Counted from the first letter of the stretch, positions 1 to 64,000 are shown. The stretch: DNA of 64,000 nt from Methanococcoides sp. (GCA_021108275.1 JAIORD010000002.1:1-64000), one strand, 5' to 3'. Notes: generated from the letters alone by a model not told the origin. Translations and numbers: made by a program.

Positions 1-46
1 CAAGGCTGGGGGTCTTGCGACTTGAGTTCAAATCTCAGCGGCCCCA
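1..46 (+). tRNA. tRNA-Pro(GGG), 3' part
   Basis: The window opens inside a tRNA. The anticodon stem CAAGG/TCTTG (1-5 with 13-17) closes a seven-base loop CTGGGGG, which puts anticodon GGG at 8-10. A four-base variable loop follows, then T-stem TTGAG/CTCAG around loop TTCAAAT (22-38), acceptor strand CGGCCCC (39-45) and discriminator A (46). The 3' CCA is not encoded. The acceptor strand implies a 5' end GGGGCCG, as in archaeal tRNA-Pro. The 5' half lies outside the window. Confidence 0.9.
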
Positions 47-89
47 TCATACAATCTCGTTTTTTGATTGCGAGTCTGTTTCGCATTGC

Positions 90-1388
90 TCAAGTGGATT
101 TTTTTGATTTAATTCTCTGTTTCCGTTTGAGTTTTTCAATTTCTCTATTTGTTTCCTTTGCAATGCTGTTCCATTCATTTTGTTTTGCTTTATTCTGAAT
201 TTGATACAATATATCTGTTGTAGTAACTAGTGAAAAATCTAAATTATTTTTTGTAGCTTCTTCAGTTATTATTTTAAATATATTTATAGTAAATTTAGTC
301 GTACCTTCCCATTTATTTTCAATCACTTTTTCCACAATTATGTTAAAATAAATCAACGAAGCAGATGTTTCCCAATCCCATTCATTCTGTATCGATTTCA
401 TTATTATTAAATATATATATTCTAATGTGTAATGCGTTGTCCATTTTAAGTTCTTTTTTGCTGCGTATTCTCCTATTATAGACAACGAATTTATTACAGA
501 TGATGTTGCACCTTTCAATTCATTATCTGCTGCTGATATTCCTATTTCTGTTAAACCTATTAATAAAATACTGGAAGATTCTTCATCTTCTCTTTTCAGA
601 GCTAATATGCTTACTTTTTCTAGATGTTTGCAGACATGTCGTGAAATTTTTTTTTCATTTTCATTATTTAATATTTCACCTGTCTGAATTATGATGGCAT
701 TTACTCCAGTTCTCACAGTTGCATAATCATATTTCATCATGGATCCATTGATAATATCGATAATCGGCAGTAATGGATTATTTTCATCAAGTGTAGTCCT
801 TTTTTCATCTTCAGTTTTCGGAATTTTATCTTCAGTAATGTCTTCTGCAAGTAGTTGAACCACAGTGGAAGGATTCAATAATGCCAAAGTATTCCAGATA
901 TACGGTATCAAGCAGATAAAACAAAAAAATCCCAGAAAATAAGTTGCAAAAATAGAGAATTCAAGACTTACAAGCCCATTTGTTGGCAAGGCATTGGTTC
1001 CAATGATCTTTATTGTGGCTAATCCGAGAAAGATGGTTGTTGTATAAATTGATATCAATATCCAGATGTCAGGAGTTTTCCTGTATACGTCTATAACCCT
1101 CGATGAATATGACTGGGCTGAGAGTTGGATTGCTACCAGACTTAGGGTGATGACAATTGCAACTACTGCCGCCAGACTCTGGATAAGTGCGCTGAGCATG
1201 TATCTGGCATTATCGGGATTAATTCCGGTGTGCAGGAAATTGTATTTCGGGAAAAAAGCTGACAGTAGCATGATTGATAAAATAAAAGCCAAGCTAACAC
1301 AGGCAAAAAATAAGATATAGAATGAAACTCTGTTAGGCCATTTTGGTTCATTCAGAAATTTCAATATATCTTGCCATTGTTTATGCAT
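90..1388 (-). CDS. DUF2254-like membrane protein
   Basis: About 432 residues. The N-terminal 170 residues hold roughly four membrane segments, including a stretch around LSLVAIQLSAQSYSSRV that resembles the DUF2254 family of predicted membrane proteins. The rest is a soluble, mostly helical domain with a Lys/Arg-rich C-terminus. An upstream GTG (1457) would add 23 residues. It lies inside a hairpin (1451-1470) that looks like the terminator of the preceding gene, so the ATG at 1388 is preferred, although it has no clear ribosome-binding site. The function is unknown. The gene is AT-rich compared with the core genes further right. Confidence 0.6.
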   Translation of the reverse strand: MHKQWQDILKFLNEPKWPNRVSFYILFFACVSLAFILSIMLLSAFFPKYNFLHTGINPDNARYMLSALIQSLAAVVAIVITLSLVAIQLSAQSYSSRVIDVYRKTPDIWILISIYTTTIFLGLATIKIIGTNALPTNGLVSLEFSIFATYFLGFFCFICLIPYIWNTLALLNPSTVVQLLAEDITEDKIPKTEDEKRTTLDENNPLLPIIDIINGSMMKYDYATVRTGVNAIIIQTGEILNNENEKKISRHVCKHLEKVSILALKREDEESSSILLIGLTEIGISAADNELKGATSSVINSLSIIGEYAAKKNLKWTTHYTLEYIYLIIMKSIQNEWDWETSASLIYFNIIVEKVIENKWEGTTKFTINIFKIITEEATKNNLDFSLVTTTDILYQIQNKAKQNEWNSIAKETNREIEKLKRKQRIKSKKST

Positions 1389-1450
1389 AATTTCAAAAAC
1401 AGTTTTAACAGTTATAAAAGTATTGAAATTTTCTTTAAAAAATGAAAGTG

Positions 1451-1470
1451 TTGCCACCTTTTGGTGGCAA
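1451..1470 (-). terminator. Hairpin terminator after the 569-residue coiled-coil gene
   Basis: Perfect 8-bp inverted repeat TTGCCACC/GGTGGCAA with a TTTT loop on the plus strand. On the minus strand it is followed by a T-run (about 1436-1441). It lies 44 bases after the stop of the minus-strand gene ending at 1514 and overlaps the first possible GTG start of the next gene. Confidence 0.5.
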
Positions 1471-1513
1471 ATCTGGTTTCTATCTTCAAGTAGACAGATT
1501 CTTTTAATCTATC

Positions 1514-3223
1514 TTAAATCCCAAATGCAGCTCTTGTAAGTACTATCAGTCCAACGAACAGATTGAGAACGACTAGCCCCCCAATTGCCACTGCACCATA
1601 TTTGATATATTTTGTATCAAAATCAAGTATCGATAACGCTTTTTGTACAGTTTCCATTGTGTCATTGGCCTTTGCCAGAGTGGACTTGGATTCTTCAAGA
1701 TTGTCGTTCAGGGTTTCGAGTACCTTGGTGTTCAGTGTCTCAAGGTTGTTATTCAGATTATCAAGCACTTTATCGATGCGGGGTTGCTGATCTGTTCTGA
1801 CATTTTCGAGTACTCCGTTTATCTCGTCCAGTGTTTGTGGTATCAATCCGGGCTTATCAACGATCTCATGCGTAAACCTCATTTTCTTCCGTTCGAGCTT
1901 TAGCAATTGGTGATCGTAGTATGAAGCCTGGGCTTTCAGGAGATCATAATTTCTCTGGTAACCATCGAATTTTGTGGCAAGGGATGCTGAAATTCTGGCA
2001 CCATGGGGCTGCATGTTGGCACCGGTGAACTTTTGCTCTTTATCCATCTGGAATTTCATATTTTCAGATGCAAAAGAGTGGGCATTGCTGCTAGTTGTTC
2101 TGCCAGTTTTGCTTGACTTGCTAGAATCTGCAGGACCATTAGGACCAATATCTGGTGCAGGTATATTTTTGTCAGATATGTTCTTATCTTCTAAAGTTGC
2201 ACCAGCGATGTTCATATTTCGTCTTCTGGTTTCCCCTGTAAGTCCGGAGAATTTATCAGAATTGCCGATAATTTCAATATCGTCTATTTTTTCGATATCA
2301 GCATCGATCTTTATATCTTCATCAATTTTGATATCATCAATAACTTCGATATTATCTAAAATGTTGTCATCCAGAATACTGTCATCCACTACATGATCCG
2401 AATTCATTTTCCGGTTCATATGGATCATGCTGCCAGTGAACTCAAAATTCTTGGCAGGCATATCGTTCATGACGTCGTGGATTCCGGATACTACCTCTTT
2501 TTTGCGCTGAAGAACATTTAAATAATATCTTCTGTCAAGTTCGAGAGCTTTAATATTTTGTATCTTTTCAGGTCCAAGTTTTGCTGTTGAAATAGGAACT
2601 CTCTCTCTTGTGACAAAGAGTTTCTTGACTTCTTTAAGCAATTCCTCAGTAACTTCGAAGTTGTCATCAACGGATTTGAGAATATCTTCTATCAGAGGTT
2701 GTTCAATTGTATTTAACCTCTCAAGGACCTCTTTTGCGTTGTAGATACCAGTGGTCAGAACTCCAGGTTCCTGATATAATATCTCTGTTATCTCAGCATT
2801 GACTGCAGCTATCCTTGCGATCAACTGGAACTTTTTGAGAACGTTTTCCATATCATAGAACATTTCCCAAAAATCAAATGAAAAATTATCCGGGTCATCT
2901 ACACCAAGGCTTTTTAATTCGTCTATGACACGCTTTTTTTCGGCTTTAAGATCGTCAAGTCTTTCTTTTTCCTCATCCCAGAGTTCATCTTCATCTCTGG
3001 GGCTCAACCTGCGAATGGTAATGAGCTCTTCAGTTTCTTTCAAGAAAGATTTCAGTTCTTCTCCCAACGACTGTATCGTTGTGCCTATTACCGCAATGGC
3101 AAGTCCTGCCTGCTCAGCAGCGTCTCCTGCATCTTCCGCTGCATTTCCTGCCTGATAAATTGCTTTTCCAACAGTATAAAGTCCACCTGTGCAGACACCA
3201 GCCACTACATCAAACCATCCCAT
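1514..3223 (-). CDS. Unrecognised coiled-coil protein with C-terminal membrane anchor
   Basis: 569 residues, function not recognised. Residues 1-50 are Gly/Ala-rich and amphipathic (repeated AE/DAG steps such as AGNAAEDAGDAAEQAG). Long charged helices with coiled-coil character fill about 55-250. Residues about 270-315 are a low-complexity Asp/Ile run with repeated DDI, DNI and KID units. A Ser/Thr/Asn-rich linker follows, then a second coiled coil (about 415-535), and a single membrane segment at the very C-terminus (AIGGLVVLNLFVGLIVL). It has AGGAG nine bases before the ATG. The layout suggests a membrane-tethered scaffold or lipid-interacting protein, but that is inference. It neighbours another membrane protein of unknown function on the same strand. 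Confidence 0.6.
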   Translation of the reverse strand: MGWFDVVAGVCTGGLYTVGKAIYQAGNAAEDAGDAAEQAGLAIAVIGTTIQSLGEELKSFLKETEELITIRRLSPRDEDELWDEEKERLDDLKAEKKRVIDELKSLGVDDPDNFSFDFWEMFYDMENVLKKFQLIARIAAVNAEITEILYQEPGVLTTGIYNAKEVLERLNTIEQPLIEDILKSVDDNFEVTEELLKEVKKLFVTRERVPISTAKLGPEKIQNIKALELDRRYYLNVLQRKKEVVSGIHDVMNDMPAKNFEFTGSMIHMNRKMNSDHVVDDSILDDNILDNIEVIDDIKIDEDIKIDADIEKIDDIEIIGNSDKFSGLTGETRRRNMNIAGATLEDKNISDKNIPAPDIGPNGPADSSKSSKTGRTTSSNAHSFASENMKFQMDKEQKFTGANMQPHGARISASLATKFDGYQRNYDLLKAQASYYDHQLLKLERKKMRFTHEIVDKPGLIPQTLDEINGVLENVRTDQQPRIDKVLDNLNNNLETLNTKVLETLNDNLEESKSTLAKANDTMETVQKALSILDFDTKYIKYGAVAIGGLVVLNLFVGLIVLTRAAFGI

Positions 3224-3404
3224 ATTTTTTTGCTCCTGATCTTCATCTTTTGAAATATTAATTCAATAAATAAAATAATACAGTGTCTATATTATATTAT
3301 TTTATTTTATTTGTTTTTTACTGTAAAGCTTTTATTCGAAAAATAAGAAACATATATTAGTTCTCACACCAACATTTGTTCAAAGAAAAGATCGGTGATA
3401 TATC

Positions 3405-4313
3405 ATTCCTCCAGTTATCGTAGGTAAAGATGTCAGAAAAGAATTTGGCGAGTTCACGGCTGTAGATAGCGTTGCTTTTTCTGTCGATGAAGGGGAGCTG
3501 TTCGGCTTTCTGGGACCTAATGGTGCGGGCAAGACGACCACCATGCGTATGATACAGTGTATCTCCCCAATGACATCGGGTACACTGGAGGTCTTTGGGC
3601 TGGATGTGAACGTTCATCAGCGGGAGATCAAGTTCAAGATGGGCGTTGTTCCTCAGGAGAACAATCTCGATCCTGACTTTACGGTCTATGAGAACCTTTT
3701 GATCTTCTCGCGTTACTTCGACATTCCTGAGGATGAGGCTAAAAAAAGAGTGGACGAACTCCTTGAGTTCGTGCATCTGGAAGAAAGACGGGATACCATG
3801 ACCGATTCGCTTTCAGGCGGTCTGAAAAGGCGCCTTGTGTTGGCAAGGGCACTGATCAACAGGCCAAGGTTGCTGATACTCGATGAACCTACGGTGGGAC
3901 TTGACCCCCAGTCAAGACATCTTATGTGGGACAAGCTCAAAGGCCTCAAAAAGCAGGGCGTTACAATCGTGCTCACAACACATTATCTTGAAGAGGCCTC
4001 TCAATTATGTGACAGGCTTGTCATCATGGACAATGGGAAGATACTCGTTGAGGGCAGTCCCACAGATCTCATTCAGGAACACATTGGTTCTGCAATAGTC
4101 GAGACCGATAAAGATCCTAAGGTGATTTCCTGCCTTGATGTTCATCAGGTAAACTATGAGGTGCTCGGTGAGGAGATCCAGATTTATACTGATAAGCCAC
4201 AGGAAATAACCGACCATCTCTTGTCGGAATGTAAATTGACAAGTGTCACTGCCCGCGCTGCGACGCTTGAAGACGTTTTCCTGAAACTGACGGGAAGGAA
4301 ACTCAGGGAGTGA
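3405..4313 (+). CDS. ABC transporter ATP-binding protein, abnormal start codon
   Basis: ATPase of a DrrA/NodI-type ABC-2 exporter, about 302 residues if read from 3405. It shows Walker A GPNGAGKTT (coded at 3513-3539), signature LSGGLKRR, Walker B LLILDEPTVGLDP and the H-loop TTHY. The frame is open from 3399, but no ATG, GTG or TTG occurs before the ATG at 3543, which lies downstream of the P-loop and cannot start a working ATPase. A canonical archaeal ribosome-binding site GGTGAT (3394-3399) sits five bases before an ATT codon at 3405, giving I/M-PPVIVGKDVRKEFGEF. Either ATT is used as the start or the start codon has mutated. The permease follows four bases downstream. Confidence 0.8.
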   Translation: MPPVIVGKDVRKEFGEFTAVDSVAFSVDEGELFGFLGPNGAGKTTTMRMIQCISPMTSGTLEVFGLDVNVHQREIKFKMGVVPQENNLDPDFTVYENLLIFSRYFDIPEDEAKKRVDELLEFVHLEERRDTMTDSLSGGLKRRLVLARALINRPRLLILDEPTVGLDPQSRHLMWDKLKGLKKQGVTIVLTTHYLEEASQLCDRLVIMDNGKILVEGSPTDLIQEHIGSAIVETDKDPKVISCLDVHQVNYEVLGEEIQIYTDKPQEITDHLLSECKLTSVTARAATLEDVFLKLTGRKLRE

Positions 4314-4317
4314 GAAG

Positions 4318-5109
4318 ATGGACATAGGCATGTATTTCAAACCCCCGGAATTAACATCCGGAGCGTTCAAGGTCTGGCGGCGTAACAAGGATGTTTTCAT
4401 GAAGAACGTCAAATTGAATTTCCTGCCCCCGTTCATCGAGCCTTTGCTCTACCTTTTTGCCATGGGCTTTGGCTTAGGCATGTTTATCGAAGAGATAGAC
4501 GGTGTACCCTATGTAAATTTCATAGCCCCGGCATTGATATCGGTCTCTGTGATGTATGGTGCTTTTTTCGAGTGCAGCTATGGCTCTTATGTGAGGATGT
4601 ACTACCAGAAGACCTTCGATGCTATCATTGCAACCCCTTTGAGCATCGAGGATGTCATAATTGGAGAACTGCTGTGGGGTGCCACCCGAAGCACAATAAG
4701 CGCCACATTGATGCTTCCTGTCATTGCATTGTTTGGGCTCATCACTTTTCCCCATTCACTGCTGATCATCCCATTCGCTTTCCTTGCAGGCTTGCTTTTC
4801 GCATGCCTTGGAATGTGCATTGCAGCAGTCACCCCTAACATAATGTCCATAAATTATCCCATACTGCTTTTCATCACGCCGATGTTCCTTTTCAGTGGAA
4901 CTTTCTTCCCCCTTAACGTACTGCCTGAGATCGTCCAGTACATCGCACTGGCAATATTGCCACTGACACACGTTGTGATCATAATAAGAGCACTGACCTT
5001 CGGAGCACCGGGATGGTTCCTGCTGACAAATCTCCTGTGGATACTGGTCGTTTGCGCATTAGGTTTCGTGGTCTCGGTCAATATGATGAAGAAAAGGCTG
5101 GTCGTCTGA
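4318..5109 (+). CDS. ABC-2 type transporter permease
   Basis: 263 residues with about six membrane helices, of the NodJ/DrrB type. It begins on ATG four bases after the ATPase stop, with GGGAG just upstream inside the ATPase tail. The segment YQKTFDAIIATPLSIEDVI is typical of ABC-2 permeases, and the last helix ends in a short basic tail (MMKKRLVV). It forms an exporter with the preceding ATPase; the substrate cannot be told from sequence. If the ATPase start is truly defective, translation of this gene may also be affected by loss of coupling. Confidence 0.88.
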   Translation: MDIGMYFKPPELTSGAFKVWRRNKDVFMKNVKLNFLPPFIEPLLYLFAMGFGLGMFIEEIDGVPYVNFIAPALISVSVMYGAFFECSYGSYVRMYYQKTFDAIIATPLSIEDVIIGELLWGATRSTISATLMLPVIALFGLITFPHSLLIIPFAFLAGLLFACLGMCIAAVTPNIMSINYPILLFITPMFLFSGTFFPLNVLPEIVQYIALAILPLTHVVIIIRALTFGAPGWFLLTNLLWILVVCALGFVVSVNMMKKRLVV

Positions 5110-5118
5110 GATCAACAC

Positions 5119-5331
5119 TCACTTTTTCTTTGAGGAAGAACTTTTCGTATCCATACATCTACGACTACTCTCACATCCGAGACTGCGTCTGTAATCAGAC
5201 CTTATCTCTTTTTTTGCAGTTTTGATTAGCATTTCATCGAGTTCTTCTTCGGTCAGCTCGCATGGGTCTTCTTCGGCTTCTTTTTTGTTGGGCATTGGTG
5301 TGTTCCGATATTTGATGTTTGAAAATGACAA
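5119..5331 (-). CDS. Small acidic-to-basic hypothetical protein
   Basis: Up to 70 residues from a TTG start; an in-frame ATG at 5295 would give 58. The middle is acidic and helical (ELTEEELDEMLIKTAKKEI). The tail has two cysteines and is Ser/Lys-rich. It is convergent with the ABC permease, with only nine bases between the stops. There is no recognised family and no strong ribosome-binding site, so this is a tentative gene. Confidence 0.4.
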   Translation of the reverse strand: MSFSNIKYRNTPMPNKKEAEEDPCELTEEELDEMLIKTAKKEIRSDYRRSLGCESSRRCMDTKSSSSKKK

Positions 5332-5341
5332 TGATCTTGTT

Positions 5342-5689
5342 ATATTTTAATTCTACCAAGGTAAAGAGGTTAGAATGGGGAAATGTAAAATATGACAAAC
5401 ACAAGAGTAAAAAGAGAAGTATAGGAGTTTTTTAAGTTTTATTTTTCTACTAAGTTTAACAAAATAGATAGGAAGGTTAAGTATGAGAATTGGATGAATT
5501 TGTGGATTCAATTTTCATCTATTGCACAGAAAATCGGGGATACATAAAGTAAAAAATGTACGAGTTGGTATGAGTTATGTGCACAACCGAATCAAAGACA
5601 GAAATGCTACTCTTCTAAAAATTTAATTGTTTGCTCGAATAATACATTGATTCTAAAAAGGTATAGAGAAGTAGGGTAAATCCATCACA
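5342..5689. other. AT-rich intergenic stretch
   Basis: About 350 bases without a credible reading frame on either strand, and no tRNA-like fold or repeat seen. It may carry the promoter of the minus-strand small gene that starts at 5331. Confidence 0.4.
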
Positions 5690-5932
5690 TCATTGGAAAA
5701 TATGATATGTTATATTCAGGCCAAAAATGAGTCCTCCCAGCGCTCCCATGGGTGTATATATTGGATTAATGTTTGATGCTATTTTTGTTCCTACTATCAT
5801 TATCAACAAAAGAATAACTAATATGTTAATATTTTTTTGATTTTTGCTTACTAGCTCGATAATTCTTGAATCAATTCTTTGATCAAACCCCATGTTTCTG
5901 AACCCCACATCCTTTAAGTTGAATTCTAGCAT
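5690..5932 (-). CDS. Small membrane protein
   Basis: 80 residues. A charged N-terminal half precedes two hydrophobic segments (INILVILLLIMIVGTKIA and a Gly-rich MGALGGLIFGLNITYHIF). There is no recognised family. The ATG is preceded by an AT-rich stretch with a possible TATA-like element and no ribosome-binding site, so it may be leaderless. It is flanked by long non-coding DNA. Confidence 0.45.
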   Translation of the reverse strand: MLEFNLKDVGFRNMGFDQRIDSRIIELVSKNQKNINILVILLLIMIVGTKIASNINPIYTPMGALGGLIFGLNITYHIFQ

Positions 5933-6108
5933 ATAAAATTATCTCAAATCGTTCCTCAAAATATCAGGATTGTTTCTCTCAACAATCCGTCTATACCTTC
6001 TCCTATTAACAGCCAAAGCAAACTAATTAATACATAAATCCCCAAATTTTCAACTCTTTAGATAACTTTAAAAATAATCATCATCCATATTTATTCCAAG
6101 GATGTGAA

Positions 6109-6669
6109 ATGATGAAAGTATTAGCTATTGTAGGAAGTCCGCGTAAGAACGGTAACACGGATGTAGTTGTACAGAAAGTGCTTGAAGGGGCAGCAGAGGC
6201 GGGGGCTGAAACAGAGACAATTTACGTCAATGACCTGGATTTCAGGGCTTGTCAGGGATGTGGACTTTGTAATGTGATGGCTGATTGCAAGCTCAAGGAT
6301 GACATGACGGACGTTTACAAGAAGCTGGAAGAAGCGGATGCTTTTGTTTTCGGTTCTCCTATATATTTCGATCAGTTCACCGGACAGATGAGGTCATTTT
6401 TGGACCGCTGCTATGCTCTTGTGGATGCAGAGCTTAAGCCAAGGTTACCTGTAGGGAAGAACGCTGTTCTCGTAAGGGCACAGGGAGACCCTAACAGATC
6501 GACGTATGAGAACGTATTTGATGAGTTCGGAAATATTCTGAAATTATTCTTTGGTATGACGGTCACAGACAGGCTTGTTGCGGCTGGATATGATCTTCCG
6601 GGTTCTGTGAGAAAGGATGCGGAACTTATGGAGAAGGCAAAACAGGCTGGTATTCACTTACTTGACTGA
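6109..6669 (+). CDS. Iron-sulfur flavoprotein (Isf family)
   Basis: 186 residues. NADPH-dependent FMN reductase fold: GSPRKNGNT at residues 9-17 is the FMN phosphate-binding loop and GSPIYFDQFTGQM the isoalloxazine-side loop. Cysteines 48, 51, 54 and 60 form the compact CX2CX2CX5C motif that binds a 4Fe-4S cluster in the Isf protein of Methanosarcina thermophila, which is of similar length. Isf proteins pass electrons from ferredoxin and have been linked to reduction of oxygen and peroxide. A strong hairpin terminator follows, so the gene is probably monocistronic. Two ATGs lie in tandem, so the start could be 6109 or 6112. Confidence 0.88.
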   Translation: MMKVLAIVGSPRKNGNTDVVVQKVLEGAAEAGAETETIYVNDLDFRACQGCGLCNVMADCKLKDDMTDVYKKLEEADAFVFGSPIYFDQFTGQMRSFLDRCYALVDAELKPRLPVGKNAVLVRAQGDPNRSTYENVFDEFGNILKLFFGMTVTDRLVAAGYDLPGSVRKDAELMEKAKQAGIHLLD

Positions 6670-6682
6670 TATTTGATTTTTT

Positions 6683-6701
6683 TTCCGGCATGCTGCCGGA
6701 A
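6683..6701 (+). terminator. Terminator after the iron-sulfur flavoprotein gene
   Basis: 8-bp stem TTCCGGCA/TGCCGGAA with loop TGC, followed by a T-rich run ending TCTTTTTT. It lies 14 bases past the stop. Confidence 0.75.
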
Positions 6702-6839
6702 TATCTCTTTTTTGATATTGATATTTTTAATAGCCATAGGTACGAACAGTTTCGAAGTTTAAGCTAAGTTTATACGCAATTGGCAACAATCTTCTTCTTA
6801 CATATCAAAAAAAAATAATTGAACAAAGGTAGTGTCAAG

Positions 6840-9800
6840 ATGAAATATATCGGGGTTAAAAAAAAAGGATTCTGTTTGCTGGTCTTGCTATCGTGCATTC
6901 TGCTGGCAGGATGTATCGGGCAGGACGATAGTAAAGTTCAAACTTCTTCCAATGAAGCTCTCTCCTATGATGAGGGAGGAACTTATTCCGAAGATGATGA
7001 ATATCTAGTGCTTGTACCGAAATCGCTGTTCTCAGGTGGGGAAAGTTCTGTAACGATGTCTGCTTTCCTGGATGATGAACCGGTCAGCAGGGGTGTTGAA
7101 TATACTCTTACCAGTGCATCAGGCGACATCATCCCATTGGTAAAGGCAGCCACCTCCGAATCCGGTAACAATGTAGCGAAGTTCGAAGTACCGGATGTCG
7201 AAGAGGGAAGTTATACACTGACTGCAACACCTTCGGGTGCTGAAAGTGGTTTTACTACAACCGTTAAGGTGGTGCAGAACAATCCCATCTTCATCGAAAC
7301 GGACAAACCTATCTACAAACCCGGGCAGATCATACATGTACGTCTTCTCAGCCTGAACAATAATCTCGTTCCTGTCGTTCAGAACACCACCGTTGAGATA
7401 GCTGATGCGAAAGGGGTGAAGATCTTCAAGGACGACCTTGTTACCAATGAGTATGGGGTTGCCTTCTTTGATCTTCCGCTTGCCTCCGAGCTGAACCTTG
7501 GAACATGGAAAGTGAAAGCGACATCAGGAAGTTCGATGTCCGAAGTGGATATCAGGGTGGAGAAATATGTCCTCCCCAAGTTCGACCTCGATACTTCCAC
7601 CGAAAAGAGCTGGTTCCTTGCCGATGAACCTATTACAGGCACAGTCTCTGCTAACTATTTCTTCGGAAAGGTCGTTGAAGGTACTGTTGAGGTAAAGGCT
7701 TCCAGATACATAGGTGTCTGGGAAGAATACTCGACATCCACTGCTCCTCTTAAGGACGGAAATGTAGAATTTGCACTTCCTGCTGTAGGGTATGTGGCAG
7801 GCACCTTTGGAGCCGGTGGTCAGGGCAGTGTCATGCTGAATGTGACTGTGACCGACACCGGTGGAAATAGTGAAGAAACTACGGAACTGCTCACCATAGC
7901 AGAGCATCCGTTCATATTGCAGATGATTCCGGAATCCAATTCCATCAAACCGGGAATGCCCCTTCAGATTCTTCTTGTAACAAAGGACCCCGGAGGAGAA
8001 CCCCTTGAAAAAGAGGTGACCCTTGTTTCCAATTTCAGAGATGACAGTTACAACTATGACGAGAGCAAAGAGACCTACACAACAGAGAACGGCGTTGCTC
8101 TGGTAATGTTAGAGATACCCGAAGATGCTGTGAGCGTCGAATTGCATGCTGTCTCAGAAGAAGTTGAAGTTACCAGTACATTGAACTCGGTCTATTCTCC
8201 CAGTGCCAGTTTCCTGCACTTGAGCCAGGTGAGCGAAGGCATACCGGAAGTCGGAGATACCATCTCGTTCAAGGTCTATTCAACTAATGTGGGAACGGTA
8301 TTCTACGATGTTTTCGCAAATGGCAGGACAGTTTATTCTGCGACAAGCGACGAGCCGCAGATAAACATCCCTGTGACGCCACAGATGAGCCCGTCGGCAA
8401 AGGTCGTTGCATACATAATAAATCCTAACAATGAGGTTTCCGCCGACAGCCTGCCCTTCGATGTCAAGTTCAGCACGAAGGTAGACCTTTCCACAGGATT
8501 TGATAAGGACACGGTCGCACCGGGTGATGCTGTTTCCGTTGAGCTGGATGCAGGCACGAAGTCCATGATAGGCCTTTCCATTGTGGACGAATCCGTATAT
8601 GCATTGAGCGAGGGTAGACTGAATTTGAAACAGGTGTTCGATGAGCTTGAAATTCGCTTTATGGAACCTCAGGTCGAAGCGCATCCGCAATATTTTGGAT
8701 ATCAGACAACTGCTTATGATGTTCTTGATGAGGCCGGAATGATAGTATTGGCATCCGGCAGTCTTGAAATTCCAAGGACAGAAACTGATGAAGATGTGAG
8801 GTTTGCTCAATTTGCAGGAGCAATGTTTGAAATGGATGATATGGTTGTGGATGAAGCTGTAATGGAGATGTCCATGGAAGAAGCTCCAATGGATGACAAA
8901 GCAGATTCAGGGGAGCAGCTTGCGGAAGTGGAGAGAGTACGCCAGTTCTTCCCTGAAACATGGATCTGGATGCCTGATATTCTGACCGATGATGACGGAA
9001 GGGCAACCCTTGATCTGAATGCACCTGACTCCATCACCAAATGGAGACTTCATGCAGTGTCCTCAGGTCCGGAAGGCATCGGAATATCCGAATCAGGCCT
9101 TACGGTCTTCCAGGATTTCTTTATCGACCCTGATCTGCCTTATGCTGTTATTCGTGGCGAGGAGTTCCCTGTTCAGGTACAGGTGTACAACTATCTCGAC
9201 AAGCCTCAGAACGTGAAGCTGACCCTTTCAGGTGCAGAATGGTTCGAGCTGGTGGGAGATGATGTCGTTGAAGTGAGCGTGGATGCCAATAGTGTGACCC
9301 ATGTAAGTTTCACCATTCGTCCCACCAAGGTCGGGGTGCAGACAGTTGAACTGACAGGACAGACCACTGAAAAAGCGGATGCTATCCGTAAGACGATTAT
9401 CGTTGAGGCTGAAGGGGTCACCAGAGAGATAGTGGATAACGGTATCCTTAAGAACGGTACCGTTGAGCTGGATGCAACACTGCCTGATGCCATAGTACCG
9501 GATTCTGAAAAAGTGATATTGAGCTTTACGCCAAGCATCGTAGCCCAGACGATCAGCGGAGTCGATGACCTGCTGGGCATGCCTTATGGATGTGGTGAAC
9601 AGAACATGATGTTGTTCTCCACCGATGTTGAGGTGCTGCGCTATCTCAAGGCCACCGGTCAGCAGAATCCCGAGGTACAGGCTAAAGCATTGACTTTCAT
9701 CACGACCGGATACCAGAGGGAGCTCACTTTTATGCATTCGGATGGCTCTTTCTCTGCATTCGGTGAGAGTGACGGCGAAGGCAGTCTGTGGCTGACCTCC

Positions 9801-11051
9801 TTTGTGCTTTCCCAGTTCAGTGGTGCCAGGGACCTGACGACCATTGATGAGAATGTTGTAAGGGAAGCAGCGGATTGGATAGGTTCACATCAGAAAGAGG
9901 ATGGTTCATGGGAAGCGGTCGGCTTTGTTATCCATCAGGATATGATGGGAGGTGTGAGCGGTACGTATGCCCTTACGGCCTATGTGACACTTGCACTCGA
10001 TGAATATGGCTATGCTGCTCCGGCTGTTATGGAAAATGCCCGTAGCTATCTGGAAGCAGAACTTGATGAGCAGGACGATCCATACGCCCTTGCCATAGGT
10101 ACTCTTGCTCTTCAAAAGCTTGAAAGTGACAGGGCAGATGAGTCCATGGAAAAACTTATCGAGCTGGCAAAAGAGGACGAAAATGGCGTGTATTGGGGAT
10201 ACGATGATGTCATGCCTGAACCTTACGAATATGGTGGCTATGGCTTCCATCCTATCTCAAGCAAGAACGTTGAAACCACAGCATATGCCACACTTGCGTT
10301 GATAGAAACGAATGACCCAAAGGCAAGCTCATCGTTGAAATGGATAGCAGCCCAGCGTAATTCCAATGGTGGTTTTTCAAGCACACAGGATACTGTCATG
10401 GCCTTCAGAGCATTGATGACGGCAGCAGCGGTTGCCGGAAGGGATGTGGATGCCACTGTTACGGTCAGTGGGGATGGAGTGGAAATCAAGGGCCTTAGGA
10501 TAACTTCCGAGAACTACGATGTTGTGAACATCATTGAAGTTCCGGAAGGCGTTGAAGTTCTTGAGATGGAACTTTCCGGGACCGGTGAGCTGAACTATCA
10601 GCTTGTCAGAAGGTTCAATGTGATCCTGCCTGAAACCATCGAGCACGAACAGATCGAGCTTGATGTTGAGTACGATTCAACAGATGTGGAAGTCGATGAT
10701 GTCGTAAAGGTCGATGTTCGCCTGAAATACAATGGTATGCCTGGTATCAGAGGAGTAGTTGAGTCCAGCGGAATGATGATTGTGGATATTGCAGTACCCA
10801 CAGGTTTCACTCCGGTAGGGTCCAGTCTCGAAGCCCTCAAGGAAGACGGCACTATCACCCGATACGAAATAGCCGGTCGCAAGGTCATCCTTTACATCGA
10901 TGAGATGATGCCCAGTGAAATAATGGAGTTCTCGTTGCAAATGAGGGCAATGTTCCCGGTAAAGGCAATGGTTCAGGAGAGCAGTGCGTATTCATACTAT
11001 GATCCGGAGGTGAAGGCGGAGGTTAAGGGTATGAACGTGACCGTTGTTTGA
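6840..11051 (+). CDS. Alpha-2-macroglobulin family thioester lipoprotein
   Basis: 1403 residues from ATG 6840 (a TTG at 6819 would add seven). A signal peptide ends in lipobox LAGC with lipidated Cys25, so the protein is surface-anchored. The macroglobulin domains include an MG2-like ETDKPIYKPGQ near residue 150. A Met/Glu/Asp-rich stretch (about 610-700) occupies the bait-region position. The thioester motif GCGEQNM has Cys918 and Gln921 intact. It is followed by a helical thioester domain with GYQRELTFMHSDGSFSAFG and GGFSSTQDTV. The C-terminus ends in a receptor-binding-like domain (MMIVDIAVPTGF, then YSYYDPE). Known members trap proteases or bind covalently to targets. No penicillin-binding protein PbpC gene is adjacent, unlike the usual bacterial arrangement. 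It is probably transcribed alone. Confidence 0.93.
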   Translation: MKYIGVKKKGFCLLVLLSCILLAGCIGQDDSKVQTSSNEALSYDEGGTYSEDDEYLVLVPKSLFSGGESSVTMSAFLDDEPVSRGVEYTLTSASGDIIPLVKAATSESGNNVAKFEVPDVEEGSYTLTATPSGAESGFTTTVKVVQNNPIFIETDKPIYKPGQIIHVRLLSLNNNLVPVVQNTTVEIADAKGVKIFKDDLVTNEYGVAFFDLPLASELNLGTWKVKATSGSSMSEVDIRVEKYVLPKFDLDTSTEKSWFLADEPITGTVSANYFFGKVVEGTVEVKASRYIGVWEEYSTSTAPLKDGNVEFALPAVGYVAGTFGAGGQGSVMLNVTVTDTGGNSEETTELLTIAEHPFILQMIPESNSIKPGMPLQILLVTKDPGGEPLEKEVTLVSNFRDDSYNYDESKETYTTENGVALVMLEIPEDAVSVELHAVSEEVEVTSTLNSVYSPSASFLHLSQVSEGIPEVGDTISFKVYSTNVGTVFYDVFANGRTVYSATSDEPQINIPVTPQMSPSAKVVAYIINPNNEVSADSLPFDVKFSTKVDLSTGFDKDTVAPGDAVSVELDAGTKSMIGLSIVDESVYALSEGRLNLKQVFDELEIRFMEPQVEAHPQYFGYQTTAYDVLDEAGMIVLASGSLEIPRTETDEDVRFAQFAGAMFEMDDMVVDEAVMEMSMEEAPMDDKADSGEQLAEVERVRQFFPETWIWMPDILTDDDGRATLDLNAPDSITKWRLHAVSSGPEGIGISESGLTVFQDFFIDPDLPYAVIRGEEFPVQVQVYNYLDKPQNVKLTLSGAEWFELVGDDVVEVSVDANSVTHVSFTIRPTKVGVQTVELTGQTTEKADAIRKTIIVEAEGVTREIVDNGILKNGTVELDATLPDAIVPDSEKVILSFTPSIVAQTISGVDDLLGMPYGCGEQNMMLFSTDVEVLRYLKATGQQNPEVQAKALTFITTGYQRELTFMHSDGSFSAFGESDGEGSLWLTSFVLSQFSGARDLTTIDENVVREAADWIGSHQKEDGSWEAVGFVIHQDMMGGVSGTYALTAYVTLALDEYGYAAPAVMENARSYLEAELDEQDDPYALAIGTLALQKLESDRADESMEKLIELAKEDENGVYWGYDDVMPEPYEYGGYGFHPISSKNVETTAYATLALIETNDPKASSSLKWIAAQRNSNGGFSSTQDTVMAFRALMTAAAVAGRDVDATVTVSGDGVEIKGLRITSENYDVVNIIEVPEGVEVLEMELSGTGELNYQLVRRFNVILPETIEHEQIELDVEYDSTDVEVDDVVKVDVRLKYNGMPGIRGVVESSGMMIVDIAVPTGFTPVGSSLEALKEDGTITRYEIAGRKVILYIDEMMPSEIMEFSLQMRAMFPVKAMVQESSAYSYYDPEVKAEVKGMNVTVV

Positions 11052-11054
11052 TGG

Positions 11055-11071
11055 GAGATATATTCTATCTC
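11055..11071 (+). terminator. Terminator after the alpha-2-macroglobulin gene
   Basis: Stem GAGATA/TATCTC with loop TATTC, followed by two long T-runs (about 11074-11091). Confidence 0.7.
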
Positions 11072-11171
11072 TCATTTTTTTCTTTTTTTTTGTTCAATAC
11101 CGAGAGCTATTATATAGTATCGATAAAAGATAATTAATGTCTAATAATTACTGATTTGGGAGTTTTGTAAA

Positions 11172-11558
11172 TTGAACAAATATCTGAAAATGGTACTTTT
11201 TGGCTTAATTGTCTGGCTAATACCTTTCATAGTATCCTTTGCTTTTATGGACAGGAACGGAAATTTCCTGATCGCAGAGACTTTTTTCAAGTCTATCATG
11301 ATAGTGACCGGTGGTATTGTAGGCGTTGTGCTTGCGATACAATATTTTAAAGGTATAGAAACGGATTTTGTTAAAGAAGGTGTATTTCTCGGTACCATAT
11401 GGCTTGTTGTAAACCTTGGAATCGATCTGAGCATGGTCTATGCTGGCTTCTTCCCAATGACGATCATTCAGTATTTCACGGATATCGGGATGAGGTATCT
11501 GATAATGCCGATCTACACGATAGGGATGGGTTACATATTGATGCAGAAATTGGGATAA
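11172..11558 (+). CDS. Four-helix membrane protein of unknown function
   Basis: 128 residues, almost all membrane: four predicted helices separated by short loops, no soluble domain, no charged motif that identifies a family. The start is TTG at 11172 with GGGAG about nine bases upstream. It stands alone on the plus strand after the alpha-2-macroglobulin terminator and converges on the BCCT operon. Confidence 0.6.
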   Translation: MNKYLKMVLFGLIVWLIPFIVSFAFMDRNGNFLIAETFFKSIMIVTGGIVGVVLAIQYFKGIETDFVKEGVFLGTIWLVVNLGIDLSMVYAGFFPMTIIQYFTDIGMRYLIMPIYTIGMGYILMQKLG

Positions 11559-11605
11559 GTCTCATTTTCTTATGAACATTTGGTGAAATTATGTTTGAGT
11601 AAGGA

Positions 11606-12076
11606 TCAGTACTTTATCCATTTCTCATATTCTCCAAGGAACCTGTCGATGATCTCCTTTGTTGTCAGTTCCTCAAGATCGTATTCTTTCAGGGTGCCGG
11701 TTCTCAATAAGATCTCTGCTTTCTGAACGCGTGGCTGGTCTTCCTCGGCATGCTGTGGAAATGCGAATTGCATCTTCTGGTAGGTCTTGCCTCTTATCCG
11801 GAAGCAGAATTCTTCTATCTCTTCATCCGGGTTGGTCTGGGATGGTGTGTAAACTATGATGGATGCGTAATTCAGGTTTGGTTCATCCACATCGATGACA
11901 ACATCTTTTCCGTGTTCTTCAAGCTCTGTCTTCAGCTCATGATAAGATGGAAGGACCACATTAATAATAAAATCCCTGATATTCATCCGGGCGAATTTCA
12001 AATAGACATCGGATGGAGTTCCTTCTTCATCTTCACTTTTAAGTATATTATTCAACTTCTTTTTCAGCTCACTCAC
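11606..12076 (-). CDS. Cytosolic hypothetical protein co-transcribed with the BCCT transporter
   Basis: 156 residues, acidic and soluble, no recognised domain. A short N-terminal helix is followed by an alpha/beta-looking middle and a C-terminal helix (IIDRFLGEYEKWIKY). Its ATG overlaps the stop of the upstream transporter gene by four bases (ATGA), so the two are translationally coupled. That coupling suggests a regulatory or accessory role for the transporter, which is inference. Confidence 0.75.
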   Translation of the reverse strand: MSELKKKLNNILKSEDEEGTPSDVYLKFARMNIRDFIINVVLPSYHELKTELEEHGKDVVIDVDEPNLNYASIIVYTPSQTNPDEEIEEFCFRIRGKTYQKMQFAFPQHAEEDQPRVQKAEILLRTGTLKEYDLEELTTKEIIDRFLGEYEKWIKY

Positions 12077-13698
12077 TTCTTGATACCCCCGTTCCTGAAG
12101 ATGTTGTCTACCAAAATTTTTGTCCTATTAATAGATATTTCTTCCGGCTCATTTTTATTGATCTTTGTATCCTCAATGATCTTTGTACCCCTTGCCTCAC
12201 TCCTAAGACCTTTTACAATACTGTAGCACATGAGGATCATGACCATACAGAACGGAAGTGCGGTTGTCAAAGCTGCTGTCTGCAATGCAAGAAGACCTCC
12301 TGTAAGCAGGAGCACAGCAGCCACTGCACCCTGAAGGATAGCCCAGAAGAACCTGAGACTAACAGCAGGTTGGGGATTGCCGTTGGATGATAGAATAGAG
12401 ATGACCAGTGATCCGGAATCCGATGAGGTAACAAAGAAGGTGGTGATAACAACGGTTGCAAGCAAAGAGCTCAAAAATGATACTGGAAGCCTTTCCAGAA
12501 GGACGAACAATGCAGTGGGTACACTGGTCTGAACGACCTGGGATATACCGCCGGCTCCGAACAGTTCTATGTGTATGGCCGTATTTCCAAAGACGATGAT
12601 CCAGAAAAAGGTAATAAGTGCAGGTGCTATCAGGACACCTCTTATGAACTCCCTAATGGTTCTGCCCTTTGATATGCGTGCAATGAACATACCCACAAAA
12701 GGTGACCATGAGATCCACCAGCCCCAGTAGAACATTGTCCACATGCTCTGCCATTCCACACCTCTGTAGGCATCGGTCTGGAAGGTCAGGGCTACCAGGT
12801 TCTGCATGTAATATCCGATGCTCTGCACATAGGAACTGGCAAGGAAGACCGTCGGGCCTGTGATGAATACAAAGAGTATGAGTAAAGCTCCAAGACCTAC
12901 GTTCACCTGGCTCAATATACGTATCCCTTTGTTAAGTCCGGAGACCACAGAAGTTGTGGCAAAGATGGTGATTATTACAATAAGGATTATCTGGTTACGA
13001 AGGGATACCGACATAATTCCAATATATTCCAATCCTGCATTTATTTGCATGACACCAAGACCAAGGGATGTCGCCACACCGAAAAGTGTTCCGAAAATAG
13101 CAATTATCTCCACAAGGTCTCCGCGGAAACCGTAGATCTTGTCTCCGAATATCGGATACATTGTTGATCTGATAGTAAGGGGCATATCATGGCGATATGA
13201 AAAGTAGGCAAGAGCAAGCCCGACTATAATATATATAGCCCAGGCGTGAATACCCCAGTGGAAGAACGTCAGGTTGATGGCTTCTTTTGCTATGGAGATG
13301 CTATCCATCCCGGGATTTCTTGGTTCAACAATATGCAATATGGGCTCTGCAACACTGTAGAACAGCAGTCCGATCCCCATACCTGCACTGAAAAGCATTG
13401 CAAACCAAGTTCTGTCCCTGTATTCCGGAAGATCATCCTCTTTTCCAAGCTTTATGTTGCCAAAGGAGCTGAAATAGAGCCATATCACAAAGAAGAGAAA
13501 GAATGCAACTGAAACGATATACACCCACCCAAAGCTTGTAACGATGAAATTCTGGATGGTTCCAAAGACATCTCCAATGGATGATGTAATAAATATTCCG
13601 AGGATAACAAAAACAGATACAAGTGTGGCCGATGTATAGAATACGGTCTTATTTACTTTTTCTTCTGCCTTTTCATCCATTGAACACATATCCTCCAT
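12073..13698 (-). CDS. BCCT family betaine/choline/carnitine transporter
   Basis: 541 residues with about twelve membrane helices. The aromatic-rich helix WGWWISWSPFVGMFIARISKGRTI is the BCCT hallmark and carries the conserved tryptophans of the substrate site. The family imports glycine betaine and related quaternary amines using Na+ or H+ gradients. In a methanogen this could serve osmoprotection or, in Methanococcoides-type species, supply betaine or choline for methanogenesis. The start is uncertain: GGAGG overlaps the first ATG (13698), so the ATG at 13680 (residue 7) may be the true start. The C-terminal tail after the last helix is about 45 residues and may sense osmolarity. Confidence 0.9.
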   Translation of the reverse strand: MEDMCSMDEKAEEKVNKTVFYTSATLVSVFVILGIFITSSIGDVFGTIQNFIVTSFGWVYIVSVAFFLFFVIWLYFSSFGNIKLGKEDDLPEYRDRTWFAMLFSAGMGIGLLFYSVAEPILHIVEPRNPGMDSISIAKEAINLTFFHWGIHAWAIYIIVGLALAYFSYRHDMPLTIRSTMYPIFGDKIYGFRGDLVEIIAIFGTLFGVATSLGLGVMQINAGLEYIGIMSVSLRNQIILIVIITIFATTSVVSGLNKGIRILSQVNVGLGALLILFVFITGPTVFLASSYVQSIGYYMQNLVALTFQTDAYRGVEWQSMWTMFYWGWWISWSPFVGMFIARISKGRTIREFIRGVLIAPALITFFWIIVFGNTAIHIELFGAGGISQVVQTSVPTALFVLLERLPVSFLSSLLATVVITTFFVTSSDSGSLVISILSSNGNPQPAVSLRFFWAILQGAVAAVLLLTGGLLALQTAALTTALPFCMVMILMCYSIVKGLRSEARGTKIIEDTKINKNEPEEISINRTKILVDNIFRNGGIKK

Positions 13699-13887
13699 AT
13701 ACTTGAGATCATGATATACGAAATAATTGACCGTTTATCACAATGGACCAGTTTTAGAGGGCTAATGTGTTAAATATTTGTATTATTTTTTTACTGTCCC
13801 AAATTTAAATGAGCAATATCTGAAATGCAAAAACAAAAATACCAACAAACTGATAAATTCCCCTGCCCAATTCACTGCAGAACAAGA

Positions 13888-16551
13888 ATGATCAAACTAA
13901 CACCTGCAATGAAACAATACTATGATGCGAAGAAGCAATATAGTGATGCACTTATTTTCTTCAGGATGGGGGATTTCTATGAATCCTTCGGAGAGGATGC
14001 AAAGACCATTGCAAAAGAACTTGAGATAACACTTACAACGCGGGGCAAGGACATTGAGGGTGAGAAAATGCCTCTTGCAGGTATTCCCTATCATGCTCTC
14101 GATAATTACCTGCCGCGGTTGGTAAAAAAAGGTTACAAAGTAGCTATCTGTGAGCAGCTTGAAGACCCTAAAAAAGCAAAGGGCATTATCAAGCGTGGGG
14201 TTGTCAGGGTCGTAACGCCCGGTACTGCCATTGATACTTCGATGTTCACGGACCCGTCCAATAATTATCTCATGTCAATTTCAGGTGGAGATGGGGATTA
14301 CGGTGTCTCATTTCTGGATGTTTCCACAGGCGAGTTCCTGACCACACAGTTTGCTGATACGCCTCCTTATGACAGGATAGCCAGTGAGGCTGCACGGATG
14401 CGACCTTCAGAGTGTATAATCTCACGGACGATGTTCTCTGATGAAAGGCTTGTCGGAAGGTTGAAGGAGCTTAATGTGCTGGTACATGAGTTCAAGGATG
14501 AGGCTTTTGACATTGATTCTTCGAGGAAGCTTCTTGAAAGGCATTTCAATGTCTCCACACTCGAAGGAATGGGCTGTGCCGGTCTGCCCTACGCCACATC
14601 TTCTGCAGGAGCTGCACTTGATTATGCGTTCACCACACAGATGAGGGAACTCGGGCATGTAAGTGAGCTGAGCACCTATTCGGATTCTGAGTTCATGATG
14701 CTTGACTCGATCACCCTGAGAAATCTGGAGATAGTCAAGAACGTGCGAGGGGAAGGGAACGATACTTCCATATTGAAGGTGCTCGATGATACCAAAACGC
14801 CGATGGGTGGCAGGTTACTTCAGAAATGGCTTTTGAAGCCCCTCATCAATGTAGATTCTATCGATCACAGGCTGGATGCGCTGGAATGTCTGGCAAATGA
14901 TACCATGCTGAGATTCGATGTCCGTTCTCATCTGTCTTTTGTGAAGGACATAGAACGTCTTATAGGCAGGGTAGTTTATGGTAATTCGAATGCCCGGGAT
15001 CTTATCGCGTTGAAACGTTCCCTGAGTTCAGTGCCGCAGATAGTCGAAAGTATGGGTGATGACCCCGGATGTGAGTTGCTCAGAAATATCAGGGATGGTC
15101 TTCTTGAGTTCGACCAGCTCGAAAATATCGTGAAGCTGATTGACGATGCCATCGTGGATGAGCCTCCTGTAAGTGTGCGGGAAGGGGGCATGATCAGGTC
15201 CGGCTACAATGAGAAACTGGATGAGCTTAAAGGCATGTCCACTGGCGGAAAGACCTGGATCGCTTCGTTCCAGCAGAAGGAACGTGACAGGACAGGTATA
15301 AAATCACTTAAGGTCGGCTACAATAGAGTATTCGGCTACTACATCGAGATCACAAAATCCAATATCGCACAGATACCTGATGATTATATTAGAAAGCAGA
15401 CAATGCGGAATGCTGAAAGGTTCTACACTCCAGAGCTCAAGGAATGGGAAGGTGTCATCCTTTCCGCAGACGAGAAGATAACAGCGCTTGAGAATGAACT
15501 GTTCACTGAGATAACTTCCAGGATCGCTTCCCATGCATCCGATATGCAGAGGGTTGCCGTTCTGATAGGCCAGTTGGATTGTACTGCGAGCCTTGCGGAA
15601 GTTGCGGTGAACAATAATTTTGTAAGACCTAACATAACTTCCGATTGCAAGATATTGATCCGGGAAGGCAGACACCCGGTGGTTGAGAAAACCGTACGTG
15701 GCGGATTCGTGCCCAATGATACGGAAATGGATTGTGTGGACGAACAGTTCCTTTTGATAACAGGGCCTAACATGGCGGGTAAATCCACTTACATGCGTCA
15801 GGTCTCCCTTATCGTGATAATGGCACAGGCAGGTTCTTTTGTTCCGGCTTCCCATGCTTCCATAGGCATTGTGGACAGGGTATTCACAAGGGTTGGTGCT
15901 TTCGATGACCTTGCAAGCGGGCAGAGTACCTTTATGGTGGAGATGGTGGAGCTTGCCAATATACTGAACAATGCGACCCCGAAGAGCCTTGTGCTCCTTG
16001 ATGAGATCGGCAGGGGTACGAGCACTTATGATGGTTATAGTATCGCAAAGGCTGTGGTCGAGTATATCCACAATAAGGGCAGGGTAGGCGTACGCTCCCT
16101 TTTTGCTACCCATTACCATCAGCTTACGAACATCTCTTCCAGCTTGAAAAGGGTGAAGAACTATCATATCGCGGTAAAGGAAGATGGCGATGATCTTGTA
16201 TTCCTCCGAAAGATCGTTCCCGGTGCCACCGATAAGAGCTATGGTATCCATGTTGCAAGGCTTGCAGGTGTGCCGCACAAGGTGACACAGAGAGCCAGAG
16301 AGGTCCTGCAGGATATTGAAGATGAAAGTGCCATCAGCAAGGAAAGCGATTCGAAGAGGGGTAGGAAAAAGAAGTCGGCACAGTACACCCAGTTGATGCT
16401 TTTCGATCCGGATGGCTCTTCTGCACCTGTGGCTGAGCCCGATCCTGTTGTTGAGGAGCTGAAAGAGCTTGATGTCAATAGTATGACTCCCATCGAGGCA
16501 CTGAACAAGTTAAGTGAATTGCAGAAAAAGGCAGGTCTGGGCGGAAAATAA
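13888..16551 (+). CDS. mutS: DNA mismatch repair protein MutS
   Basis: 887 residues from ATG 13888; an earlier ATG at 13825 would add 21 atypical residues. The mismatch-binding Phe-X-Glu motif is present (MGDFYESFG near the N-terminus). The connector, lever and clamp domains follow in the normal order. Walker A GPNMAGKST lies at residues 626-634, with the family motifs DDLASGQSTFMVEM and LLDEIGRGTSTYDG after it. The protein recognises mispairs and recruits MutL. mutL begins one base after the stop, so they are one operon. MutS/MutL are absent from most hyperthermophilic archaea and are thought to have reached mesophilic methanogens by transfer from bacteria. Confidence 0.97.
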   Translation: MIKLTPAMKQYYDAKKQYSDALIFFRMGDFYESFGEDAKTIAKELEITLTTRGKDIEGEKMPLAGIPYHALDNYLPRLVKKGYKVAICEQLEDPKKAKGIIKRGVVRVVTPGTAIDTSMFTDPSNNYLMSISGGDGDYGVSFLDVSTGEFLTTQFADTPPYDRIASEAARMRPSECIISRTMFSDERLVGRLKELNVLVHEFKDEAFDIDSSRKLLERHFNVSTLEGMGCAGLPYATSSAGAALDYAFTTQMRELGHVSELSTYSDSEFMMLDSITLRNLEIVKNVRGEGNDTSILKVLDDTKTPMGGRLLQKWLLKPLINVDSIDHRLDALECLANDTMLRFDVRSHLSFVKDIERLIGRVVYGNSNARDLIALKRSLSSVPQIVESMGDDPGCELLRNIRDGLLEFDQLENIVKLIDDAIVDEPPVSVREGGMIRSGYNEKLDELKGMSTGGKTWIASFQQKERDRTGIKSLKVGYNRVFGYYIEITKSNIAQIPDDYIRKQTMRNAERFYTPELKEWEGVILSADEKITALENELFTEITSRIASHASDMQRVAVLIGQLDCTASLAEVAVNNNFVRPNITSDCKILIREGRHPVVEKTVRGGFVPNDTEMDCVDEQFLLITGPNMAGKSTYMRQVSLIVIMAQAGSFVPASHASIGIVDRVFTRVGAFDDLASGQSTFMVEMVELANILNNATPKSLVLLDEIGRGTSTYDGYSIAKAVVEYIHNKGRVGVRSLFATHYHQLTNISSSLKRVKNYHIAVKEDGDDLVFLRKIVPGATDKSYGIHVARLAGVPHKVTQRAREVLQDIEDESAISKESDSKRGRKKKSAQYTQLMLFDPDGSSAPVAEPDPVVEELKELDVNSMTPIEALNKLSELQKKAGLGGK

Positions 16552-16552
16552 G

Positions 16553-18364
16553 ATGAGCGAGGATAAGGGCGGTAAGATACGTGTTCTTGATGAGGCGACT
16601 ATCAATAAGATAGCAGCAGGCGAGGTCATCGAGCGTCCTGCTTCGGTAGTCAAGGAACTTGTGGACAATGCTATAGATGCAGGGGCTACTGAAATTCGGG
16701 TCGAGGTGGTGGCTGCCGGAACCGAGCTGATCACTGTTACCGATAATGGAAGTGGAATGCCCCGTGAGGATGCGATTCTTGCTTTTACGAAACATGCTAC
16801 CAGTAAGATAATTCAAATAGAGGATCTTGAGGAGGTCCTGACCCTCGGGTTCAGAGGTGAGGCTCTTTCCTCCATTGCAGCGGTGGCCAAGGTATATCTG
16901 ACCACCAGACAAAAGGAGGAGATTGCTGGCACAAAGGTCGTTATAAGCGGAGGGTCGGTGGAGAATGTGGTGGAAGTGGGCGCTGCTCCGGGTACAAGCA
17001 TCTCTGTGGAATCCCTTTTTTACAACACCCCGGCAAGGAAGAAGTATCTCAAAAGTCTGCGAACAGAGCTTGCACACATAACCGATATTGTCACAAGGCA
17101 TGCATTCGGGCATTCTGATATCTCTTTTACTCTGATCAGTGATGGCAAGGTCCTTGTACGTTCTCCGACATCCGGCAATGTTCTCGATAGTATCATCCAT
17201 CTTCTTGGGGTCGATATTGCAAAGAAGATAGTTCCTGTGGAGTTCAGGTCGGATATTGTGAACATCTCAGGTTATATCTCCAAACCGGAAGTTACCCGTA
17301 GCGGCACTGACCAGCAGTTCTTTTTCATAAATGGCAGAGGTGTATCCTCAACGAGCATAAGTAATGCTCTGAGGCTTGGATATTACAACCTCATTCCGAA
17401 AGGGCGTTATCCGGTCGCAGTTCTTGATCTGGAACTTGATCTGCGTGAGGTAGATGTCAATGTGCATCCTGCAAAAAGGTATGTGAGACTCAGCCATGAA
17501 CGTGAGGTCTCTGATGCGGTCATTCTTGCTGTTGAGAACGCTTTGAAGGGGGACGATCTGTTCCCAAAGGTCTCTTTGCCGGAAAACAAACCGGTACAGG
17601 CTGTTTTCAGTGATAAGAGCAAGACCGGTACTGAAGTAATGTCTTCTGCGATTGAAAGTGTGAGCGTACCGGTAGCAAAGGAAGCGGATGAGCCTTATCA
17701 TGCCAGTGCAAGGGATACTGAAAAGCGTTTGAAACGCTCGGAAAGGGTACTTTCAAAGACAGAAAAGAAGCCCGAAAGAGTAGCTACTGGTCTTGATAAG
17801 GCGAGGATAGTAGGGCAGGTAAGTGAGCTTTACATTATTGTGGAGCTTGAGGACGGGCTTATGATAGTCGATCAGCATGCTGCACATGAGAGGGTGATGT
17901 ATGAACAGATACGGGATGGCAACAGTTCTGGGTGGCAGGAGCTTATCACTCCTGTGATGCTGGATCTCACATCTAAGGAAAAGGTGCTTTTGGATGAGTA
18001 TATCCCCCTCCTTGAAGAGATGGGATTTGCGATATCCGAATTCGGTCCTAACAGTTATGTGGTGACATCGATCCCTTCCCTTCTTGGAAAACTGGAGAAC
18101 ACCGAACTGATCCATGACATCATCATGGATGTGCTTTCCAGTGGCAAGGTGAAGAGGGATACAGGTATGTTCGATAGTCTCTGCAAGACCATGGCATGCC
18201 GTGCAGCTATAAAGGCAGGAGCAGGCTGCAGCATGGAGCAGATGGAGAACCTGCTCAGGCAGCTGGACATGGCTGAGAATCCATACACATGTCCTCATGG
18301 GCGTCCGACGGTGATATCTTTTACAAAAGGTGAACTTGACAAATTGTTCAAGAGGACAGGATGA
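16553..18364 (+). CDS. mutL: DNA mismatch repair endonuclease MutL
   Basis: 603 residues from ATG 16553, which directly follows the mutS stop. The GHKL ATPase motifs are clear: ELVDNAIDAGATE (Mg-binding Asn), DNGSGM, GFRGEALSS. The C-terminal dimerisation domain holds DQHAAHERVMYE, matching the metal-binding endonuclease motif DQHA(X)2E(X)4E, and a zinc-site CPHGRP near the end. It is therefore the nicking type of MutL used by organisms without MutH. A low-conservation linker (about residues 345-410) separates the domains. Confidence 0.97.
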   Translation: MSEDKGGKIRVLDEATINKIAAGEVIERPASVVKELVDNAIDAGATEIRVEVVAAGTELITVTDNGSGMPREDAILAFTKHATSKIIQIEDLEEVLTLGFRGEALSSIAAVAKVYLTTRQKEEIAGTKVVISGGSVENVVEVGAAPGTSISVESLFYNTPARKKYLKSLRTELAHITDIVTRHAFGHSDISFTLISDGKVLVRSPTSGNVLDSIIHLLGVDIAKKIVPVEFRSDIVNISGYISKPEVTRSGTDQQFFFINGRGVSSTSISNALRLGYYNLIPKGRYPVAVLDLELDLREVDVNVHPAKRYVRLSHEREVSDAVILAVENALKGDDLFPKVSLPENKPVQAVFSDKSKTGTEVMSSAIESVSVPVAKEADEPYHASARDTEKRLKRSERVLSKTEKKPERVATGLDKARIVGQVSELYIIVELEDGLMIVDQHAAHERVMYEQIRDGNSSGWQELITPVMLDLTSKEKVLLDEYIPLLEEMGFAISEFGPNSYVVTSIPSLLGKLENTELIHDIIMDVLSSGKVKRDTGMFDSLCKTMACRAAIKAGAGCSMEQMENLLRQLDMAENPYTCPHGRPTVISFTKGELDKLFKRTG

Positions 18365-18419
18365 GTCTTTGGGCTTTTAGCGGTAACTTTTATAACCAAC
18401 TAATATGGAATTACTGACA

Positions 18420-19442
18420 ATGTCAATTATCGATCCAGTTAATAAATCAAAGGTCCCGCAAGAGTGGATAAATAAGTCAAATATACCCGGCGATGAGCTC
18501 GAAGAAGGTATAATGAGCGGTATGCTGGTGGTTCTCAGTGATGGTTCTATTCTGAAACGAGGGTATACCACAGGTACCACTGCAACTGTTGCTGCCAAGG
18601 CTGCAGTATTGTCACTCAAGAAAGAGATTGATCATGTATCTGTGCCGACACCTGTGGGACTTCGTGCCCACATGGATGTAAAAGCAAAGGATGGGCATGC
18701 TGTGGCAGTTAAATTGAGGAACGACCATGAGTCCGATATTACCCGCGGGCTTGAGTTCGTGGCAAGGGCAGTGGAGTCAGACAAGATAACTATCACCGCA
18801 GGTGAGGGTATCGGTATCGTTACAAGAGGCGGTCTTCAGTCAAAAAAAGGCTATCCTGCCATCAATCCAAGACCAATGCAGCAGATAATGGAGGCTGTTG
18901 CGGAAGCTGTGGAAGAGATAGGCATCAAGGGTGCCAGTGTGGAGATCTCTCTGCCCAGAGGAGCTGAGATCGCAAAACAGACGCTGAACAGCCGTATCGG
19001 TGTTGAAGGTGGTATCTCTATTCTTGGTACTACTGGTTTTGTTGAACCCTGGAACGATCATCTTGGTGAGATGAAGAGTGAACTCATACGTGATGCTGCA
19101 AAGGTTGTTCTCACAACAGGTCGTATCGGTATTCGCTATTCTACAATGCTTTTCCCGGATTACACGGTAGTTCTTGCCGGCAGTCGTATATCCGAATTTA
19201 TGGAATCGGCTACTGGCAAAGTGGCCATCTGTGGCCTTCCCGGTCTTGTCCTTAAATGGGGAGACCCTGATATGCTCAAGGACAGCGGTTTTGCCACTGT
19301 CTCAGAGATGATAGAAGTGGAGCCTGAAGGCGAACACATCAGGCGTGCATTTGAAAAGACAGTTGAAAAGGGCAAAGGTGCACGAATCGTGGTCGTGGAC
19401 AGGGACGGTACAGTTCTCATGGACAGCGGGGAACAAGAATGA
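18420..19442 (+). CDS. cbiD: Cobalt-precorrin-5B (C1)-methyltransferase CbiD
   Basis: 340 residues from ATG 18420; an ATG at 18405 would add five. CbiD methylates C-1 of the corrin ring with S-adenosylmethionine in the anaerobic cobalamin pathway. The family signature [16 protein letters not shown] is present, and the C-terminal Gly-rich part ([12 protein letters not shown]) is typical. A TATA-like TTTTATAA (18388-18395) is centred about 28 bases before ATG 18420, so the gene may be transcribed as a leaderless message apart from mutSL. cbiE overlaps its stop by four bases (ATGA). Confidence 0.95.
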
Positions 19443-20020
19443 TAATCGCGGGTGTCGGTGTCGGACCGAACATGCTGACATTGGAGGCCATCGAAGCTAT
19501 ACGTAATGCTTCGGTAGTCTATGGTTCAAAGCGCTCGCTCGAGCTTGCTGAGCCGTATATTGAAGGTGAAGCACATCTTATTAAGGACTACAAGGCTTTG
19601 CATGAGCTGCCAGAAGATGCTGTTGTTCTATCGACCGGCGATCCCATGTTCTCAGGGCTTGGTAAATTTGCAAGGGAAGGCGACAGGATCATTCCCGGCA
19701 TCTCTTCTATACAGGTCGCATGCTCTCGTTTAGGTGTCAGCCTTTCCAACATAACTGCAATAACCGCACATGGCAGAGATCCTGCTCCCGCAAAAAAAGC
19801 ATTTGTTCAGGAGATCGAACTGGGCAAGGATATCTTCATGCTTCCGGCAGATACTTTTGGTGTTGCGGAAGTGGCCGAAGTGCTTAAAGAGATGGGTGTT
19901 GATGCCAGGCTCTATGTGTGTGAAAACTTTGGTTATCCTGAAGAACGCATTGCAGGAGGAACTGTAGATGAGCCGCCAGAAGCGATGTCAGTGCTGCATT
20001 GTGTAGTTGTTGTTAGATGA
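19439..20020 (+). CDS. cbiE: Cobalt-precorrin-7 (C5)-methyltransferase CbiE
   Basis: 193 residues. Tetrapyrrole methylase fold: [13 protein letters not shown] is the SAM-binding N-terminal loop and [11 protein letters not shown] the second conserved loop. It methylates C-5 during corrin-ring synthesis. CbiT, which completes the CbiE/CbiT (CobL) activity, is not fused and not seen in the window. The gene overlaps cbiD by four bases. Confidence 0.93.
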
Positions 20021-20121
20021 TTTAGTAAGGATCCAGAATCGTTATCCAATGTACTAATATCTAACATCTAAAGTTATTTATATCCCTCATACTTTTTATC
20101 TACGTCTTAATTCAAGTTACC

Positions 20122-20140
20122 TTGATTTAAGTTCAATCAA
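20122..20140 (+). promoter_or_regulatory. Hairpin and repeat region upstream of cbiM
   Basis: Perfect 6-bp inverted repeat TTGATT/AATCAA around loop TAAGTTC, 38 bases before the cbiM ATG. AAGTT units repeat nearby (20115-20119, 20130-20133) with AACTT at 20139-20143. A TATA-like TTTATATCC lies at about 20078-20086. It is a candidate operator for a metal-responsive regulator of the cobalt importer. No cobalamin riboswitch fold was recognised. Confidence 0.35.
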
Positions 20141-20178
20141 CTTAGAAATATATTAATTTGGAAAAAGGAGTAACTATC

Positions 20179-20874
20179 ATGCATATATTCGAGGGATTTC
20201 TGCCATCACCATGGTGGCAATTGTGGTTTGTATTCTCTATACCGGTAATATTCTTCGGTATGTACAGGCTTAACAAGCTTGTATCTGAAAAGCGCGAGCT
20301 ATTACCATTATTGGCAGTAGCAGGAGCATTCATATTCGTACTTTCATCCTTGAAGATGCCATCTGTCACGGGCAGTTCATCCCATCCGACAGGTACCGGC
20401 ATGGCAGCTATCCTTTTTGGTCCTGCTATCGCAGCGGTCCTGAGTACTATCGTTCTGCTTTACCAGGCTATCTTCCTGGCTCACGGCGGTCTTACAACAC
20501 TTGGTGCAAATGTTGCGTCAATGGGTATCATTGGTCCTGTCTTTGCATATGTGATCTATAAAGCAGGCATGAAAGCGAACATTAATTTCTATGTAGTTGT
20601 CTTCCTTGCCACAGCATTCGCTGATTGGGCCACATATGTTGTGACAGCCACGCAACTTGCGCTGGCATTCCCGGCGGAAGTAGGTGGAGTGGCTGCTTCA
20701 CTTAAGGCATTCTTGTTGATATTTGCTACAACTCAGGTACCTCTGGCTATCATGGAAGGTGCATTGACAGCTCTTATCTTCAAGTATGTCATACAAGTAA
20801 AGAGCGATGCTCTTGTGGAGCTTAATGTTATCACAGAATCAGTTCTCAATAAGATCAAGGGGGCAAACCAGTGA
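20179..20874 (+). CDS. cbiM: Cobalt ECF transporter substrate-binding membrane protein CbiM
   Basis: 231 residues from ATG 20179, with GGAG in the preceding 15 bases. The conserved N-terminus MHIFEGFLP supplies His2, which coordinates Co2+ in CbiM/NikM structures together with the free N-terminus. The body has about seven membrane helices with the motif KMPSVTGSSSHPTGTG that lines the metal site. It is the specificity subunit of the cobalt importer encoded with cbiN, cbiQ and cbiO. Confidence 0.95.
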   Translation: MHIFEGFLPSPWWQLWFVFSIPVIFFGMYRLNKLVSEKRELLPLLAVAGAFIFVLSSLKMPSVTGSSSHPTGTGMAAILFGPAIAAVLSTIVLLYQAIFLAHGGLTTLGANVASMGIIGPVFAYVIYKAGMKANINFYVVVFLATAFADWATYVVTATQLALAFPAEVGGVAASLKAFLLIFATTQVPLAIMEGALTALIFKYVIQVKSDALVELNVITESVLNKIKGANQ

Positions 20875-21170
20875 AAGGTGAAGTTATATTTGGAGTAATA
20901 GCAGTACTGTTCATAGCATCATTCTTCTATGGCATGGCAGCAAATCCGGATTCCGAGTTTGGCGGTGCTGATGGTCAGGCTGGAGATGTAATTGCAGAAA
21001 TTGACAGCGAATACACTCCATGGACAGAAGGTACATTTGTTGACTCTCTGAAATTCGAGCCACCAGGCGGAGAAACTGAAAGCTTGCTCTTTGCACTTCA
21101 GGCAGCTATTGGTGCAGTAGTTCTTGGATATTTCTTCGGTTATTATAAAGGTAAAGGACAGTCTAATTAA
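20871..21170 (+). CDS. cbiN: Cobalt transport protein CbiN
   Basis: 99 residues with one membrane helix at each end and an extracellular loop between them (EFGGADGQAGD is typical). CbiN binds CbiM and helps load the metal. The start is GTG at 20871, overlapping the cbiM stop by four bases, which indicates translational coupling. A T-rich stretch follows the stop (21179-21222) and may attenuate transcription before cbiQ. Confidence 0.93.
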   Translation: MKGEVIFGVIAVLFIASFFYGMAANPDSEFGGADGQAGDVIAEIDSEYTPWTEGTFVDSLKFEPPGGETESLLFALQAAIGAVVLGYFFGYYKGKGQSN

Positions 21171-21276
21171 GACTGTTCTTTCCCCTCCTTCGTTTTTTCT
21201 TGGGGATTCTTTTTTATTTTAGTTCTTTGTTCTATGAAGAAAAAACACAAAACGAATGTAACGGTGTGAACATAAT

Positions 21277-22059
21277 ATGACAAATATTCTTGATGATTAT
21301 GCACTTGTGAGTCCCTTAAGGTATCGTAACAACTGGCTTAAGATAGCTATTGTTGGGTTTGGTGTTCTTGTAGGAGTTTCCTCACAGTCTTTCATTCCAC
21401 CTTTTGCTATAGCATTGTGTATGAGCTTCGCAACGGTTCATTTTGGGAAGACTTCGCTTAAATTTTATCTAACAATCTTGTCTGCACCTGCTGTTTTCGT
21501 ATTATTAAGTGTTATTATCATAGCCTTCTTCTTTGGTTCAGGTACTGAGATATTTGGCTTTAATATTTTTAGTTATCATCTGGGAGTGAACACAGGCGGT
21601 CTTGAAATGGCGTTGTTAGTGTTCTCGAGGACGCTTAGCGGTATGTCTTGTCTGTTCTTCCTTGCACTGACCACACCCATGGTGGAACTATTCTCTGTTC
21701 TTAAAGCTACAAAATTGCCTGATTCTTTTATTGAAATATCCATGATGATGTATCGATATATCTTTGTCTTCCTTGAAGTTGCATGGGGTATCAAGTATGC
21801 ACAGACAGTCAGGCTTGGGTACAAGGACTGGCGAACTTCTCTTACCTCACTTGCAATGCTTTCTACAACACTTTTCATAAGGTCATGGGAACAGGGAGAA
21901 AAGATATTCATTTCCATGAGTGCCCGATGTTATGATGGCAAACTTATTTTCTTTGAGGAAAAAAGACCGATCAGAGCTAATGAGCTCGTCTTGACCTGCA
22001 CTTATTTTGCTGTGGTATTGACATTGTGGTATTTAACAAGAATTAATTCTGTATTTTAA
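21277..22059 (+). CDS. cbiQ: Cobalt ECF transporter T component CbiQ
   Basis: 260 residues with about five or six membrane helices. It is the scaffold of the energy-coupling factor module; the cytoplasmic loop with SMSARCYDG is the coupling-helix region (consensus A-R-G/C) that contacts the ATPase. It lies 106 bases after cbiN and 20 bases before cbiO, in the usual cbiMNQO order. Confidence 0.93.
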
Positions 22060-22079
22060 GGTCTGTTGAGGTTAATAAT

Positions 22080-23402
22080 ATGATATTGGAAACTAAAGGC
22101 TTGAAGTATTCATACCATGATGGAACACAGGCCTTAAAAGGTATTGATGTAAAGATCAAAAAAGGTAAGAAAATAGCTTTTGTCGGGAAGAACGGTTCTG
22201 GCAAATCAACCCTTTTCATGCTGCTCAATGGAACCCTTAAACCAAAAGAGGGAACTGTTCACTTTCATGGGAAACCCATGGAATATGATTCCAAGTCCTT
22301 GCGTGAGATACGCAAAAGTGTTGGCATCGTCTTCCAGAATTCGGATGACCAGATATTTGCCCCCACGGTCTATCAGGATGTAGGCTTTGGACCTACCAAT
22401 CTGGGCCATTCAAAAGAAGAAGTTGATGAACTTGTGGAAAAAACCCTTGAATACATCGGAATAACCGAATTCAGGAACAAGCCTCCTCATCATTTAAGTG
22501 GTGGACAGAAAAAGAGAGTGGCAATTGCAGGTGTTTGTTCAATGGAACCTGAGGTAATGATCCTTGATGAGCCTCTTGCAAACCTCGATCCTGTGGGTGC
22601 GGATGAGATCCTTGATCTATTGAATGAGTTAAATCAAAACAACACAACTATGATAATTTCCACTCATGATGTGGAGCTTGCATATAGTTGGGCAGATTAT
22701 GTTTATTTCATGAATGAGGGTAATATTATCGGGGAAGGTGCTCCTGAAGATGTTTTCAAAGACATGGAGCTTTTAAAGAAATCTAATTTAAGACAACCTC
22801 GTACGCTTGAAATATACAATGAGCTTGAGAGAAGGAACCTTGCAACTCGTAACAAGTTCCCTACAAGTGTTCCTGAACTTGTCCATTCCCTTAAACCACC
22901 TGAACTAATGTGGATAGAAGTTTCTCCTGATGTCAAGGAAGGCGATGTTGTGAACCTTGGCATATTACATGGTGAATATGCTATCAACAGCCCTTATGAA
23001 GCAGTCAATGCAAAGGTGCTTCATATTCATCCGGAAGGTCATGCGATTGCAGAAATGACACGGCATGGTATCAAGTCCGGTGGAATATTCATCTATGACA
23101 TGGACAAATATGATGCGGTTCCTTTCAAGAGGATACTGGCTGAAGAGGATATCGATACTATTGGAGCCATGGGCAAGAAGAGCAAGAGCCTTGCAGATAA
23201 ACAGCTTATCGATCTTCAAATAACATCAGGTGTTATCGATAAGTCCATTCTTATGGCGCTTTGTGGCAAGAGATCTATGATACTGACCTCAGGTGGGATG
23301 ATCGATCATGCTGTCAAACGTATCGACGAATATGCAGAAAGCAGTGGGATCGCTATACAGTTATCTCTTGTAAATTTTGAAAGGGAAGAGCTGGGTGTCT
23401 AA
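22080..23402 (+). CDS. cbiO: Cobalt ECF transporter ATPase CbiO with C-terminal extension
   Basis: 440 residues, long for CbiO, which is usually about 280. Residues 1-275 are a normal ECF ATPase: Walker [11 protein letters not shown]-loop [10 protein letters not shown], signature [13 protein letters not shown], Walker [14 protein letters not shown] and H-loop STHD. Residues about 280-440 form an additional alpha/beta domain of unknown function that starts near [13 protein letters not shown] and includes [20 protein letters not shown]. The extension may sense cobalt or corrinoid and gate the importer, which is inference. The gene ends the cbi cluster and is followed by T-rich terminator-like DNA (about 23406-23448). 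Confidence 0.93.
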
Positions 23403-23559
23403 TCCCCCTTTCTTTTTCTATTTTTAACTTTTCTCTCTTTTTTTCAAGAATTTGTATTCTTCGTCCTTTTTTAATGTGTTCCATATTTGTAAGATGAGAT
23501 CCCTTCCTTTTATTGTAATATTCTTTTTACAAAAATAGCTTTGAAGGGGGCTTTAAGCT

Positions 23560-24051
23560 GTGGTTGATCATGATGGGGATGAAGATCGTATTCGGAGTGA
23601 GCGGTCATTTGCAGAAATGTGCAGTGAGATGTTCATAAAAGATTTTATGACAAAGGACCTTGTAACAATTTCAGAAAATGATAGTATAGACCAGATCCTT
23701 GAAACCTTTGACAAATATCATTTTCACACATATCCGGTCGTAAATGAAGATAATGTCCTTGTGGGAACAATTGATCAGAATATTATATTGAAGATCCTTC
23801 TTGTACACAGGGCTCCCCGAATAGAGCACACTCATTTGAATGCAGTTGTTTTTCAGGGTGATACTGCAAAAACCATTATGATCCCCCACCCGGTCTCAAT
23901 ATCTCCGAATGAAACTCTTTGTGATACAGCGGATATGATACTCAAGCATAAGATCGATCGTTTTTGTATCGTTGAAGATGGAAAACTTGTTGGGATGATC
24001 TGTAAACCCGATATTATAAAAGAAGTGTATAAATTAAGGGGCTCGTATTGA
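23560..24051 (+). CDS. Paired CBS-domain protein
   Basis: 163 residues: a short acidic N-terminus, then two CBS motifs (about 25-80 and 100-160) with the usual T-V-G/V-G-M-I-x-x-x-D-I ends. CBS pairs bind adenosine nucleotides and control partner proteins. The start is GTG at 23560 with GGGGG just upstream. Its stop codon is immediately followed by the ATG of a cation/proton antiporter, so this is most likely that antiporter's regulatory subunit (inference). Confidence 0.85.
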   Translation: MVDHDGDEDRIRSERSFAEMCSEMFIKDFMTKDLVTISENDSIDQILETFDKYHFHTYPVVNEDNVLVGTIDQNIILKILLVHRAPRIEHTHLNAVVFQGDTAKTIMIPHPVSISPNETLCDTADMILKHKIDRFCIVEDGKLVGMICKPDIIKEVYKLRGSY

Positions 24052-25224
24052 ATGGAGGTCCTTCTTCATATTTTGCTCATCCTTCTACTGGCTAAGCTTT
24101 TTGGTGAAGTATTTGAAAGGGCAGGTTTTCCTTCAATTCTTGGGGAACTGCTTTCCGGTATGGTTCTCGGGATACTTTTGATACATCAGGAATCGGAAAT
24201 ACTGAAGTTTCTGGCTGAAATGGGTGCTATCTTCCTTTTGTTCACAGCAGGTTACAAGGAAGTCCATCTTCGTGATCTGAAAGAGTCCTCTGCGAAAGCT
24301 TCTGTTGTTACAGTAGTTCAGATAGTTGTAGCTTTCTCTTTTGGAGCGGCAATTGGTGTGTATTTTCATTTAAGTGCTCTTGAAAGCATCTTTATAGGGG
24401 TTGCTTTCAGCCCGACAAGTATCGGTGTTGTTGTCAGGACTCTCATTGACATGGATTACCTTTCGAGCAAACCAGGTTCTATGATTCTGACATCATCTAT
24501 ATTTGATGATATCATAGGGATCTTTCTTCTTTCCATTGTAGTGACCATGGCAACCTATGAACAGTTCCCCTCCGGGGTGCAGGTTCTAATAATATTGTTG
24601 AAGATGGTTGCCTTCGTGGCGATCATGTTCTCCTTAAGAAAATGGGTATTTTCCAGACTCTTTGATCAGATCCATAGGATGCATGTCAAGGAATCGATCT
24701 TTGCATTTGTGATAGTGATCGCCCTTTTCTCTGCGTACCTTGCAGAGGTTTTCGGCCTTCATGCTGTGATAGGTGCGTTCATTGGGGGGGTAATGCTCTC
24801 AGATGTTTCTCATGCGAAGATCGAGCATGTGCAAAGTAAGGTTACGGGGCTTGCCTATGGTATTTTTGTCCCTATTTTCTTTGCATTTATTGGAATATCC
24901 CTTAATATTGCTAGCTTACAAACAATAGGTCTCTTCTCCGTGCTTGTTGTTGTACTTGCTCTTTTAGGAAAACTGATAGGGGGCTTTCTGGGAAGTCGTT
25001 TGATAGGGTTTGATAATTATGACAGTCTTATATTCGGGGTTGGGGTTATGCCGAGGGCAGGGGTGGAACTTGTATTGATCTCTATAGGAAAAGAGATGGG
25101 GATAATAGGGGATGAAGTGTTCTCAGCAATTGTCTTGATGGTGGCGGTCTCAATTTTCGTTTCGCCGGTACTCCTTAAGAAGGCCATACAGTTTAAAAAC
25201 AGAACAAATTCGAACAATACTTAA
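24052..25224 (+). CDS. CPA2-type cation/proton antiporter
   Basis: 390 residues with about twelve membrane helices of the Kef/NapA group. The motif FSPTSIGVVVRTL and the helix with SIFDDIIGIFLLS, which supplies the paired aspartates of the CPA2 ion site, identify the family. The protein ends right after the last helix and lacks the C-terminal TrkA-N/RCK domain of Kef channels, consistent with separate control by the preceding CBS protein. It starts on the base after the CBS stop. The transported ion, Na+ or K+, cannot be decided. Confidence 0.9.
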   Translation: MEVLLHILLILLLAKLFGEVFERAGFPSILGELLSGMVLGILLIHQESEILKFLAEMGAIFLLFTAGYKEVHLRDLKESSAKASVVTVVQIVVAFSFGAAIGVYFHLSALESIFIGVAFSPTSIGVVVRTLIDMDYLSSKPGSMILTSSIFDDIIGIFLLSIVVTMATYEQFPSGVQVLIILLKMVAFVAIMFSLRKWVFSRLFDQIHRMHVKESIFAFVIVIALFSAYLAEVFGLHAVIGAFIGGVMLSDVSHAKIEHVQSKVTGLAYGIFVPIFFAFIGISLNIASLQTIGLFSVLVVVLALLGKLIGGFLGSRLIGFDNYDSLIFGVGVMPRAGVELVLISIGKEMGIIGDEVFSAIVLMVAVSIFVSPVLLKKAIQFKNRTNSNNT

Positions 25225-25280
25225 ACTCATCCGTCTAATAAGTTATTAAAGAAGTTGATCATTAAAATTGGGGGCTATGT

Positions 25281-26576
25281 ATGGGATCAAACATATCGAA
25301 TGAAACTGGCAGCAGATCGGGGAAAAGTCCGTTGGAAAAAGTTCTTGACAGGAAGGAAATACTTGAAAATATAATAGATCATAGTCCTGTTATTGCTTTT
25401 TTATGGACCGCAGATAACACTCCTGAGGAAAAGTGGCCAGTGGAATATGTTTCTGCAAACGTGACCCAGTTAGGCTACACTGTGGAAGATTTCATTTCTG
25501 GAAGGCTTCTTTATGCTGATATTGTCTATGGGGAAGACCTGGAGCGAGTTGAGCGGTCTCTCGAAAAAAGTCGTGTGGAAGGTAAGAGCTTCTTTGATCA
25601 GGAATACCGTATCGTTCTGGAATCAGGGGATATTCGCTGGGTCGATGAAAGGACATATCTCCAACGGGATGAGAATGGTAATGTGACCCATTATCAGGGT
25701 ACTATTTTTGATATCACTGATCAGAAGAACAATGAAATGCTTTTTGAGAAAGCACTGAGGGAACAAAAGGACCTTGAGGATATCATCAACAATAGTTCTA
25801 CGATGGTCTTCCTGTGGAGGGCGGAAGAGTTCTGGCCGGCTGATTATGCTTCTGCCAATGTTTCAAGACTTGGTTATAATGCAGAGGATTTCGTACTTGG
25901 AAGGATCATCTATGGGGATCTGATCCACCCGGATGACTATAATTCTGTTAAAGATGAGCTTGAGCAGAGGTCTGAGGAAGGTTATGATGATTACACGCAA
26001 GAGTATCGTTTATTGACAAAGGAAGGGGAACTGCTTTGGGTAAATGAGAAGACCTTTATCAAAAGAGATGTGAACGGCAATGTAACACATTTCCAGGGAA
26101 TTGTGCAGGATATCACAAAACAAAAGTTGAGTGAGATCGCATTGGATGAGGCTCTGGTAAAGCAGAACGACCTCCTTTCAAGGAAACAGGCACTTGAGAC
26201 TATCGTAAATCATAGTCCAGTGGTCGCTTTTCTTTGGAAGGCAGGCGAGGATGATGAAAAGGAGCTGTGGCCGGTGGAGTTTGTGTCGGACAATATCACT
26301 CAGTTTGGCTATGATGTGGATGATTTCCTCTCGGGTGATCTTCTTTATGGGAACATTATCCATGCTGATGACCTGCCTGAGGTTCAGCTCGAACTTTCGG
26401 ATATATGCCAGGAAGGGGGAAAGATGTTCGTAAAGGAATATCGTATATTGACTCAGTCAGGTGATATAAGGTGGGTGGAAGAACAAACTTTCATACAGCG
26501 GGATAATGAGGGGAAAGTGACCGATTATCAGGGAGTTATCCAGGATATCACAGAACGCAAGGAAAGCGGATGCTGA
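25281..26576 (+). CDS. Protein with three tandem PAS domains and no output domain
   Basis: 431 residues made almost wholly of three PAS/PAC repeats (about 28-155, 165-285 and 305-428). Each begins with a NHSP or NNSS-type motif plus FLW and ends in a PAC segment of the form YQGxxxDIT. The first and third repeats are the most alike (HSPVIAFLWTA, HSPVVAFLWKA). There is no histidine kinase, cyclase or DNA-binding domain and no membrane segment. It may be a soluble sensor acting on a partner in trans. Methanogens carry many PAS-rich kinases, so it could also be a kinase that has lost its catalytic half. Confidence 0.88.
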   Translation: MGSNISNETGSRSGKSPLEKVLDRKEILENIIDHSPVIAFLWTADNTPEEKWPVEYVSANVTQLGYTVEDFISGRLLYADIVYGEDLERVERSLEKSRVEGKSFFDQEYRIVLESGDIRWVDERTYLQRDENGNVTHYQGTIFDITDQKNNEMLFEKALREQKDLEDIINNSSTMVFLWRAEEFWPADYASANVSRLGYNAEDFVLGRIIYGDLIHPDDYNSVKDELEQRSEEGYDDYTQEYRLLTKEGELLWVNEKTFIKRDVNGNVTHFQGIVQDITKQKLSEIALDEALVKQNDLLSRKQALETIVNHSPVVAFLWKAGEDDEKELWPVEFVSDNITQFGYDVDDFLSGDLLYGNIIHADDLPEVQLELSDICQEGGKMFVKEYRILTQSGDIRWVEEQTFIQRDNEGKVTDYQGVIQDITERKESGC

Positions 26577-26604
26577 TCCTACATCTCATTTTTGTCGGTA
26601 GGAT
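26576..26604. terminator. Bidirectional terminator
   Basis: 7-bp stem ATCCTAC/GTAGGAT with a 15-base T-rich loop, followed on the plus strand by an A-run. It lies between the converging triple-PAS gene and the minus-strand split-barrel gene. Confidence 0.5.
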
Positions 26605-26631
26605 AAGCTCAAAAAAAGATAGAGTGCGAAG

Positions 26632-27077
26632 TCAGAAATCGACTTCGTACCTGAATCCAAACTCAACGGCGCAATCAATGAAGAAAGCTTTTGTTGGCTC
26701 TACTTTTATAATGACATTGTCCGGGTTCTTTGGAAGTTCAGCCATGAACGGGAATTTTTCTAACATCAACTGGAATATCTGCCCTAATTCTGCTTCATCT
26801 GTCACAAATGATGCTTTGCCTTCCATTTGAATGCCTGTGATGTTCATTACATCAGATCCGTCCTCATCGACTGTGAATGCGACATTTGGGTTCTTTTCGA
26901 TATTATGGAATTTCCTTGTGGTATTCCCTGTCCCGAAATAAACGACAGAACCGGCTGATGCAAAACCCACGGTATGGGCCATTGGTTTTCCTTCCGGGCT
27001 TATGGTTGCAAGGTTTAAGTATGGGTGTTTTTTCAGGTATCGTTTATCCTTTCTTTTATCTCTAGGTCACATGCCAT
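26632..27077 (-). pseudogene. Pyridoxamine 5'-phosphate oxidase-like flavin protein, frameshifted
   Basis: The intact part (26632-27066) encodes YLKKHPYLNLATISPEGKP, followed by a split-barrel flavin-binding domain of the PNPOx family (FGTGNTTRKFHNIEKNP, and FFIDCAVEFGFRYEVDF at the end). That frame has no ATG, GTG or TTG before residue M at 26982. A perfect GGGGAGGT and an ATG at 27077 in another frame encode MACDLEIKERIND, which reads exactly as the missing N-terminus. The two frames join if one base is added near 27039 (GAT then TAC share a T). It is either a recent one-base deletion or a sequencing error. Confidence 0.8.
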
Positions 27078-27239
27078 GGTAGTACCTCCCCAGTAGTAAG
27101 ATGTTCCATTGATGGTAAAAGAAAATTGTCTGTACAGTTATTTAGCTTTACCTAAATGGACATTGGTGGGGATGTTGTGAGCTCATTTTTGAATCTGATG
27201 GCAAATCAAGAAATACTATTGTAACATATTTAATTTGGA

Positions 27240-29972
27240 GTGTGTGTTTCATTGGGATATGAAAATGCTGATATAGAGTCTGTTTTTGCTGAGGTCGGTA
27301 GTTCCAGATCAGGTCTTTCTGAGACCGATGTGAAAAAAAGGCTAGAGGTATCAGGTTTTAATGAGCTTCAGGAAAAAGCGAGGATAACACCTTTAAAAGT
27401 ACTGTTAAGGCAGTTCACCAATTTTATCGTCTGGGTACTTTTGGCGGCGGCTATGATCTCTCTTATGATAGATGAGGTTGTGAACTTTGGTGTCATCATC
27501 TTCTTAGTTGCTTTCGTTATTGTTCTTGGTTTTGTTCAGGAATATAAAGCTGAAAAGGCCATGGAAGCGCTTAAAAGGATGGTCCAGTCCATAACCCATG
27601 TTGTCAGGGACGGTAACGTGGCAGAGGTCCCTACTCGGGATATCGTTGTGGGGGATGTCCTTGTTCTGGAGACCGGTGATAAGGTCGCAGCGGATGCTTT
27701 TGTTTTTGAGATTATGGGATTGAAAGTTGATGAATCCGCAATCACCGGCGAGAGCTTCTCTATCGAGAAAGGTATTGGAGATCTCATTTTATCGGGTACT
27801 CAGATAGTACGCGGTAAGTGCAAAGCAGTTGTCATGGCTACCGGTATGCAGACCCAGCTGGGTGGTATTGCTTCCATGATACAGGAAGAGGAGGTCCTGA
27901 CCCCCCTTCAGCAAAAGATCAACGAGCTGTCAAAACATTTGGCTATCATTGCCCTTGTTGCTTCTGGTCTCACTTTTGTTCTGGGTTATGCCACAGGCGC
28001 ACCGCTCGAGGAGATGCTTATCATTGCTCTTGCACTGGCAGTGGCTGCTGTTCCTGAAGGACTGCCCCTTACCATGACCATAACGCTTGCTTATGGTATG
28101 AACCGTATGGCAAAACATAATGCTATTGTCAGAAGGATGTTGGGGGTCGAGACCCTGGGTTCCACCACTGTGATATGTACCGATAAGACCGGAACATTGA
28201 CGAAGAACGAGATGACAGTGGAGAAATTATTCGTCAACAGTCAGTTCTTTGATGTGACTGGTACAGGGTACGAGCCTGAAGGTGCCTTTCTAAAAGATGG
28301 TATGGAAGCAGATCTAAATGAGAACAAGGCGCTTGGGACCTTGCTCAAGGGCATATCCTTATGCAATAATGCCTCACTGGTCCAAAGGCACGGGGAATGG
28401 GAAGTTTCAGGTGATCCTACCGAAGTATCACTTATAGTCGCTGCCGCTAAAGCGGGGTTGTGGAAAGATGATCTTGAGGTGGAATATGAGAAGGTACATG
28501 AGAAGGTACATGAGATCATGTTCACTTCTGAAAGAAAGCTCATGACGACCATTCATGAAAGTCCTGAGAGTAGGCTTGCATTTTGCAAAGGGGCTCCTGA
28601 ATTTGTTCTTGACAGATGTGTTTCGATAGAGAGGGACGATGGTGTCCATGATCTGAGCGCTGCGGATGTCAAAGGTATACTTGATGAGAATAATGGGCTT
28701 GCAGGGTCTGCGTATCGTGTACTTGGTGTTTCGTATCGGAAGTTATCTGAAGGTATGGCAGTTGAAGATTCTGAGAAGGACCTTATTTTCTTGGGCCTTG
28801 TGGCCATGATCGATCCTGTGAGGGAAGAGGCTAAGGAATCGATAGCTCTGTGCAAGCGGGCAGGTATAAGGGTCGTGATGATCACAGGCGATAATGAGGA
28901 GACTGCTAAAGCCATAGGGAAAAAGATCGGGCTGGTGGCTGATTATGACGGTTCTCTTGATGGGATGGATGACCGGCTTCATGGTATTATCAAAGATGGT
29001 TCAATTACCGGAAGTGAACTTCTGTCCCTCGATGATGGGGAGTTTGACCAGCTTGTCGAGGGTATCAGTGTCTATGCAAGGGTCATGCCTGAACAGAAGT
29101 TGAGGATAGTGAAGGCATTGCAGAGTAGGGGGCATGTTGTTGCCATGACAGGGGATGGCGTTAATGATGCTCCTGCGCTTAAGAGGGCGGATATCGGGAT
29201 CTCCATGGGGATAAAAGGTACGGATGTTGCTAAAGAGTCCAGTCTTATGATATTACAGGATGACAATTTTGGGACCATCGTGGAGGCTGTGAAACGTGGG
29301 CGTACTATTTATGAGAATATTGAGAAATTCACTACATATCTTGTTTCGAGGAACTTTACCGAGATAATCCTCATTATGCTGGGTATAATCCTTTTAGGGT
29401 TCGACTTTGTTCCCCTTCTTGCATTGCAGATACTGTTCATTAATATGTTCGATGAGGTCATGCCGGCAATAGCGCTTGGACTTGATCCGGTGAGAAATGA
29501 GGTGATGTATGAACCTCCCAGAAGACCGGGAGAGAAGATACTCAATAGGAGAAATCTGATGCTAGTTGTCAGTATAGCTGCTCTTATGGGGGTCGTTTGT
29601 TTCCTTGTGTTCATACTCTCGGACCCGGTCGTTAATCTTGAGAAAGCCCGTACTCTGACGTTTGCAACCATAGTTAGTATGATCCTTTTCATTCCGTTCG
29701 TGTTCAGGTCCTTGACAAGTTCCTTTTTGAGCGTGGGTATCTTTACTAACAAACTTATGCTTGTAGGGGTGGCAAGTACGTTCCTGCTGACCATGGGGGT
29801 GATGTATGTAAGACCCCTTGGGCAGTTGTTTGACCTTGTGCCTTTGAGCTTGACGGATTGGTTCATTCCAATATCTGCTGCTTTTTTGACCATGGTCATG
29901 GCAGAGCTGGTCAAGAAGGTTTTGCCGGTAGATCGGGATGTTCAATGGAATAATTTTAAAAGAGATATTTGA
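27240..29972 (+). CDS. P-type cation-transporting ATPase (Ca2+-ATPase-like)
   Basis: 910 residues with a P2-type layout: N-terminal cation ATPase domain, actuator loop with the TGES motif (AITGESFS), M4 motif PEGLP, phosphorylation site CTDKTGTLT with Asp315, nucleotide-binding domain with KGAPE, hinge TGDGVNDAPALKRADIG and about ten membrane helices. M6 reads NMFDEVMPAIALG, close to the Ca2+-ATPase pattern; ion choice is not certain. The start is GTG at 27240 or TTG at 27252. GGAG overlaps the GTG, which favours the TTG. Confidence 0.9.
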   Translation: MCVSLGYENADIESVFAEVGSSRSGLSETDVKKRLEVSGFNELQEKARITPLKVLLRQFTNFIVWVLLAAAMISLMIDEVVNFGVIIFLVAFVIVLGFVQEYKAEKAMEALKRMVQSITHVVRDGNVAEVPTRDIVVGDVLVLETGDKVAADAFVFEIMGLKVDESAITGESFSIEKGIGDLILSGTQIVRGKCKAVVMATGMQTQLGGIASMIQEEEVLTPLQQKINELSKHLAIIALVASGLTFVLGYATGAPLEEMLIIALALAVAAVPEGLPLTMTITLAYGMNRMAKHNAIVRRMLGVETLGSTTVICTDKTGTLTKNEMTVEKLFVNSQFFDVTGTGYEPEGAFLKDGMEADLNENKALGTLLKGISLCNNASLVQRHGEWEVSGDPTEVSLIVAAAKAGLWKDDLEVEYEKVHEKVHEIMFTSERKLMTTIHESPESRLAFCKGAPEFVLDRCVSIERDDGVHDLSAADVKGILDENNGLAGSAYRVLGVSYRKLSEGMAVEDSEKDLIFLGLVAMIDPVREEAKESIALCKRAGIRVVMITGDNEETAKAIGKKIGLVADYDGSLDGMDDRLHGIIKDGSITGSELLSLDDGEFDQLVEGISVYARVMPEQKLRIVKALQSRGHVVAMTGDGVNDAPALKRADIGISMGIKGTDVAKESSLMILQDDNFGTIVEAVKRGRTIYENIEKFTTYLVSRNFTEIILIMLGIILLGFDFVPLLALQILFINMFDEVMPAIALGLDPVRNEVMYEPPRRPGEKILNRRNLMLVVSIAALMGVVCFLVFILSDPVVNLEKARTLTFATIVSMILFIPFVFRSLTSSFLSVGIFTNKLMLVGVASTFLLTMGVMYVRPLGQLFDLVPLSLTDWFIPISAAFLTMVMAELVKKVLPVDRDVQWNNFKRDI

Positions 29973-30067
29973 ATATAATATAATTGAATTTGTTGTATTC
30001 AGGTGATCAGGATAAATTATATGTGTACGATATATGAGGGTAAAATGAACCTTTGGAGGTATCGGCT

Positions 30068-30154
30068 ATTAAAAAGCGTGATAATTATGGGCGTGACCTT
30101 GTGATCTATAAATGTATTGAATGTGGTAATGAAGAGATGTATACTGACCTGTGA
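30068..30154 (+). CDS. Tiny CxxC protein, start codon ATT or TTG
   Basis: 28 residues from an ATT codon at 30068, reading KKRDNYGRDLVIYKCIECGN after the first residue and ending EEMYTDL. CIECG is one zinc-knuckle half. A perfect GGAGGT (30055-30060) sits seven bases before the ATT. A TTG at 30053 would give 33 residues but overlaps that ribosome-binding site. A strong hairpin terminator follows 20 bases after the stop, which supports a real transcription unit. Composition looks protein-like, but no family is recognised. Confidence 0.5.
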   Translation: MKKRDNYGRDLVIYKCIECGNEEMYTDL

Positions 30155-30174
30155 TGACCTTTAAGAAAAGCAAA

Positions 30175-30196
30175 GACATCCCCTAATTGGGATGTC
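30175..30196 (+). terminator. Hairpin terminator
   Basis: 8-bp perfect stem GACATCCC/GGGATGTC with loop CTAATT, followed by a TG/T-rich run ending TTTTTT. It ends the plus-strand unit with the tiny CxxC gene and faces the KaiC-like gene coming from the other side. Confidence 0.7.
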
Positions 30197-30222
30197 TGTT
30201 GTTGTTATTTTTTCCTGAATTT

Positions 30223-31002
30223 TCAGAATGATGTATACACTTCTTCGTGTGGGTGTATTACAAAACCTTCGGGAGTGATGTCGTATGGGTGGAGTTTCTT
30301 GCTGTGATTTGAACCACGCATCTTGAATATTTCCATGGTTCGTGTGCGGACGTTATCTCGCATGGCGTTATGCAGCACAACGGTACCGTCTGTTACAAAA
30401 GTTTCTACACCGAACCTTGCAGGGCTATTTTCATCTATGATCTCACATGTCATTAGTGAGGTAAGTCCTATTACTTCCAGTGTGGTGCTAAGTTTTAGCA
30501 GTTCCACACGTATCTTTGCAGGGTCATGGAGATAGAAGCTGATCGAGGTCGTGGAATCGATAAGGGCTCTTTTGGCGTTGATCTCTTCCTGTGTTGCGAT
30601 GATCTGGTCCATCATTGAACGTGTGTCGAATGGTCTGACATCGACATATTTTTCCTGTGATGGGATTCCAATCTTGGTAGAACATGCATCGATGATAACG
30701 AGCTTTCCTTCGTCTTCGAGGGCTTGAAGGTCCCACCCGAATTTCATTACGTTCTCACGTATCTGCTCTGGTCTTTCTTCGGTTGCAACGATTATACCGT
30801 TCTCGCCGTATTTTGTTATACCATTATATATGTACTGCACAGAAAAATTAGTTTTTCCGGCTCCTGAGGTGCCTGATATAAGGTATGTGCGGTCACGAAT
30901 TATTCCGCCTCCGCATAGTTCATCAAATCCGGGAATCCCGGTCTTGACCCTATTAATTTCGTCTTCCATTGAGATCTCTTCAGAATCTGAACCTTCGAAC
31001 AT
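30223..31002 (-). CDS. KaiC-like RecA-fold ATPase, single domain
   Basis: 259 residues. Walker A GTSGAGKT at residues 44-51, preceded by the KaiC hallmark TGIPGFDELCGGGI. A Walker B-like hydrophobic strand ends at ALIDSTTSIS. The C-terminus contains FKMRGSNHSKKLHPYDIT, typical of KaiC-family archaeal proteins. Single-domain members occur in many copies in euryarchaea, often with signalling proteins. The physiological role is unknown. It is monocistronic, upstream of the TnpB element on the opposite strand. Confidence 0.88.
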   Translation of the reverse strand: MFEGSDSEEISMEDEINRVKTGIPGFDELCGGGIIRDRTYLISGTSGAGKTNFSVQYIYNGITKYGENGIIVATEERPEQIRENVMKFGWDLQALEDEGKLVIIDACSTKIGIPSQEKYVDVRPFDTRSMMDQIIATQEEINAKRALIDSTTSISFYLHDPAKIRVELLKLSTTLEVIGLTSLMTCEIIDENSPARFGVETFVTDGTVVLHNAMRDNVRTRTMEIFKMRGSNHSKKLHPYDITPEGFVIHPHEEVYTSF

Positions 31003-31275
31003 TTATCTTTTCACTCCTCGCCTTATATAATGTACACGTTGCTTTGAAGCTGGTATGCCAAACGCATATTTTAAACAATTATAGGTAAATAACACATATA
31101 TGATGTTAAATAGGGTTTTCTACTTTATTTATAATATACATGAAGCACATATAAATTTATCTTTTAAAGCAGAAGACCTCCCTTCCGTAAGGTGGGGGAT
31201 GAATGCGTACTGACAACATAATAACCATTGTTTAACACAAATTATATATGAAGTTAAAAACACATGGGAATGTGT

Positions 31276-32388
31276 ATGTTAAAAGCCTACAAATATAGAT
31301 TGTATCCAAACAAAGAACAAGAAGAGAAGTTCTTACAACATATTGGTGCAGGTAGATTCATCTATAATTGGGCTTTAGAAAACAAAATTAAATCTTATGA
31401 AACGGAAGGTAAATCAGTATCAAGATTCACATTGAATAAAATGATAACTGAATTAAAGGTGGAACATGAATGGTTGAAGAATATAAATTCTCAATCGTTA
31501 CAAGGGGCTACACTTAATCTTGATAATGCATTTACAAAGTTTTTTAGAGAAAAAACAGGTTTTCCTAAATTTAAATCAAAAAAGAACCCTGTACAATCGT
31601 TTTCCGTACCACAATTCTATAAAGTGGATTTTGATAATGATAAAATCAAATTACCTAAAATCGGTTGGGTAAAAACAAAACTGCATCGTAGATTTGAAGG
31701 TAAAGGAAAAACTGCAACAGTGTCAAAAACATCTACTGGGAAATACTATATTAGTATTCTAGTAGACAATGAAAAAGAAATTCCTGAAAAGCAATCATTT
31801 GATGGAAATACTACTATTGGGGTTGATGTTGGGATTAAAGATTTTGCTATCATTTCAAATGGTGAAAAAATCAATAATCCGAAAAATTTGAAAAATTCAA
31901 TGAAACGGCTGAAGGTTTTGCATAAAAGATTGTCCAGAAAACAAAAAGGTTCTAAAAGTAGACAAAAAGCAAAGTTGTCATTATCAAAACTCCATGAGAA
32001 AGTTAGTAACCAGAGAAATGATTTCCAACATAAACTTTCTTCTAAACTAATCAGCGAGAACCAAGCTATAGCGTTGGAAACATTGAATGTTGAAGGGATG
32101 ATGAAAAACCACTCTCTTGCTCAACATATTGCAGATGCTTCGTGGAGTTCATTCATGGAAAAATTAGAATATAAAGCAGAATGGTATGGAAAGACCATTT
32201 TGCGTATCGGACAATTTGCCCCATCTACCAAGATATGTAATGCTTGTGGATATTATAATAAAGATATTACACTTGCAGATCGGAAATGGGGTTGTCCAGA
32301 GTGCAAAATAGAACACGATAGAGACATTAATGCCGCTATTAACATTAAGAAGTTTGCACTTGACAGACAGAACTTAATTGGAATTTAA
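31276..32388 (+). CDS. tnpB: TnpB RNA-guided nuclease (IS605 OrfB family)
   Basis: 370 residues from ATG 31276; an ATG at 31264 would add four. The N-terminal wedge/REC part opens KAYKYRLYPN. The split RuvC domain has all three acidic residues: Asp184 in GVDVGIKDF, Glu268 in ALETLNVEG and Asp350 in HDRDINAA. A zinc ribbon with CNACG and CPEC lies between the last two. TnpB proteins use an RNA from the element's right end to cleave DNA next to a transposon-associated motif, which helps retain the element. All catalytic residues are present, so it could be active. Confidence 0.95.
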   Translation: MLKAYKYRLYPNKEQEEKFLQHIGAGRFIYNWALENKIKSYETEGKSVSRFTLNKMITELKVEHEWLKNINSQSLQGATLNLDNAFTKFFREKTGFPKFKSKKNPVQSFSVPQFYKVDFDNDKIKLPKIGWVKTKLHRRFEGKGKTATVSKTSTGKYYISILVDNEKEIPEKQSFDGNTTIGVDVGIKDFAIISNGEKINNPKNLKNSMKRLKVLHKRLSRKQKGSKSRQKAKLSLSKLHEKVSNQRNDFQHKLSSKLISENQAIALETLNVEGMMKNHSLAQHIADASWSSFMEKLEYKAEWYGKTILRIGQFAPSTKICNACGYYNKDITLADRKWGCPECKIEHDRDINAAINIKKFALDRQNLIGI

Positions 32389-32389
32389 G

Positions 32390-32495
32390 CACCTTCGGAA
32401 CGAGGGGAAGGGCCTGTGGACTTGTGAACGATGGTTCAAGGAATGAAACAGGAAGCTTATGCGTAAGCGTGAAGTAGTTCACTGAAGGTGGCTTA
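32390..32495 (+). ncRNA. Probable reRNA/omega-RNA region at the TnpB element right end
   Basis: Directly after the tnpB stop lie three consecutive hairpins: GAAC/GTTC (flanked by CTT/AAG), GCTTA/TAAGC with loop TGCG, and GTGAA/TTCAC with loop GTAG. In studied IS605-group elements the guide RNA is processed from the tnpB 3' end and right end, with the guide taken from flanking DNA. Here the guide would begin near TTAATATCGATTGG (about 32493 onward). The limits are approximate. Confidence 0.45.
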
Positions 32496-32499
32496 ATAT

Positions 32500-32859
32500 C
32501 GATTGGCTTTAAATGGAATTATATGGGCTATGTGTAATAAATCGACAATTTACGAACCCAAATGGGCCATATTATACCCTTTTATATCAATTTGGCATGT
32601 TTTTATTCGACATTTACCGTAATTTGCTTCGATATTTACTAATGCCTCGCTATAAATCTGTTAAATGAGACCACAAAAGATTTAATAGGCAATTCTCTTA
32701 TAAGACAGATGTAATCCAATATGACGGGATTCAGAGGGTGATGATGACTCTTTCGGCAATGAACGTATTTGTGCATTGTTTGAAAGAATGATACTCGGTA
32801 ATTCGTTTATCTTGATTCTAACTCACTAACTTATATATATTAAATAATGGAGGAAAATA
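32500..32859. other. Long intergenic region ahead of the S-layer gene
   Basis: About 360 bases with no credible coding frame. It holds several TATA-like stretches (for example GCTATAAATC near 32649 and TTATATATATT near 32829) and GGAGG at about 32849-32853 before the S-layer ATG. It is probably a strong promoter with a long leader for a highly expressed surface protein; the transcription start cannot be fixed by eye. Confidence 0.4.
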
Positions 32860-34848
32860 ATGAAAAGCTTTATAGCAATCTTAATGGCTGCTTTAATGGT
32901 ACTGAGCTTTGTTTCAGTAGCAAGCGCAGCAGACTCAGTTGAGATTCGCAGTCCTGTATTTAACGGTACAGACTTTAGCGATATTAGCAGAGATACAATT
33001 AACTTCACTGACTTTGCAGGATTCTTCTTTGACCTTGATGATGGAATCGGTTCAGAGCAGATCACAATTAAGACCACAGGTGCAACCCGCACAATGGCAA
33101 AAAATGACCTCGTTTACACCACAGACATCAAGCAGGTCAACTATACATACGATGGATGGGATGGAGAGCAATTCGAAAAGATGGGCTTCCTTGCAGAAGA
33201 ATACGTTCCAGTTAACAGTGACCCTGCAATCCTTTCCAAGTTGATCCTTGACGACGATGAGAAATACTCCATGCGTGTCGGTCAGACACTCGATCTCGGT
33301 GAGGGCTTTGCACTCACACCAAAGCAGATCGATGTTGACGGTGACAAGGTATGGCTCGAGCTCACAAAGGACGGCGTATTCCTTGATGATGATGTTTACG
33401 ATGCAACTTCTGCTGACAACCTCGATAACAAATCCTGGGACTACGAAGCAGATGACATTGGTGGCGAAGATGATGTTGTTATTCTGAGAGTACACGTCAA
33501 CGAAGTATTCCAGGGACAGGTAGACAGCCTTGCAATCGTTGAAGGTATCTGGCTCATGTCAGATGAAGTAATCGAGATCGAGAACGAGGACTCATTCGGT
33601 GACCTTGAAGTAACAAGCGTAACTACAGGTGATGCAGGACCAGGTCTTACACTCGAGAACGAGGACACCACTATCACACTCAGCGAAGATAGCACAGTCG
33701 ACATTTCTGAGACCCTGAAGATCCAGGTAGCTGACAGCGATGATCTCCGTTTCTTCTTCTTCGAAGAGATCACAGAACCAGGCACCTATGAGATCAGAGG
33801 AACTGTTGTTGAAGGAGACGCTACACACATGTGGAATGAAGCTTCCTTCGCAGGTTTCTTCTACGACATCGATGACGATATAGCTTCCGAAAAGCTGGAA
33901 ATCACCAACACAGGCAGAGCAGTTGCTAAGAATGCAGTTGTTTACACCACAGACATCCAGAATGTCGCTTACACCTACGCAGGTTGGGCAGATTCCGGTG
34001 AGAAATTTGAAAAGATCGGCTTCCTTGCAGAGGAATACGTTCCAGTTAACAGTGACCCTGCAATCCTTTCCAAGTTGATCCTTGACGACGATGAGAAATA
34101 CTCCATGCGTGTCGGTCAGACACTCGATCTCGGTGAGGGCTTTGCACTCACACCAAAGCAGATCGATGTTGACGGTGACAAGGTATGGCTCGAGCTCACA
34201 AAGGACGGCGTATTCCTTGATGATGATGTTTACGATGCAACTTCTGCTGACAACCTCGATAACAAATCCTGGGACTACGAAGCAGATGACATTGGTGGCG
34301 AAGATGATGTTGTTATTCTGAGAGTACACGTCAACGAAGTATTCCAGGGACAGGTAGACAGCCTTGCAATCGTTGAAGGTATCTGGCTCATGTCAGATGA
34401 AGTAATCGAGATCGAGAACGAGGACTCATTCGGTGACCTTGAAGTAACAAGCGTAACTACAGGTGATGCAGGACCAGGTCTTACACTCGAGAACGAGGAC
34501 ACCGCTATCACACTCAACAAAGATGACACAGTCGATCTTACAGACACCATGAAGATCAAGGTGGCTGACAGTGATACAGTAAGGTTCTATCCATTCGTTG
34601 AAGTGACAATCGATGGCGAAGTTGACGAGACAGTTGACGAGACAGTTGACGAGACAGTTGACGAGACAGTTGACGAGACAGTCGATGAGACCGTTAACGA
34701 GACCGTTGACGAGACCGTTGATGAGACAGTTGACGAGACAGTTGACGAGACAGTTGACGAAGAGACTCCAGATGAGACTCCAGGCTTTGAAGCAGTATTC
34801 GCAATTGCAGGTCTCCTTGCAGTAGCATACTTCGTAAGAAGGAACTAA
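32860..34848 (+). CDS. S-layer protein with duplicated domain and PGF-CTERM anchor
   Basis: 662 residues. Signal peptide about 1-24 (cleaved after SVASA). Two tandem copies of the Methanosarcinales S-layer duplication domain (DUF1608 type) cover about 30-300 and 310-580; each contains FAGFFF/YD, VYTTDI and FLAEEYVPVNSDP. About 157 residues are identical between the copies. An acidic VDET repeat stalk follows (about 588-635). The C-terminus TPGFEAVFAIAGLLAV plus RR is a PGF-CTERM sorting signal, processed by archaeosortase A and joined to lipid. This is the likely major surface-layer protein. Expression is probably high; codon use is strongly biased. Confidence 0.95.
   Translation: MKSFIAILMAALMVLSFVSVASAADSVEIRSPVFNGTDFSDISRDTINFTDFAGFFFDLDDGIGSEQITIKTTGATRTMAKNDLVYTTDIKQVNYTYDGWDGEQFEKMGFLAEEYVPVNSDPAILSKLILDDDEKYSMRVGQTLDLGEGFALTPKQIDVDGDKVWLELTKDGVFLDDDVYDATSADNLDNKSWDYEADDIGGEDDVVILRVHVNEVFQGQVDSLAIVEGIWLMSDEVIEIENEDSFGDLEVTSVTTGDAGPGLTLENEDTTITLSEDSTVDISETLKIQVADSDDLRFFFFEEITEPGTYEIRGTVVEGDATHMWNEASFAGFFYDIDDDIASEKLEITNTGRAVAKNAVVYTTDIQNVAYTYAGWADSGEKFEKIGFLAEEYVPVNSDPAILSKLILDDDEKYSMRVGQTLDLGEGFALTPKQIDVDGDKVWLELTKDGVFLDDDVYDATSADNLDNKSWDYEADDIGGEDDVVILRVHVNEVFQGQVDSLAIVEGIWLMSDEVIEIENEDSFGDLEVTSVTTGDAGPGLTLENEDTAITLNKDDTVDLTDTMKIKVADSDTVRFYPFVEVTIDGEVDETVDETVDETVDETVDETVDETVNETVDETVDETVDETVDETVDEETPDETPGFEAVFAIAGLLAVAYFVRRN
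33199..33669 (+). repeat. 471-bp perfect direct repeat, copy 1 (in S-layer gene)
   Basis: Base-for-base identical with 34033-34503 (offset 834 bases, 278 codons), silent positions included. Single mismatches bound it on both sides (33198 A versus 34032 G; 33670 A versus 34504 G). Confidence 0.95.
34033..34503 (+). repeat. 471-bp perfect direct repeat, copy 2 (in S-layer gene)
   Basis: Second copy of the repeat at 33199-33669, inside the second S-layer domain. The parts of the two domains outside the repeat have diverged clearly. Confidence 0.95.
34621..34764 (+). repeat. 12-bp tandem repeat coding VDET stalk
   Basis: Eleven full units of GTTGACGAGACA or close variants, plus a degenerate twelfth, encode [VDET]n with one VNET. 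Five units in a row at 34621-34680 are identical. It forms an acidic, Thr-rich stalk next to the membrane anchor, and Thr may be O-glycosylated. Confidence 0.95.
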
Positions 34849-34860
34849 TTTTCTAAAATC

Positions 34861-34884
34861 TAAGAAGGGTGAAAATCCTTCTTA
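34861..34884 (+). terminator. Terminator after the S-layer gene
   Basis: 8-bp stem TAAGAAGG/CCTTCTTA with loop GTGAAAAT, followed by a strong T-run (about 34887-34899). Confidence 0.75.
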
Positions 34885-34972
34885 ACTTTTCTTTTTTTTG
34901 ACACGTTTGTCGATAATTTAAAATACCAATAGTCTTATTGTTATCTCATTATTAGACAGTGAGGTCTTTAAG

Positions 34973-35518
34973 ATGAATATGAAACTATTAATTATACCTT
35001 TTATCGCATTGCTTCTTGTAGCAGTGTCTGGTTGCACGGATCCGGCAGAACCAACCGATCCTACAGTTGAAACCCCTGACCTGAGCGTCGATGGGGTAGT
35101 TTTGAAAACAGTTCCTGAAGGATTCGAGTATCTTGGTGTACATGCCATTGAGGTCGATACTGTAAAAACAAGTTACGCTGATGTAGAAGGTATTGTAAAT
35201 GCATCTGAAGGTATCTACAACCTTGATTCAATAGATTATTTTATTATTGCAATTGAGATGGAGTCCAGTGCAGCTGCAGAAGAATTTATTACTCAGTATA
35301 AGGCAGGTTTCCCACCTCTTGCAGTGGGTGAGAGATTCACAGATGCATCTTTTAACGAACATGATGCTACACTTGTAATGAAGTACATAATCGCAGGTGG
35401 AGAACAGGTGCCAAGGTATCACTATGTCTGGAGCAACGAGAATTTCGTTTTCCTTGTAAAGGGCAATATTGATGATGCTGAAGTTGTATTGGATCTTGCA
35501 AAAGCAACCGGATTTTGA
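34973..35518 (+). CDS. Small secreted lipoprotein
   Basis: 181 residues. The signal peptide ends in lipobox VSGC, with lipid-bearing Cys21. A Pro/Thr-rich acidic linker (about 22-40) leads to a compact alpha/beta domain of about 140 residues without a recognised family. ATG 34973 follows GAGGT. It has its own terminator, whose stem overlaps the stop codon. Placement next to the S-layer gene suggests a cell-surface role only in a general sense. Confidence 0.8.
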   Translation: MNMKLLIIPFIALLLVAVSGCTDPAEPTDPTVETPDLSVDGVVLKTVPEGFEYLGVHAIEVDTVKTSYADVEGIVNASEGIYNLDSIDYFIIAIEMESSAAAEEFITQYKAGFPPLAVGERFTDASFNEHDATLVMKYIIAGGEQVPRYHYVWSNENFVFLVKGNIDDAEVVLDLAKATGF

Positions 35519-35525
35519 TCCGGTT
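35506..35525 (+). terminator. Terminator overlapping the lipoprotein stop
   Basis: 8-bp perfect stem AACCGGAT/ATCCGGTT with loop TTTG, followed by CTTTTT. The stop codon TGA lies in the stem-loop. Confidence 0.7.
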
Positions 35526-35601
35526 ACCTTTTTAATATCTACAAAATAAGCTATTCAATCGATATGCTTTAATAATACTATGTCCATGTAGGTGCTGCAA
35601 T

Positions 35602-35711
35602 GCCCGGGTAGCCTAGTTGGTTGGGGCGCCAGACTCATAGGGAATATTTAACCGTGCGTCCAAATCTCCTGAGAAATCTGGAGGTCGCGTGTTCGAGTCA
35701 CGCTCCGGGCA
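35602..35711 (+). tRNA. tRNA-Met(CAT), elongator type, with 36-base intron
   Basis: Acceptor GCCCGGG/TCCGGGC (35602-35608 with 35704-35710), discriminator A 35711, D-stem GCC/GGC, anticodon stem CCAGA/TCTGG (35629-35633 with 35677-35681), T-arm GCGTG-TTCGAGT-CACGC. The intron (35640-35675) lies one base 3' of the anticodon. The splice site is a textbook bulge-helix-bulge: bulge TAG, 4-bp helix CTCA/TGAG, bulge AAA. The spliced loop is CTCATAA with anticodon CAT. G1-C72 and the CCAGA stem, without three G-C pairs, indicate elongator Met. CCA is not encoded. Confidence 0.95.
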
Positions 35712-35767
35712 CTTTGCCTTTCTTATTTTTTTAAGATATGTGCCCATATCTTTACCTTGATGATAAA

Positions 35768-35779
35768 GCATATATTAAC
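35768..35779 (+). promoter_or_regulatory. TATA box of the PolB gene
   Basis: GCATATATTAA is centred about 27 bases before the PolB ATG at 35800. This places the expected transcription start at the ATG itself, so the message may be leaderless. No ribosome-binding site is seen. Confidence 0.45.
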
Positions 35780-35799
35780 CCTCCACATTAAGTAGTTCC

Positions 35800-38532
35800 A
35801 TGAATTTTCAAATTCTGGATGCAGACTATTTTCGCGAAGATAACCAACCTATAATCCGAATCTTTGGGAGATTGGAGGATGGGGAGAGTGTTTGCTGTCT
35901 GGTTCCGGGGTTTGAACCTTATTTTTATTTGAGTGCTTCAGGGGACCTGCAAAAGCTCGGTGAAGAGATCATGGAACGTTTCGAGGGTGTAAAGACCTTT
36001 GAGGTCGTTGAAAGGTTCGAGCCAATAGGTTATCAGGAAACCAAAAAGCACATGCTCAAGATCACTACCTATGACCCTGGCAATGTGCCTGAGATCAGGG
36101 ATGATGTGGCATCTATGCTTGGTGTCAATGCTATATATGAAACAGACATCCTTTTCAGGAACCGATTCCTTATTGATAAGGGCTTCAAGGGTATGGGCTG
36201 GGTATCAACGGAATTGGAAGAATCGGTTTCGAATGGAAAAATACTGTGTGAGCGTGCCATAAGGACCTCTCATATATCCGAGGTCCAGAAAATTGCCAAT
36301 TCATCGTTGAAATATATGGCATTCGATATTGAATGCCTTCCTCACGATGGTGGGATGCCAACACCGGATGTTTCTCCTGTCATCATGGTAAGTTTTGCCT
36401 TTGAACCTGCTTACAAAGGCCACAAGACCCTTGTTCTTGTTATGAAAGAAGTGGAAGGTGTCGATGAAGATGTCGAGATGTTACCGGAGGAATCCGACCT
36501 TTTGGATCGCTTCTTTGAGATTATCAGGGACTATGACCCTGACGTAATTACAGGCTACAACATAAACGGTTTTGACGTGCCCTATATCACAGACAGGGTA
36601 AAGCTCCTGAACGAATCAGGTTCTAACATCAATTCTGCTGTTGGAAGGGACTCAAGGATACTTAATTATAGGAAAGTCATAAATCGTACGATTGTTTCCA
36701 TTACCGGAAGGGTAGTAGTTGATTCTCTTCCTCTTATCAGGCAACAGTTCAGCTTGAAAAGATATACATTACGCAATGTCTCCAAAGAGTTGCTTAATAT
36801 GGAAAAACTTGATGTCGATGCGGCTGACATGGAAGAACACTGGAACGATTCCGGTGAAAAGATACGAAAATTCATTGACTATTCAAGACGCGACTCAGAA
36901 CTTGCCCTTGATCTCCTCCTGGAACTTAAACTTCTGGACAAGTATATCGCTCTTTCAAGGGTCAGCGGAGTACTTCTTCAGGATACTGTAAGTGGTGGGC
37001 AGACCAATATGGTCGAACATATACTGTTGACCGAATTCGGTAAACAGGGGCGTGTGATGTCCACAAAACCCGATGAAGAAACATCTGCTTTCAGACGAAA
37101 GCAGAATGAGGAGCTTAAAGGGGGTGCAGTTCTCGAACCGGAGAAGGGATTGCATAAGAACGTGATAGTACTTGACTATAAATCCCTTTATCCAACCATC
37201 ATGATGGCCCACAACCTTTGCTATACCACTGTGGTTGCCCCTGGGAAGTATCCGGAAGATAAAGTGATAAGGTCACCCTCAAAAGGCGAGTTTGTAAAAC
37301 CCGAGATGTTCAAAGGTATAGTTCCTTCTGTTCTGGAAGCCTTGCTTGACAAGAGGGGTGAGACAAAGAAGCTTATGAAGCATGCAAGTGACGAAGGTGA
37401 ATATCAGGTCCTTGATGCGACACAACTTGCTTTGAAGATCCTTCTTAACAGTTTCTACGGCTATTCAGGATATGCACGTGCCAGGCTCTACAGCTTGCAG
37501 ATGGCAAATTCGGTGACCAGCATTGGAAGGGGGAACATTGCCAGAACGGAAGATATTGTATGTAATCGCATGGGAAAGGTCATCCTCAGGGGCAATGAAG
37601 CTTATCTTTTGGATGAGATCGATGAGCTAAGGGATGATGATAAGGTCGTAAAGCTCTCGGTCGCTTATGGGGACACTGACAGTGTGTTCGTACATTGTAA
37701 GAACGAGCAGGACCTGGAGTTCGAGGAGGGTGTTTTCTCACTTGACGATTCAGCACTTGTTGGGAAAAAAGTTGCAAGCATAGTAACTGCATCTTTGCCT
37801 GATCCCATGGAGCTGGAATTTGAAGCTGCCGCAAAACGTGTTTTGCTGATTGCTAAGAAAAGATATGCACAATGGGTCTTTGAGCCTACGAACGATGGGT
37901 GGACTGACTCTATCAAGGTAAAAGGGCTGGAGACTGTACGGCGGGATTGGTGTGAGCTGACCTCCAAGATGCTCAACAGGGTGCTGGAACTCGTACTTAA
38001 GGAAGGTGACATTGAAGGCTCTGTGGAGCATGTGAGAGGCCTTGTGGACAGGGTAAGGAATCTCGATGCACAGAAAGATGCCGATCTCTTTGAAGACCTG
38101 GTGCTTACAAAGAACTTTTCAAAAAGCCCTTCAAGTTATAAGAACAAACAGCCACATTTGACAGTGGTCGAGAACATCCAGAGACGTACCGGTGTTCGAC
38201 CTTCCATTGGTGAGCGAATCCCATTCGTGATAATTGCTGGAAAAGGCTTGTTCGTAGATCGGGCAGAAGACCCTGACTATGTCCGCGAGAACAATGTTCC
38301 ACTGGATGTGGATTACTACATACAGAAACAGATGTTACCTCCTGTGGAGCGTATCCTTAGTGTTTTCGGCGTTGATATGGCTACCCTTAACCATGATTCA
38401 AAGCAAAAAGGTCTCTTTGACTTTGACAGTTCCGTGGAAGAAAATACCCCTGCTTTGAAAAAGGTCATAAGGACAAAAGAAGTCTCAACGAATGAAGATC
38501 AAAAAACGCAAAGCTCACTTTTTGACTTCTAA
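35800..38532 (+). CDS. polB: Family B DNA polymerase
   Basis: 910 residues. The exonuclease motifs are intact: FDIEC (Asp176, Glu178), GYNINGFDVPY and YSRRDSELAL. The polymerase motifs are A, DYKSLYPTIMM (Asp459), B, KILLNSFYGYSGYARARLY, and C, YGDTDS (Asp625, Asp627). Two PCNA-binding PIP-like boxes lie at the C-terminus: QKGLFDF at 869-875 and QSSLFDF as the last seven residues. It is a proofreading replicative polymerase; euryarchaea also use PolD, not seen here. Length is slightly above the 770-residue Pyrococcus type because of insertions and the C-terminal tail. Confidence 0.96.
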   Translation: MNFQILDADYFREDNQPIIRIFGRLEDGESVCCLVPGFEPYFYLSASGDLQKLGEEIMERFEGVKTFEVVERFEPIGYQETKKHMLKITTYDPGNVPEIRDDVASMLGVNAIYETDILFRNRFLIDKGFKGMGWVSTELEESVSNGKILCERAIRTSHISEVQKIANSSLKYMAFDIECLPHDGGMPTPDVSPVIMVSFAFEPAYKGHKTLVLVMKEVEGVDEDVEMLPEESDLLDRFFEIIRDYDPDVITGYNINGFDVPYITDRVKLLNESGSNINSAVGRDSRILNYRKVINRTIVSITGRVVVDSLPLIRQQFSLKRYTLRNVSKELLNMEKLDVDAADMEEHWNDSGEKIRKFIDYSRRDSELALDLLLELKLLDKYIALSRVSGVLLQDTVSGGQTNMVEHILLTEFGKQGRVMSTKPDEETSAFRRKQNEELKGGAVLEPEKGLHKNVIVLDYKSLYPTIMMAHNLCYTTVVAPGKYPEDKVIRSPSKGEFVKPEMFKGIVPSVLEALLDKRGETKKLMKHASDEGEYQVLDATQLALKILLNSFYGYSGYARARLYSLQMANSVTSIGRGNIARTEDIVCNRMGKVILRGNEAYLLDEIDELRDDDKVVKLSVAYGDTDSVFVHCKNEQDLEFEEGVFSLDDSALVGKKVASIVTASLPDPMELEFEAAAKRVLLIAKKRYAQWVFEPTNDGWTDSIKVKGLETVRRDWCELTSKMLNRVLELVLKEGDIEGSVEHVRGLVDRVRNLDAQKDADLFEDLVLTKNFSKSPSSYKNKQPHLTVVENIQRRTGVRPSIGERIPFVIIAGKGLFVDRAEDPDYVRENNVPLDVDYYIQKQMLPPVERILSVFGVDMATLNHDSKQKGLFDFDSSVEENTPALKKVIRTKEVSTNEDQKTQSSLFDF

Positions 38533-38558
38533 ATTAAAAAATAAATTTAAAAAAAGGA

Positions 38559-39836
38559 TCAGAGCTGCACATAACGTGCAGCATCTCCAAGATCTTCTTC
38601 AATTCTGAGTAGCTGGTTGTATTTTGCAGTACGCTCACTTCTCGCAGGTGCGCCTGTCTTAATAAGGTCTCCTCCAATAGCTACTGAAATATCAGCTATC
38701 ATTGGGTCTTCTGTCTCTGCAGAGCGATGGCTTACAACAACGCTGTAACCATTCCTCTGTGCAAGATTTGCAGCATCGAATGATTCAGATATCGTGCCTA
38801 TCTGGTTGACCTTGAGTAAAAGTGCATTTGCCGCTTCCATCTCAATACCCTTTGCCAGACGGTTGACATTTGTAACGAACAGGTCATCACCGACAATGAT
38901 CGTGTCCCATGCCTCGCTCGTAAGAGCTGCGAAGTCCTCAAATGATTCCTCGTGGAATGGGTCCTCAATTGAAAGGATCGGATATGTTTCAATAAGATCA
39001 AGGTAGTAGTCCACAAGTTCCGCAGGACCTATCTTTTTTCCATCAATGAAATATTTCTCGCCATCGAAGAACTCGGATGCAGCGGAATCAAGCCCGATGC
39101 TGATCTCTGATTCGGTATATCCGGCTTCCTCAATTGCACTTACGAGTGCGTCCAGTGCATCAGCAGTTGTTGAGATCGGAGGTGCATATCCGCCTTCGTA
39201 TCCTACATTTGTTGCAGAAGCGCCGTATTTGTCCTCAAGGACCTTACCAAGAGCATGGTATGTCTCAGCTCCCATTCTCAATGCATTTGAGAAAGTGTCA
39301 GCACCTTTTGGCTGTATCATAAATTCCTGGATGGAAAGGTCATTACCTGCATGCTTCCCGCCATTGATCACGTTCATTGTTGGGACAGGCAATGCAAAAG
39401 CATTGGTACCGCCAAGGTATCGATAAAGGGCAATTCCAAGGGAATCAGCTGCTGCTTTTGCAGTGGCCATGGAAATTCCCAGAATGGCGTTAGCCCCAAA
39501 GGTCCTTTTGTTCTCAGTGCCGTCCAGTGCGATCATCAGCTCATCTATCTCACGCTGGTTACGTGCATCCATTCCCAAAAGCTCTTTTGAAAGGGTCTTA
39601 TTAACGTTGTCTACAGCGTCCAATACTCCTTTCCCGTTGTACCGGTCAGCGTCCTTATCCCTTAGTTCAAGGGCTTCATTAGAGCCTGTGGAAGCTCCGG
39701 AGGGAACACTTGCCCTTCCAAATCCGCATCCAGTGTAGATATCTACTTCTACCGTAGGGTTTCCTCTGGAGTCAAGTATCTCTCTGGCATGCACTTTTTG
39801 AATTGTGTATTTTGCTTCTTCGCTGATAGAGTTCAT
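38559..39836 (-). CDS. eno: Enolase
   Basis: 425 residues, normal length. It interconverts 2-phosphoglycerate and phosphoenolpyruvate in glycolysis and gluconeogenesis. Seen motifs: REILDSRGNPTVEV, VPSGASTGSNEALELRD, the Mg-binding region SIEDPFHEES and catalytic VVSHRSAETEDPMIAD. ATG 39836 has GGTGA four bases upstream. It converges on polB, with 26 bases between the stops. Confidence 0.97.
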   Translation of the reverse strand: MNSISEEAKYTIQKVHAREILDSRGNPTVEVDIYTGCGFGRASVPSGASTGSNEALELRDKDADRYNGKGVLDAVDNVNKTLSKELLGMDARNQREIDELMIALDGTENKRTFGANAILGISMATAKAAADSLGIALYRYLGGTNAFALPVPTMNVINGGKHAGNDLSIQEFMIQPKGADTFSNALRMGAETYHALGKVLEDKYGASATNVGYEGGYAPPISTTADALDALVSAIEEAGYTESEISIGLDSAASEFFDGEKYFIDGKKIGPAELVDYYLDLIETYPILSIEDPFHEESFEDFAALTSEAWDTIIVGDDLFVTNVNRLAKGIEMEAANALLLKVNQIGTISESFDAANLAQRNGYSVVVSHRSAETEDPMIADISVAIGGDLIKTGAPARSERTAKYNQLLRIEEDLGDAARYVQL

Positions 39837-39996
39837 GTCTTCACCATTTGGTTATTCTATGGACAAATCGTACATTACAGTATATATTGTTACCGCATTT
39901 TGCACTGTTCTTTATATACTATATTTAACCAGCGTAGGTTATGCACAGCATAAATATATAAACATCTAAGTAGTATTATTATTCATGGTGAGTGAG

Positions 39997-40362
39997 ATGT
40001 CTAACTTTATAGATGAGAAGGGGTATGAGGTATCATCCCTATTGCAAAGCATTAACGTTTCGAGAATAGAAGCACTTTCAATTGCCTGCCTCCTTAATGG
40101 ATGTGAGCTAAGTTCCCAGGATATAGAAAATGTTACAGGCCTGAGACAACCAGAGGTAAGTGTAGCTATGCGACCTCTGTGTGAACGTGGTTGGGTGGAT
40201 GAAAAGAATGAGAAGAGGACTAAATGCAGAGGAAGGCCTGCAAAATATTACTCGCTCAATATGGATTTCACTGAGATCCTGAAAGAATATGAATCTGATA
40301 TTCTAAAAGAAAATGAGAAAAGGTTGGAAGTTGTAAAGAGCCTACGTAATTTAGTAGATTAA
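39997..40362 (+). CDS. Winged-helix transcriptional regulator
   Basis: 121 residues. A helix-turn-helix region (LSSQDIENVTGLRQPEVSVA) is followed by a wing with the basic CRGRPAKYYSL, then a C-terminal coiled helix for dimerisation. It resembles small archaeal MarR/TrmB-like regulators. ATG 39997 has GGTGA five bases upstream, which overlaps an earlier ATG (39985) and makes the latter unlikely. It is divergent from enolase, so it could regulate enolase or itself (inference). Confidence 0.82.
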   Translation: MSNFIDEKGYEVSSLLQSINVSRIEALSIACLLNGCELSSQDIENVTGLRQPEVSVAMRPLCERGWVDEKNEKRTKCRGRPAKYYSLNMDFTEILKEYESDILKENEKRLEVVKSLRNLVD

Positions 40363-40378
40363 GTTACGGTGATTTTGA

Positions 40379-40822
40379 TTAGTTCTTTCCGAATGATATC
40401 GGAGCAAAGCCCTTGGTGGCATCGAATGCACGCATAGCTTCCATGCCATCAATCTCCATTATGAAGACCTCAAGGACCATGAATGCTGCACTTTCTCCGC
40501 GCAAGCAGCCGACATTGACATTGTCACCACGTCCGGCAGCGGTATGGAGGTGTATCTTAGGTCTGCCTTCTTCTGTAAATATATTCCCAACACCTATCAC
40601 TTCCTGTGGCTCAGTATGGTTGATCCATATGGGTTCAGGGGGGATTGCATTCTCTTTAGGTCCTACGACAAGGTTGACTTTGGCCACAGCGCCAAGCAAA
40701 GTGAATACCGCAACCTTGATGTTCTCTTTCATTGCAATACCTTCGAGTTCCTGAAGCAGGTCTTCTCCAGTATCTATCCTAACAGTAAATACTCTACCAA
40801 TATTTCCTTTTGAATATTCCAT
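40379..40822 (-). CDS. PPC-domain protein (DUF296)
   Basis: 147 residues, a single PPC/DUF296 domain. The metal-site region KIHLHTAAGRGDNVNVGCL and the end motif FAPISFGKN are typical of archaeal and bacterial members, which form trimers and often precede or join DNA-binding proteins. The biochemical role is unknown. ATG 40822 has AGGTGAG upstream. It lies 20 bases after the ABC ATPase on the same strand, so they may form one operon. Confidence 0.85.
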   Translation of the reverse strand: MEYSKGNIGRVFTVRIDTGEDLLQELEGIAMKENIKVAVFTLLGAVAKVNLVVGPKENAIPPEPIWINHTEPQEVIGVGNIFTEEGRPKIHLHTAAGRGDNVNVGCLRGESAAFMVLEVFIMEIDGMEAMRAFDATKGFAPISFGKN

Positions 40823-40842
40823 ATTCTCACCTGAAAAAATGA

Positions 40843-41538
40843 TTAAAATAAATTACGATCATCTACTATCCTTCCATCAACAATGCGAATGATGCGATCG
40901 GTCTTAGCAGCCATATCCTCATCATGTGTCACAAGTATGAAAGTCTGTCCATAATCCCGGTTTAGCTTTCTGAGAAGCTCATATATCTTATCGCTTGAAT
41001 TGCTGTCAAGATTTCCTGTAGGTTCGTCCCCTATCACGATCTTCGGACTATTGGCAAGTGCTCTGGCAACAGCAACTCTCTGGTTCTGTCCTCCTGACAA
41101 TTGGTTTGGCCTGTGATCGATCCTGTTCTCAAGTCCCACCTCTTTGAGGAGTTCTTTAGCTATCTTTCTGGCTTCTGCCTTATTTTTTCCAGATATAAGT
41201 AAAGGCATCATCACATTCTCTATAGCTGAAAAATCGGGTAATAAATGATGGTACTGGAAGATAAATCCAAGCATCTTGTTACGTGCACTGGAACGCTCTT
41301 TATCCGACATGGTCGTAACATCTTCGCCATCTATCATTATGGTCCCGCTTGTTGGTGAATCAAGTATGCCTATCATATGCAGTAATGTACTTTTGCCTGA
41401 TCCTGAAGGTCCTATTATAGAGAGGAACTCTCCACGTTTGACTTTAAGGCTAAGCCCGTCAAGTGCTTTGACCCCTAATCCATCAGTGTAGGTCTTCGTA
41501 AGGTCTCTGATCTCGATTATATTGGATCTATCAGCCAT
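40843..41538 (-). CDS. LolD/MacB-type ABC ATPase without a partner permease
   Basis: 231 residues from ATG 41538 (AGGT six bases upstream); an earlier start at 41571 is less likely. Walker A GPSGSGKST, Q-loop FIFQYHHLLPDF, signature LSGGQNQRVAVARAL, Walker B IVIGDEPTGNLD and H-loop THD place it in the MacB/LolD/FtsE group. Such ATPases drive FtsX-like permeases in macrolide export, lipoprotein release or cell division. No FtsX-like permease is found in the neighbouring genes, which is unusual. The upstream neighbours on the strand are the tubulin-like gene and the exported protein. Confidence 0.88.
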   Translation of the reverse strand: MADRSNIIEIRDLTKTYTDGLGVKALDGLSLKVKRGEFLSIIGPSGSGKSTLLHMIGILDSPTSGTIMIDGEDVTTMSDKERSSARNKMLGFIFQYHHLLPDFSAIENVMMPLLISGKNKAEARKIAKELLKEVGLENRIDHRPNQLSGGQNQRVAVARALANSPKIVIGDEPTGNLDSNSSDKIYELLRKLNRDYGQTFILVTHDEDMAAKTDRIIRIVDGRIVDDRNLF

Positions 41539-41677
41539 TTTATACCTGCTTTTTGCTCGATCCTTTACCATTTATCTTGCTGGATCATTTATAATGAATG
41601 GTATGCACAAAACATCATCGGTTTTGTTGAAATTATAAAAAAAAGGGTGAATATCCCGCTAAGGATATCATTTAAGG

Positions 41678-42784
41678 TCAATAGTCGGGTTCAAGCCCAT
41701 CTATCTGTGAGAATGCTTTATCGATCTCCTTTTGTTCTTCAACTCTTGTTTTCTTCTCGCGCTCCTGATGGATCGCATCTACTGCAACTGAATATAGATT
41801 TTCCAGCTCTTCTGCTGCTTCAAGAGTAAGGACGACAAGCACCTGTGGAGCTTCACCTTTCCTGACGATAATACCTTTAAAAACATGGCCAACGGATGAA
41901 GAAAGTTTTTCCACTTCCGATGATATCTCATCGATGCTCAGATATGATTTATCACCTTTGATGATGACCATGGCCCTGCTTCCTTCTTTGTAAACATCGG
42001 TTGAGAACAAAAGGCCGTTTGGTGATAATGCTTTCTGGATGGTGGTCTTGATGTTCATTCCTTTTTCAGCTTCATAGAAACCAATCGTAGCAAGGCCTGC
42101 TCCTCCGCTCATCACTGTTTTGAAGTCACCAAGGTCGGTAACCATCATCATTTCACTGTCAAGCGCATCAAGTAAGAAAAGCATGCGTCTTGCGATCATG
42201 TCATTGATGGTATTATATGCAGATTGTACATTTCCTCCGATCTGCTTAAGGAACTGGTTATCAGCAAGTATGATCCCATCGACACCACTGTCACGTATCT
42301 CTTTCAGGCAGAATGCTGCATTCTGGAGGTAGAGCGTTCCCTCCTCTCTGAAAGGAAGAACAACGACAGCATATACCGGGAAATCATGTTTTTCCTTAAT
42401 TTCCTTGATAAGGGGTGGTGTGAAAGATGATCCTGTCCCACCGGATGCAGAAGTTATCACGAATCCTACATCGAAATTACCTCTTTCCTCTATATTGCGC
42501 ATTATATGGGATTTATTATCTTCAAATACGCTCTTACCAAGAGTACGGTTGGCACCAACACCATGCAAGTGAGGAATATGTATCCTGTCCTTGGCTTTGG
42601 TAGAACTCAATTCCTTCAGGTCGTTTATCGCAGTATTGATGGCGATAGTTTCGACCTTGCTTTTGTATTTTTGTTGTGAATAGAATTTCGCAAATTTGCT
42701 TTTACCACCAAAAGCCTCTTTGTTTATCGCATCAAGGATACGGTTACCACATTGACCATTTCCTACGATAAGTATATTGAGCAA
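41678..42784 (-). CDS. Divergent tubulin/FtsZ superfamily protein (CetZ-like)
   Basis: 368 residues from TTG 42784, with a strong GGAGGA six bases upstream. The N-terminal nucleotide-binding loop is VGNGQCGNR, the tubulin signature-like T4 loop is SASGGTGSS (112-120, normally GGGTGTG), and LADNQFLK matches the FtsZ ENDKL strand. The T7 region VTDLGDFKTVMSGGAGLATIG keeps two acidic residues (Asp217, Asp220) but lacks the usual Asn. It is neither a canonical FtsZ nor a standard CetZ. GTP binding is likely; polymerisation and its role, such as shape, division or an envelope-linked filament, are unknown. The exported protein gene lies 52 bases upstream on the same strand. Confidence 0.85.
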   Translation of the reverse strand: MLNILIVGNGQCGNRILDAINKEAFGGKSKFAKFYSQQKYKSKVETIAINTAINDLKELSSTKAKDRIHIPHLHGVGANRTLGKSVFEDNKSHIMRNIEERGNFDVGFVITSASGGTGSSFTPPLIKEIKEKHDFPVYAVVVLPFREEGTLYLQNAAFCLKEIRDSGVDGIILADNQFLKQIGGNVQSAYNTINDMIARRMLFLLDALDSEMMMVTDLGDFKTVMSGGAGLATIGFYEAEKGMNIKTTIQKALSPNGLLFSTDVYKEGSRAMVIIKGDKSYLSIDEISSEVEKLSSSVGHVFKGIIVRKGEAPQVLVVLTLEAAEELENLYSVAVDAIHQEREKKTRVEEQKEIDKAFSQIDGLEPDY

Positions 42785-42836
42785 ATAATTCCTCCATATT
42801 TAATGAAATTGAATATCTTTATGAAATCGTAACTGA

Positions 42837-44099
42837 TTAGAACCTGTACTGTCTGGACCGATGGAATAACCACCCTCCAATAGCGACAATGATCAGCAAT
42901 GGGATCGCAATCACATACCATGGTTGTTCGATCACTGAATCGAGGTCCCCTCTGGCCACATCGATCGTACTTGTGGTGAATTCGCCCGTCACTTCCTGAC
43001 GATCAGGGCTCACTCCATCTTCATACTGATATGAATAATCGGTTGTAATGGTATAAGTACCCAATTCTGTTGGCTTTATCACGAATCTTATTTCTTTTTC
43101 CTGATCCAGTCCAAATGTTTCCAGATAAGCCTTTGGCATTCCATTTATAATTTCAATATTAGAGTTGCTGCCTTTGTATTCAACCTCTTCAGGAAGGTGG
43201 ATGTTCAGTACGACCCCATTTGCAGAAGAATCTCCCTGGTTCTTGATGTTAATGACCACTTCCACTTCATCGTTCCTTTTTACACTACTACTTTCGATGG
43301 ATGTGGAAAACTCAAGCTCAGCAACTTTTTTTGCATTTTTACCCGTATCAGTTACAGTTATCACTGGTATGTTAGATACCGCTTCGGGAAAATCCAGATC
43401 TGCTTCATTGGAATATGACGCTCTGGTTGGCTGGAATTCAAATGTTCCAGCTTCATTTGCCTGAAGCTTGTAAAGAAAAATAGTCCTTGTCTCGTATTTG
43501 TCAATGGTTAGCTGACCTGTCTCTTCAAGAAGGATCTCCTGAAGGATAAATCCTGTCGGCTTTGGATCTGAGAACCTTACCTCTGTGGCCTTCCCATCAC
43601 CTTTGTTTCTGGCAGTCACTTTGATCGTGACGACCTCTCCCTGATCAACAGTATAACTGCTAACCTCTTTTGTGATCTCCAGTGAAGGGGTTCCGGGGAA
43701 TGTTGCTTTTTCATGACCTCCGTCTACTATCTGTTTCAGGTAGATGTTATCATCATCTGTGATGGTGATAGAGACAGTTGCCTGGGGTAATGTCCCTCCA
43801 CTGACAGACAACAATGTGACATCAATGGTCTCACCTTCTGCAGTAAAGGTGATGGTATCATCTATATTGATCAGCTTATCGTGTTCAAGCTCTCCTTCGT
43901 CATATACTTTGAAGACGCAAGACTCAGCACTCACAAAAACTTCGGCCACATCGATAACGATGGTATTGATCTGATATCCATCCCCTTCCTGAATACTTCC
44001 ATTGAAGATCATATCTTTAGCACAGGCATTGCCCGTGAAAACTAAAGATACCAGTGCCAATGTAAGCATTAACAAACACATATTTTTGAACTGAACCAT
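42837..44099 (-). CDS. Exported, membrane-anchored protein with CARDB-like repeats
   Basis: 420 residues from ATG 44099 (GAGGG upstream). A signal peptide (cleaved near GNACA) precedes a beta-rich domain and two Ig-like COG1361/CARDB-type repeats (about 150-240 and 270-370), with phrases such as VTARNKGDGKATEVRF and INIKNQGDSSANGVVL. A C-terminal membrane helix and basic tail (HRSRQYRF) anchor it, so the bulk is outside the cell. COG1361-type proteins occur with S-layers and transporters. It is probably co-transcribed with the tubulin-like gene, a link worth noting. Confidence 0.82.
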   Translation of the reverse strand: MVQFKNMCLLMLTLALVSLVFTGNACAKDMIFNGSIQEGDGYQINTIVIDVAEVFVSAESCVFKVYDEGELEHDKLINIDDTITFTAEGETIDVTLLSVSGGTLPQATVSITITDDDNIYLKQIVDGGHEKATFPGTPSLEITKEVSSYTVDQGEVVTIKVTARNKGDGKATEVRFSDPKPTGFILQEILLEETGQLTIDKYETRTIFLYKLQANEAGTFEFQPTRASYSNEADLDFPEAVSNIPVITVTDTGKNAKKVAELEFSTSIESSSVKRNDEVEVVINIKNQGDSSANGVVLNIHLPEEVEYKGSNSNIEIINGMPKAYLETFGLDQEKEIRFVIKPTELGTYTITTDYSYQYEDGVSPDRQEVTGEFTTSTIDVARGDLDSVIEQPWYVIAIPLLIIVAIGGWLFHRSRQYRF

Positions 44100-44200
44100 A
44101 ATTCCCTCGACACAGAAATGAATCACGTTATAGTATATACTATTCCAGTATCAATACAATAAGAATCCAATAAATAGTTTATGATATATATTTTGACATT

Positions 44201-45025
44201 TTACACAAACTCAAGGCTGATATCTATCCATTGTGACTTATGCACCAGTGAACCTACGGAAATGACATCCACTCCTGTCTTGGCATATTCGGAAATATTT
44301 GAGAGATCGATACCGCCTGAAACCTCTAGAATAGCATTATTTCTTAGTTCCTCACTTTTTAATGCTTCAACTACCTCTATTACCTGTCCGGGTGACATGT
44401 TGTCGAGCATTATGATGTCAACGCCCATTTTTGCAGCGAGAATTGCGTTCTCAACGGATTCAACTTCAACATCTATCTTTTGCGTAAAGCCTGCAAGTTC
44501 CTTTGCTGAATTTATGGCATTTTCAAGTCCCATCATGTTAACGTGGTTATCTTTTATCATAATGGTTTCAGAAAGGTCGAATCTGTGAGGATCGCCTCTT
44601 CCGGCAATTATGGCAAGTTTTTCGAACTTTCGTATCCCGGGCGTTGTTTTTCTTGTACCGGCCACTTTCACATCTGAGTATTGTCTGACCGTTTCTACAT
44701 ATTCCCGGGTATTGGTTGCGATGCCACTCAAATGCCCCAGGAAATTGAGAACTATCCTTTCTGCACGAAGTACCGATACAGCATTACCGGAGATCTCAAA
44801 AATAGTTTCTCCTGATACTAATTTATCTCCATCTTTATGTTTTGCGGATGAATCAAGTCCAATGTACTCGAATATCCGTTGTGCGATCGGAATTCCTGCA
44901 ACGACACAATCCTGTTTGACAAAAACGATCGCTTTGATATCTTTTTCAGGAACAAGGTTACAGGAAATGTCATTTGCTCCAAGGTCTTCCTCAATGAATC
45001 TTTCAATTTCGCTGGTCAGTATCAT
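44201..45025 (-). CDS. nadC: Quinolinate phosphoribosyltransferase NadC
   Basis: 274 residues. It converts quinolinate and PRPP to nicotinate mononucleotide, CO2 and pyrophosphate. Seen motifs: ERIVLNFLGHLSGIAT, the PRPP-binding AGTRKTTPGIRKFEKLA, GGGDPHR-like GRGDPHRFDLS, IMIKDNH and IMLDNMSP. It is divergent from the aspartate dehydrogenase-nadA operon, with a palindrome between them. A TATA-like box on the minus strand (about 45053-45063) predicts a very short leader. Confidence 0.95.
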   Translation of the reverse strand: MILTSEIERFIEEDLGANDISCNLVPEKDIKAIVFVKQDCVVAGIPIAQRIFEYIGLDSSAKHKDGDKLVSGETIFEISGNAVSVLRAERIVLNFLGHLSGIATNTREYVETVRQYSDVKVAGTRKTTPGIRKFEKLAIIAGRGDPHRFDLSETIMIKDNHVNMMGLENAINSAKELAGFTQKIDVEVESVENAILAAKMGVDIIMLDNMSPGQVIEVVEALKSEELRNNAILEVSGGIDLSNISEYAKTGVDVISVGSLVHKSQWIDISLEFV

Positions 45026-45089
45026 ATTACCATGTATATCAATGCTTCAAGAGGTTTATATCCTTTTAGCGTGTTTGGAGGCTACGTTG

Positions 45090-45106
45090 TCGAGAGAATC
45101 TCTCGA
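45090..45106. promoter_or_regulatory. Palindromic operator candidate between nadC and the nadX-nadA operon
   Basis: Perfect 17-base palindrome: TCGAGAGA, central A, TCTCTCGA, with outer CGTT/AACG arms that nearly extend it. TATA-like boxes lie on the minus strand at about 45053-45063 (nadC) and on the plus strand at about 45126-45134 (nadX). The palindrome is within a few bases of the midpoint between them. Confidence 0.55.
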
Positions 45107-45180
45107 ACGATGTTCAGAATAGTTAAGATATATTATTATTAATATTTCAATATCATAAAATAACGTTGCAGGAGTCCAGG

Positions 45181-45996
45181 ATGCTAAAGATCGGAGTGTT
45201 CGGATGTGGTGCGATCGGTACTGAGCTTTGTAAAGCTATCGATTCAGGCCACATCGGTGTCGAACTGTATGCTGTATATGACAGGCATGAACAGTCAATA
45301 ATTGATTTGAAAGAACAGCTCAAAAACACTGACCCAAAAGTGCTTGATATAGTGGAAATGGTAAAGCACGTTGACCTGGTAGTGGAATGCGCATCCCAGC
45401 AGGCAGTGTATGAGGTAGTTCCGACCACCCTTCATGCAAAATGTGACGTAATGGTCATCAGTGTCGGCGCTTTTGCAGACAAAAAACTTCTCGATACAAC
45501 ATTCGATATTGCAAAGGAAAATGGTTGTAAGGTCTATTTCCCATCCGGTGCCATCGTTGGGCTGGATGGGTTAACATCCGCATCTGCAGCTTCTATATAC
45601 TCAGTTACACTGACGACCCAGAAGCACCCGAGAAGCCTTGAAGGTGCTCCGTACATCGTTCAGAACAACATCGATCTTGACAGCATCAAAGGAAAGGCCG
45701 TACTTTTCGAAGGCATGGCATCAGAAGCTGTAAAGGCTTTTCCTGCAAATGTCAATGTTGCAGCATCTTTGAGCATTGCAGGTATTGGTTTTGACAAGAC
45801 AAAGGTCAAGATAGTCGCAAATCCTGCGCTCACAAGGAACATCCACGAAATAACCGTTGAAGGTGAGTTCGGTATGTTTACAACAAGAGTGGAGAACGTG
45901 CCGGCACCGACTAACCCCAAGACAAGTTATCTGGCAGCCTTATCTGCAATTTCCACATTGAAGAAGATAGCTGATCCCCTTCAGGTTGGGACCTGA
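45181..45996 (+). CDS. nadX: L-aspartate dehydrogenase (NadX type)
   Basis: 271 residues from ATG 45181, with GGAG six bases upstream. Rossmann motif GVFGCGAIGTEL binds NAD(P). The catalytic-domain signature FPSGAIVGLDGL is typical of aspartate dehydrogenases, which make iminoaspartate for quinolinate synthesis in place of aspartate oxidase. nadA follows about 100 bases downstream, which confirms the pathway role. Confidence 0.93.
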   Translation: MLKIGVFGCGAIGTELCKAIDSGHIGVELYAVYDRHEQSIIDLKEQLKNTDPKVLDIVEMVKHVDLVVECASQQAVYEVVPTTLHAKCDVMVISVGAFADKKLLDTTFDIAKENGCKVYFPSGAIVGLDGLTSASAASIYSVTLTTQKHPRSLEGAPYIVQNNIDLDSIKGKAVLFEGMASEAVKAFPANVNVAASLSIAGIGFDKTKVKIVANPALTRNIHEITVEGEFGMFTTRVENVPAPTNPKTSYLAALSAISTLKKIADPLQVGT

Positions 45997-46093
45997 TAGT
46001 ATACCGAAAAACGTTTATCAGATACTCGGATATTGTATGCCGGTCCGTTGGAGTCGTGTATAAATAATAAAGAACGGAAAAACAAGTGGTCGT

Positions 46094-47014
46094 ATGCAGG
46101 ACAGGCAATCTATCATCAACAAGATAAATTCATTGAAAAAAGAACGTAATGCTGTTATTTTGGCCCATTGCTATGCACGGGATGAAGTGCAGGATATCGC
46201 AGACTTCGTAGGCGATTCGCTGGGGCTGAGTCAGGAAGCGGTAGACCAGGATGCAGAAGTTATAGTTTTTTGTGGTGTGAGCTTCATGGCAGAGAGTGCA
46301 TTCATTCTCTCTCCTGAAAAAACAGTTCTTATACCTGATGCTGATGCCGATTGCCCCATGGCAGCAATGGTGGATGTCGCATCACTGCGTGAACTAAAGG
46401 CGCAACATCCGGATTCCATGGTCGTCTGTTATGTCAATACACGAGCCGACATCAAAGCAGAAAGTGATATCTGCTGCACCTCGGCAAATGCAGTGGAAGT
46501 TGTAAATTCGCTCGATTCAGACAAAGTTATTTTCGTTCCTGACAAGAACCTTGCAGCATATGTTGCAAAACACACCGATAAGACCATCATTCCTTGGAAT
46601 GGCTATTGTCCTACACATAATCAGATCCTTGCAGAAGATGTGGACCTTGCAAAGAACGAGCATCCAGAGGCAGAGATGATGGCCCACCCGGAATGTCGCT
46701 CAGAGGTTCTGGAAAAAGTAGACCATGTGTTCAGTACTACTGGGATGATAGGTCATGTGAAAAGCTCCGATAACAATGAATTCATAATTTCCACGGAGCA
46801 GGGTATATTGCACCAACTTGAGACTGAGAATCCCAATAAGAAATTCTATCCCGTCTCAAAATTCACATTCTGTCCGGACATGAAAATGATAGATCTAAGT
46901 TCTGTCCTTCGTTGTCTTGAGAACATGGAGACCGTTGTGACCGTGCCAAAAGATATTCAGGTACGTGCAAAGCGCACCCTTGACCGTATGCTGGAAGTAA
47001 AACGCAGCCGATAA
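46094..47014 (+). CDS. nadA: Quinolinate synthase NadA
   Basis: 306 residues. It condenses iminoaspartate with dihydroxyacetone phosphate to quinolinate using a 4Fe-4S cluster. The three cluster cysteines are seen at Cys87 (DADCPMAA), Cys172 (NGYCPTH) and Cys260 (FTFCPDM). [19 protein letters not shown] near the N-terminus is the family signature. It works with NadX and NadC encoded alongside. Confidence 0.96.
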
Positions 47015-47031
47015 TTATTACAGGAGAACGA

Positions 47032-47877
47032 ATGAAAACCTATCTTGAACTTATGCGTGCCGGAAATTGTGCAATGGCTGCCTTTGCAGGCCTCATTGGT
47101 GTTCTGATAGCTTATAATATTCTCTCCTCTGCTTCCCCTTACGTATCGCTGTCATTGTTCGATACTTCACTTATCTTTGCCGTAGTCTTCCTCGTTACAG
47201 GAGCTGGCAACGGTTTGAACGATTATTTCGACATTGAAATCGATAAAGTGAACAAACCCTCAAGGCCGATACCTTCCGGTAAGATCTCCTTGAAAAGCGC
47301 CCTTTATTTTTCGCTGCTTCTGTTCATAACAGCGATAGTACTGGCATTTCTGATGAACCCCCTTTGTGGCATCATAGCTCTATTCAATTCTATAGTACTG
47401 ATATTGTATGCACAAAGCCTGAAACGCACTCCCTTCTTTGGAAATGCCTCGGTCGGTTATCTCACCGGCTCGACCTTCCTTTTTGGCGGTGCGGTCTTCG
47501 GCATGTTGGGACTTCAGGCACTGGTAGTCCTTTTCCTTCTGGCAACCCTTGCGACAATAGCACGTGAGATCGTAAAGGATGTTGAGGACATCGAGGGTGA
47601 TAAAAAAGATGGTGCAAGGACACTCCCGATCCTGATCGGAGCCAAAAAAGCATCATATGTCGCAGCAGCATTCGGCTTTACGGCCATGCTTGCAAGTCCG
47701 GTACCTTACCTGCAATCCATATTAAATGAAAAATATCTTTTCGTCGTGGCCATTGCAGACATCTTCTTCCTTATCGCGGTTTACCAGATACTAGGGAAAA
47801 AGGATGCTGCACGCTCATCAAAACTGTTTAAGTTTGCAATGCTCTTTGCCCTCATTTCTTTCATCGTGGGTGCCTGA
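47032..47877 (+). CDS. Digeranylgeranylglyceryl-phosphate synthase (UbiA family)
   Basis: 281 residues with about eight or nine membrane helices. The two Asp-rich prenyltransferase motifs are NDYFDIEIDKVNKPSRP and REIVKDVEDIEGDKKDGART. It adds the second geranylgeranyl chain in archaeal ether-lipid synthesis. It starts 17 bases after nadA with GGAG upstream and is probably co-transcribed with it, though the pathways are unrelated. Confidence 0.92.
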   Translation: MKTYLELMRAGNCAMAAFAGLIGVLIAYNILSSASPYVSLSLFDTSLIFAVVFLVTGAGNGLNDYFDIEIDKVNKPSRPIPSGKISLKSALYFSLLLFITAIVLAFLMNPLCGIIALFNSIVLILYAQSLKRTPFFGNASVGYLTGSTFLFGGAVFGMLGLQALVVLFLLATLATIAREIVKDVEDIEGDKKDGARTLPILIGAKKASYVAAAFGFTAMLASPVPYLQSILNEKYLFVVAIADIFFLIAVYQILGKKDAARSSKLFKFAMLFALISFIVGA

Positions 47878-47882
47878 AAAAC

Positions 47883-48575
47883 TCACTTCTGATGAGTTCC
47901 GTCCGAAGGCGTATGTCTCAGATATTCTTTCAACATCATCGGGAACGTATTAGCAGGCACGAACCTTACTCCGAGCTGTTCTGCCCATTTCTGAATACCG
48001 TAGTCGCTTGCAACGACCGCTGCGTCCAGTTCCTTTGCAAGAAGCAGTACATCGATGTCAGGGGCACTGTCAAGGATCCCATAACGAAGTGCTGAACGGT
48101 ACTTGTTCCTGAATTTACCTACAATGGGTCCAATGACCTCACGATCGGTATTGTCCTCTACCTTGTGTGTATCCTCTATCTCCGAATCAAGGGACAGGCA
48201 TTGCATCGAAGCTTCTCTGATGGCTTCCTCGGCCACGGTCATACCTTTGTTGATACGTTCTCGCATATATGATACGTATTCATGGAAAATATGTGATGGT
48301 ATCTTCACCTCATGCCTGTCCGGCGTCTTTTTGACAAGCCATGTATCTATCATCGCAATGATCTCATCATCGCAGCCATTATTTTTTGCAAACTCATGGA
48401 GCTCTTTGTAGACAGATGGGAATGGAACATAACAACTGATCTGTAAATGAAGCCTTGATTCAGCAATAAGCTCAAGTATTGCCCTCATTCCCTGGCAAAG
48501 GTCCTCTATCTCCAGCATCTCCCGTGTCTGAAGATCGGTCAAAGCGGTCGTATCTAAAACAAATCTTTGTTTCAA
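47883..48575 (-). CDS. Protein-only RNase P, HARP (PIN domain, UPF0278)
   Basis: 230 residues from TTG 48575, with GGGGGAG nine bases upstream. The PIN-like start [11 protein letters not shown] and the late acidic cluster [27 protein letters not shown] hold the metal-binding aspartates. The family was long called RNA ligase partner. The Aquifex homologue Aq_880 is an RNA-free RNase P that trims tRNA 5' ends. Archaeal HARPs occur beside the normal RNA-based enzyme and are not essential where tested. It is convergent with the lipid gene and downstream of cdc48. Confidence 0.9.
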
Positions 48576-48616
48576 CGTAATTTACTCCCCCTATTAATTA
48601 CTATTAGGCCAACGAC

Positions 48617-50842
<2,226 letters not shown>

Positions 50843-50963
50843 TTAAAAAGTAGTATTGATCTAAGTAGTGGCGCTAAGGTCCACTAGAGTAAAATTCACA
50901 GTAATAGTATAAAAAAGAAATGTTTTAAAAAAGTGTTTTTGGAAATAAAATAAAGAGATCCTT

Positions 50964-51656
50964 TCAGATCTCACTTTTAACTTTCTCAACGAGTTCCTGC
51001 TTAATTGAAGTGCTGCGGTCTCCGCCACAGACTATTCCGCGCACGCCAATGATGGTTGGCTGGATACGCTTCAATGCCGGAATATCATCGAACTTTATGG
51101 TTCCTGCAATAGCGGTCTCAAGTCCGCGGGAGTGTGCATCGTTGACGAATTCGATAAGGTCTTCCTCGGTCATGAACTCAAATGTAGATCGTCCGTCCTT
51201 GAGGCCAGTATCGACCATAACAAGATCAACGCCTGCTTTTTCACCAATTGCAGGGAGAAGTTTTGGGTTGATGGAGTTAATGCGCTCGTGATCGGAATAT
51301 CCGCAAGCTACGACAGTGACGTCCAGGTCTTTTACGGATTCAACGATACCGGTAAGCATTTCGTATGCCTGTTCTTCGGTGTTGATGTCATAAAGTCCTA
51401 TCTTAACATAATCTGCACCGGCAGCAGCAGCTCCGTATGCTGCAAGGGCTGCGGTACCTGGCTTGTAGCTGAAGTCCCCAAGTGCGGCACTGATCGGCTT
51501 TTTACCTTGAACAGCGTCCTTTACTCCCTTGATGACCCATGGATAGTTAGCACCCAGTGAACCTTCCTTTGGATTCTTTACATCGATTATGTCTGCTCCT
51601 CCGTTGAGTGCAGCTACTGCTTCTTCAGTGTTTATCGGACTTACGAGTAATTTCAT
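50964..51656 (-). CDS. mfnB: (5-Formylfuran-3-yl)methyl phosphate synthase MfnB
   Basis: 230 residues, TIM-barrel. It joins two glyceraldehyde-3-phosphate molecules in the first step of furan synthesis for methanofuran, the C1 carrier of methanogenesis. Catalytic lysines fall at the positions known from the Methanocaldococcus enzyme: Lys27 (DVKNPKEGS) and Lys85 (YVKIGLYD). Asp149/Lys153 in MVDTGLKDGRS also match. It is divergent from a HisA-like TIM-barrel gene with 45 bases between the starts. Confidence 0.93.
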   Translation of the reverse strand: MKLLVSPINTEEAVAALNGGADIIDVKNPKEGSLGANYPWVIKGVKDAVQGKKPISAALGDFSYKPGTAALAAYGAAAAGADYVKIGLYDINTEEQAYEMLTGIVESVKDLDVTVVACGYSDHERINSINPKLLPAIGEKAGVDLVMVDTGLKDGRSTFEFMTEEDLIEFVNDAHSRGLETAIAGTIKFDDIPALKRIQPTIIGVRGIVCGGDRSTSIKQELVEKVKSEI

Positions 51657-51701
51657 GTATTAGCCTCTTTTTTATAAGATGAGATAAAATATCAATTTAA
51701 T

Positions 51702-52409
51702 ATGTTTCGAACCGTCTTTGTATTTGATGTATATAACCGTAATGCTGTTCATGCGCAGGGAGGGGACCGGCAAAAATATCGTCCGGTACACGAGATCAGT
51801 AATATCTGCACAACATCGGACCCGGTTGGTATTGTTCGGGAACTGCGCCCTGCCGAGGTCTATATCGCAGACCTTAACAGACTTCAGGGGCAGGGTGAGC
51901 CAAACATAAATTTTGATGTGATAAAGGGAGTTTCAGAGCTTTCCAGAACGATGCTGGATCCTGGGATCAGCTCCTTTGAAGATGTTGCCGGGGTTTTAGG
52001 GCTTGCAGAGCACCTTGTACTGGGCACAGAGACCGCATCTTTGGATTCCATTACTAAGATAGCTGCTGCATACCCTTCACAGATCAATGTGAGCATTGAT
52101 AAAAAGAACGGCAACATCCTCTCGTCTGACCCTTTGATGCCGAAAGATCCCTTTGAGATCGTAAAGGTACTGAACGGTCTGGAGATAAATGACATAATAT
52201 TCCTTGACATGGATATGGTGGGAACCTCCGCAGGGTTCGATGCACAATTTTTAAGTCTTATAGCAGATGTTTCTGACCACAATGTTCTCCTTGGCGGAGG
52301 CGTAAGGGACGTGGAAGATATTAGGCAACTGGAAGCTATTGGTATCAAAGGTGCATTGGTTGCAACCGGATTGCATAATGGTTCCATTCCTATTGAGATG
52401 GTCAGGTAA
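51702..52409 (+). CDS. HisA-related TIM-barrel protein (COG1411 type)
   Basis: 235 residues. It resembles ProFAR isomerase HisA (phosphate-binding LGGGVRDVEDIRQL and GALVATGLHNG) but lacks the normal HisA N-terminal motif and belongs to the methanogen group annotated as HisA-related. The reaction is unknown. Its position next to mfnB, divergent from a shared short promoter region, hints at a role in cofactor synthesis, which is inference only. Confidence 0.82.
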   Translation: MFRTVFVFDVYNRNAVHAQGGDRQKYRPVHEISNICTTSDPVGIVRELRPAEVYIADLNRLQGQGEPNINFDVIKGVSELSRTMLDPGISSFEDVAGVLGLAEHLVLGTETASLDSITKIAAAYPSQINVSIDKKNGNILSSDPLMPKDPFEIVKVLNGLEINDIIFLDMDMVGTSAGFDAQFLSLIADVSDHNVLLGGGVRDVEDIRQLEAIGIKGALVATGLHNGSIPIEMVR

Positions 52410-52449
52410 TGAATGGATTTTCAATTTATATTGAATATGGGTGATCAAT

Positions 52450-52710
52450 ATGGTAGAAGAAAATAAAGTTGTAAATGAATCTGAAGAAAATAAAGAAGTC
52501 CGTGACAGCGAAGAGTATATGGAAATAAAAATGGGTGGCGGATGGTACCTTACAATATCTCTTGCAACAAGCGAAAAGTATGAAAATGAGTATGTAGAGG
52601 TTGCAAAGGAAAGGAGCGGCCAGAAAAGAAGCCGCTTTAACCTGAATCCAAAACACGTCCGGGAGTTCGGTGAACTTCTTGTAAAGTTCGCAGACTCTAA
52701 CGACCTTTAA
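52450..52710 (+). CDS. Small acidic hypothetical protein
   Basis: 86 residues from ATG 52450, with GGTGAT four bases upstream; GTG at 52441 overlaps that site. An acidic low-complexity N-terminus (about 1-25) is followed by a compact domain with GGGWYLTISLA and RSRFNLNPKHVREFGELLVKF, which looks like a beta-sheet plus one long helix. This shape is shared by small single-strand nucleic acid binding proteins of the Pur-alpha type, but no assignment is made. It overlaps the tmk stop on the other strand by four bases. Confidence 0.7.
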   Translation: MVEENKVVNESEENKEVRDSEEYMEIKMGGGWYLTISLATSEKYENEYVEVAKERSGQKRSRFNLNPKHVREFGELLVKFADSNDL

Positions 52711-53312
52711 CTTTCAATGATCGATGTGATTGCTTGCAACACATCTTTCTCTATTTCTTTTAATTCCCTGTCCGTATCGATAACAATAAATCTTTCTGGT
52801 TCTTTTTCTGCAAGCTTAAGGTAGTTCTCTCTGACCCCTTTGAGGAGGTCTATCTTCTCGAACTTTGTCTGTTCCCCTCTTTTGCCGCATCGCTGTACCG
52901 CAACAGAAGGATCGATGTCAAAAAGCAACGTGAGATCAGGAACGATCGTCCAGCCTCTGTGGATCATCTGTATCCACTCCATGGGCTCTTCCATTCTCTC
53001 TTTCAGGGTCACACCCTGATAGGCGTAACGACTGTCCGAATACCTGTCCGAAATAACTATCTTCCCTTCCTCGATTGCAGGTCTTATCAGGGTTGCAATG
53101 TGGTCTGCATGGTCTGCAGTGAAAAGCATAAGCTCGGCAAGTTCATCGGTGTCCGACTGGATGGCCTTGTAAACAGCATCCCCTATCCAGCTTGTGGTGG
53201 GCTCTCTTGTGAACACCGCATTAGCAAAGCTCGGATGGGAGTTAAGAAAGCTTGTAATGGTAGATTTTCCGGACCCATCTATTCCTTCCAGTGTTATGAG
53301 CTTTCCTTTCAT
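52707..53312 (-). CDS. tmk: Thymidylate kinase
   Basis: 201 residues from ATG 53312. The P-loop LEGIDGSGKST directly after the start, the DRYSDSRYAYQG motif and LTLLFDIDP identify dTMP kinase. An earlier in-frame ATG at 53372 would overlap the small zinc-ribbon gene and adds a non-conserved stretch, so it is rejected. It lies 31 bases downstream of that zinc-ribbon gene on the same strand. Confidence 0.94.
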   Translation of the reverse strand: MKGKLITLEGIDGSGKSTITSFLNSHPSFANAVFTREPTTSWIGDAVYKAIQSDTDELAELMLFTADHADHIATLIRPAIEEGKIVISDRYSDSRYAYQGVTLKERMEEPMEWIQMIHRGWTIVPDLTLLFDIDPSVAVQRCGKRGEQTKFEKIDLLKGVRENYLKLAEKEPERFIVIDTDRELKEIEKDVLQAITSIIES

Positions 53313-53343
53313 GGGGATTACATGTATCCTTACAATTTTAAAT

Positions 53344-53472
53344 TTATGTCCTCGAGGTGCTTTCACTTCCACACTGCGGACATTTTATAGGGAAAAAATT
53401 AGGATCTGCCTGAAAGACGAAGTCGCACACATTACATCTGAAATATACCTTTGACTGGTCAATATCATCCAT
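53344..53472 (-). CDS. Small zinc-ribbon protein
   Basis: 42 residues. Two CxxC knuckles, FRCNVCDF and IKCPQCGS, are separated by 15 residues, giving a complete rubredoxin-like zinc ribbon. The ATG has AGGTGATC three bases upstream, a near-perfect archaeal ribosome-binding site. It is probably co-transcribed with tmk. Methanogens carry many such mini zinc-ribbon proteins of unknown role. The gene is short enough to be missed by usual length cut-offs. Confidence 0.8.
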   Translation of the reverse strand: MDDIDQSKVYFRCNVCDFVFQADPNFFPIKCPQCGSESTSRT

Positions 53473-53563
53473 TTGATCACCTGAATATTTATACAGTTAA
53501 TTGATTGTAAAGCAAACAATATTAATATACCGCTATCCAATAACATTGTTCAAGGTATTGAAC

Positions 53564-54238
53564 ATGACAAAACTGGGAGTTATAGTACGTGGAAAATATG
53601 GTAGACGGCTTATTGAGACCGTTAGGTCCAGGTCGGATCTGGAAGTGATCGTCGCAGAGGTCCCTGAACACCTGCCGGAGCTGATCGATGAGCCTGATGA
53701 GTTCTTTTCAGAACTTGATTTTAACGAAAAGGTTTTCGATGCTGATATAATCATCACTTACTCGCTGCACCCTGACATCACGCCACAGATAGCTAAAATG
53801 GCCGGAGAGGCCGGCGTGGGTGCTTTGATAGTTCCCGGGGGTGCGGCAAAGGCACCGATCCGGGAACTGGAAGACATCTCCTCAAAGTACGGTATCTTCA
53901 TTGAGGTCGATGATATTTGCTGCAACATTGCATCCGATCCCAGTACAGACGCATTTACTTCCTTTTTTGGAAACCCTGTCCTCGATGTAGAGGTAAAGGA
54001 CGGCAGGATTTCGAAAGTGAATGTCATCCGGGGAGCTCCCTGCGGTAGTACCTGGCGTATGGCTGATACTCTTGTAGGGGTCGCAGTCGAAGAAGCCGGT
54101 GCAAAGGCAGGTCTCTTGATATCACAATACCCCTGTCGTGCGGTTCGTGGGAACATGGGTGGAATACATGAATCATCCGAGATGCATAAAAAAGCAATAG
54201 ATGATTCAATTAAAAAGTTGGTCAATACAGACCTTTAA
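53564..54238 (+). CDS. DUF166 family protein
   Basis: 224 residues from ATG 53564 (AAGGT about eight bases upstream). It resembles the archaeal DUF166 family, sometimes labelled thymidylate synthase without proof. Conserved-looking segments: VIVRGKYGRRLIETV, VPGGAAKAPIRELE, DICCNIASD, RGAPCGSTWRMA and SQYPCRAVRGNMGG. Several Cys (ICCN, APCGS, YPCR) suggest metal or redox chemistry. It is divergent from tmk and the zinc-ribbon gene, and the dTMP link is only positional. Confidence 0.8.
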   Translation: MTKLGVIVRGKYGRRLIETVRSRSDLEVIVAEVPEHLPELIDEPDEFFSELDFNEKVFDADIIITYSLHPDITPQIAKMAGEAGVGALIVPGGAAKAPIRELEDISSKYGIFIEVDDICCNIASDPSTDAFTSFFGNPVLDVEVKDGRISKVNVIRGAPCGSTWRMADTLVGVAVEEAGAKAGLLISQYPCRAVRGNMGGIHESSEMHKKAIDDSIKKLVNTDL

Positions 54239-54256
54239 ATTAGTAAAAAGGGTGCA

Positions 54257-54278
54257 GGCAAACATTTACATGTCTGCC
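54257..54278. terminator. Bidirectional terminator
   Basis: Imperfect stem GGCA-A-ACAT/ATGT-C-TGCC with loop TTAC, A-rich on the left and T-rich on the right. It lies between converging genes ending at 54238 and 54286. Confidence 0.55.
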
Positions 54279-54285
54279 GTTTCTA

Positions 54286-55722
54286 TTATTTGTTCTGAAG
54301 TTTGATCCTATTTCCGAGAATACATCTTCCACCGCGATGTCCTCCGAGTGGATTGAACGTTGTTCCAAGGGAGTTCATGCATCTTGCCATGACCGCTGCG
54401 CCTCTTGCAAGACCGTCATCAACGAAAACAACGTTCTCTTCGATTCTTTCATGAAGGTCGAGTTTGTCAAGATATTTCAGTGCAAGCTTTGCCTTGTCGC
54501 CACTGATACCTGCCCTTCCGGTGATCCCGATTGTGGTTTCCGGGAATACGAGTCCTTCTTCCTTTGCAACACTGACAAGTCGGTAGATAACCTGTGCCAT
54601 TACCTCATCAATGACAGCAAAAAGCACTTTCATGCCGAATTTATCGTATATCTCTCCGCCAATCTCTGACAATTTATCGAAGTCTGAGCCGTTAACACCC
54701 ACATCACATCCGATAAGCAAGACACCGATCTCTTTTGCAGCGGTAGGGTTTACCGGCACACTTCCGTAACGGTCCCTATCTTCAGGTACCTTCTCGATTA
54801 TGATGTACTCAAGGGCTTTCTTTGCGTATTCATGTATATTTTTGCCTTTCAGAAGCAATGTGAGCTTATCCGCATGTACGTCCTTGAAAACATCAAGGGC
54901 GGTTCCGACTTTCTTATCTACTGAACCGGTTCCTTTTATCATGGCATCCGGGATGGCACCTGCAAATCCACAGAAATTACCAATGGTCTTTGCATAGGGT
55001 TCATCAGGGCTGATTATCCTGCCATCAAGGGTCGTACCAAAGTCCATTGACATACAGGGGTTACGGAAATCCACATCCACCCACTTGGCACCTTCCTTGA
55101 TACCGGCGGTCGCAAGTTCGCCCTCCATTTCGTTTGCAACTATCTCCACGCCAGTAGCTCCGGTTGGTGGGAGTACACTGGCAACAGCACCGTCAAAGAA
55201 CACTTTGTCAAGTTTGCTGTGCTTTCGGAATTTATCGGGTATGTTGTCTATTCCCATTGGTGGTGTCATGTTCTTAGGAGGTACACCTGCAAGAAGGCAG
55301 CCTTCTGCAAGTGCTTTTATGAACTCTCCCACTTCTTCGGGAGTATCGAACCCGGCAACAACCCCGGTTGAACGAACAACGAAATTTATATCGGTCTTTA
55401 TGTCAAGGTTTGCCTTTTTAACTGCCTCTATCAATGTGTTCTTGACAAGTTCTGATACCGATTCGCGTGTAAGCTCTATTCCATTGAGAGTTCTGCCAAA
55501 AATGGTCTCTCCTTCCTTTGGAGGCCTAACATCCCTTGTCATCTTCACTGTCTTGGTGACAAGATATGTCTTACCTTCATCCATATTGGTGGCTGTAAGT
55601 ATACACTTCGTAGTGGTGTTACCAACTTCCACAGAAGCAACTATGAAAAATGGTTTTGAGCTTGATTTGAGGTCAAGGAGTCGTACACCTGGATTTTCTG
55701 CAATTCTTGGTTTGTGGGACAT
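54286..55722 (-). CDS. Methanogenesis marker protein 14
   Basis: 478 residues from ATG 55722 (GGAAG upstream); GTG at 55740 overlaps the thioredoxin stop and would add six. Family DUF2114, found in methanogens; it has an actin/acetokinase-like ATPase fold, with the phosphate loop VEVGNTTTKCILTAT near the N-terminus and GITGRAGISGDKAKLAL later. The function is not known; it may be a chaperone or activase for methanogenesis enzymes, in analogy with other ATPases of this fold (inference). It is downstream of and likely co-transcribed with thioredoxin. Confidence 0.9.
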   Translation of the reverse strand: MSHKPRIAENPGVRLLDLKSSSKPFFIVASVEVGNTTTKCILTATNMDEGKTYLVTKTVKMTRDVRPPKEGETIFGRTLNGIELTRESVSELVKNTLIEAVKKANLDIKTDINFVVRSTGVVAGFDTPEEVGEFIKALAEGCLLAGVPPKNMTPPMGIDNIPDKFRKHSKLDKVFFDGAVASVLPPTGATGVEIVANEMEGELATAGIKEGAKWVDVDFRNPCMSMDFGTTLDGRIISPDEPYAKTIGNFCGFAGAIPDAMIKGTGSVDKKVGTALDVFKDVHADKLTLLLKGKNIHEYAKKALEYIIIEKVPEDRDRYGSVPVNPTAAKEIGVLLIGCDVGVNGSDFDKLSEIGGEIYDKFGMKVLFAVIDEVMAQVIYRLVSVAKEEGLVFPETTIGITGRAGISGDKAKLALKYLDKLDLHERIEENVVFVDDGLARGAAVMARCMNSLGTTFNPLGGHRGGRCILGNRIKLQNK

Positions 55723-55736
55723 TATTTCTCTTCCGC

Positions 55737-56132
55737 TCACTGTATGAATCTGTTAAGGCGTTCAATGAGTTGTTCTTTCTGGAGTGCTCCTACTATCTGG
55801 GTAGCATCTTTTCCGTTTTTAAAGACCAAAAGTGTTGGAATGGCTGTTATATTAAAATTCCTTGCGACCATCTGGTTCTCATCAGTGTTCAATTTCCCGA
55901 AAACGATCTTTCCCTGATATTCTCTTGCAAGGGCATCAATAATGGGGATAAGTTTTCTGCAAGGTCCACACCATTCTGCCCAGCAGTCAATTACAGTGAT
56001 GGGGTACTTTGATATGAACTCATTGAAATCTGCATCCGTAACATGTATGGGTGCATCCGGGAACGCTTTAGCCTCAAGGCCCTTTTTGATCTGTTCCAAT
56101 CGTTGTTGTCTGATCTTCTCTAAATCATCCAT
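55737..56132 (-). CDS. Thioredoxin
   Basis: 131 residues from ATG 56132, with AGGTGAG upstream. A 35-residue charged N-terminal helix (DDLEKIRQQRLEQIKKGLE) precedes a normal thioredoxin fold with active site WCGPC and cis-Pro TAIPTLLVF. It reduces disulfides in the cytoplasm. The gene leads into the methanogenesis marker 14 gene, which suggests redox control of methanogenesis proteins (inference). Confidence 0.93.
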   Translation of the reverse strand: MDDLEKIRQQRLEQIKKGLEAKAFPDAPIHVTDADFNEFISKYPITVIDCWAEWCGPCRKLIPIIDALAREYQGKIVFGKLNTDENQMVARNFNITAIPTLLVFKNGKDATQIVGALQKEQLIERLNRFIQ

Positions 56133-56447
56133 AATGCTCACCTGTATTTTTTCGTGAGGACATAATTTCAATTTTATGATCGTATTGTTACTAAAGTGAT
56201 CACATTAAATAATGTGTACTCTTGTGTTGGTACTGATTAATGTTACTAAAACATTTAAAGTTTTGGATGGTTTTCCACAAAATCTGCACAACCGGTCATT
56301 GTCATGCATTTAGGTTCTTCCAAAGGTGTTGAACCAGAATCCAGAAGGGTGAATACATGAAGGCTTACTGTGGTAAAAAAGCAAGTATAAAGAACACTTT
56401 TTCAAGATGATGTGTGCAGCAAAGGGGTTTCAAAATAAAAGATAGCT

Positions 56448-56498
56448 GTGGACATCGAGCCAACCCGTGGAAAGATTCACTGTAGGGCCTTTGTCCAC
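56448..56498 (-). ncRNA. Structured element in the long intergenic region
   Basis: Outer inverted repeat GTGGACA/TGTCCAC (56448-56454 with 56492-56498) encloses nested GCC/GGC and GTG/CAC pairs. It lies 18 bases past the stop of the minus-strand small membrane gene. It could be a 3' structure of that message, a processed small RNA or a terminator without T-run. The remaining sequence 56172-56447 holds no convincing gene; a 17-codon frame at 56357 with GGGTGA upstream is the only candidate. Confidence 0.3.
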
Positions 56499-56516
56499 CT
56501 GATCAAGATAAAATGA

Positions 56517-56726
56517 TCATTTTTTGTAAATATCGATCTGTTTCTGGTGGCTCAAGGTCCTTGTAATGAAGAATGCTACAATTCCTATGGAAACACTTGT
56601 CAATAGTACCATTACAAGGTTACCTTCATCCGCAAAATTCATTAAGGCGATGAAAAGATACACTGTTAGGATCAATCCGATTATAATAACGTATGTAGTT
56701 GGCCTCTTGTATAATTTATCCATCAT
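56517..56726 (-). CDS. Two-helix small membrane protein
   Basis: 69 residues: two membrane helices (VIIIGLILTVYLFIALM and VLLTSVSIGIVAFFI) with short charged ends. Two ATGs in tandem follow GGAG, so the start may be 56726 or 56723. No family is recognised. It lies 48 bases downstream of the 109-residue gene on the same strand. Confidence 0.65.
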   Translation of the reverse strand: MMDKLYKRPTTYVIIIGLILTVYLFIALMNFADEGNLVMVLLTSVSIGIVAFFITRTLSHQKQIDIYKK

Positions 56727-56774
56727 GTTGCTCCTAATGTTTGTAACTGATCGGTATTATATCTTATCGTATAC

Positions 56775-57104
56775 TCAAGCATCAGGATGTTCTTCTATGG
56801 GACTTCTCTTGAGCACTCCGTTGATATATTCTATTTTTCGTATTCTCTCAACGGTCATAAGGTCGAATATCCGCTCAATGTCCTCAGGATATGAGTTATC
56901 TACATACATGGGATGATATGGCTGCAGGTCCTGTTGTGCAACATAGAACATGTTATCCGCAAAAATGACAATGTATCGAAGGTCATACTTCTTAAATGTG
57001 CTAACTATGCTCTCCACTGATATTGGAGGTTTTGCAAATTCAAGGTCCTTCTCGGTCATTTCTATGGATGCCTCGAATGTGGCACCATTTTGTTCATTTG
57101 TCAT
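56775..57104 (-). CDS. Hypothetical partner of the radical SAM enzyme
   Basis: 109 residues, soluble, acidic. The middle FKKYDLRYIVIFADNMFYVA and YEDIERIF-like end look like an alpha/beta unit. No family is recognised. It starts 13 bases after the radical SAM stop, so the two are in one operon and may act together. Confidence 0.75.
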   Translation of the reverse strand: MTNEQNGATFEASIEMTEKDLEFAKPPISVESIVSTFKKYDLRYIVIFADNMFYVAQQDLQPYHPMYVDNSYPEDIERIFDLMTVERIRKIEYINGVLKRSPIEEHPDA

Positions 57105-57117
57105 GGCATTCTTTAAG

Positions 57118-58101
57118 TTATTCTTCTACGAGGTCACTGTGTGGATTCAGGTCACAGCCTGTACATGGAAGGCACATTGTTTTGAAAGTGTCAGCACGGA
57201 GTCCGTATTCATCCAGTACCTCACGAAGCAGCTTTGTAAGCTTGAGCAACCTTTCCTTTGAAGGTCTTTCAATGAACACTTCTCCCTCGCGCAATGGATG
57301 TTTGCTCGCAGGTCTCAATATGGGCACAACTCCGATTGCAGCCAGCTCACGTATTCCTCTCTCAACACTTTCATCGGTTTCTCCAAGGCCAATTATGAAA
57401 TTTGCACAGACCTTGTTCTTGCCGAACATTTCCACAGCTTCTTTTAGTGCATCCAGTATGGGCTCAAGGTCCTGGTCCCCGCAGACCTCCTTGTAGATCG
57501 GTCTGTCCATTGTTTCGACATTATATTTTATTTCGTCCACGCCAGCGTCTTTCAATCTTTTGTTGGAATCCGGGGTCGCATAGATGCAAACACCTATGGG
57601 TACGTTGTACTTCTTAACAGCATCAATGACTTCCAGTGCTCTTTCGAGTTCCTTTTCCGCAGATTCGTCCACGCCGGAAGTTATCGAAATAGCTTTCATC
57701 TTACCGCTGGCATTTGCTTTCCCGATAAGCTCTGTCATCTCTTCTATTGTCTTTACTTTGCCATTGAGCTTAGGGACCGGACAGAACTTACAATCGTAGA
57801 TGCACTTCTCTGTCATATTGATATATGCCTGGTCAGGGCAGTGAATAAGCTCATCCTCTATCGCCCCTCTTGCAAGTTCTTTTCCATCTTTTAATATGAC
57901 TATCTCATTTCCTTCTTCAACTGCTTTGAGTGGTGACTCCTTGTTCAAAGCAAGTCTGACCCTCTGGTTGCCCGAACGGAAGAAAAAAGCGGTCTTCCCT
58001 GCTCCGGGACCGGCAGTAGGTACTGTTATCTTACCCAGAAGGGATTGTTCTATGTCAAGGCTTCCAATAGCAAGGAGTTCAGCTTTTATTTCAGGTTTCA
58101 T
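57118..58101 (-). CDS. Radical SAM protein, biotin synthase-related (COG2516-like)
   Basis: 327 residues. The SAM-cluster motif CIYDCKFC (CX3CX2C) lies near residue 100 after an atypical N-terminal beta-rich region. The TIM-barrel follows with SITSGVDES, KYNVETMDRPIY and FIIGLGETDES, which are biotin synthase/lipoyl synthase-like. The last 25 residues hold three more cysteines (MCLPCTGCDLNPH), possibly an auxiliary cluster. The substrate is unknown. Methanogens have several such enzymes for cofactor synthesis or protein modification. Confidence 0.85.
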   Translation of the reverse strand: MKPEIKAELLAIGSLDIEQSLLGKITVPTAGPGAGKTAFFFRSGNQRVRLALNKESPLKAVEEGNEIVILKDGKELARGAIEDELIHCPDQAYINMTEKCIYDCKFCPVPKLNGKVKTIEEMTELIGKANASGKMKAISITSGVDESAEKELERALEVIDAVKKYNVPIGVCIYATPDSNKRLKDAGVDEIKYNVETMDRPIYKEVCGDQDLEPILDALKEAVEMFGKNKVCANFIIGLGETDESVERGIRELAAIGVVPILRPASKHPLREGEVFIERPSKERLLKLTKLLREVLDEYGLRADTFKTMCLPCTGCDLNPHSDLVEE

Positions 58102-58194
58102 CGTTTATCGCCATGTTCTTTTGTTTTTATGTTTCGCTGGCTATTGCCACCGGGATATATCAGTTTTTCGAAAGTTATCATCAATTGAATCATT

Positions 58195-58524
58195 TCACTT
58201 TTTGTAGATATTATATATACTTATTATGAATACGGCAATTCCTACCGCCCAGAAAAGACCTTTGATGCTCAGGGCAACAACTGTGATCATATAGCCTGCC
58301 ATGAATGTGGTGCGTTTGCTGTCCGTAGCACTATCTAGATCAACTTTCTCGACCTTGATCAGATATGCTGTTGTAAAGAACGCTATTGCTGTTGCCAGGA
58401 ATTGCAGACCATTGTAGTAATTATAGTCTGACAGCACCATTGCAGCTCCGATCATCGTGAACAGTGTGGCTGTAATAAGAAGGAGTACCATCCAGTTTCT
58501 GTTGTAATTGTTCAAGTTGAACAT
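58195..58524 (-). CDS. Four-helix small membrane protein
   Basis: 109 residues with about four membrane helices and a charged loop (KVEKVDLDSATDSKRT) in the middle. No family is recognised. It stands alone between the radical SAM operon and hcp on the same strand. Confidence 0.65.
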   Translation of the reverse strand: MFNLNNYNRNWMVLLLITATLFTMIGAAMVLSDYNYYNGLQFLATAIAFFTTAYLIKVEKVDLDSATDSKRTTFMAGYMITVVALSIKGLFWAVGIAVFIISIYNIYKK

Positions 58525-58656
58525 TTTCCCACTTTAATAATGTGGTTGATGTTAGTATAAAAGAATAAGTGACACTTTTTGATAGTATCTGAAAATAAAA
58601 AAAGGAGTAATGGTGGATGAACTGAATTGGTTGTGAAAAGAAAGAAAAGAAAAGGC

Positions 58657-60345
58657 TTAGAGTAGCCTCTTCAGATCCTCTTCAACGGTTGTGTTGGGTG
58701 CGATGTTAAAGTTCTCAACGAGGACGTTGAGTACATTCGGAGACACAAATGCCGGCAGTGTAGGTCCAAGTGTTATGTTCTTGACACCGAGGTGGAGCAG
58801 TGCAAGCAATACAAGTACTGCTTTTTGTTCGTACCATGCGATGTTGTAGGATACCGGCAGGTCGTTTATGTCCTCAAGACCGAAAGCTTCGGCAAGCTTC
58901 TGTGCAATGACCACAAGGGAATATGAGTCATTACACTGTCCTGCGTCCAGTACCCTTGGGATCCCATCGATGTCACCAAGGTTCAGTTTATTGTAACGGT
59001 ATTTTGCACAACCTGCTGTCAGTATGACCGCACTCTCAGGAAGGGCTTCTGCAAATTTGGTGTAGTAGTCCCTTTCCTTATGCCTTCCGTCACAGCCAGC
59101 CATGACGATAAAGCGTGTGATCTTTCCGCTCTTTACAGCCTCAACGATCTTATCTGCCACAGAGAGGGCAGCAGCGTGTGCAAATCCTCCGACAATGGTA
59201 CCGTCTTCAAGTTGTTTTGGGGGCTGGCATGCAATTGCCTTCTCTACGATGGCAGAGAAGTCTTTTGTACCATCCTCTTTAGCATCGATATGTTTGAGCC
59301 CGTCGAAACCGACTACGCTTGTGGTGTAAACTCTGTCTTTGTAGCTGTCCTTTGGAGGGACGAGACAGTTGGTCGTCATGAGTACAGGGCCATTGAACGT
59401 TTCGAATTCGTTCTTCTGGTTCCACCATGAACCTCCATAGTTTCCGACAAAGTGGTCATATTTCTTGAATGCGGGATAGTAGTTTGCAGGAAGCATCTCA
59501 CCGTGGGTATAAACATCGACACCTGTGCCTTCGGTCTGTTTGAGCAACTGTTCCATGTCCTTAAGGTCATGTCCACTGATGAGGATGCCTGGATTGTCCC
59601 TTGTGCCGAGGAAAACTTCCGTTGGTTCGGGATTGCCGTAGGTGGATGTGTTCGCTTTGTCAAGAAGTGCCATTACATTGACACCATATTTTCCACATTC
59701 GAGGACAAGTCCTACGAGATCGTCAACACTCAGGCTTTCATCCAGGGTTGAAGCGAGTGCCTTTTCGGCGAATTCGGATAGTGCTTCCTCGGTGTATCCA
59801 AGAACTTCTGCGTGATGTGCGTATGCAGCCAGACCTTTCAGACCGTATACCAGCAGCTCCCTGAGGGACCTGATGTCCTCGTTCTGGGTATTAAGGACTC
59901 CTACGCTTGCTGTCTTCAATTCTTCAGTATTGATGATCGCAGCTTCCGGGATGTTGAACCTTGTCTCAGGATGGCTTACTCCAAGAGTTGCTTTTACTTT
60001 TTCACCGAAGGACATATCCTTTGTTTCTCCAAGGTCGATGTTCCTTGTTGTGAGGTTCTTTTTGATGCTCTCTCTCAGTGAGATGCCTTCATTGATGAAC
60101 TTATTAAAGTCACTTGAACTGAAATTAGTGTTAGTGACCGTTGAGAATAGTGCTTTCATGAGGAAGCTATCGACATTTTTGTCCTTTATCCCATTCTCCC
60201 TTGCTTTCTGATTATAATATGCGATCCCCTTAAGGATGTATGTAAGTTGGTCCTGAAGATCTGCGACGTCCGCTGTCTTTCCACATGCTCCGCCTTTGGT
60301 ACAGGATTGTCCGTTAATAGTTTCTTCACATTGATAGCAATACAT
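58657..60345 (-). CDS. hcp: Hybrid cluster protein (Hcp, hydroxylamine reductase)
   Basis: 562 residues. N-terminal cysteines 3, 6, 15 and 21 form CX2CX8CX5C, the spacing of the strict-anaerobe type that binds a 4Fe-4S cluster. The hybrid-cluster ligands lie in the C-terminal half (for example [13 protein letters not shown] and [10 protein letters not shown]). It reduces hydroxylamine in vitro and acts as a nitric oxide reductase in enteric bacteria. GGAGAG precedes the ATG. An 8-bp inverted repeat with 17-base spacing overlaps its promoter. No Hcr partner is present. Confidence 0.95.
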
Positions 60346-60376
60346 TTTTTTCTCTCCTTTTTACTGCATCAGTTAA

Positions 60377-60409
60377 GTATCATTAGGATATTAACTACAT
60401 TAATGATAC
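60377..60409 (-). promoter_or_regulatory. Inverted repeat in the hcp promoter
   Basis: Arms GTATCATT (60377-60384) and AATGATAC (60402-60409). On the minus strand a TATA box TTTTATATAG (about 60413-60423) lies just upstream. The expected transcription start therefore falls between the arms. The position fits a repressor operator. Confidence 0.5.
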
Positions 60410-60559
60410 TACTATATAAAAGGCCAGTTTCCTGGTTGATACCTGATATCAGTGAACAATGGCCTGGCATCGATTCTTAATTTTCTCTTGTGAGAATCTA
60501 TTTATAGAAATGAGGGAATTTAGCCTGAAAGGCCCGATGCTTTATCAGGAGTTACTAAA

Positions 60560-61405
60560 ATGATCCCCGCTGAATTCCTTGTCATTCTCTTAGGTCTTGC
60601 TTCCGCTGCAGCATGGGGTGCGGCTGATTTCGGAGGAGGTTTTGCTTCAAAGCGTACCAGTGAGTACTCTGTTGTAATTCTAATGCAGGCTGTAGGTCTG
60701 ATACTGCTTCCAATACTGGCTATAGGTTTCTCTGAACAGCTCCCACATGGTGGTGGAATCTTCTGGGGCTTTATTGCAGGTGTGGCAGGAAGCCTTGGTC
60801 TTGTCTTTTTATACCGTGCCCTTTCGCAGGGAAAGATGGGAGTGGTTGCTCCTGTCTCTGCGATCATCACGGTAGCTTTGCCTGTGATATATGGTGCTGT
60901 TAAGGAAGGGTTGCCTTCGGCCTATCAGATGGCGGGCTTCATGGTGGCCCTTGTAGCAATGTGGCTGATAAGCAGCAGTGATGACAACGGTGACATAAGA
61001 AGGCAGGACATTGTGCTGCCTCTGTTGGCAGGGGTAGGTTTTGGTATCTTCTTTATTTCAGTTGATATGTTCAGTGAGGATGCTGTATTCTGGCCTCTTA
61101 CAGTTGCAAAGTTATCTTCGGTCATAACTATCCTGCTGATCTCAATTCTCACAAGATCCCGGGGTATTCCCACTCGTGGAGCCCTTCCGCTGATCATCCT
61201 TGCAGGAATATTCGATGCAGGGGGAAATCTTTTCTTTGCACTTGCTTCTCAGGTAGGAAGGGTCGATATCGCCACGGTCATTGCATCTCTTTATCCCGGA
61301 AGCACTGTGTTGCTCGCATGGATCTTCCTGAAGGAAAGACTTGCTCTGAAGCAATGGATGGGTGTGGTTCTGGCTCTGGTGGCGATCGTCTTTATCTCTT
61401 TGTAA
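60560..61405 (+). CDS. EamA/DMT superfamily transporter
   Basis: 281 residues with ten predicted membrane helices in two EamA repeats (about 5-140 and 150-280). The ends of each repeat show the usual motifs (YRALSQGKMGVVAPVSAI; YPGSTVLLAWIFLKERL). Drug/metabolite-type exporter or permease of unknown substrate. GGAG precedes the ATG. It is divergent from hcp. Confidence 0.87.
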   Translation: MIPAEFLVILLGLASAAAWGAADFGGGFASKRTSEYSVVILMQAVGLILLPILAIGFSEQLPHGGGIFWGFIAGVAGSLGLVFLYRALSQGKMGVVAPVSAIITVALPVIYGAVKEGLPSAYQMAGFMVALVAMWLISSSDDNGDIRRQDIVLPLLAGVGFGIFFISVDMFSEDAVFWPLTVAKLSSVITILLISILTRSRGIPTRGALPLIILAGIFDAGGNLFFALASQVGRVDIATVIASLYPGSTVLLAWIFLKERLALKQWMGVVLALVAIVFISL

Positions 61406-61625
61406 ATGTCTGAATATATTGCAGGGCATGTTATCCTTCTAGGTAATACTAATTATCCATTTACAATACTATTTATACTTAGATAGCTAAGTTAGTTTTA
61501 AGGTTAGTCTGGGGGTATGTGGAAACTTACAAAGCGTAAATCCATACATTCCCTGCCTTTTAGATTTTCCTGTACTGCTTTTAAAAGTAGTTGGGATAAA
61601 AAATCAGTATTTGGAGGGTAATAAT

Positions 61626-61793
61626 ATGGTTGAGAAATGTGAGAATCTTTTGAACAATGTGTTGCTGTACAGTCCACAAAAGGGAAGTGATCCTGCGGTT
61701 GTCTTCTCGTCTATAGTGAAAGAGGATGGCACCGTAAAAAGAAATCGTTTGTACCGCATTTATTCCGGGCATGGGTACAATAGGCCCAATTAA
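61626..61793 (+). CDS. Mini-protein, first of a tandem paralogous pair
   Basis: 55 residues from ATG 61626, with GGAGGGT six bases upstream. Reads MVEKCENLLNNVLLYSPQ at the start and RNRLYRIYSGHGYNRPN at the end. No family is recognised. The next gene encodes a clearly related protein: both share LLY, then SD, FS, V-DG, R-L and RI at the same spacing. A hairpin terminator follows the second gene. Confidence 0.6.
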   Translation: MVEKCENLLNNVLLYSPQKGSDPAVVFSSIVKEDGTVKRNRLYRIYSGHGYNRPN

Positions 61794-61837
61794 TGGGCGT
61801 ACTGTAAAATGAGGAGGTTTGAAAAGATGGTGATAAC

Positions 61838-61978
61838 ATGGAAGATATGACCTTGCTATATTTACAGCCGGTCGAGAATAGTGATTCTTCACTGGCGTTT
61901 TCCATAAATGTAAGTGCAGATGGTAAAATTGATCGCAGTAATCTTTTTAGAATAGATAAGATGCAGGATATGCCGTGA
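61838..61978 (+). CDS. Mini-protein, second of a tandem paralogous pair
   Basis: 46 residues from ATG 61838, with GGTGAT three bases upstream. Contains MTLLYLQPVENSDSS and DGKIDRSNLFRID, related to the upstream mini-gene (shared LLY-x5-6-SD, FS, DG, R, L-RI). A stronger GAGGAGGT (61811-61818) points to an ATG at 61827 in another frame, which gives a 7-codon frame (MVITWKI) overlapping this start; it may modulate translation. A 13-bp hairpin terminator follows. Confidence 0.6.
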   Translation: MEDMTLLYLQPVENSDSSLAFSINVSADGKIDRSNLFRIDKMQDMP

Positions 61979-62011
61979 TCGATACTTTGTTACAACTCAT
62001 CCTGTGAGACC

Positions 62012-62039
62012 ATCCGTTCGGGAAGTTTCCTGAATGGAT
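62012..62039 (+). terminator. Strong terminator after the mini-gene pair
   Basis: 13-bp stem with two G-T pairs (arms 62012-62024 and 62027-62039), tight loop GT, then TTTTTTATTT. One of the most stable hairpins seen in the window. Confidence 0.8.
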
Positions 62040-62100
62040 ATTTTTTATTTCACAATCATATCATGCTTTTGTTATGCACTTGCCTCAGGGCAAGTCTGCG

Positions 62101-62202
62101 TTAAGGTGGCTTTTCGGCCTTATCCTCAACTTCCACAAAAGAGAGTTTAATGGTTCCCCATGTGGAATCCACAAGTTCCAGTCTGAAGTTCGATGTCCTC
62201 AT
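62101..62202 (-). CDS. 33-residue hypothetical protein
   Basis: Starts ATG 62202 with GGTGGT eight bases upstream and reads MRTSNFRLELVDSTWGTIKL, ending EDKAEKPP. Composition looks protein-like with alternating beta-strand pattern. No family is recognised. It may be a genuine mini-protein or the remnant of a longer gene. Confidence 0.4.
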   Translation of the reverse strand: MRTSNFRLELVDSTWGTIKLSFVEVEDKAEKPP

Positions 62203-62536
62203 AGTAAGTACCACCTTTTCTTTCCATTCCTAATTAACAATCAGTAATACTACTACTTATATATTATCGAGTCAATTATTTCGTGAGCATGCTCATCATA
62301 GGGATCAATTCGAATATTCAAATCACATAATATTAATTGCATTTCATAAACTCGTTTTTTAAAAGATACAACATTTGTTCTATCTCTAAAAAGTAACTCA
62401 AAATGGGAAATTTGTCTGGTCAGTGATAGATCACTGTTGAAAATGGGGTATGATGATCAAATTCTCTTCCTTTTTCTTTTTTTAGCTGTGATATTACCCT
62501 GACTCCAGATCATCTCTCTGGTAGATGACCAACGAA
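62203..62536. other. Intergenic region
   Basis: About 330 AT-rich bases. No reading frame, RNA fold or repeat was recognised. It presumably carries the promoter of the 33-residue gene and the 3' end of the ArsR-like regulator message. Confidence 0.4.
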
Positions 62537-63298
62537 TCATATTTCGCTACAATTCACCCCTATTTTTCCCACAAGTTCAGCTATGGAATTGAGTATCTCA
62601 TACCCCTGCACACTGATCTGGTATTCACCTCGCTCGCCACGCTGTCGGATCATTCCTCTGTTCTGCAGTTTTTCCAGATGGAAAAGAAGATTTCCTCCCC
62701 GAAGTTTTGTGAGCTTTGAAAGTTCGGTGAACGATCTTCCTTCATCGTACAATGCTTTTAAGATCTGGATGCGTACTGAGCTGCTTAACGGATCCCCTAT
62801 CAAGTTGGATACCTGCTCTTCATGGAGGTCCTGAACCTGCAAATACATGTCACTCTCATTTCGGTAGACTCCTATTGTCTGTAACATCCCCACCTGCTGG
62901 TCGAAATATCCTCTAGCCCGTTGAATACAGTTGGGACAGTGATCGAATGGTGCTAACTCCTTTACTTTATCAAAGTTCCCACGCATCTTTTCGATATTCT
63001 CATCAGTTACCTGTCCTTTTCTGGTATATTCCGCCAGTTCCTCAAAAAAATTAACTAAATGCGGTATACATTGTGTATGCATCGGACATTCCTTCTCTTC
63101 GTTCCCGATGATCTCATATGCATTCTCCAAAGATCCGTTGAGTATTTCTACAGCGCACTGGTTCTTGAACTCATTGAACAATGAATTGGTCTGACTTCCG
63201 GCAACTTCACTCCTGAAACGATTCAGGTCCGAACGAAGTCCGGTGATTTCTTCATGCAACAAGGAAATATCTTCTGATGTCACTTTTTGTTTGCTCAT
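62537..63298 (-). CDS. ArsR-type winged-helix regulator with Cys-rich sensor region
   Basis: 253 residues. The N-terminal 35 residues form a coiled coil. A middle domain (about 40-150) has cysteines in ECPMHTQCIPH and FDHCPNC. The C-terminal winged helix (about 170-245) reads RIQILKALYDEGRSFTELS, then GGNLLFHLEKL and QRGERGEYQIS. Layout matches Methanosarcinales regulators of the ArsR superfamily, some of which control methyltransferase genes. The cysteines could bind metal or sense redox state. The regulated target is unknown; the split-barrel gene is divergent from it. Confidence 0.85.
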   Translation of the reverse strand: MSKQKVTSEDISLLHEEITGLRSDLNRFRSEVAGSQTNSLFNEFKNQCAVEILNGSLENAYEIIGNEEKECPMHTQCIPHLVNFFEELAEYTRKGQVTDENIEKMRGNFDKVKELAPFDHCPNCIQRARGYFDQQVGMLQTIGVYRNESDMYLQVQDLHEEQVSNLIGDPLSSSVRIQILKALYDEGRSFTELSKLTKLRGGNLLFHLEKLQNRGMIRQRGERGEYQISVQGYEILNSIAELVGKIGVNCSEI

Positions 63299-63426
63299 AA
63301 TGCCATGATCTCCCTGGGGAATTTATTATTTTTTGGTTAGAAATATGTATCAGGATACATTCTTGTATACTTTTATAACAGTTTACTATATTTACATGCA
63401 TGTATTAGGTATCTGCGGTGATCAAA

Positions 63427-63810
63427 ATGGTAACACTTACAGAAGAGATGAAAGCTGCATTCAATACAATACAAATATTTCCTGTTGCCACTGCCTCAAA
63501 AGAGGGAGTTCCAAACGTTGTCCCGATCGGAGTTATTTCATTGGTCGATGACAGTACTATATGGATCGCAGACAATTTCATGAATAAGACACTCTCAAAT
63601 ATTATAGAGAATCCAAAGGTCTCTATCTACGTCTGGGGGCCAGAGACAAAAGGTTCTTTCCAGATCAAAGGCGATGTAGAATTAAAGACAAGTGGTCCCG
63701 AATTTGAAAAAATTAAGGAAAAGTCTCCGGCAAAAGGTCTTCTTGTCATGAAGATAACAGATGTCTACGACTGCTCACCGGGTCCGAATGCAGGGGGAAA
63801 GCTGCTTTAA
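63427..63810 (+). CDS. Pyridoxamine 5'-phosphate oxidase-like flavin protein
   Basis: 127 residues from ATG 63427, with GGTGAT four bases upstream (GTG 63418 overlaps that site). Split-barrel fold: FPVATASKEGVPNVVPIG, IWIADNFMNKTLSNI and NPKVSIYVWG. Probably binds FMN or F420 and acts as a small oxidoreductase. It is related to the frameshifted gene near 26.6 kb. It is divergent from the ArsR-like regulator. Confidence 0.87.
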   Translation: MVTLTEEMKAAFNTIQIFPVATASKEGVPNVVPIGVISLVDDSTIWIADNFMNKTLSNIIENPKVSIYVWGPETKGSFQIKGDVELKTSGPEFEKIKEKSPAKGLLVMKITDVYDCSPGPNAGGKLL

Positions 63811-64000
63811 ATCTCTATCATATCTCTCTCCACAAAGGATATGGTCATTTCATGAAATGCCATACTTTATCTCTGTGGAATTTCCTCCTTTTTTGATATG
63901 CCTTTTATTGATATCCTCGGCTGTTTTCACAAATTATTAATATTGATCTACTCGGTCAACCCAACATATTAATATTAAGTACTTGATTTCTATCAGTCAT

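What the first reader, a model, noticed from the sequence alone, without database searches (positions are those of the whole stretch)
6840..11051. Animal-like thioester alpha-2-macroglobulin in a methanogen
The lipoprotein keeps the thioester (GCGEQNM, Cys918/Gln921) and a bait-like acidic/Met-rich stretch. It also has thioester-domain phrases (GYQRELTFMHSDGSFSAFG, GGFSSTQDTV) and a C-terminal receptor-binding-like domain that, from memory, resemble animal alpha-2-macroglobulin and TEP proteins more than the usual bacterial type. No PbpC gene is nearby. Bacterial forms guard the periplasm; what this one traps at an S-layer surface is unknown.
Basis: partly seen in the sequence, partly recalled or inferred. 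Interest (0 to 1): 0.75.

Follow-up and report, generated by a model that had tools for sequence, protein, structure and literature searches.

The report
Animal-type alpha-2-macroglobulin lipoprotein in archaea
A methane-making archaeon carries, tethered to its cell surface, a protein built like the human protease trap alpha-2-macroglobulin and unlike the E. coli version; it is inherited across a whole order of archaea and has unexpected cousins in Chloroflexota bacteria, which bears on where the animal complement family came from.

Summary
Confirmed. Window 6840-11051 (+) encodes a 1403-aa predicted lipoprotein with intact thioester motif Cys918/Gln921. It has the animal-type A2M set (MG2, MG3, MG4, bait domain, A2M, TED 265 bits, receptor-binding domain 60 bits) and none of the bacterial bMG1/2/3/5/6/10 domains of E. 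coli YfhM. Human A2M scores 415 bits against it and only 28 against YfhM. Trees place it outside the YfhM group. Two AlphaFold half-models match animal A2ML1/CD109 and complement chains. New details: the hydroxyl-reactivity histidine of A2ML1/C3/C4B (His1032) is conserved; the bait core is the fastest-changing, disordered segment; both plug-channel motifs are kept.

Qualifiers. It is neither unique nor an animal gene: it is conserved through Methanosarcinales, and its nearest kin outside archaea are Chloroflexota/Actinomycetota proteins. A clade of archaea plus animals was rejected (p=0.009). Animals may nest among prokaryotes, but this is not robust (p 0.02-0.15). Archaeal A2Ms, including a Methanolobus one, were reported in 2021 (PMC8416519) and called bacterial-like; I place them with the animal type. 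Most likely function: covalent surface trap for foreign proteases, inferred, not shown.

The parts
6840..11051 (+). A2M-family lipoprotein gene (1403 aa, ATG start, stop included)
   Evidence: ORF and Pfam; only A2M in the own genome
6840..6914 (+). signal peptide and lipobox LLAG|C (residues 1-25): predicted lipid anchor at Cys25
   Evidence: sequence; one hydrophobic segment only; lipobox kept in most relatives
6996..7280 (+). MG1 (residues 53-147), boundary inferred
   Evidence: alignment to human A2M from residue 52; N-terminal fold model
7287..7559 (+). MG2 domain (150-240)
   Evidence: Pfam PF01835, 67.8 bits
7563..7769 (+). MG3 domain (242-310)
   Evidence: Pfam PF17791, 40.9 bits
7566..7577 (+). 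YVLP (243-246): MG2-MG3 linker channel motif, equivalent to A2ML1 Tyr214-Pro217
   Evidence: sequence; present in archaea and Chloroflexota, regex absent from the YfhM types tested; function in A2ML1 from PMC9156758
7938..8162 (+). MG4 domain (367-441)
   Evidence: Pfam PF17789, 31.4 bits
8226..8606 (+). bait region domain A2M_BRD (463-589; MG5/first part of MG6)
   Evidence: Pfam PF07703, 82.9 bits
8649..8927 (+). linker and bait region (604-696); hypervariable bait core 640-692 = nt 8757-8915
   Evidence: lowest identity of any part except the short N-terminal linker; pLDDT <50; dN/dS 0.75-0.80 in two of three pairs with near relatives (0.22 in the third) against 0.06 in TED
8940..8954 (+). 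RQFFP (701-705): bait C-terminal plug, equivalent to A2ML1 Arg730-Pro734
   Evidence: sequence; regex absent from the YfhM types tested; PMC9156758
8958..9227 (+). A2M/MG7 domain (707-796)
   Evidence: Pfam PF00207, 99 bits
9540..10418 (+). thioester domain TED (901-1193)
   Evidence: Pfam PF07678, 265 bits
9591..9602 (+). thioester Cys918-Gly-Glu-Gln921
   Evidence: sequence; GCGEQNM invariant across the clade
9933..9935 (+). His1032, equivalent of the hydroxyl-reactivity histidine of A2ML1/C3/C4B
   Evidence: alignment; A2ML1 His1084 chemistry from PMC7864068
10761..11021 (+). receptor-binding/MG8 domain (1308-1394)
   Evidence: Pfam PF07677, 60.3 bits

Best explanation
The gene encodes a membrane-anchored, probably monomeric, animal-type alpha-2-macroglobulin on the archaeal cell surface. 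The ring of MG domains holds a disordered bait that ends in a plug (RQFFP) threaded near the YVLP channel. A protease that cuts the bait frees the plug; the protein changes shape, exposes the Cys918-Gln921 thioester, and Gln921 becomes covalently bonded to the attacking protease. His1032 should widen the chemistry from amines to hydroxyls (proteins or glycans). Shown here: domain order, motifs, conservation, phylogenetic type and predicted fold. Inferred: lipid anchoring, thioester formation, bait cleavage, protease trapping, and the biological target (most likely secreted proteases of neighbouring microbes).
For: Animal-type Pfam set and its absence in YfhM. phmmer against PDB: human A2M 415 bits, A2ML1 385, CD109 365, TEP1 287, C3 261; YfhM against human A2M only 28. 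Clade support 99* in the 70-row tree, outside YfhM types; separation from the intermediate group 100/100*. Catalytic His and GCGEQNM invariant or nearly so; plug and channel motifs (roles from PMC9156758). Bait core hypervariable. C-terminal half-model matches native A2ML1, CD109 and A2M (TM 0.68-0.70); N-terminal half matches complement beta chains (TM about 0.7). Present in the window genome and all 10 sampled congeners with conserved neighbours, so it is maintained, and TED is under strong purifying selection (dN/dS about 0.06).
Against: No biochemical data for any archaeal member. Bait dN/dS is high in only two of three pairs with near relatives and low in a sister group. Monomer state and lipidation are not tested. 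The catalytic His also fits complement-like deposition. Half-models were built separately, with moderate confidence (pLDDT 74-77, pTM 0.60-0.65).
Confidence: 0.72

Rival explanations
1. It is a complement/TEP-like opsonin or adhesin: bait cleavage by an own or foreign protease triggers ester deposition on glycans of neighbouring cells, viruses or the S-layer, rather than trapping the protease.
For: His1032 is the residue that gives C3/C4B their glycan reactivity; N-terminal model matches complement beta chains best; CD109-like surface tethering.
Against: No anaphylatoxin or C345c/NTR domain was found. A2ML1 has the same His and is a protease inhibitor (PMC7864068). A tethered protein is poorly suited to coat other cells.
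Confidence: 0.17
2. It is an ordinary bacterial YfhM-type A2M acquired from bacteria.
For: PMC8416519 described the Methanolobus homologue as closely related to bacterial A2Ms and acquired by transfer. Related proteins do exist in Chloroflexota.
Against: No bMG domains, 250 aa shorter, different thioester context, catalytic His present; outside the YfhM group with 97* support. The bacterial kin are themselves of the animal type.
Confidence: 0.03
3. It came to archaea by transfer from an animal.
For: High similarity to human A2M, A2ML1 and CD109.
Against: The three animal proteins form one clade (100/100*), and an animal plus main-archaea clade is rejected (p 0.0086). The archaeal branching follows family groups with shared synteny, and free-living Chloroflexota hold a wide radiation of it.
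Confidence: 0.03
4. A housekeeping surface or assembly protein in which the thioester has another role, such as S-layer anchoring or cross-linking.
For: Predicted to sit at the cell surface; function untested.
Against: Does not explain the hypervariable bait together with conserved plug/channel motifs.
Confidence: 0.05

Closest known systems
Human A2ML1 and CD109 (monomeric animal A2Ms; PDB 7q1y, 8s3o)
   Same: MG ring, bait position, GCGEQNM thioester, catalytic His, plug and channel motifs, C-terminal receptor-binding/MG8 domain; best fold matches of the C-terminal half
   Different: Only about 28-29% identical in structure alignment; lipoprotein-type anchor predicted (A2ML1 is secreted, CD109 GPI-anchored, from general knowledge); bait acidic and Met-rich; archaeal
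E. coli YfhM/ECAM and Salmonella A2M (bacterial type)
   Same: Predicted lipoprotein; CxEQ thioester; bait region; MG domains
   Different: YfhM has extra N-terminal MG domains and bMG families, GCLEQT context, lacks the His segment in the alignment, and sits beside pbpC
Archaeal A2M homologues of PMC8416519 (e.g. WP_015053894.1, Methanolobus psychrophilus)
   Same: Very probably the same orthologous family: Methanolobus genes here are 66-68% identical to the window protein, and the matching genomes of the family nearly all list a single TED protein
   Different: That paper groups it with bacterial A2Ms and infers transfer from bacteria; here it groups with the animal type and is old within Methanosarcinales. 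I did not retrieve that accession itself
Animal-type A2Ms in Dehalococcoidia, Anaerolineae, Actinomycetota (L070-L119)
   Same: Same domain set in the one scanned (L070), length, thioester and, in nearly all, His
   Different: 44-47% identical to the archaeal protein (C-terminal part); separate from the main archaeal clade; I found no paper on them in the held library

Membership tests
A2M superfamily, animal type | MG2-MG3-MG4-BRD-A2M-TED-A2M_recep domain order | tested here: met
   All above Pfam cut-offs
A2M superfamily, animal type | GCGEQNM thioester motif | tested here: met
   Residues 917-923
A2M superfamily, animal type | plug-in-channel motifs (YVLP; RxYFP/RxFFP) | tested here: met
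   Residues 243-246 and 701-705 (roles in PMC9156758)
A2M superfamily, animal type | groups with animal proteins apart from YfhM types in a tree | tested here: met
   99* and 97*; only three animal sequences, all human
A2M superfamily, animal type | formed thioester and protease trapping | not testable with these tools
   needs recombinant protein
Bacterial YfhM type | bMG1, bMG2, bMG5, bMG6, bMG10 domains | tested here: not met
   none at E<=0.1; present in YfhM
Bacterial YfhM type | pbpC neighbour | tested here: not met
   no PF00912 protein in the genome
Complement C3/C4/C5 | anaphylatoxin and C-terminal C345c/NTR domains | tested here: not met
   no such Pfam hit; protein ends after the receptor-binding domain
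Complement C3/C4B | hydroxyl-reactivity histidine | tested here: met
   His1032 by alignment with A2ML1; reactivity itself untested
Bacterial/archaeal lipoprotein | signal peptide with lipobox Cys | tested here: met
   LLAGC at 21-25 by inspection; lipidation itself untested

The most novel reading that the evidence does not exclude
Animal A2M/TEP/complement proteins descend from a prokaryotic animal-type A2M lineage (Chloroflexota-like or archaeal), the reverse of the published idea that bacteria took A2M from animals; the methanogen protein is a living outgroup that already had the C3-like catalytic histidine.
Probability: 0.35. Interest if true: 0.85.

Novelty: new member of a known kind. 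Interest (0 to 1): 0.55.

Why it matters
Reviews still hold, as a non-definitive hypothesis, that prokaryotic A2Ms were taken from animal hosts (PMC13069473). A diverse animal-type family in free-living anaerobes (methanogens, ANME-2, Methanoperedens, Dehalococcoidia) supplies an outgroup for the origin of the A2M/complement family and makes that question testable. Cultivable Methanococcoides and Methanolobus offer a simple system for what a thioester trap does on an S-layered cell without a sealed periplasm.

Tried and rejected
Viral contigs gave no relative with patterns from the single protein; plasmids give only distant Deinococcus/Meiothermus proteins at 23-26% identity. NCBIfam has no model for it (only weak cyclase hits). 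DNA repeats around the gene are short, imperfect and unremarkable. 'Animals nest inside the prokaryotes' looked significant in the 39-row tree (p 0.023) but not with fewer rows (0.07 and 0.15), so I do not claim it. Attempts to bring TEP1 and C3 sequences into the tree failed because only the five best alignments are printed. Fast bait evolution is not consistent across pairs. The Genome Biology 2004 paper on bacterial A2Ms is not held.

Full report
What is there. The frame 6840-11051 (+) encodes 1403 aa. It begins with a lipoprotein signal (LLAGC, residues 21-25) and carries in order MG2, MG3, MG4, bait-region domain, A2M, thioester domain and receptor-binding domain, all above curated Pfam cut-offs. 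It is the only A2M in the genome.

Which type. E. coli YfhM, run the same way, has bMG1, bMG2, bMG3, bMG5, bMG6, bMG10 and a thioester domain that scores only 33 bits, against 265 here. By sequence the window protein hits human A2M with 415 bits, A2ML1 385, CD109 365, TEP1 287 and C3 261; YfhM hits human A2M with 28 bits. In Chloroflexota and in the phylum of G462, thioester-domain scores fall into two clear classes, about 260-310 bits in proteins mostly near 1400 aa and mostly 20-65 bits in generally longer proteins, with two intermediates. The window protein is in the first class.

Relatives. The family is present in the window genome and all 10 sampled congeners, in Methanolobus, Methanomethylovorans, ANME-2 and Methanoperedens, and is patchy elsewhere in the phylum. 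Upstream ABC-2 transporter genes are shared out to a genome of a second family (L059), and mutS/mutL lie downstream in Methanococcoides and some Methanolobus, so it has probably been inherited within the order for a long time, with losses. A scan of 84,980 species genomes added an unexpected set: Dehalococcoidia, Anaerolineae, SAR202, Actinomycetota, one bin titled Deltaproteobacteria (ranked under Myxococcota by the tree tool) and one Altiarchaeales single-cell genome. One archaeal bin (L069) carries a Chloroflexota-like copy on a 5.6-kb contig and may be a binning error.

Trees. With 70 rows and YfhM types as outgroup, the GCGEQNM group (archaea, Chloroflexota and others, three human proteins) is one clade (99*), apart from the YfhM types (97*) and from an intermediate GCFEQTSS pair. 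In the careful 39-row tree the main archaeal clade (92/87) is separate, and the human proteins fall on the Chloroflexota side (100/99*). One clade of animals plus main archaea is rejected (p 0.0086); one clade of all prokaryotic members without animals gives p 0.023, but 0.07 and 0.15 with fewer rows. The animal branches are long and only human sequences were available, so the direction of transfer stays open.

Mechanism. In A2ML1 the bait C-terminus (Arg730-Pro734) is a plug in a channel that includes Tyr214-Pro217 of the MG2-MG3 linker, and bait cleavage releases it (PMC9156758). The archaeal protein keeps both, RQFFP 701-705 and YVLP 243-246; a motif search finds neither in the YfhM types tested. 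Between linker and plug lies the acidic, Met-rich stretch: its core (640-692) is 49, 25 and 20% identical at near, family and order range, against 90, 76 and 64% for the thioester domain, and it is disordered in both models. This is what a bait should look like. His1032 aligns with A2ML1 His1084, which gives the thioester hydroxyl reactivity as in C3 and C4B (PMC7864068); it is present in all archaeal members aligned and nearly all Chloroflexota ones, and the segment is missing or unrelated in YfhM types. I therefore favour a surface-tethered, covalent protease trap with broadened chemistry. Trapping, lipidation and targets are inferred.

Fold. AlphaFold2 on residues 600-1403 (pLDDT 74) matches native A2ML1, CD109 and A2M (TM 0.68-0.70) and native C3/C5; C3b forms score 0.31-0.33. 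Residues 25-708 (pLDDT 77) match complement beta chains at TM about 0.7. No YfhM entry is among the 50 listed matches of either half, although YfhM structures exist.

Prior work. PMC8416519 already reported archaeal proteins with CxEQ thioester domains, named a Methanolobus psychrophilus member, and took it as closely related to bacterial A2Ms and acquired by transfer. My data agree that close bacterial relatives exist, but those relatives are Chloroflexota-type and animal-like in architecture, not the E. coli type. PMC9156758 describes the two bacterial structures as quite distinct from animal ones and thought to come from animals. I found no paper on animal-type A2Ms in Dehalococcoidia in the held library; that is not proof of absence.

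Verdict. A real, well-conserved, animal-type A2M in archaea; a new member of a known kind, with a corrected placement and a testable chemistry prediction.

Noticed in passing
L218:121-5097 (G682, Chloroflexota): An intermediate-type A2M (GCFEQTSS) with six hydrophobic, transmembrane-like segments inserted where the bait region should be (residues about 688-871); its relative L219 lacks them.
   Followed up: partly
L148 (Candidatus Altiarchaeales WOR_SM1_SCG): A single-cell Altiarchaeales genome carries an A2M that branches at the base of the Methanosarcinales clade; transfer or contamination not decided.
   Followed up: no
window 13825-18364: Adjacent mutS and mutL genes in a methanogen, downstream of the A2M; Pfam-confirmed.
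   Followed up: partly
L150, L151 (Meiothermus and Deinococcus plasmids): In both plasmid loci read, a YfhM-like A2M is preceded by a DUF1175 protein gene and followed by a hypothetical protein gene.
   Followed up: no
L230, L231 (G139, G121): Other members of the window's phylum carry a different A2M type with PHGCPEQT thioester, about 1700 aa, far from the window protein in the tree.
   Followed up: no
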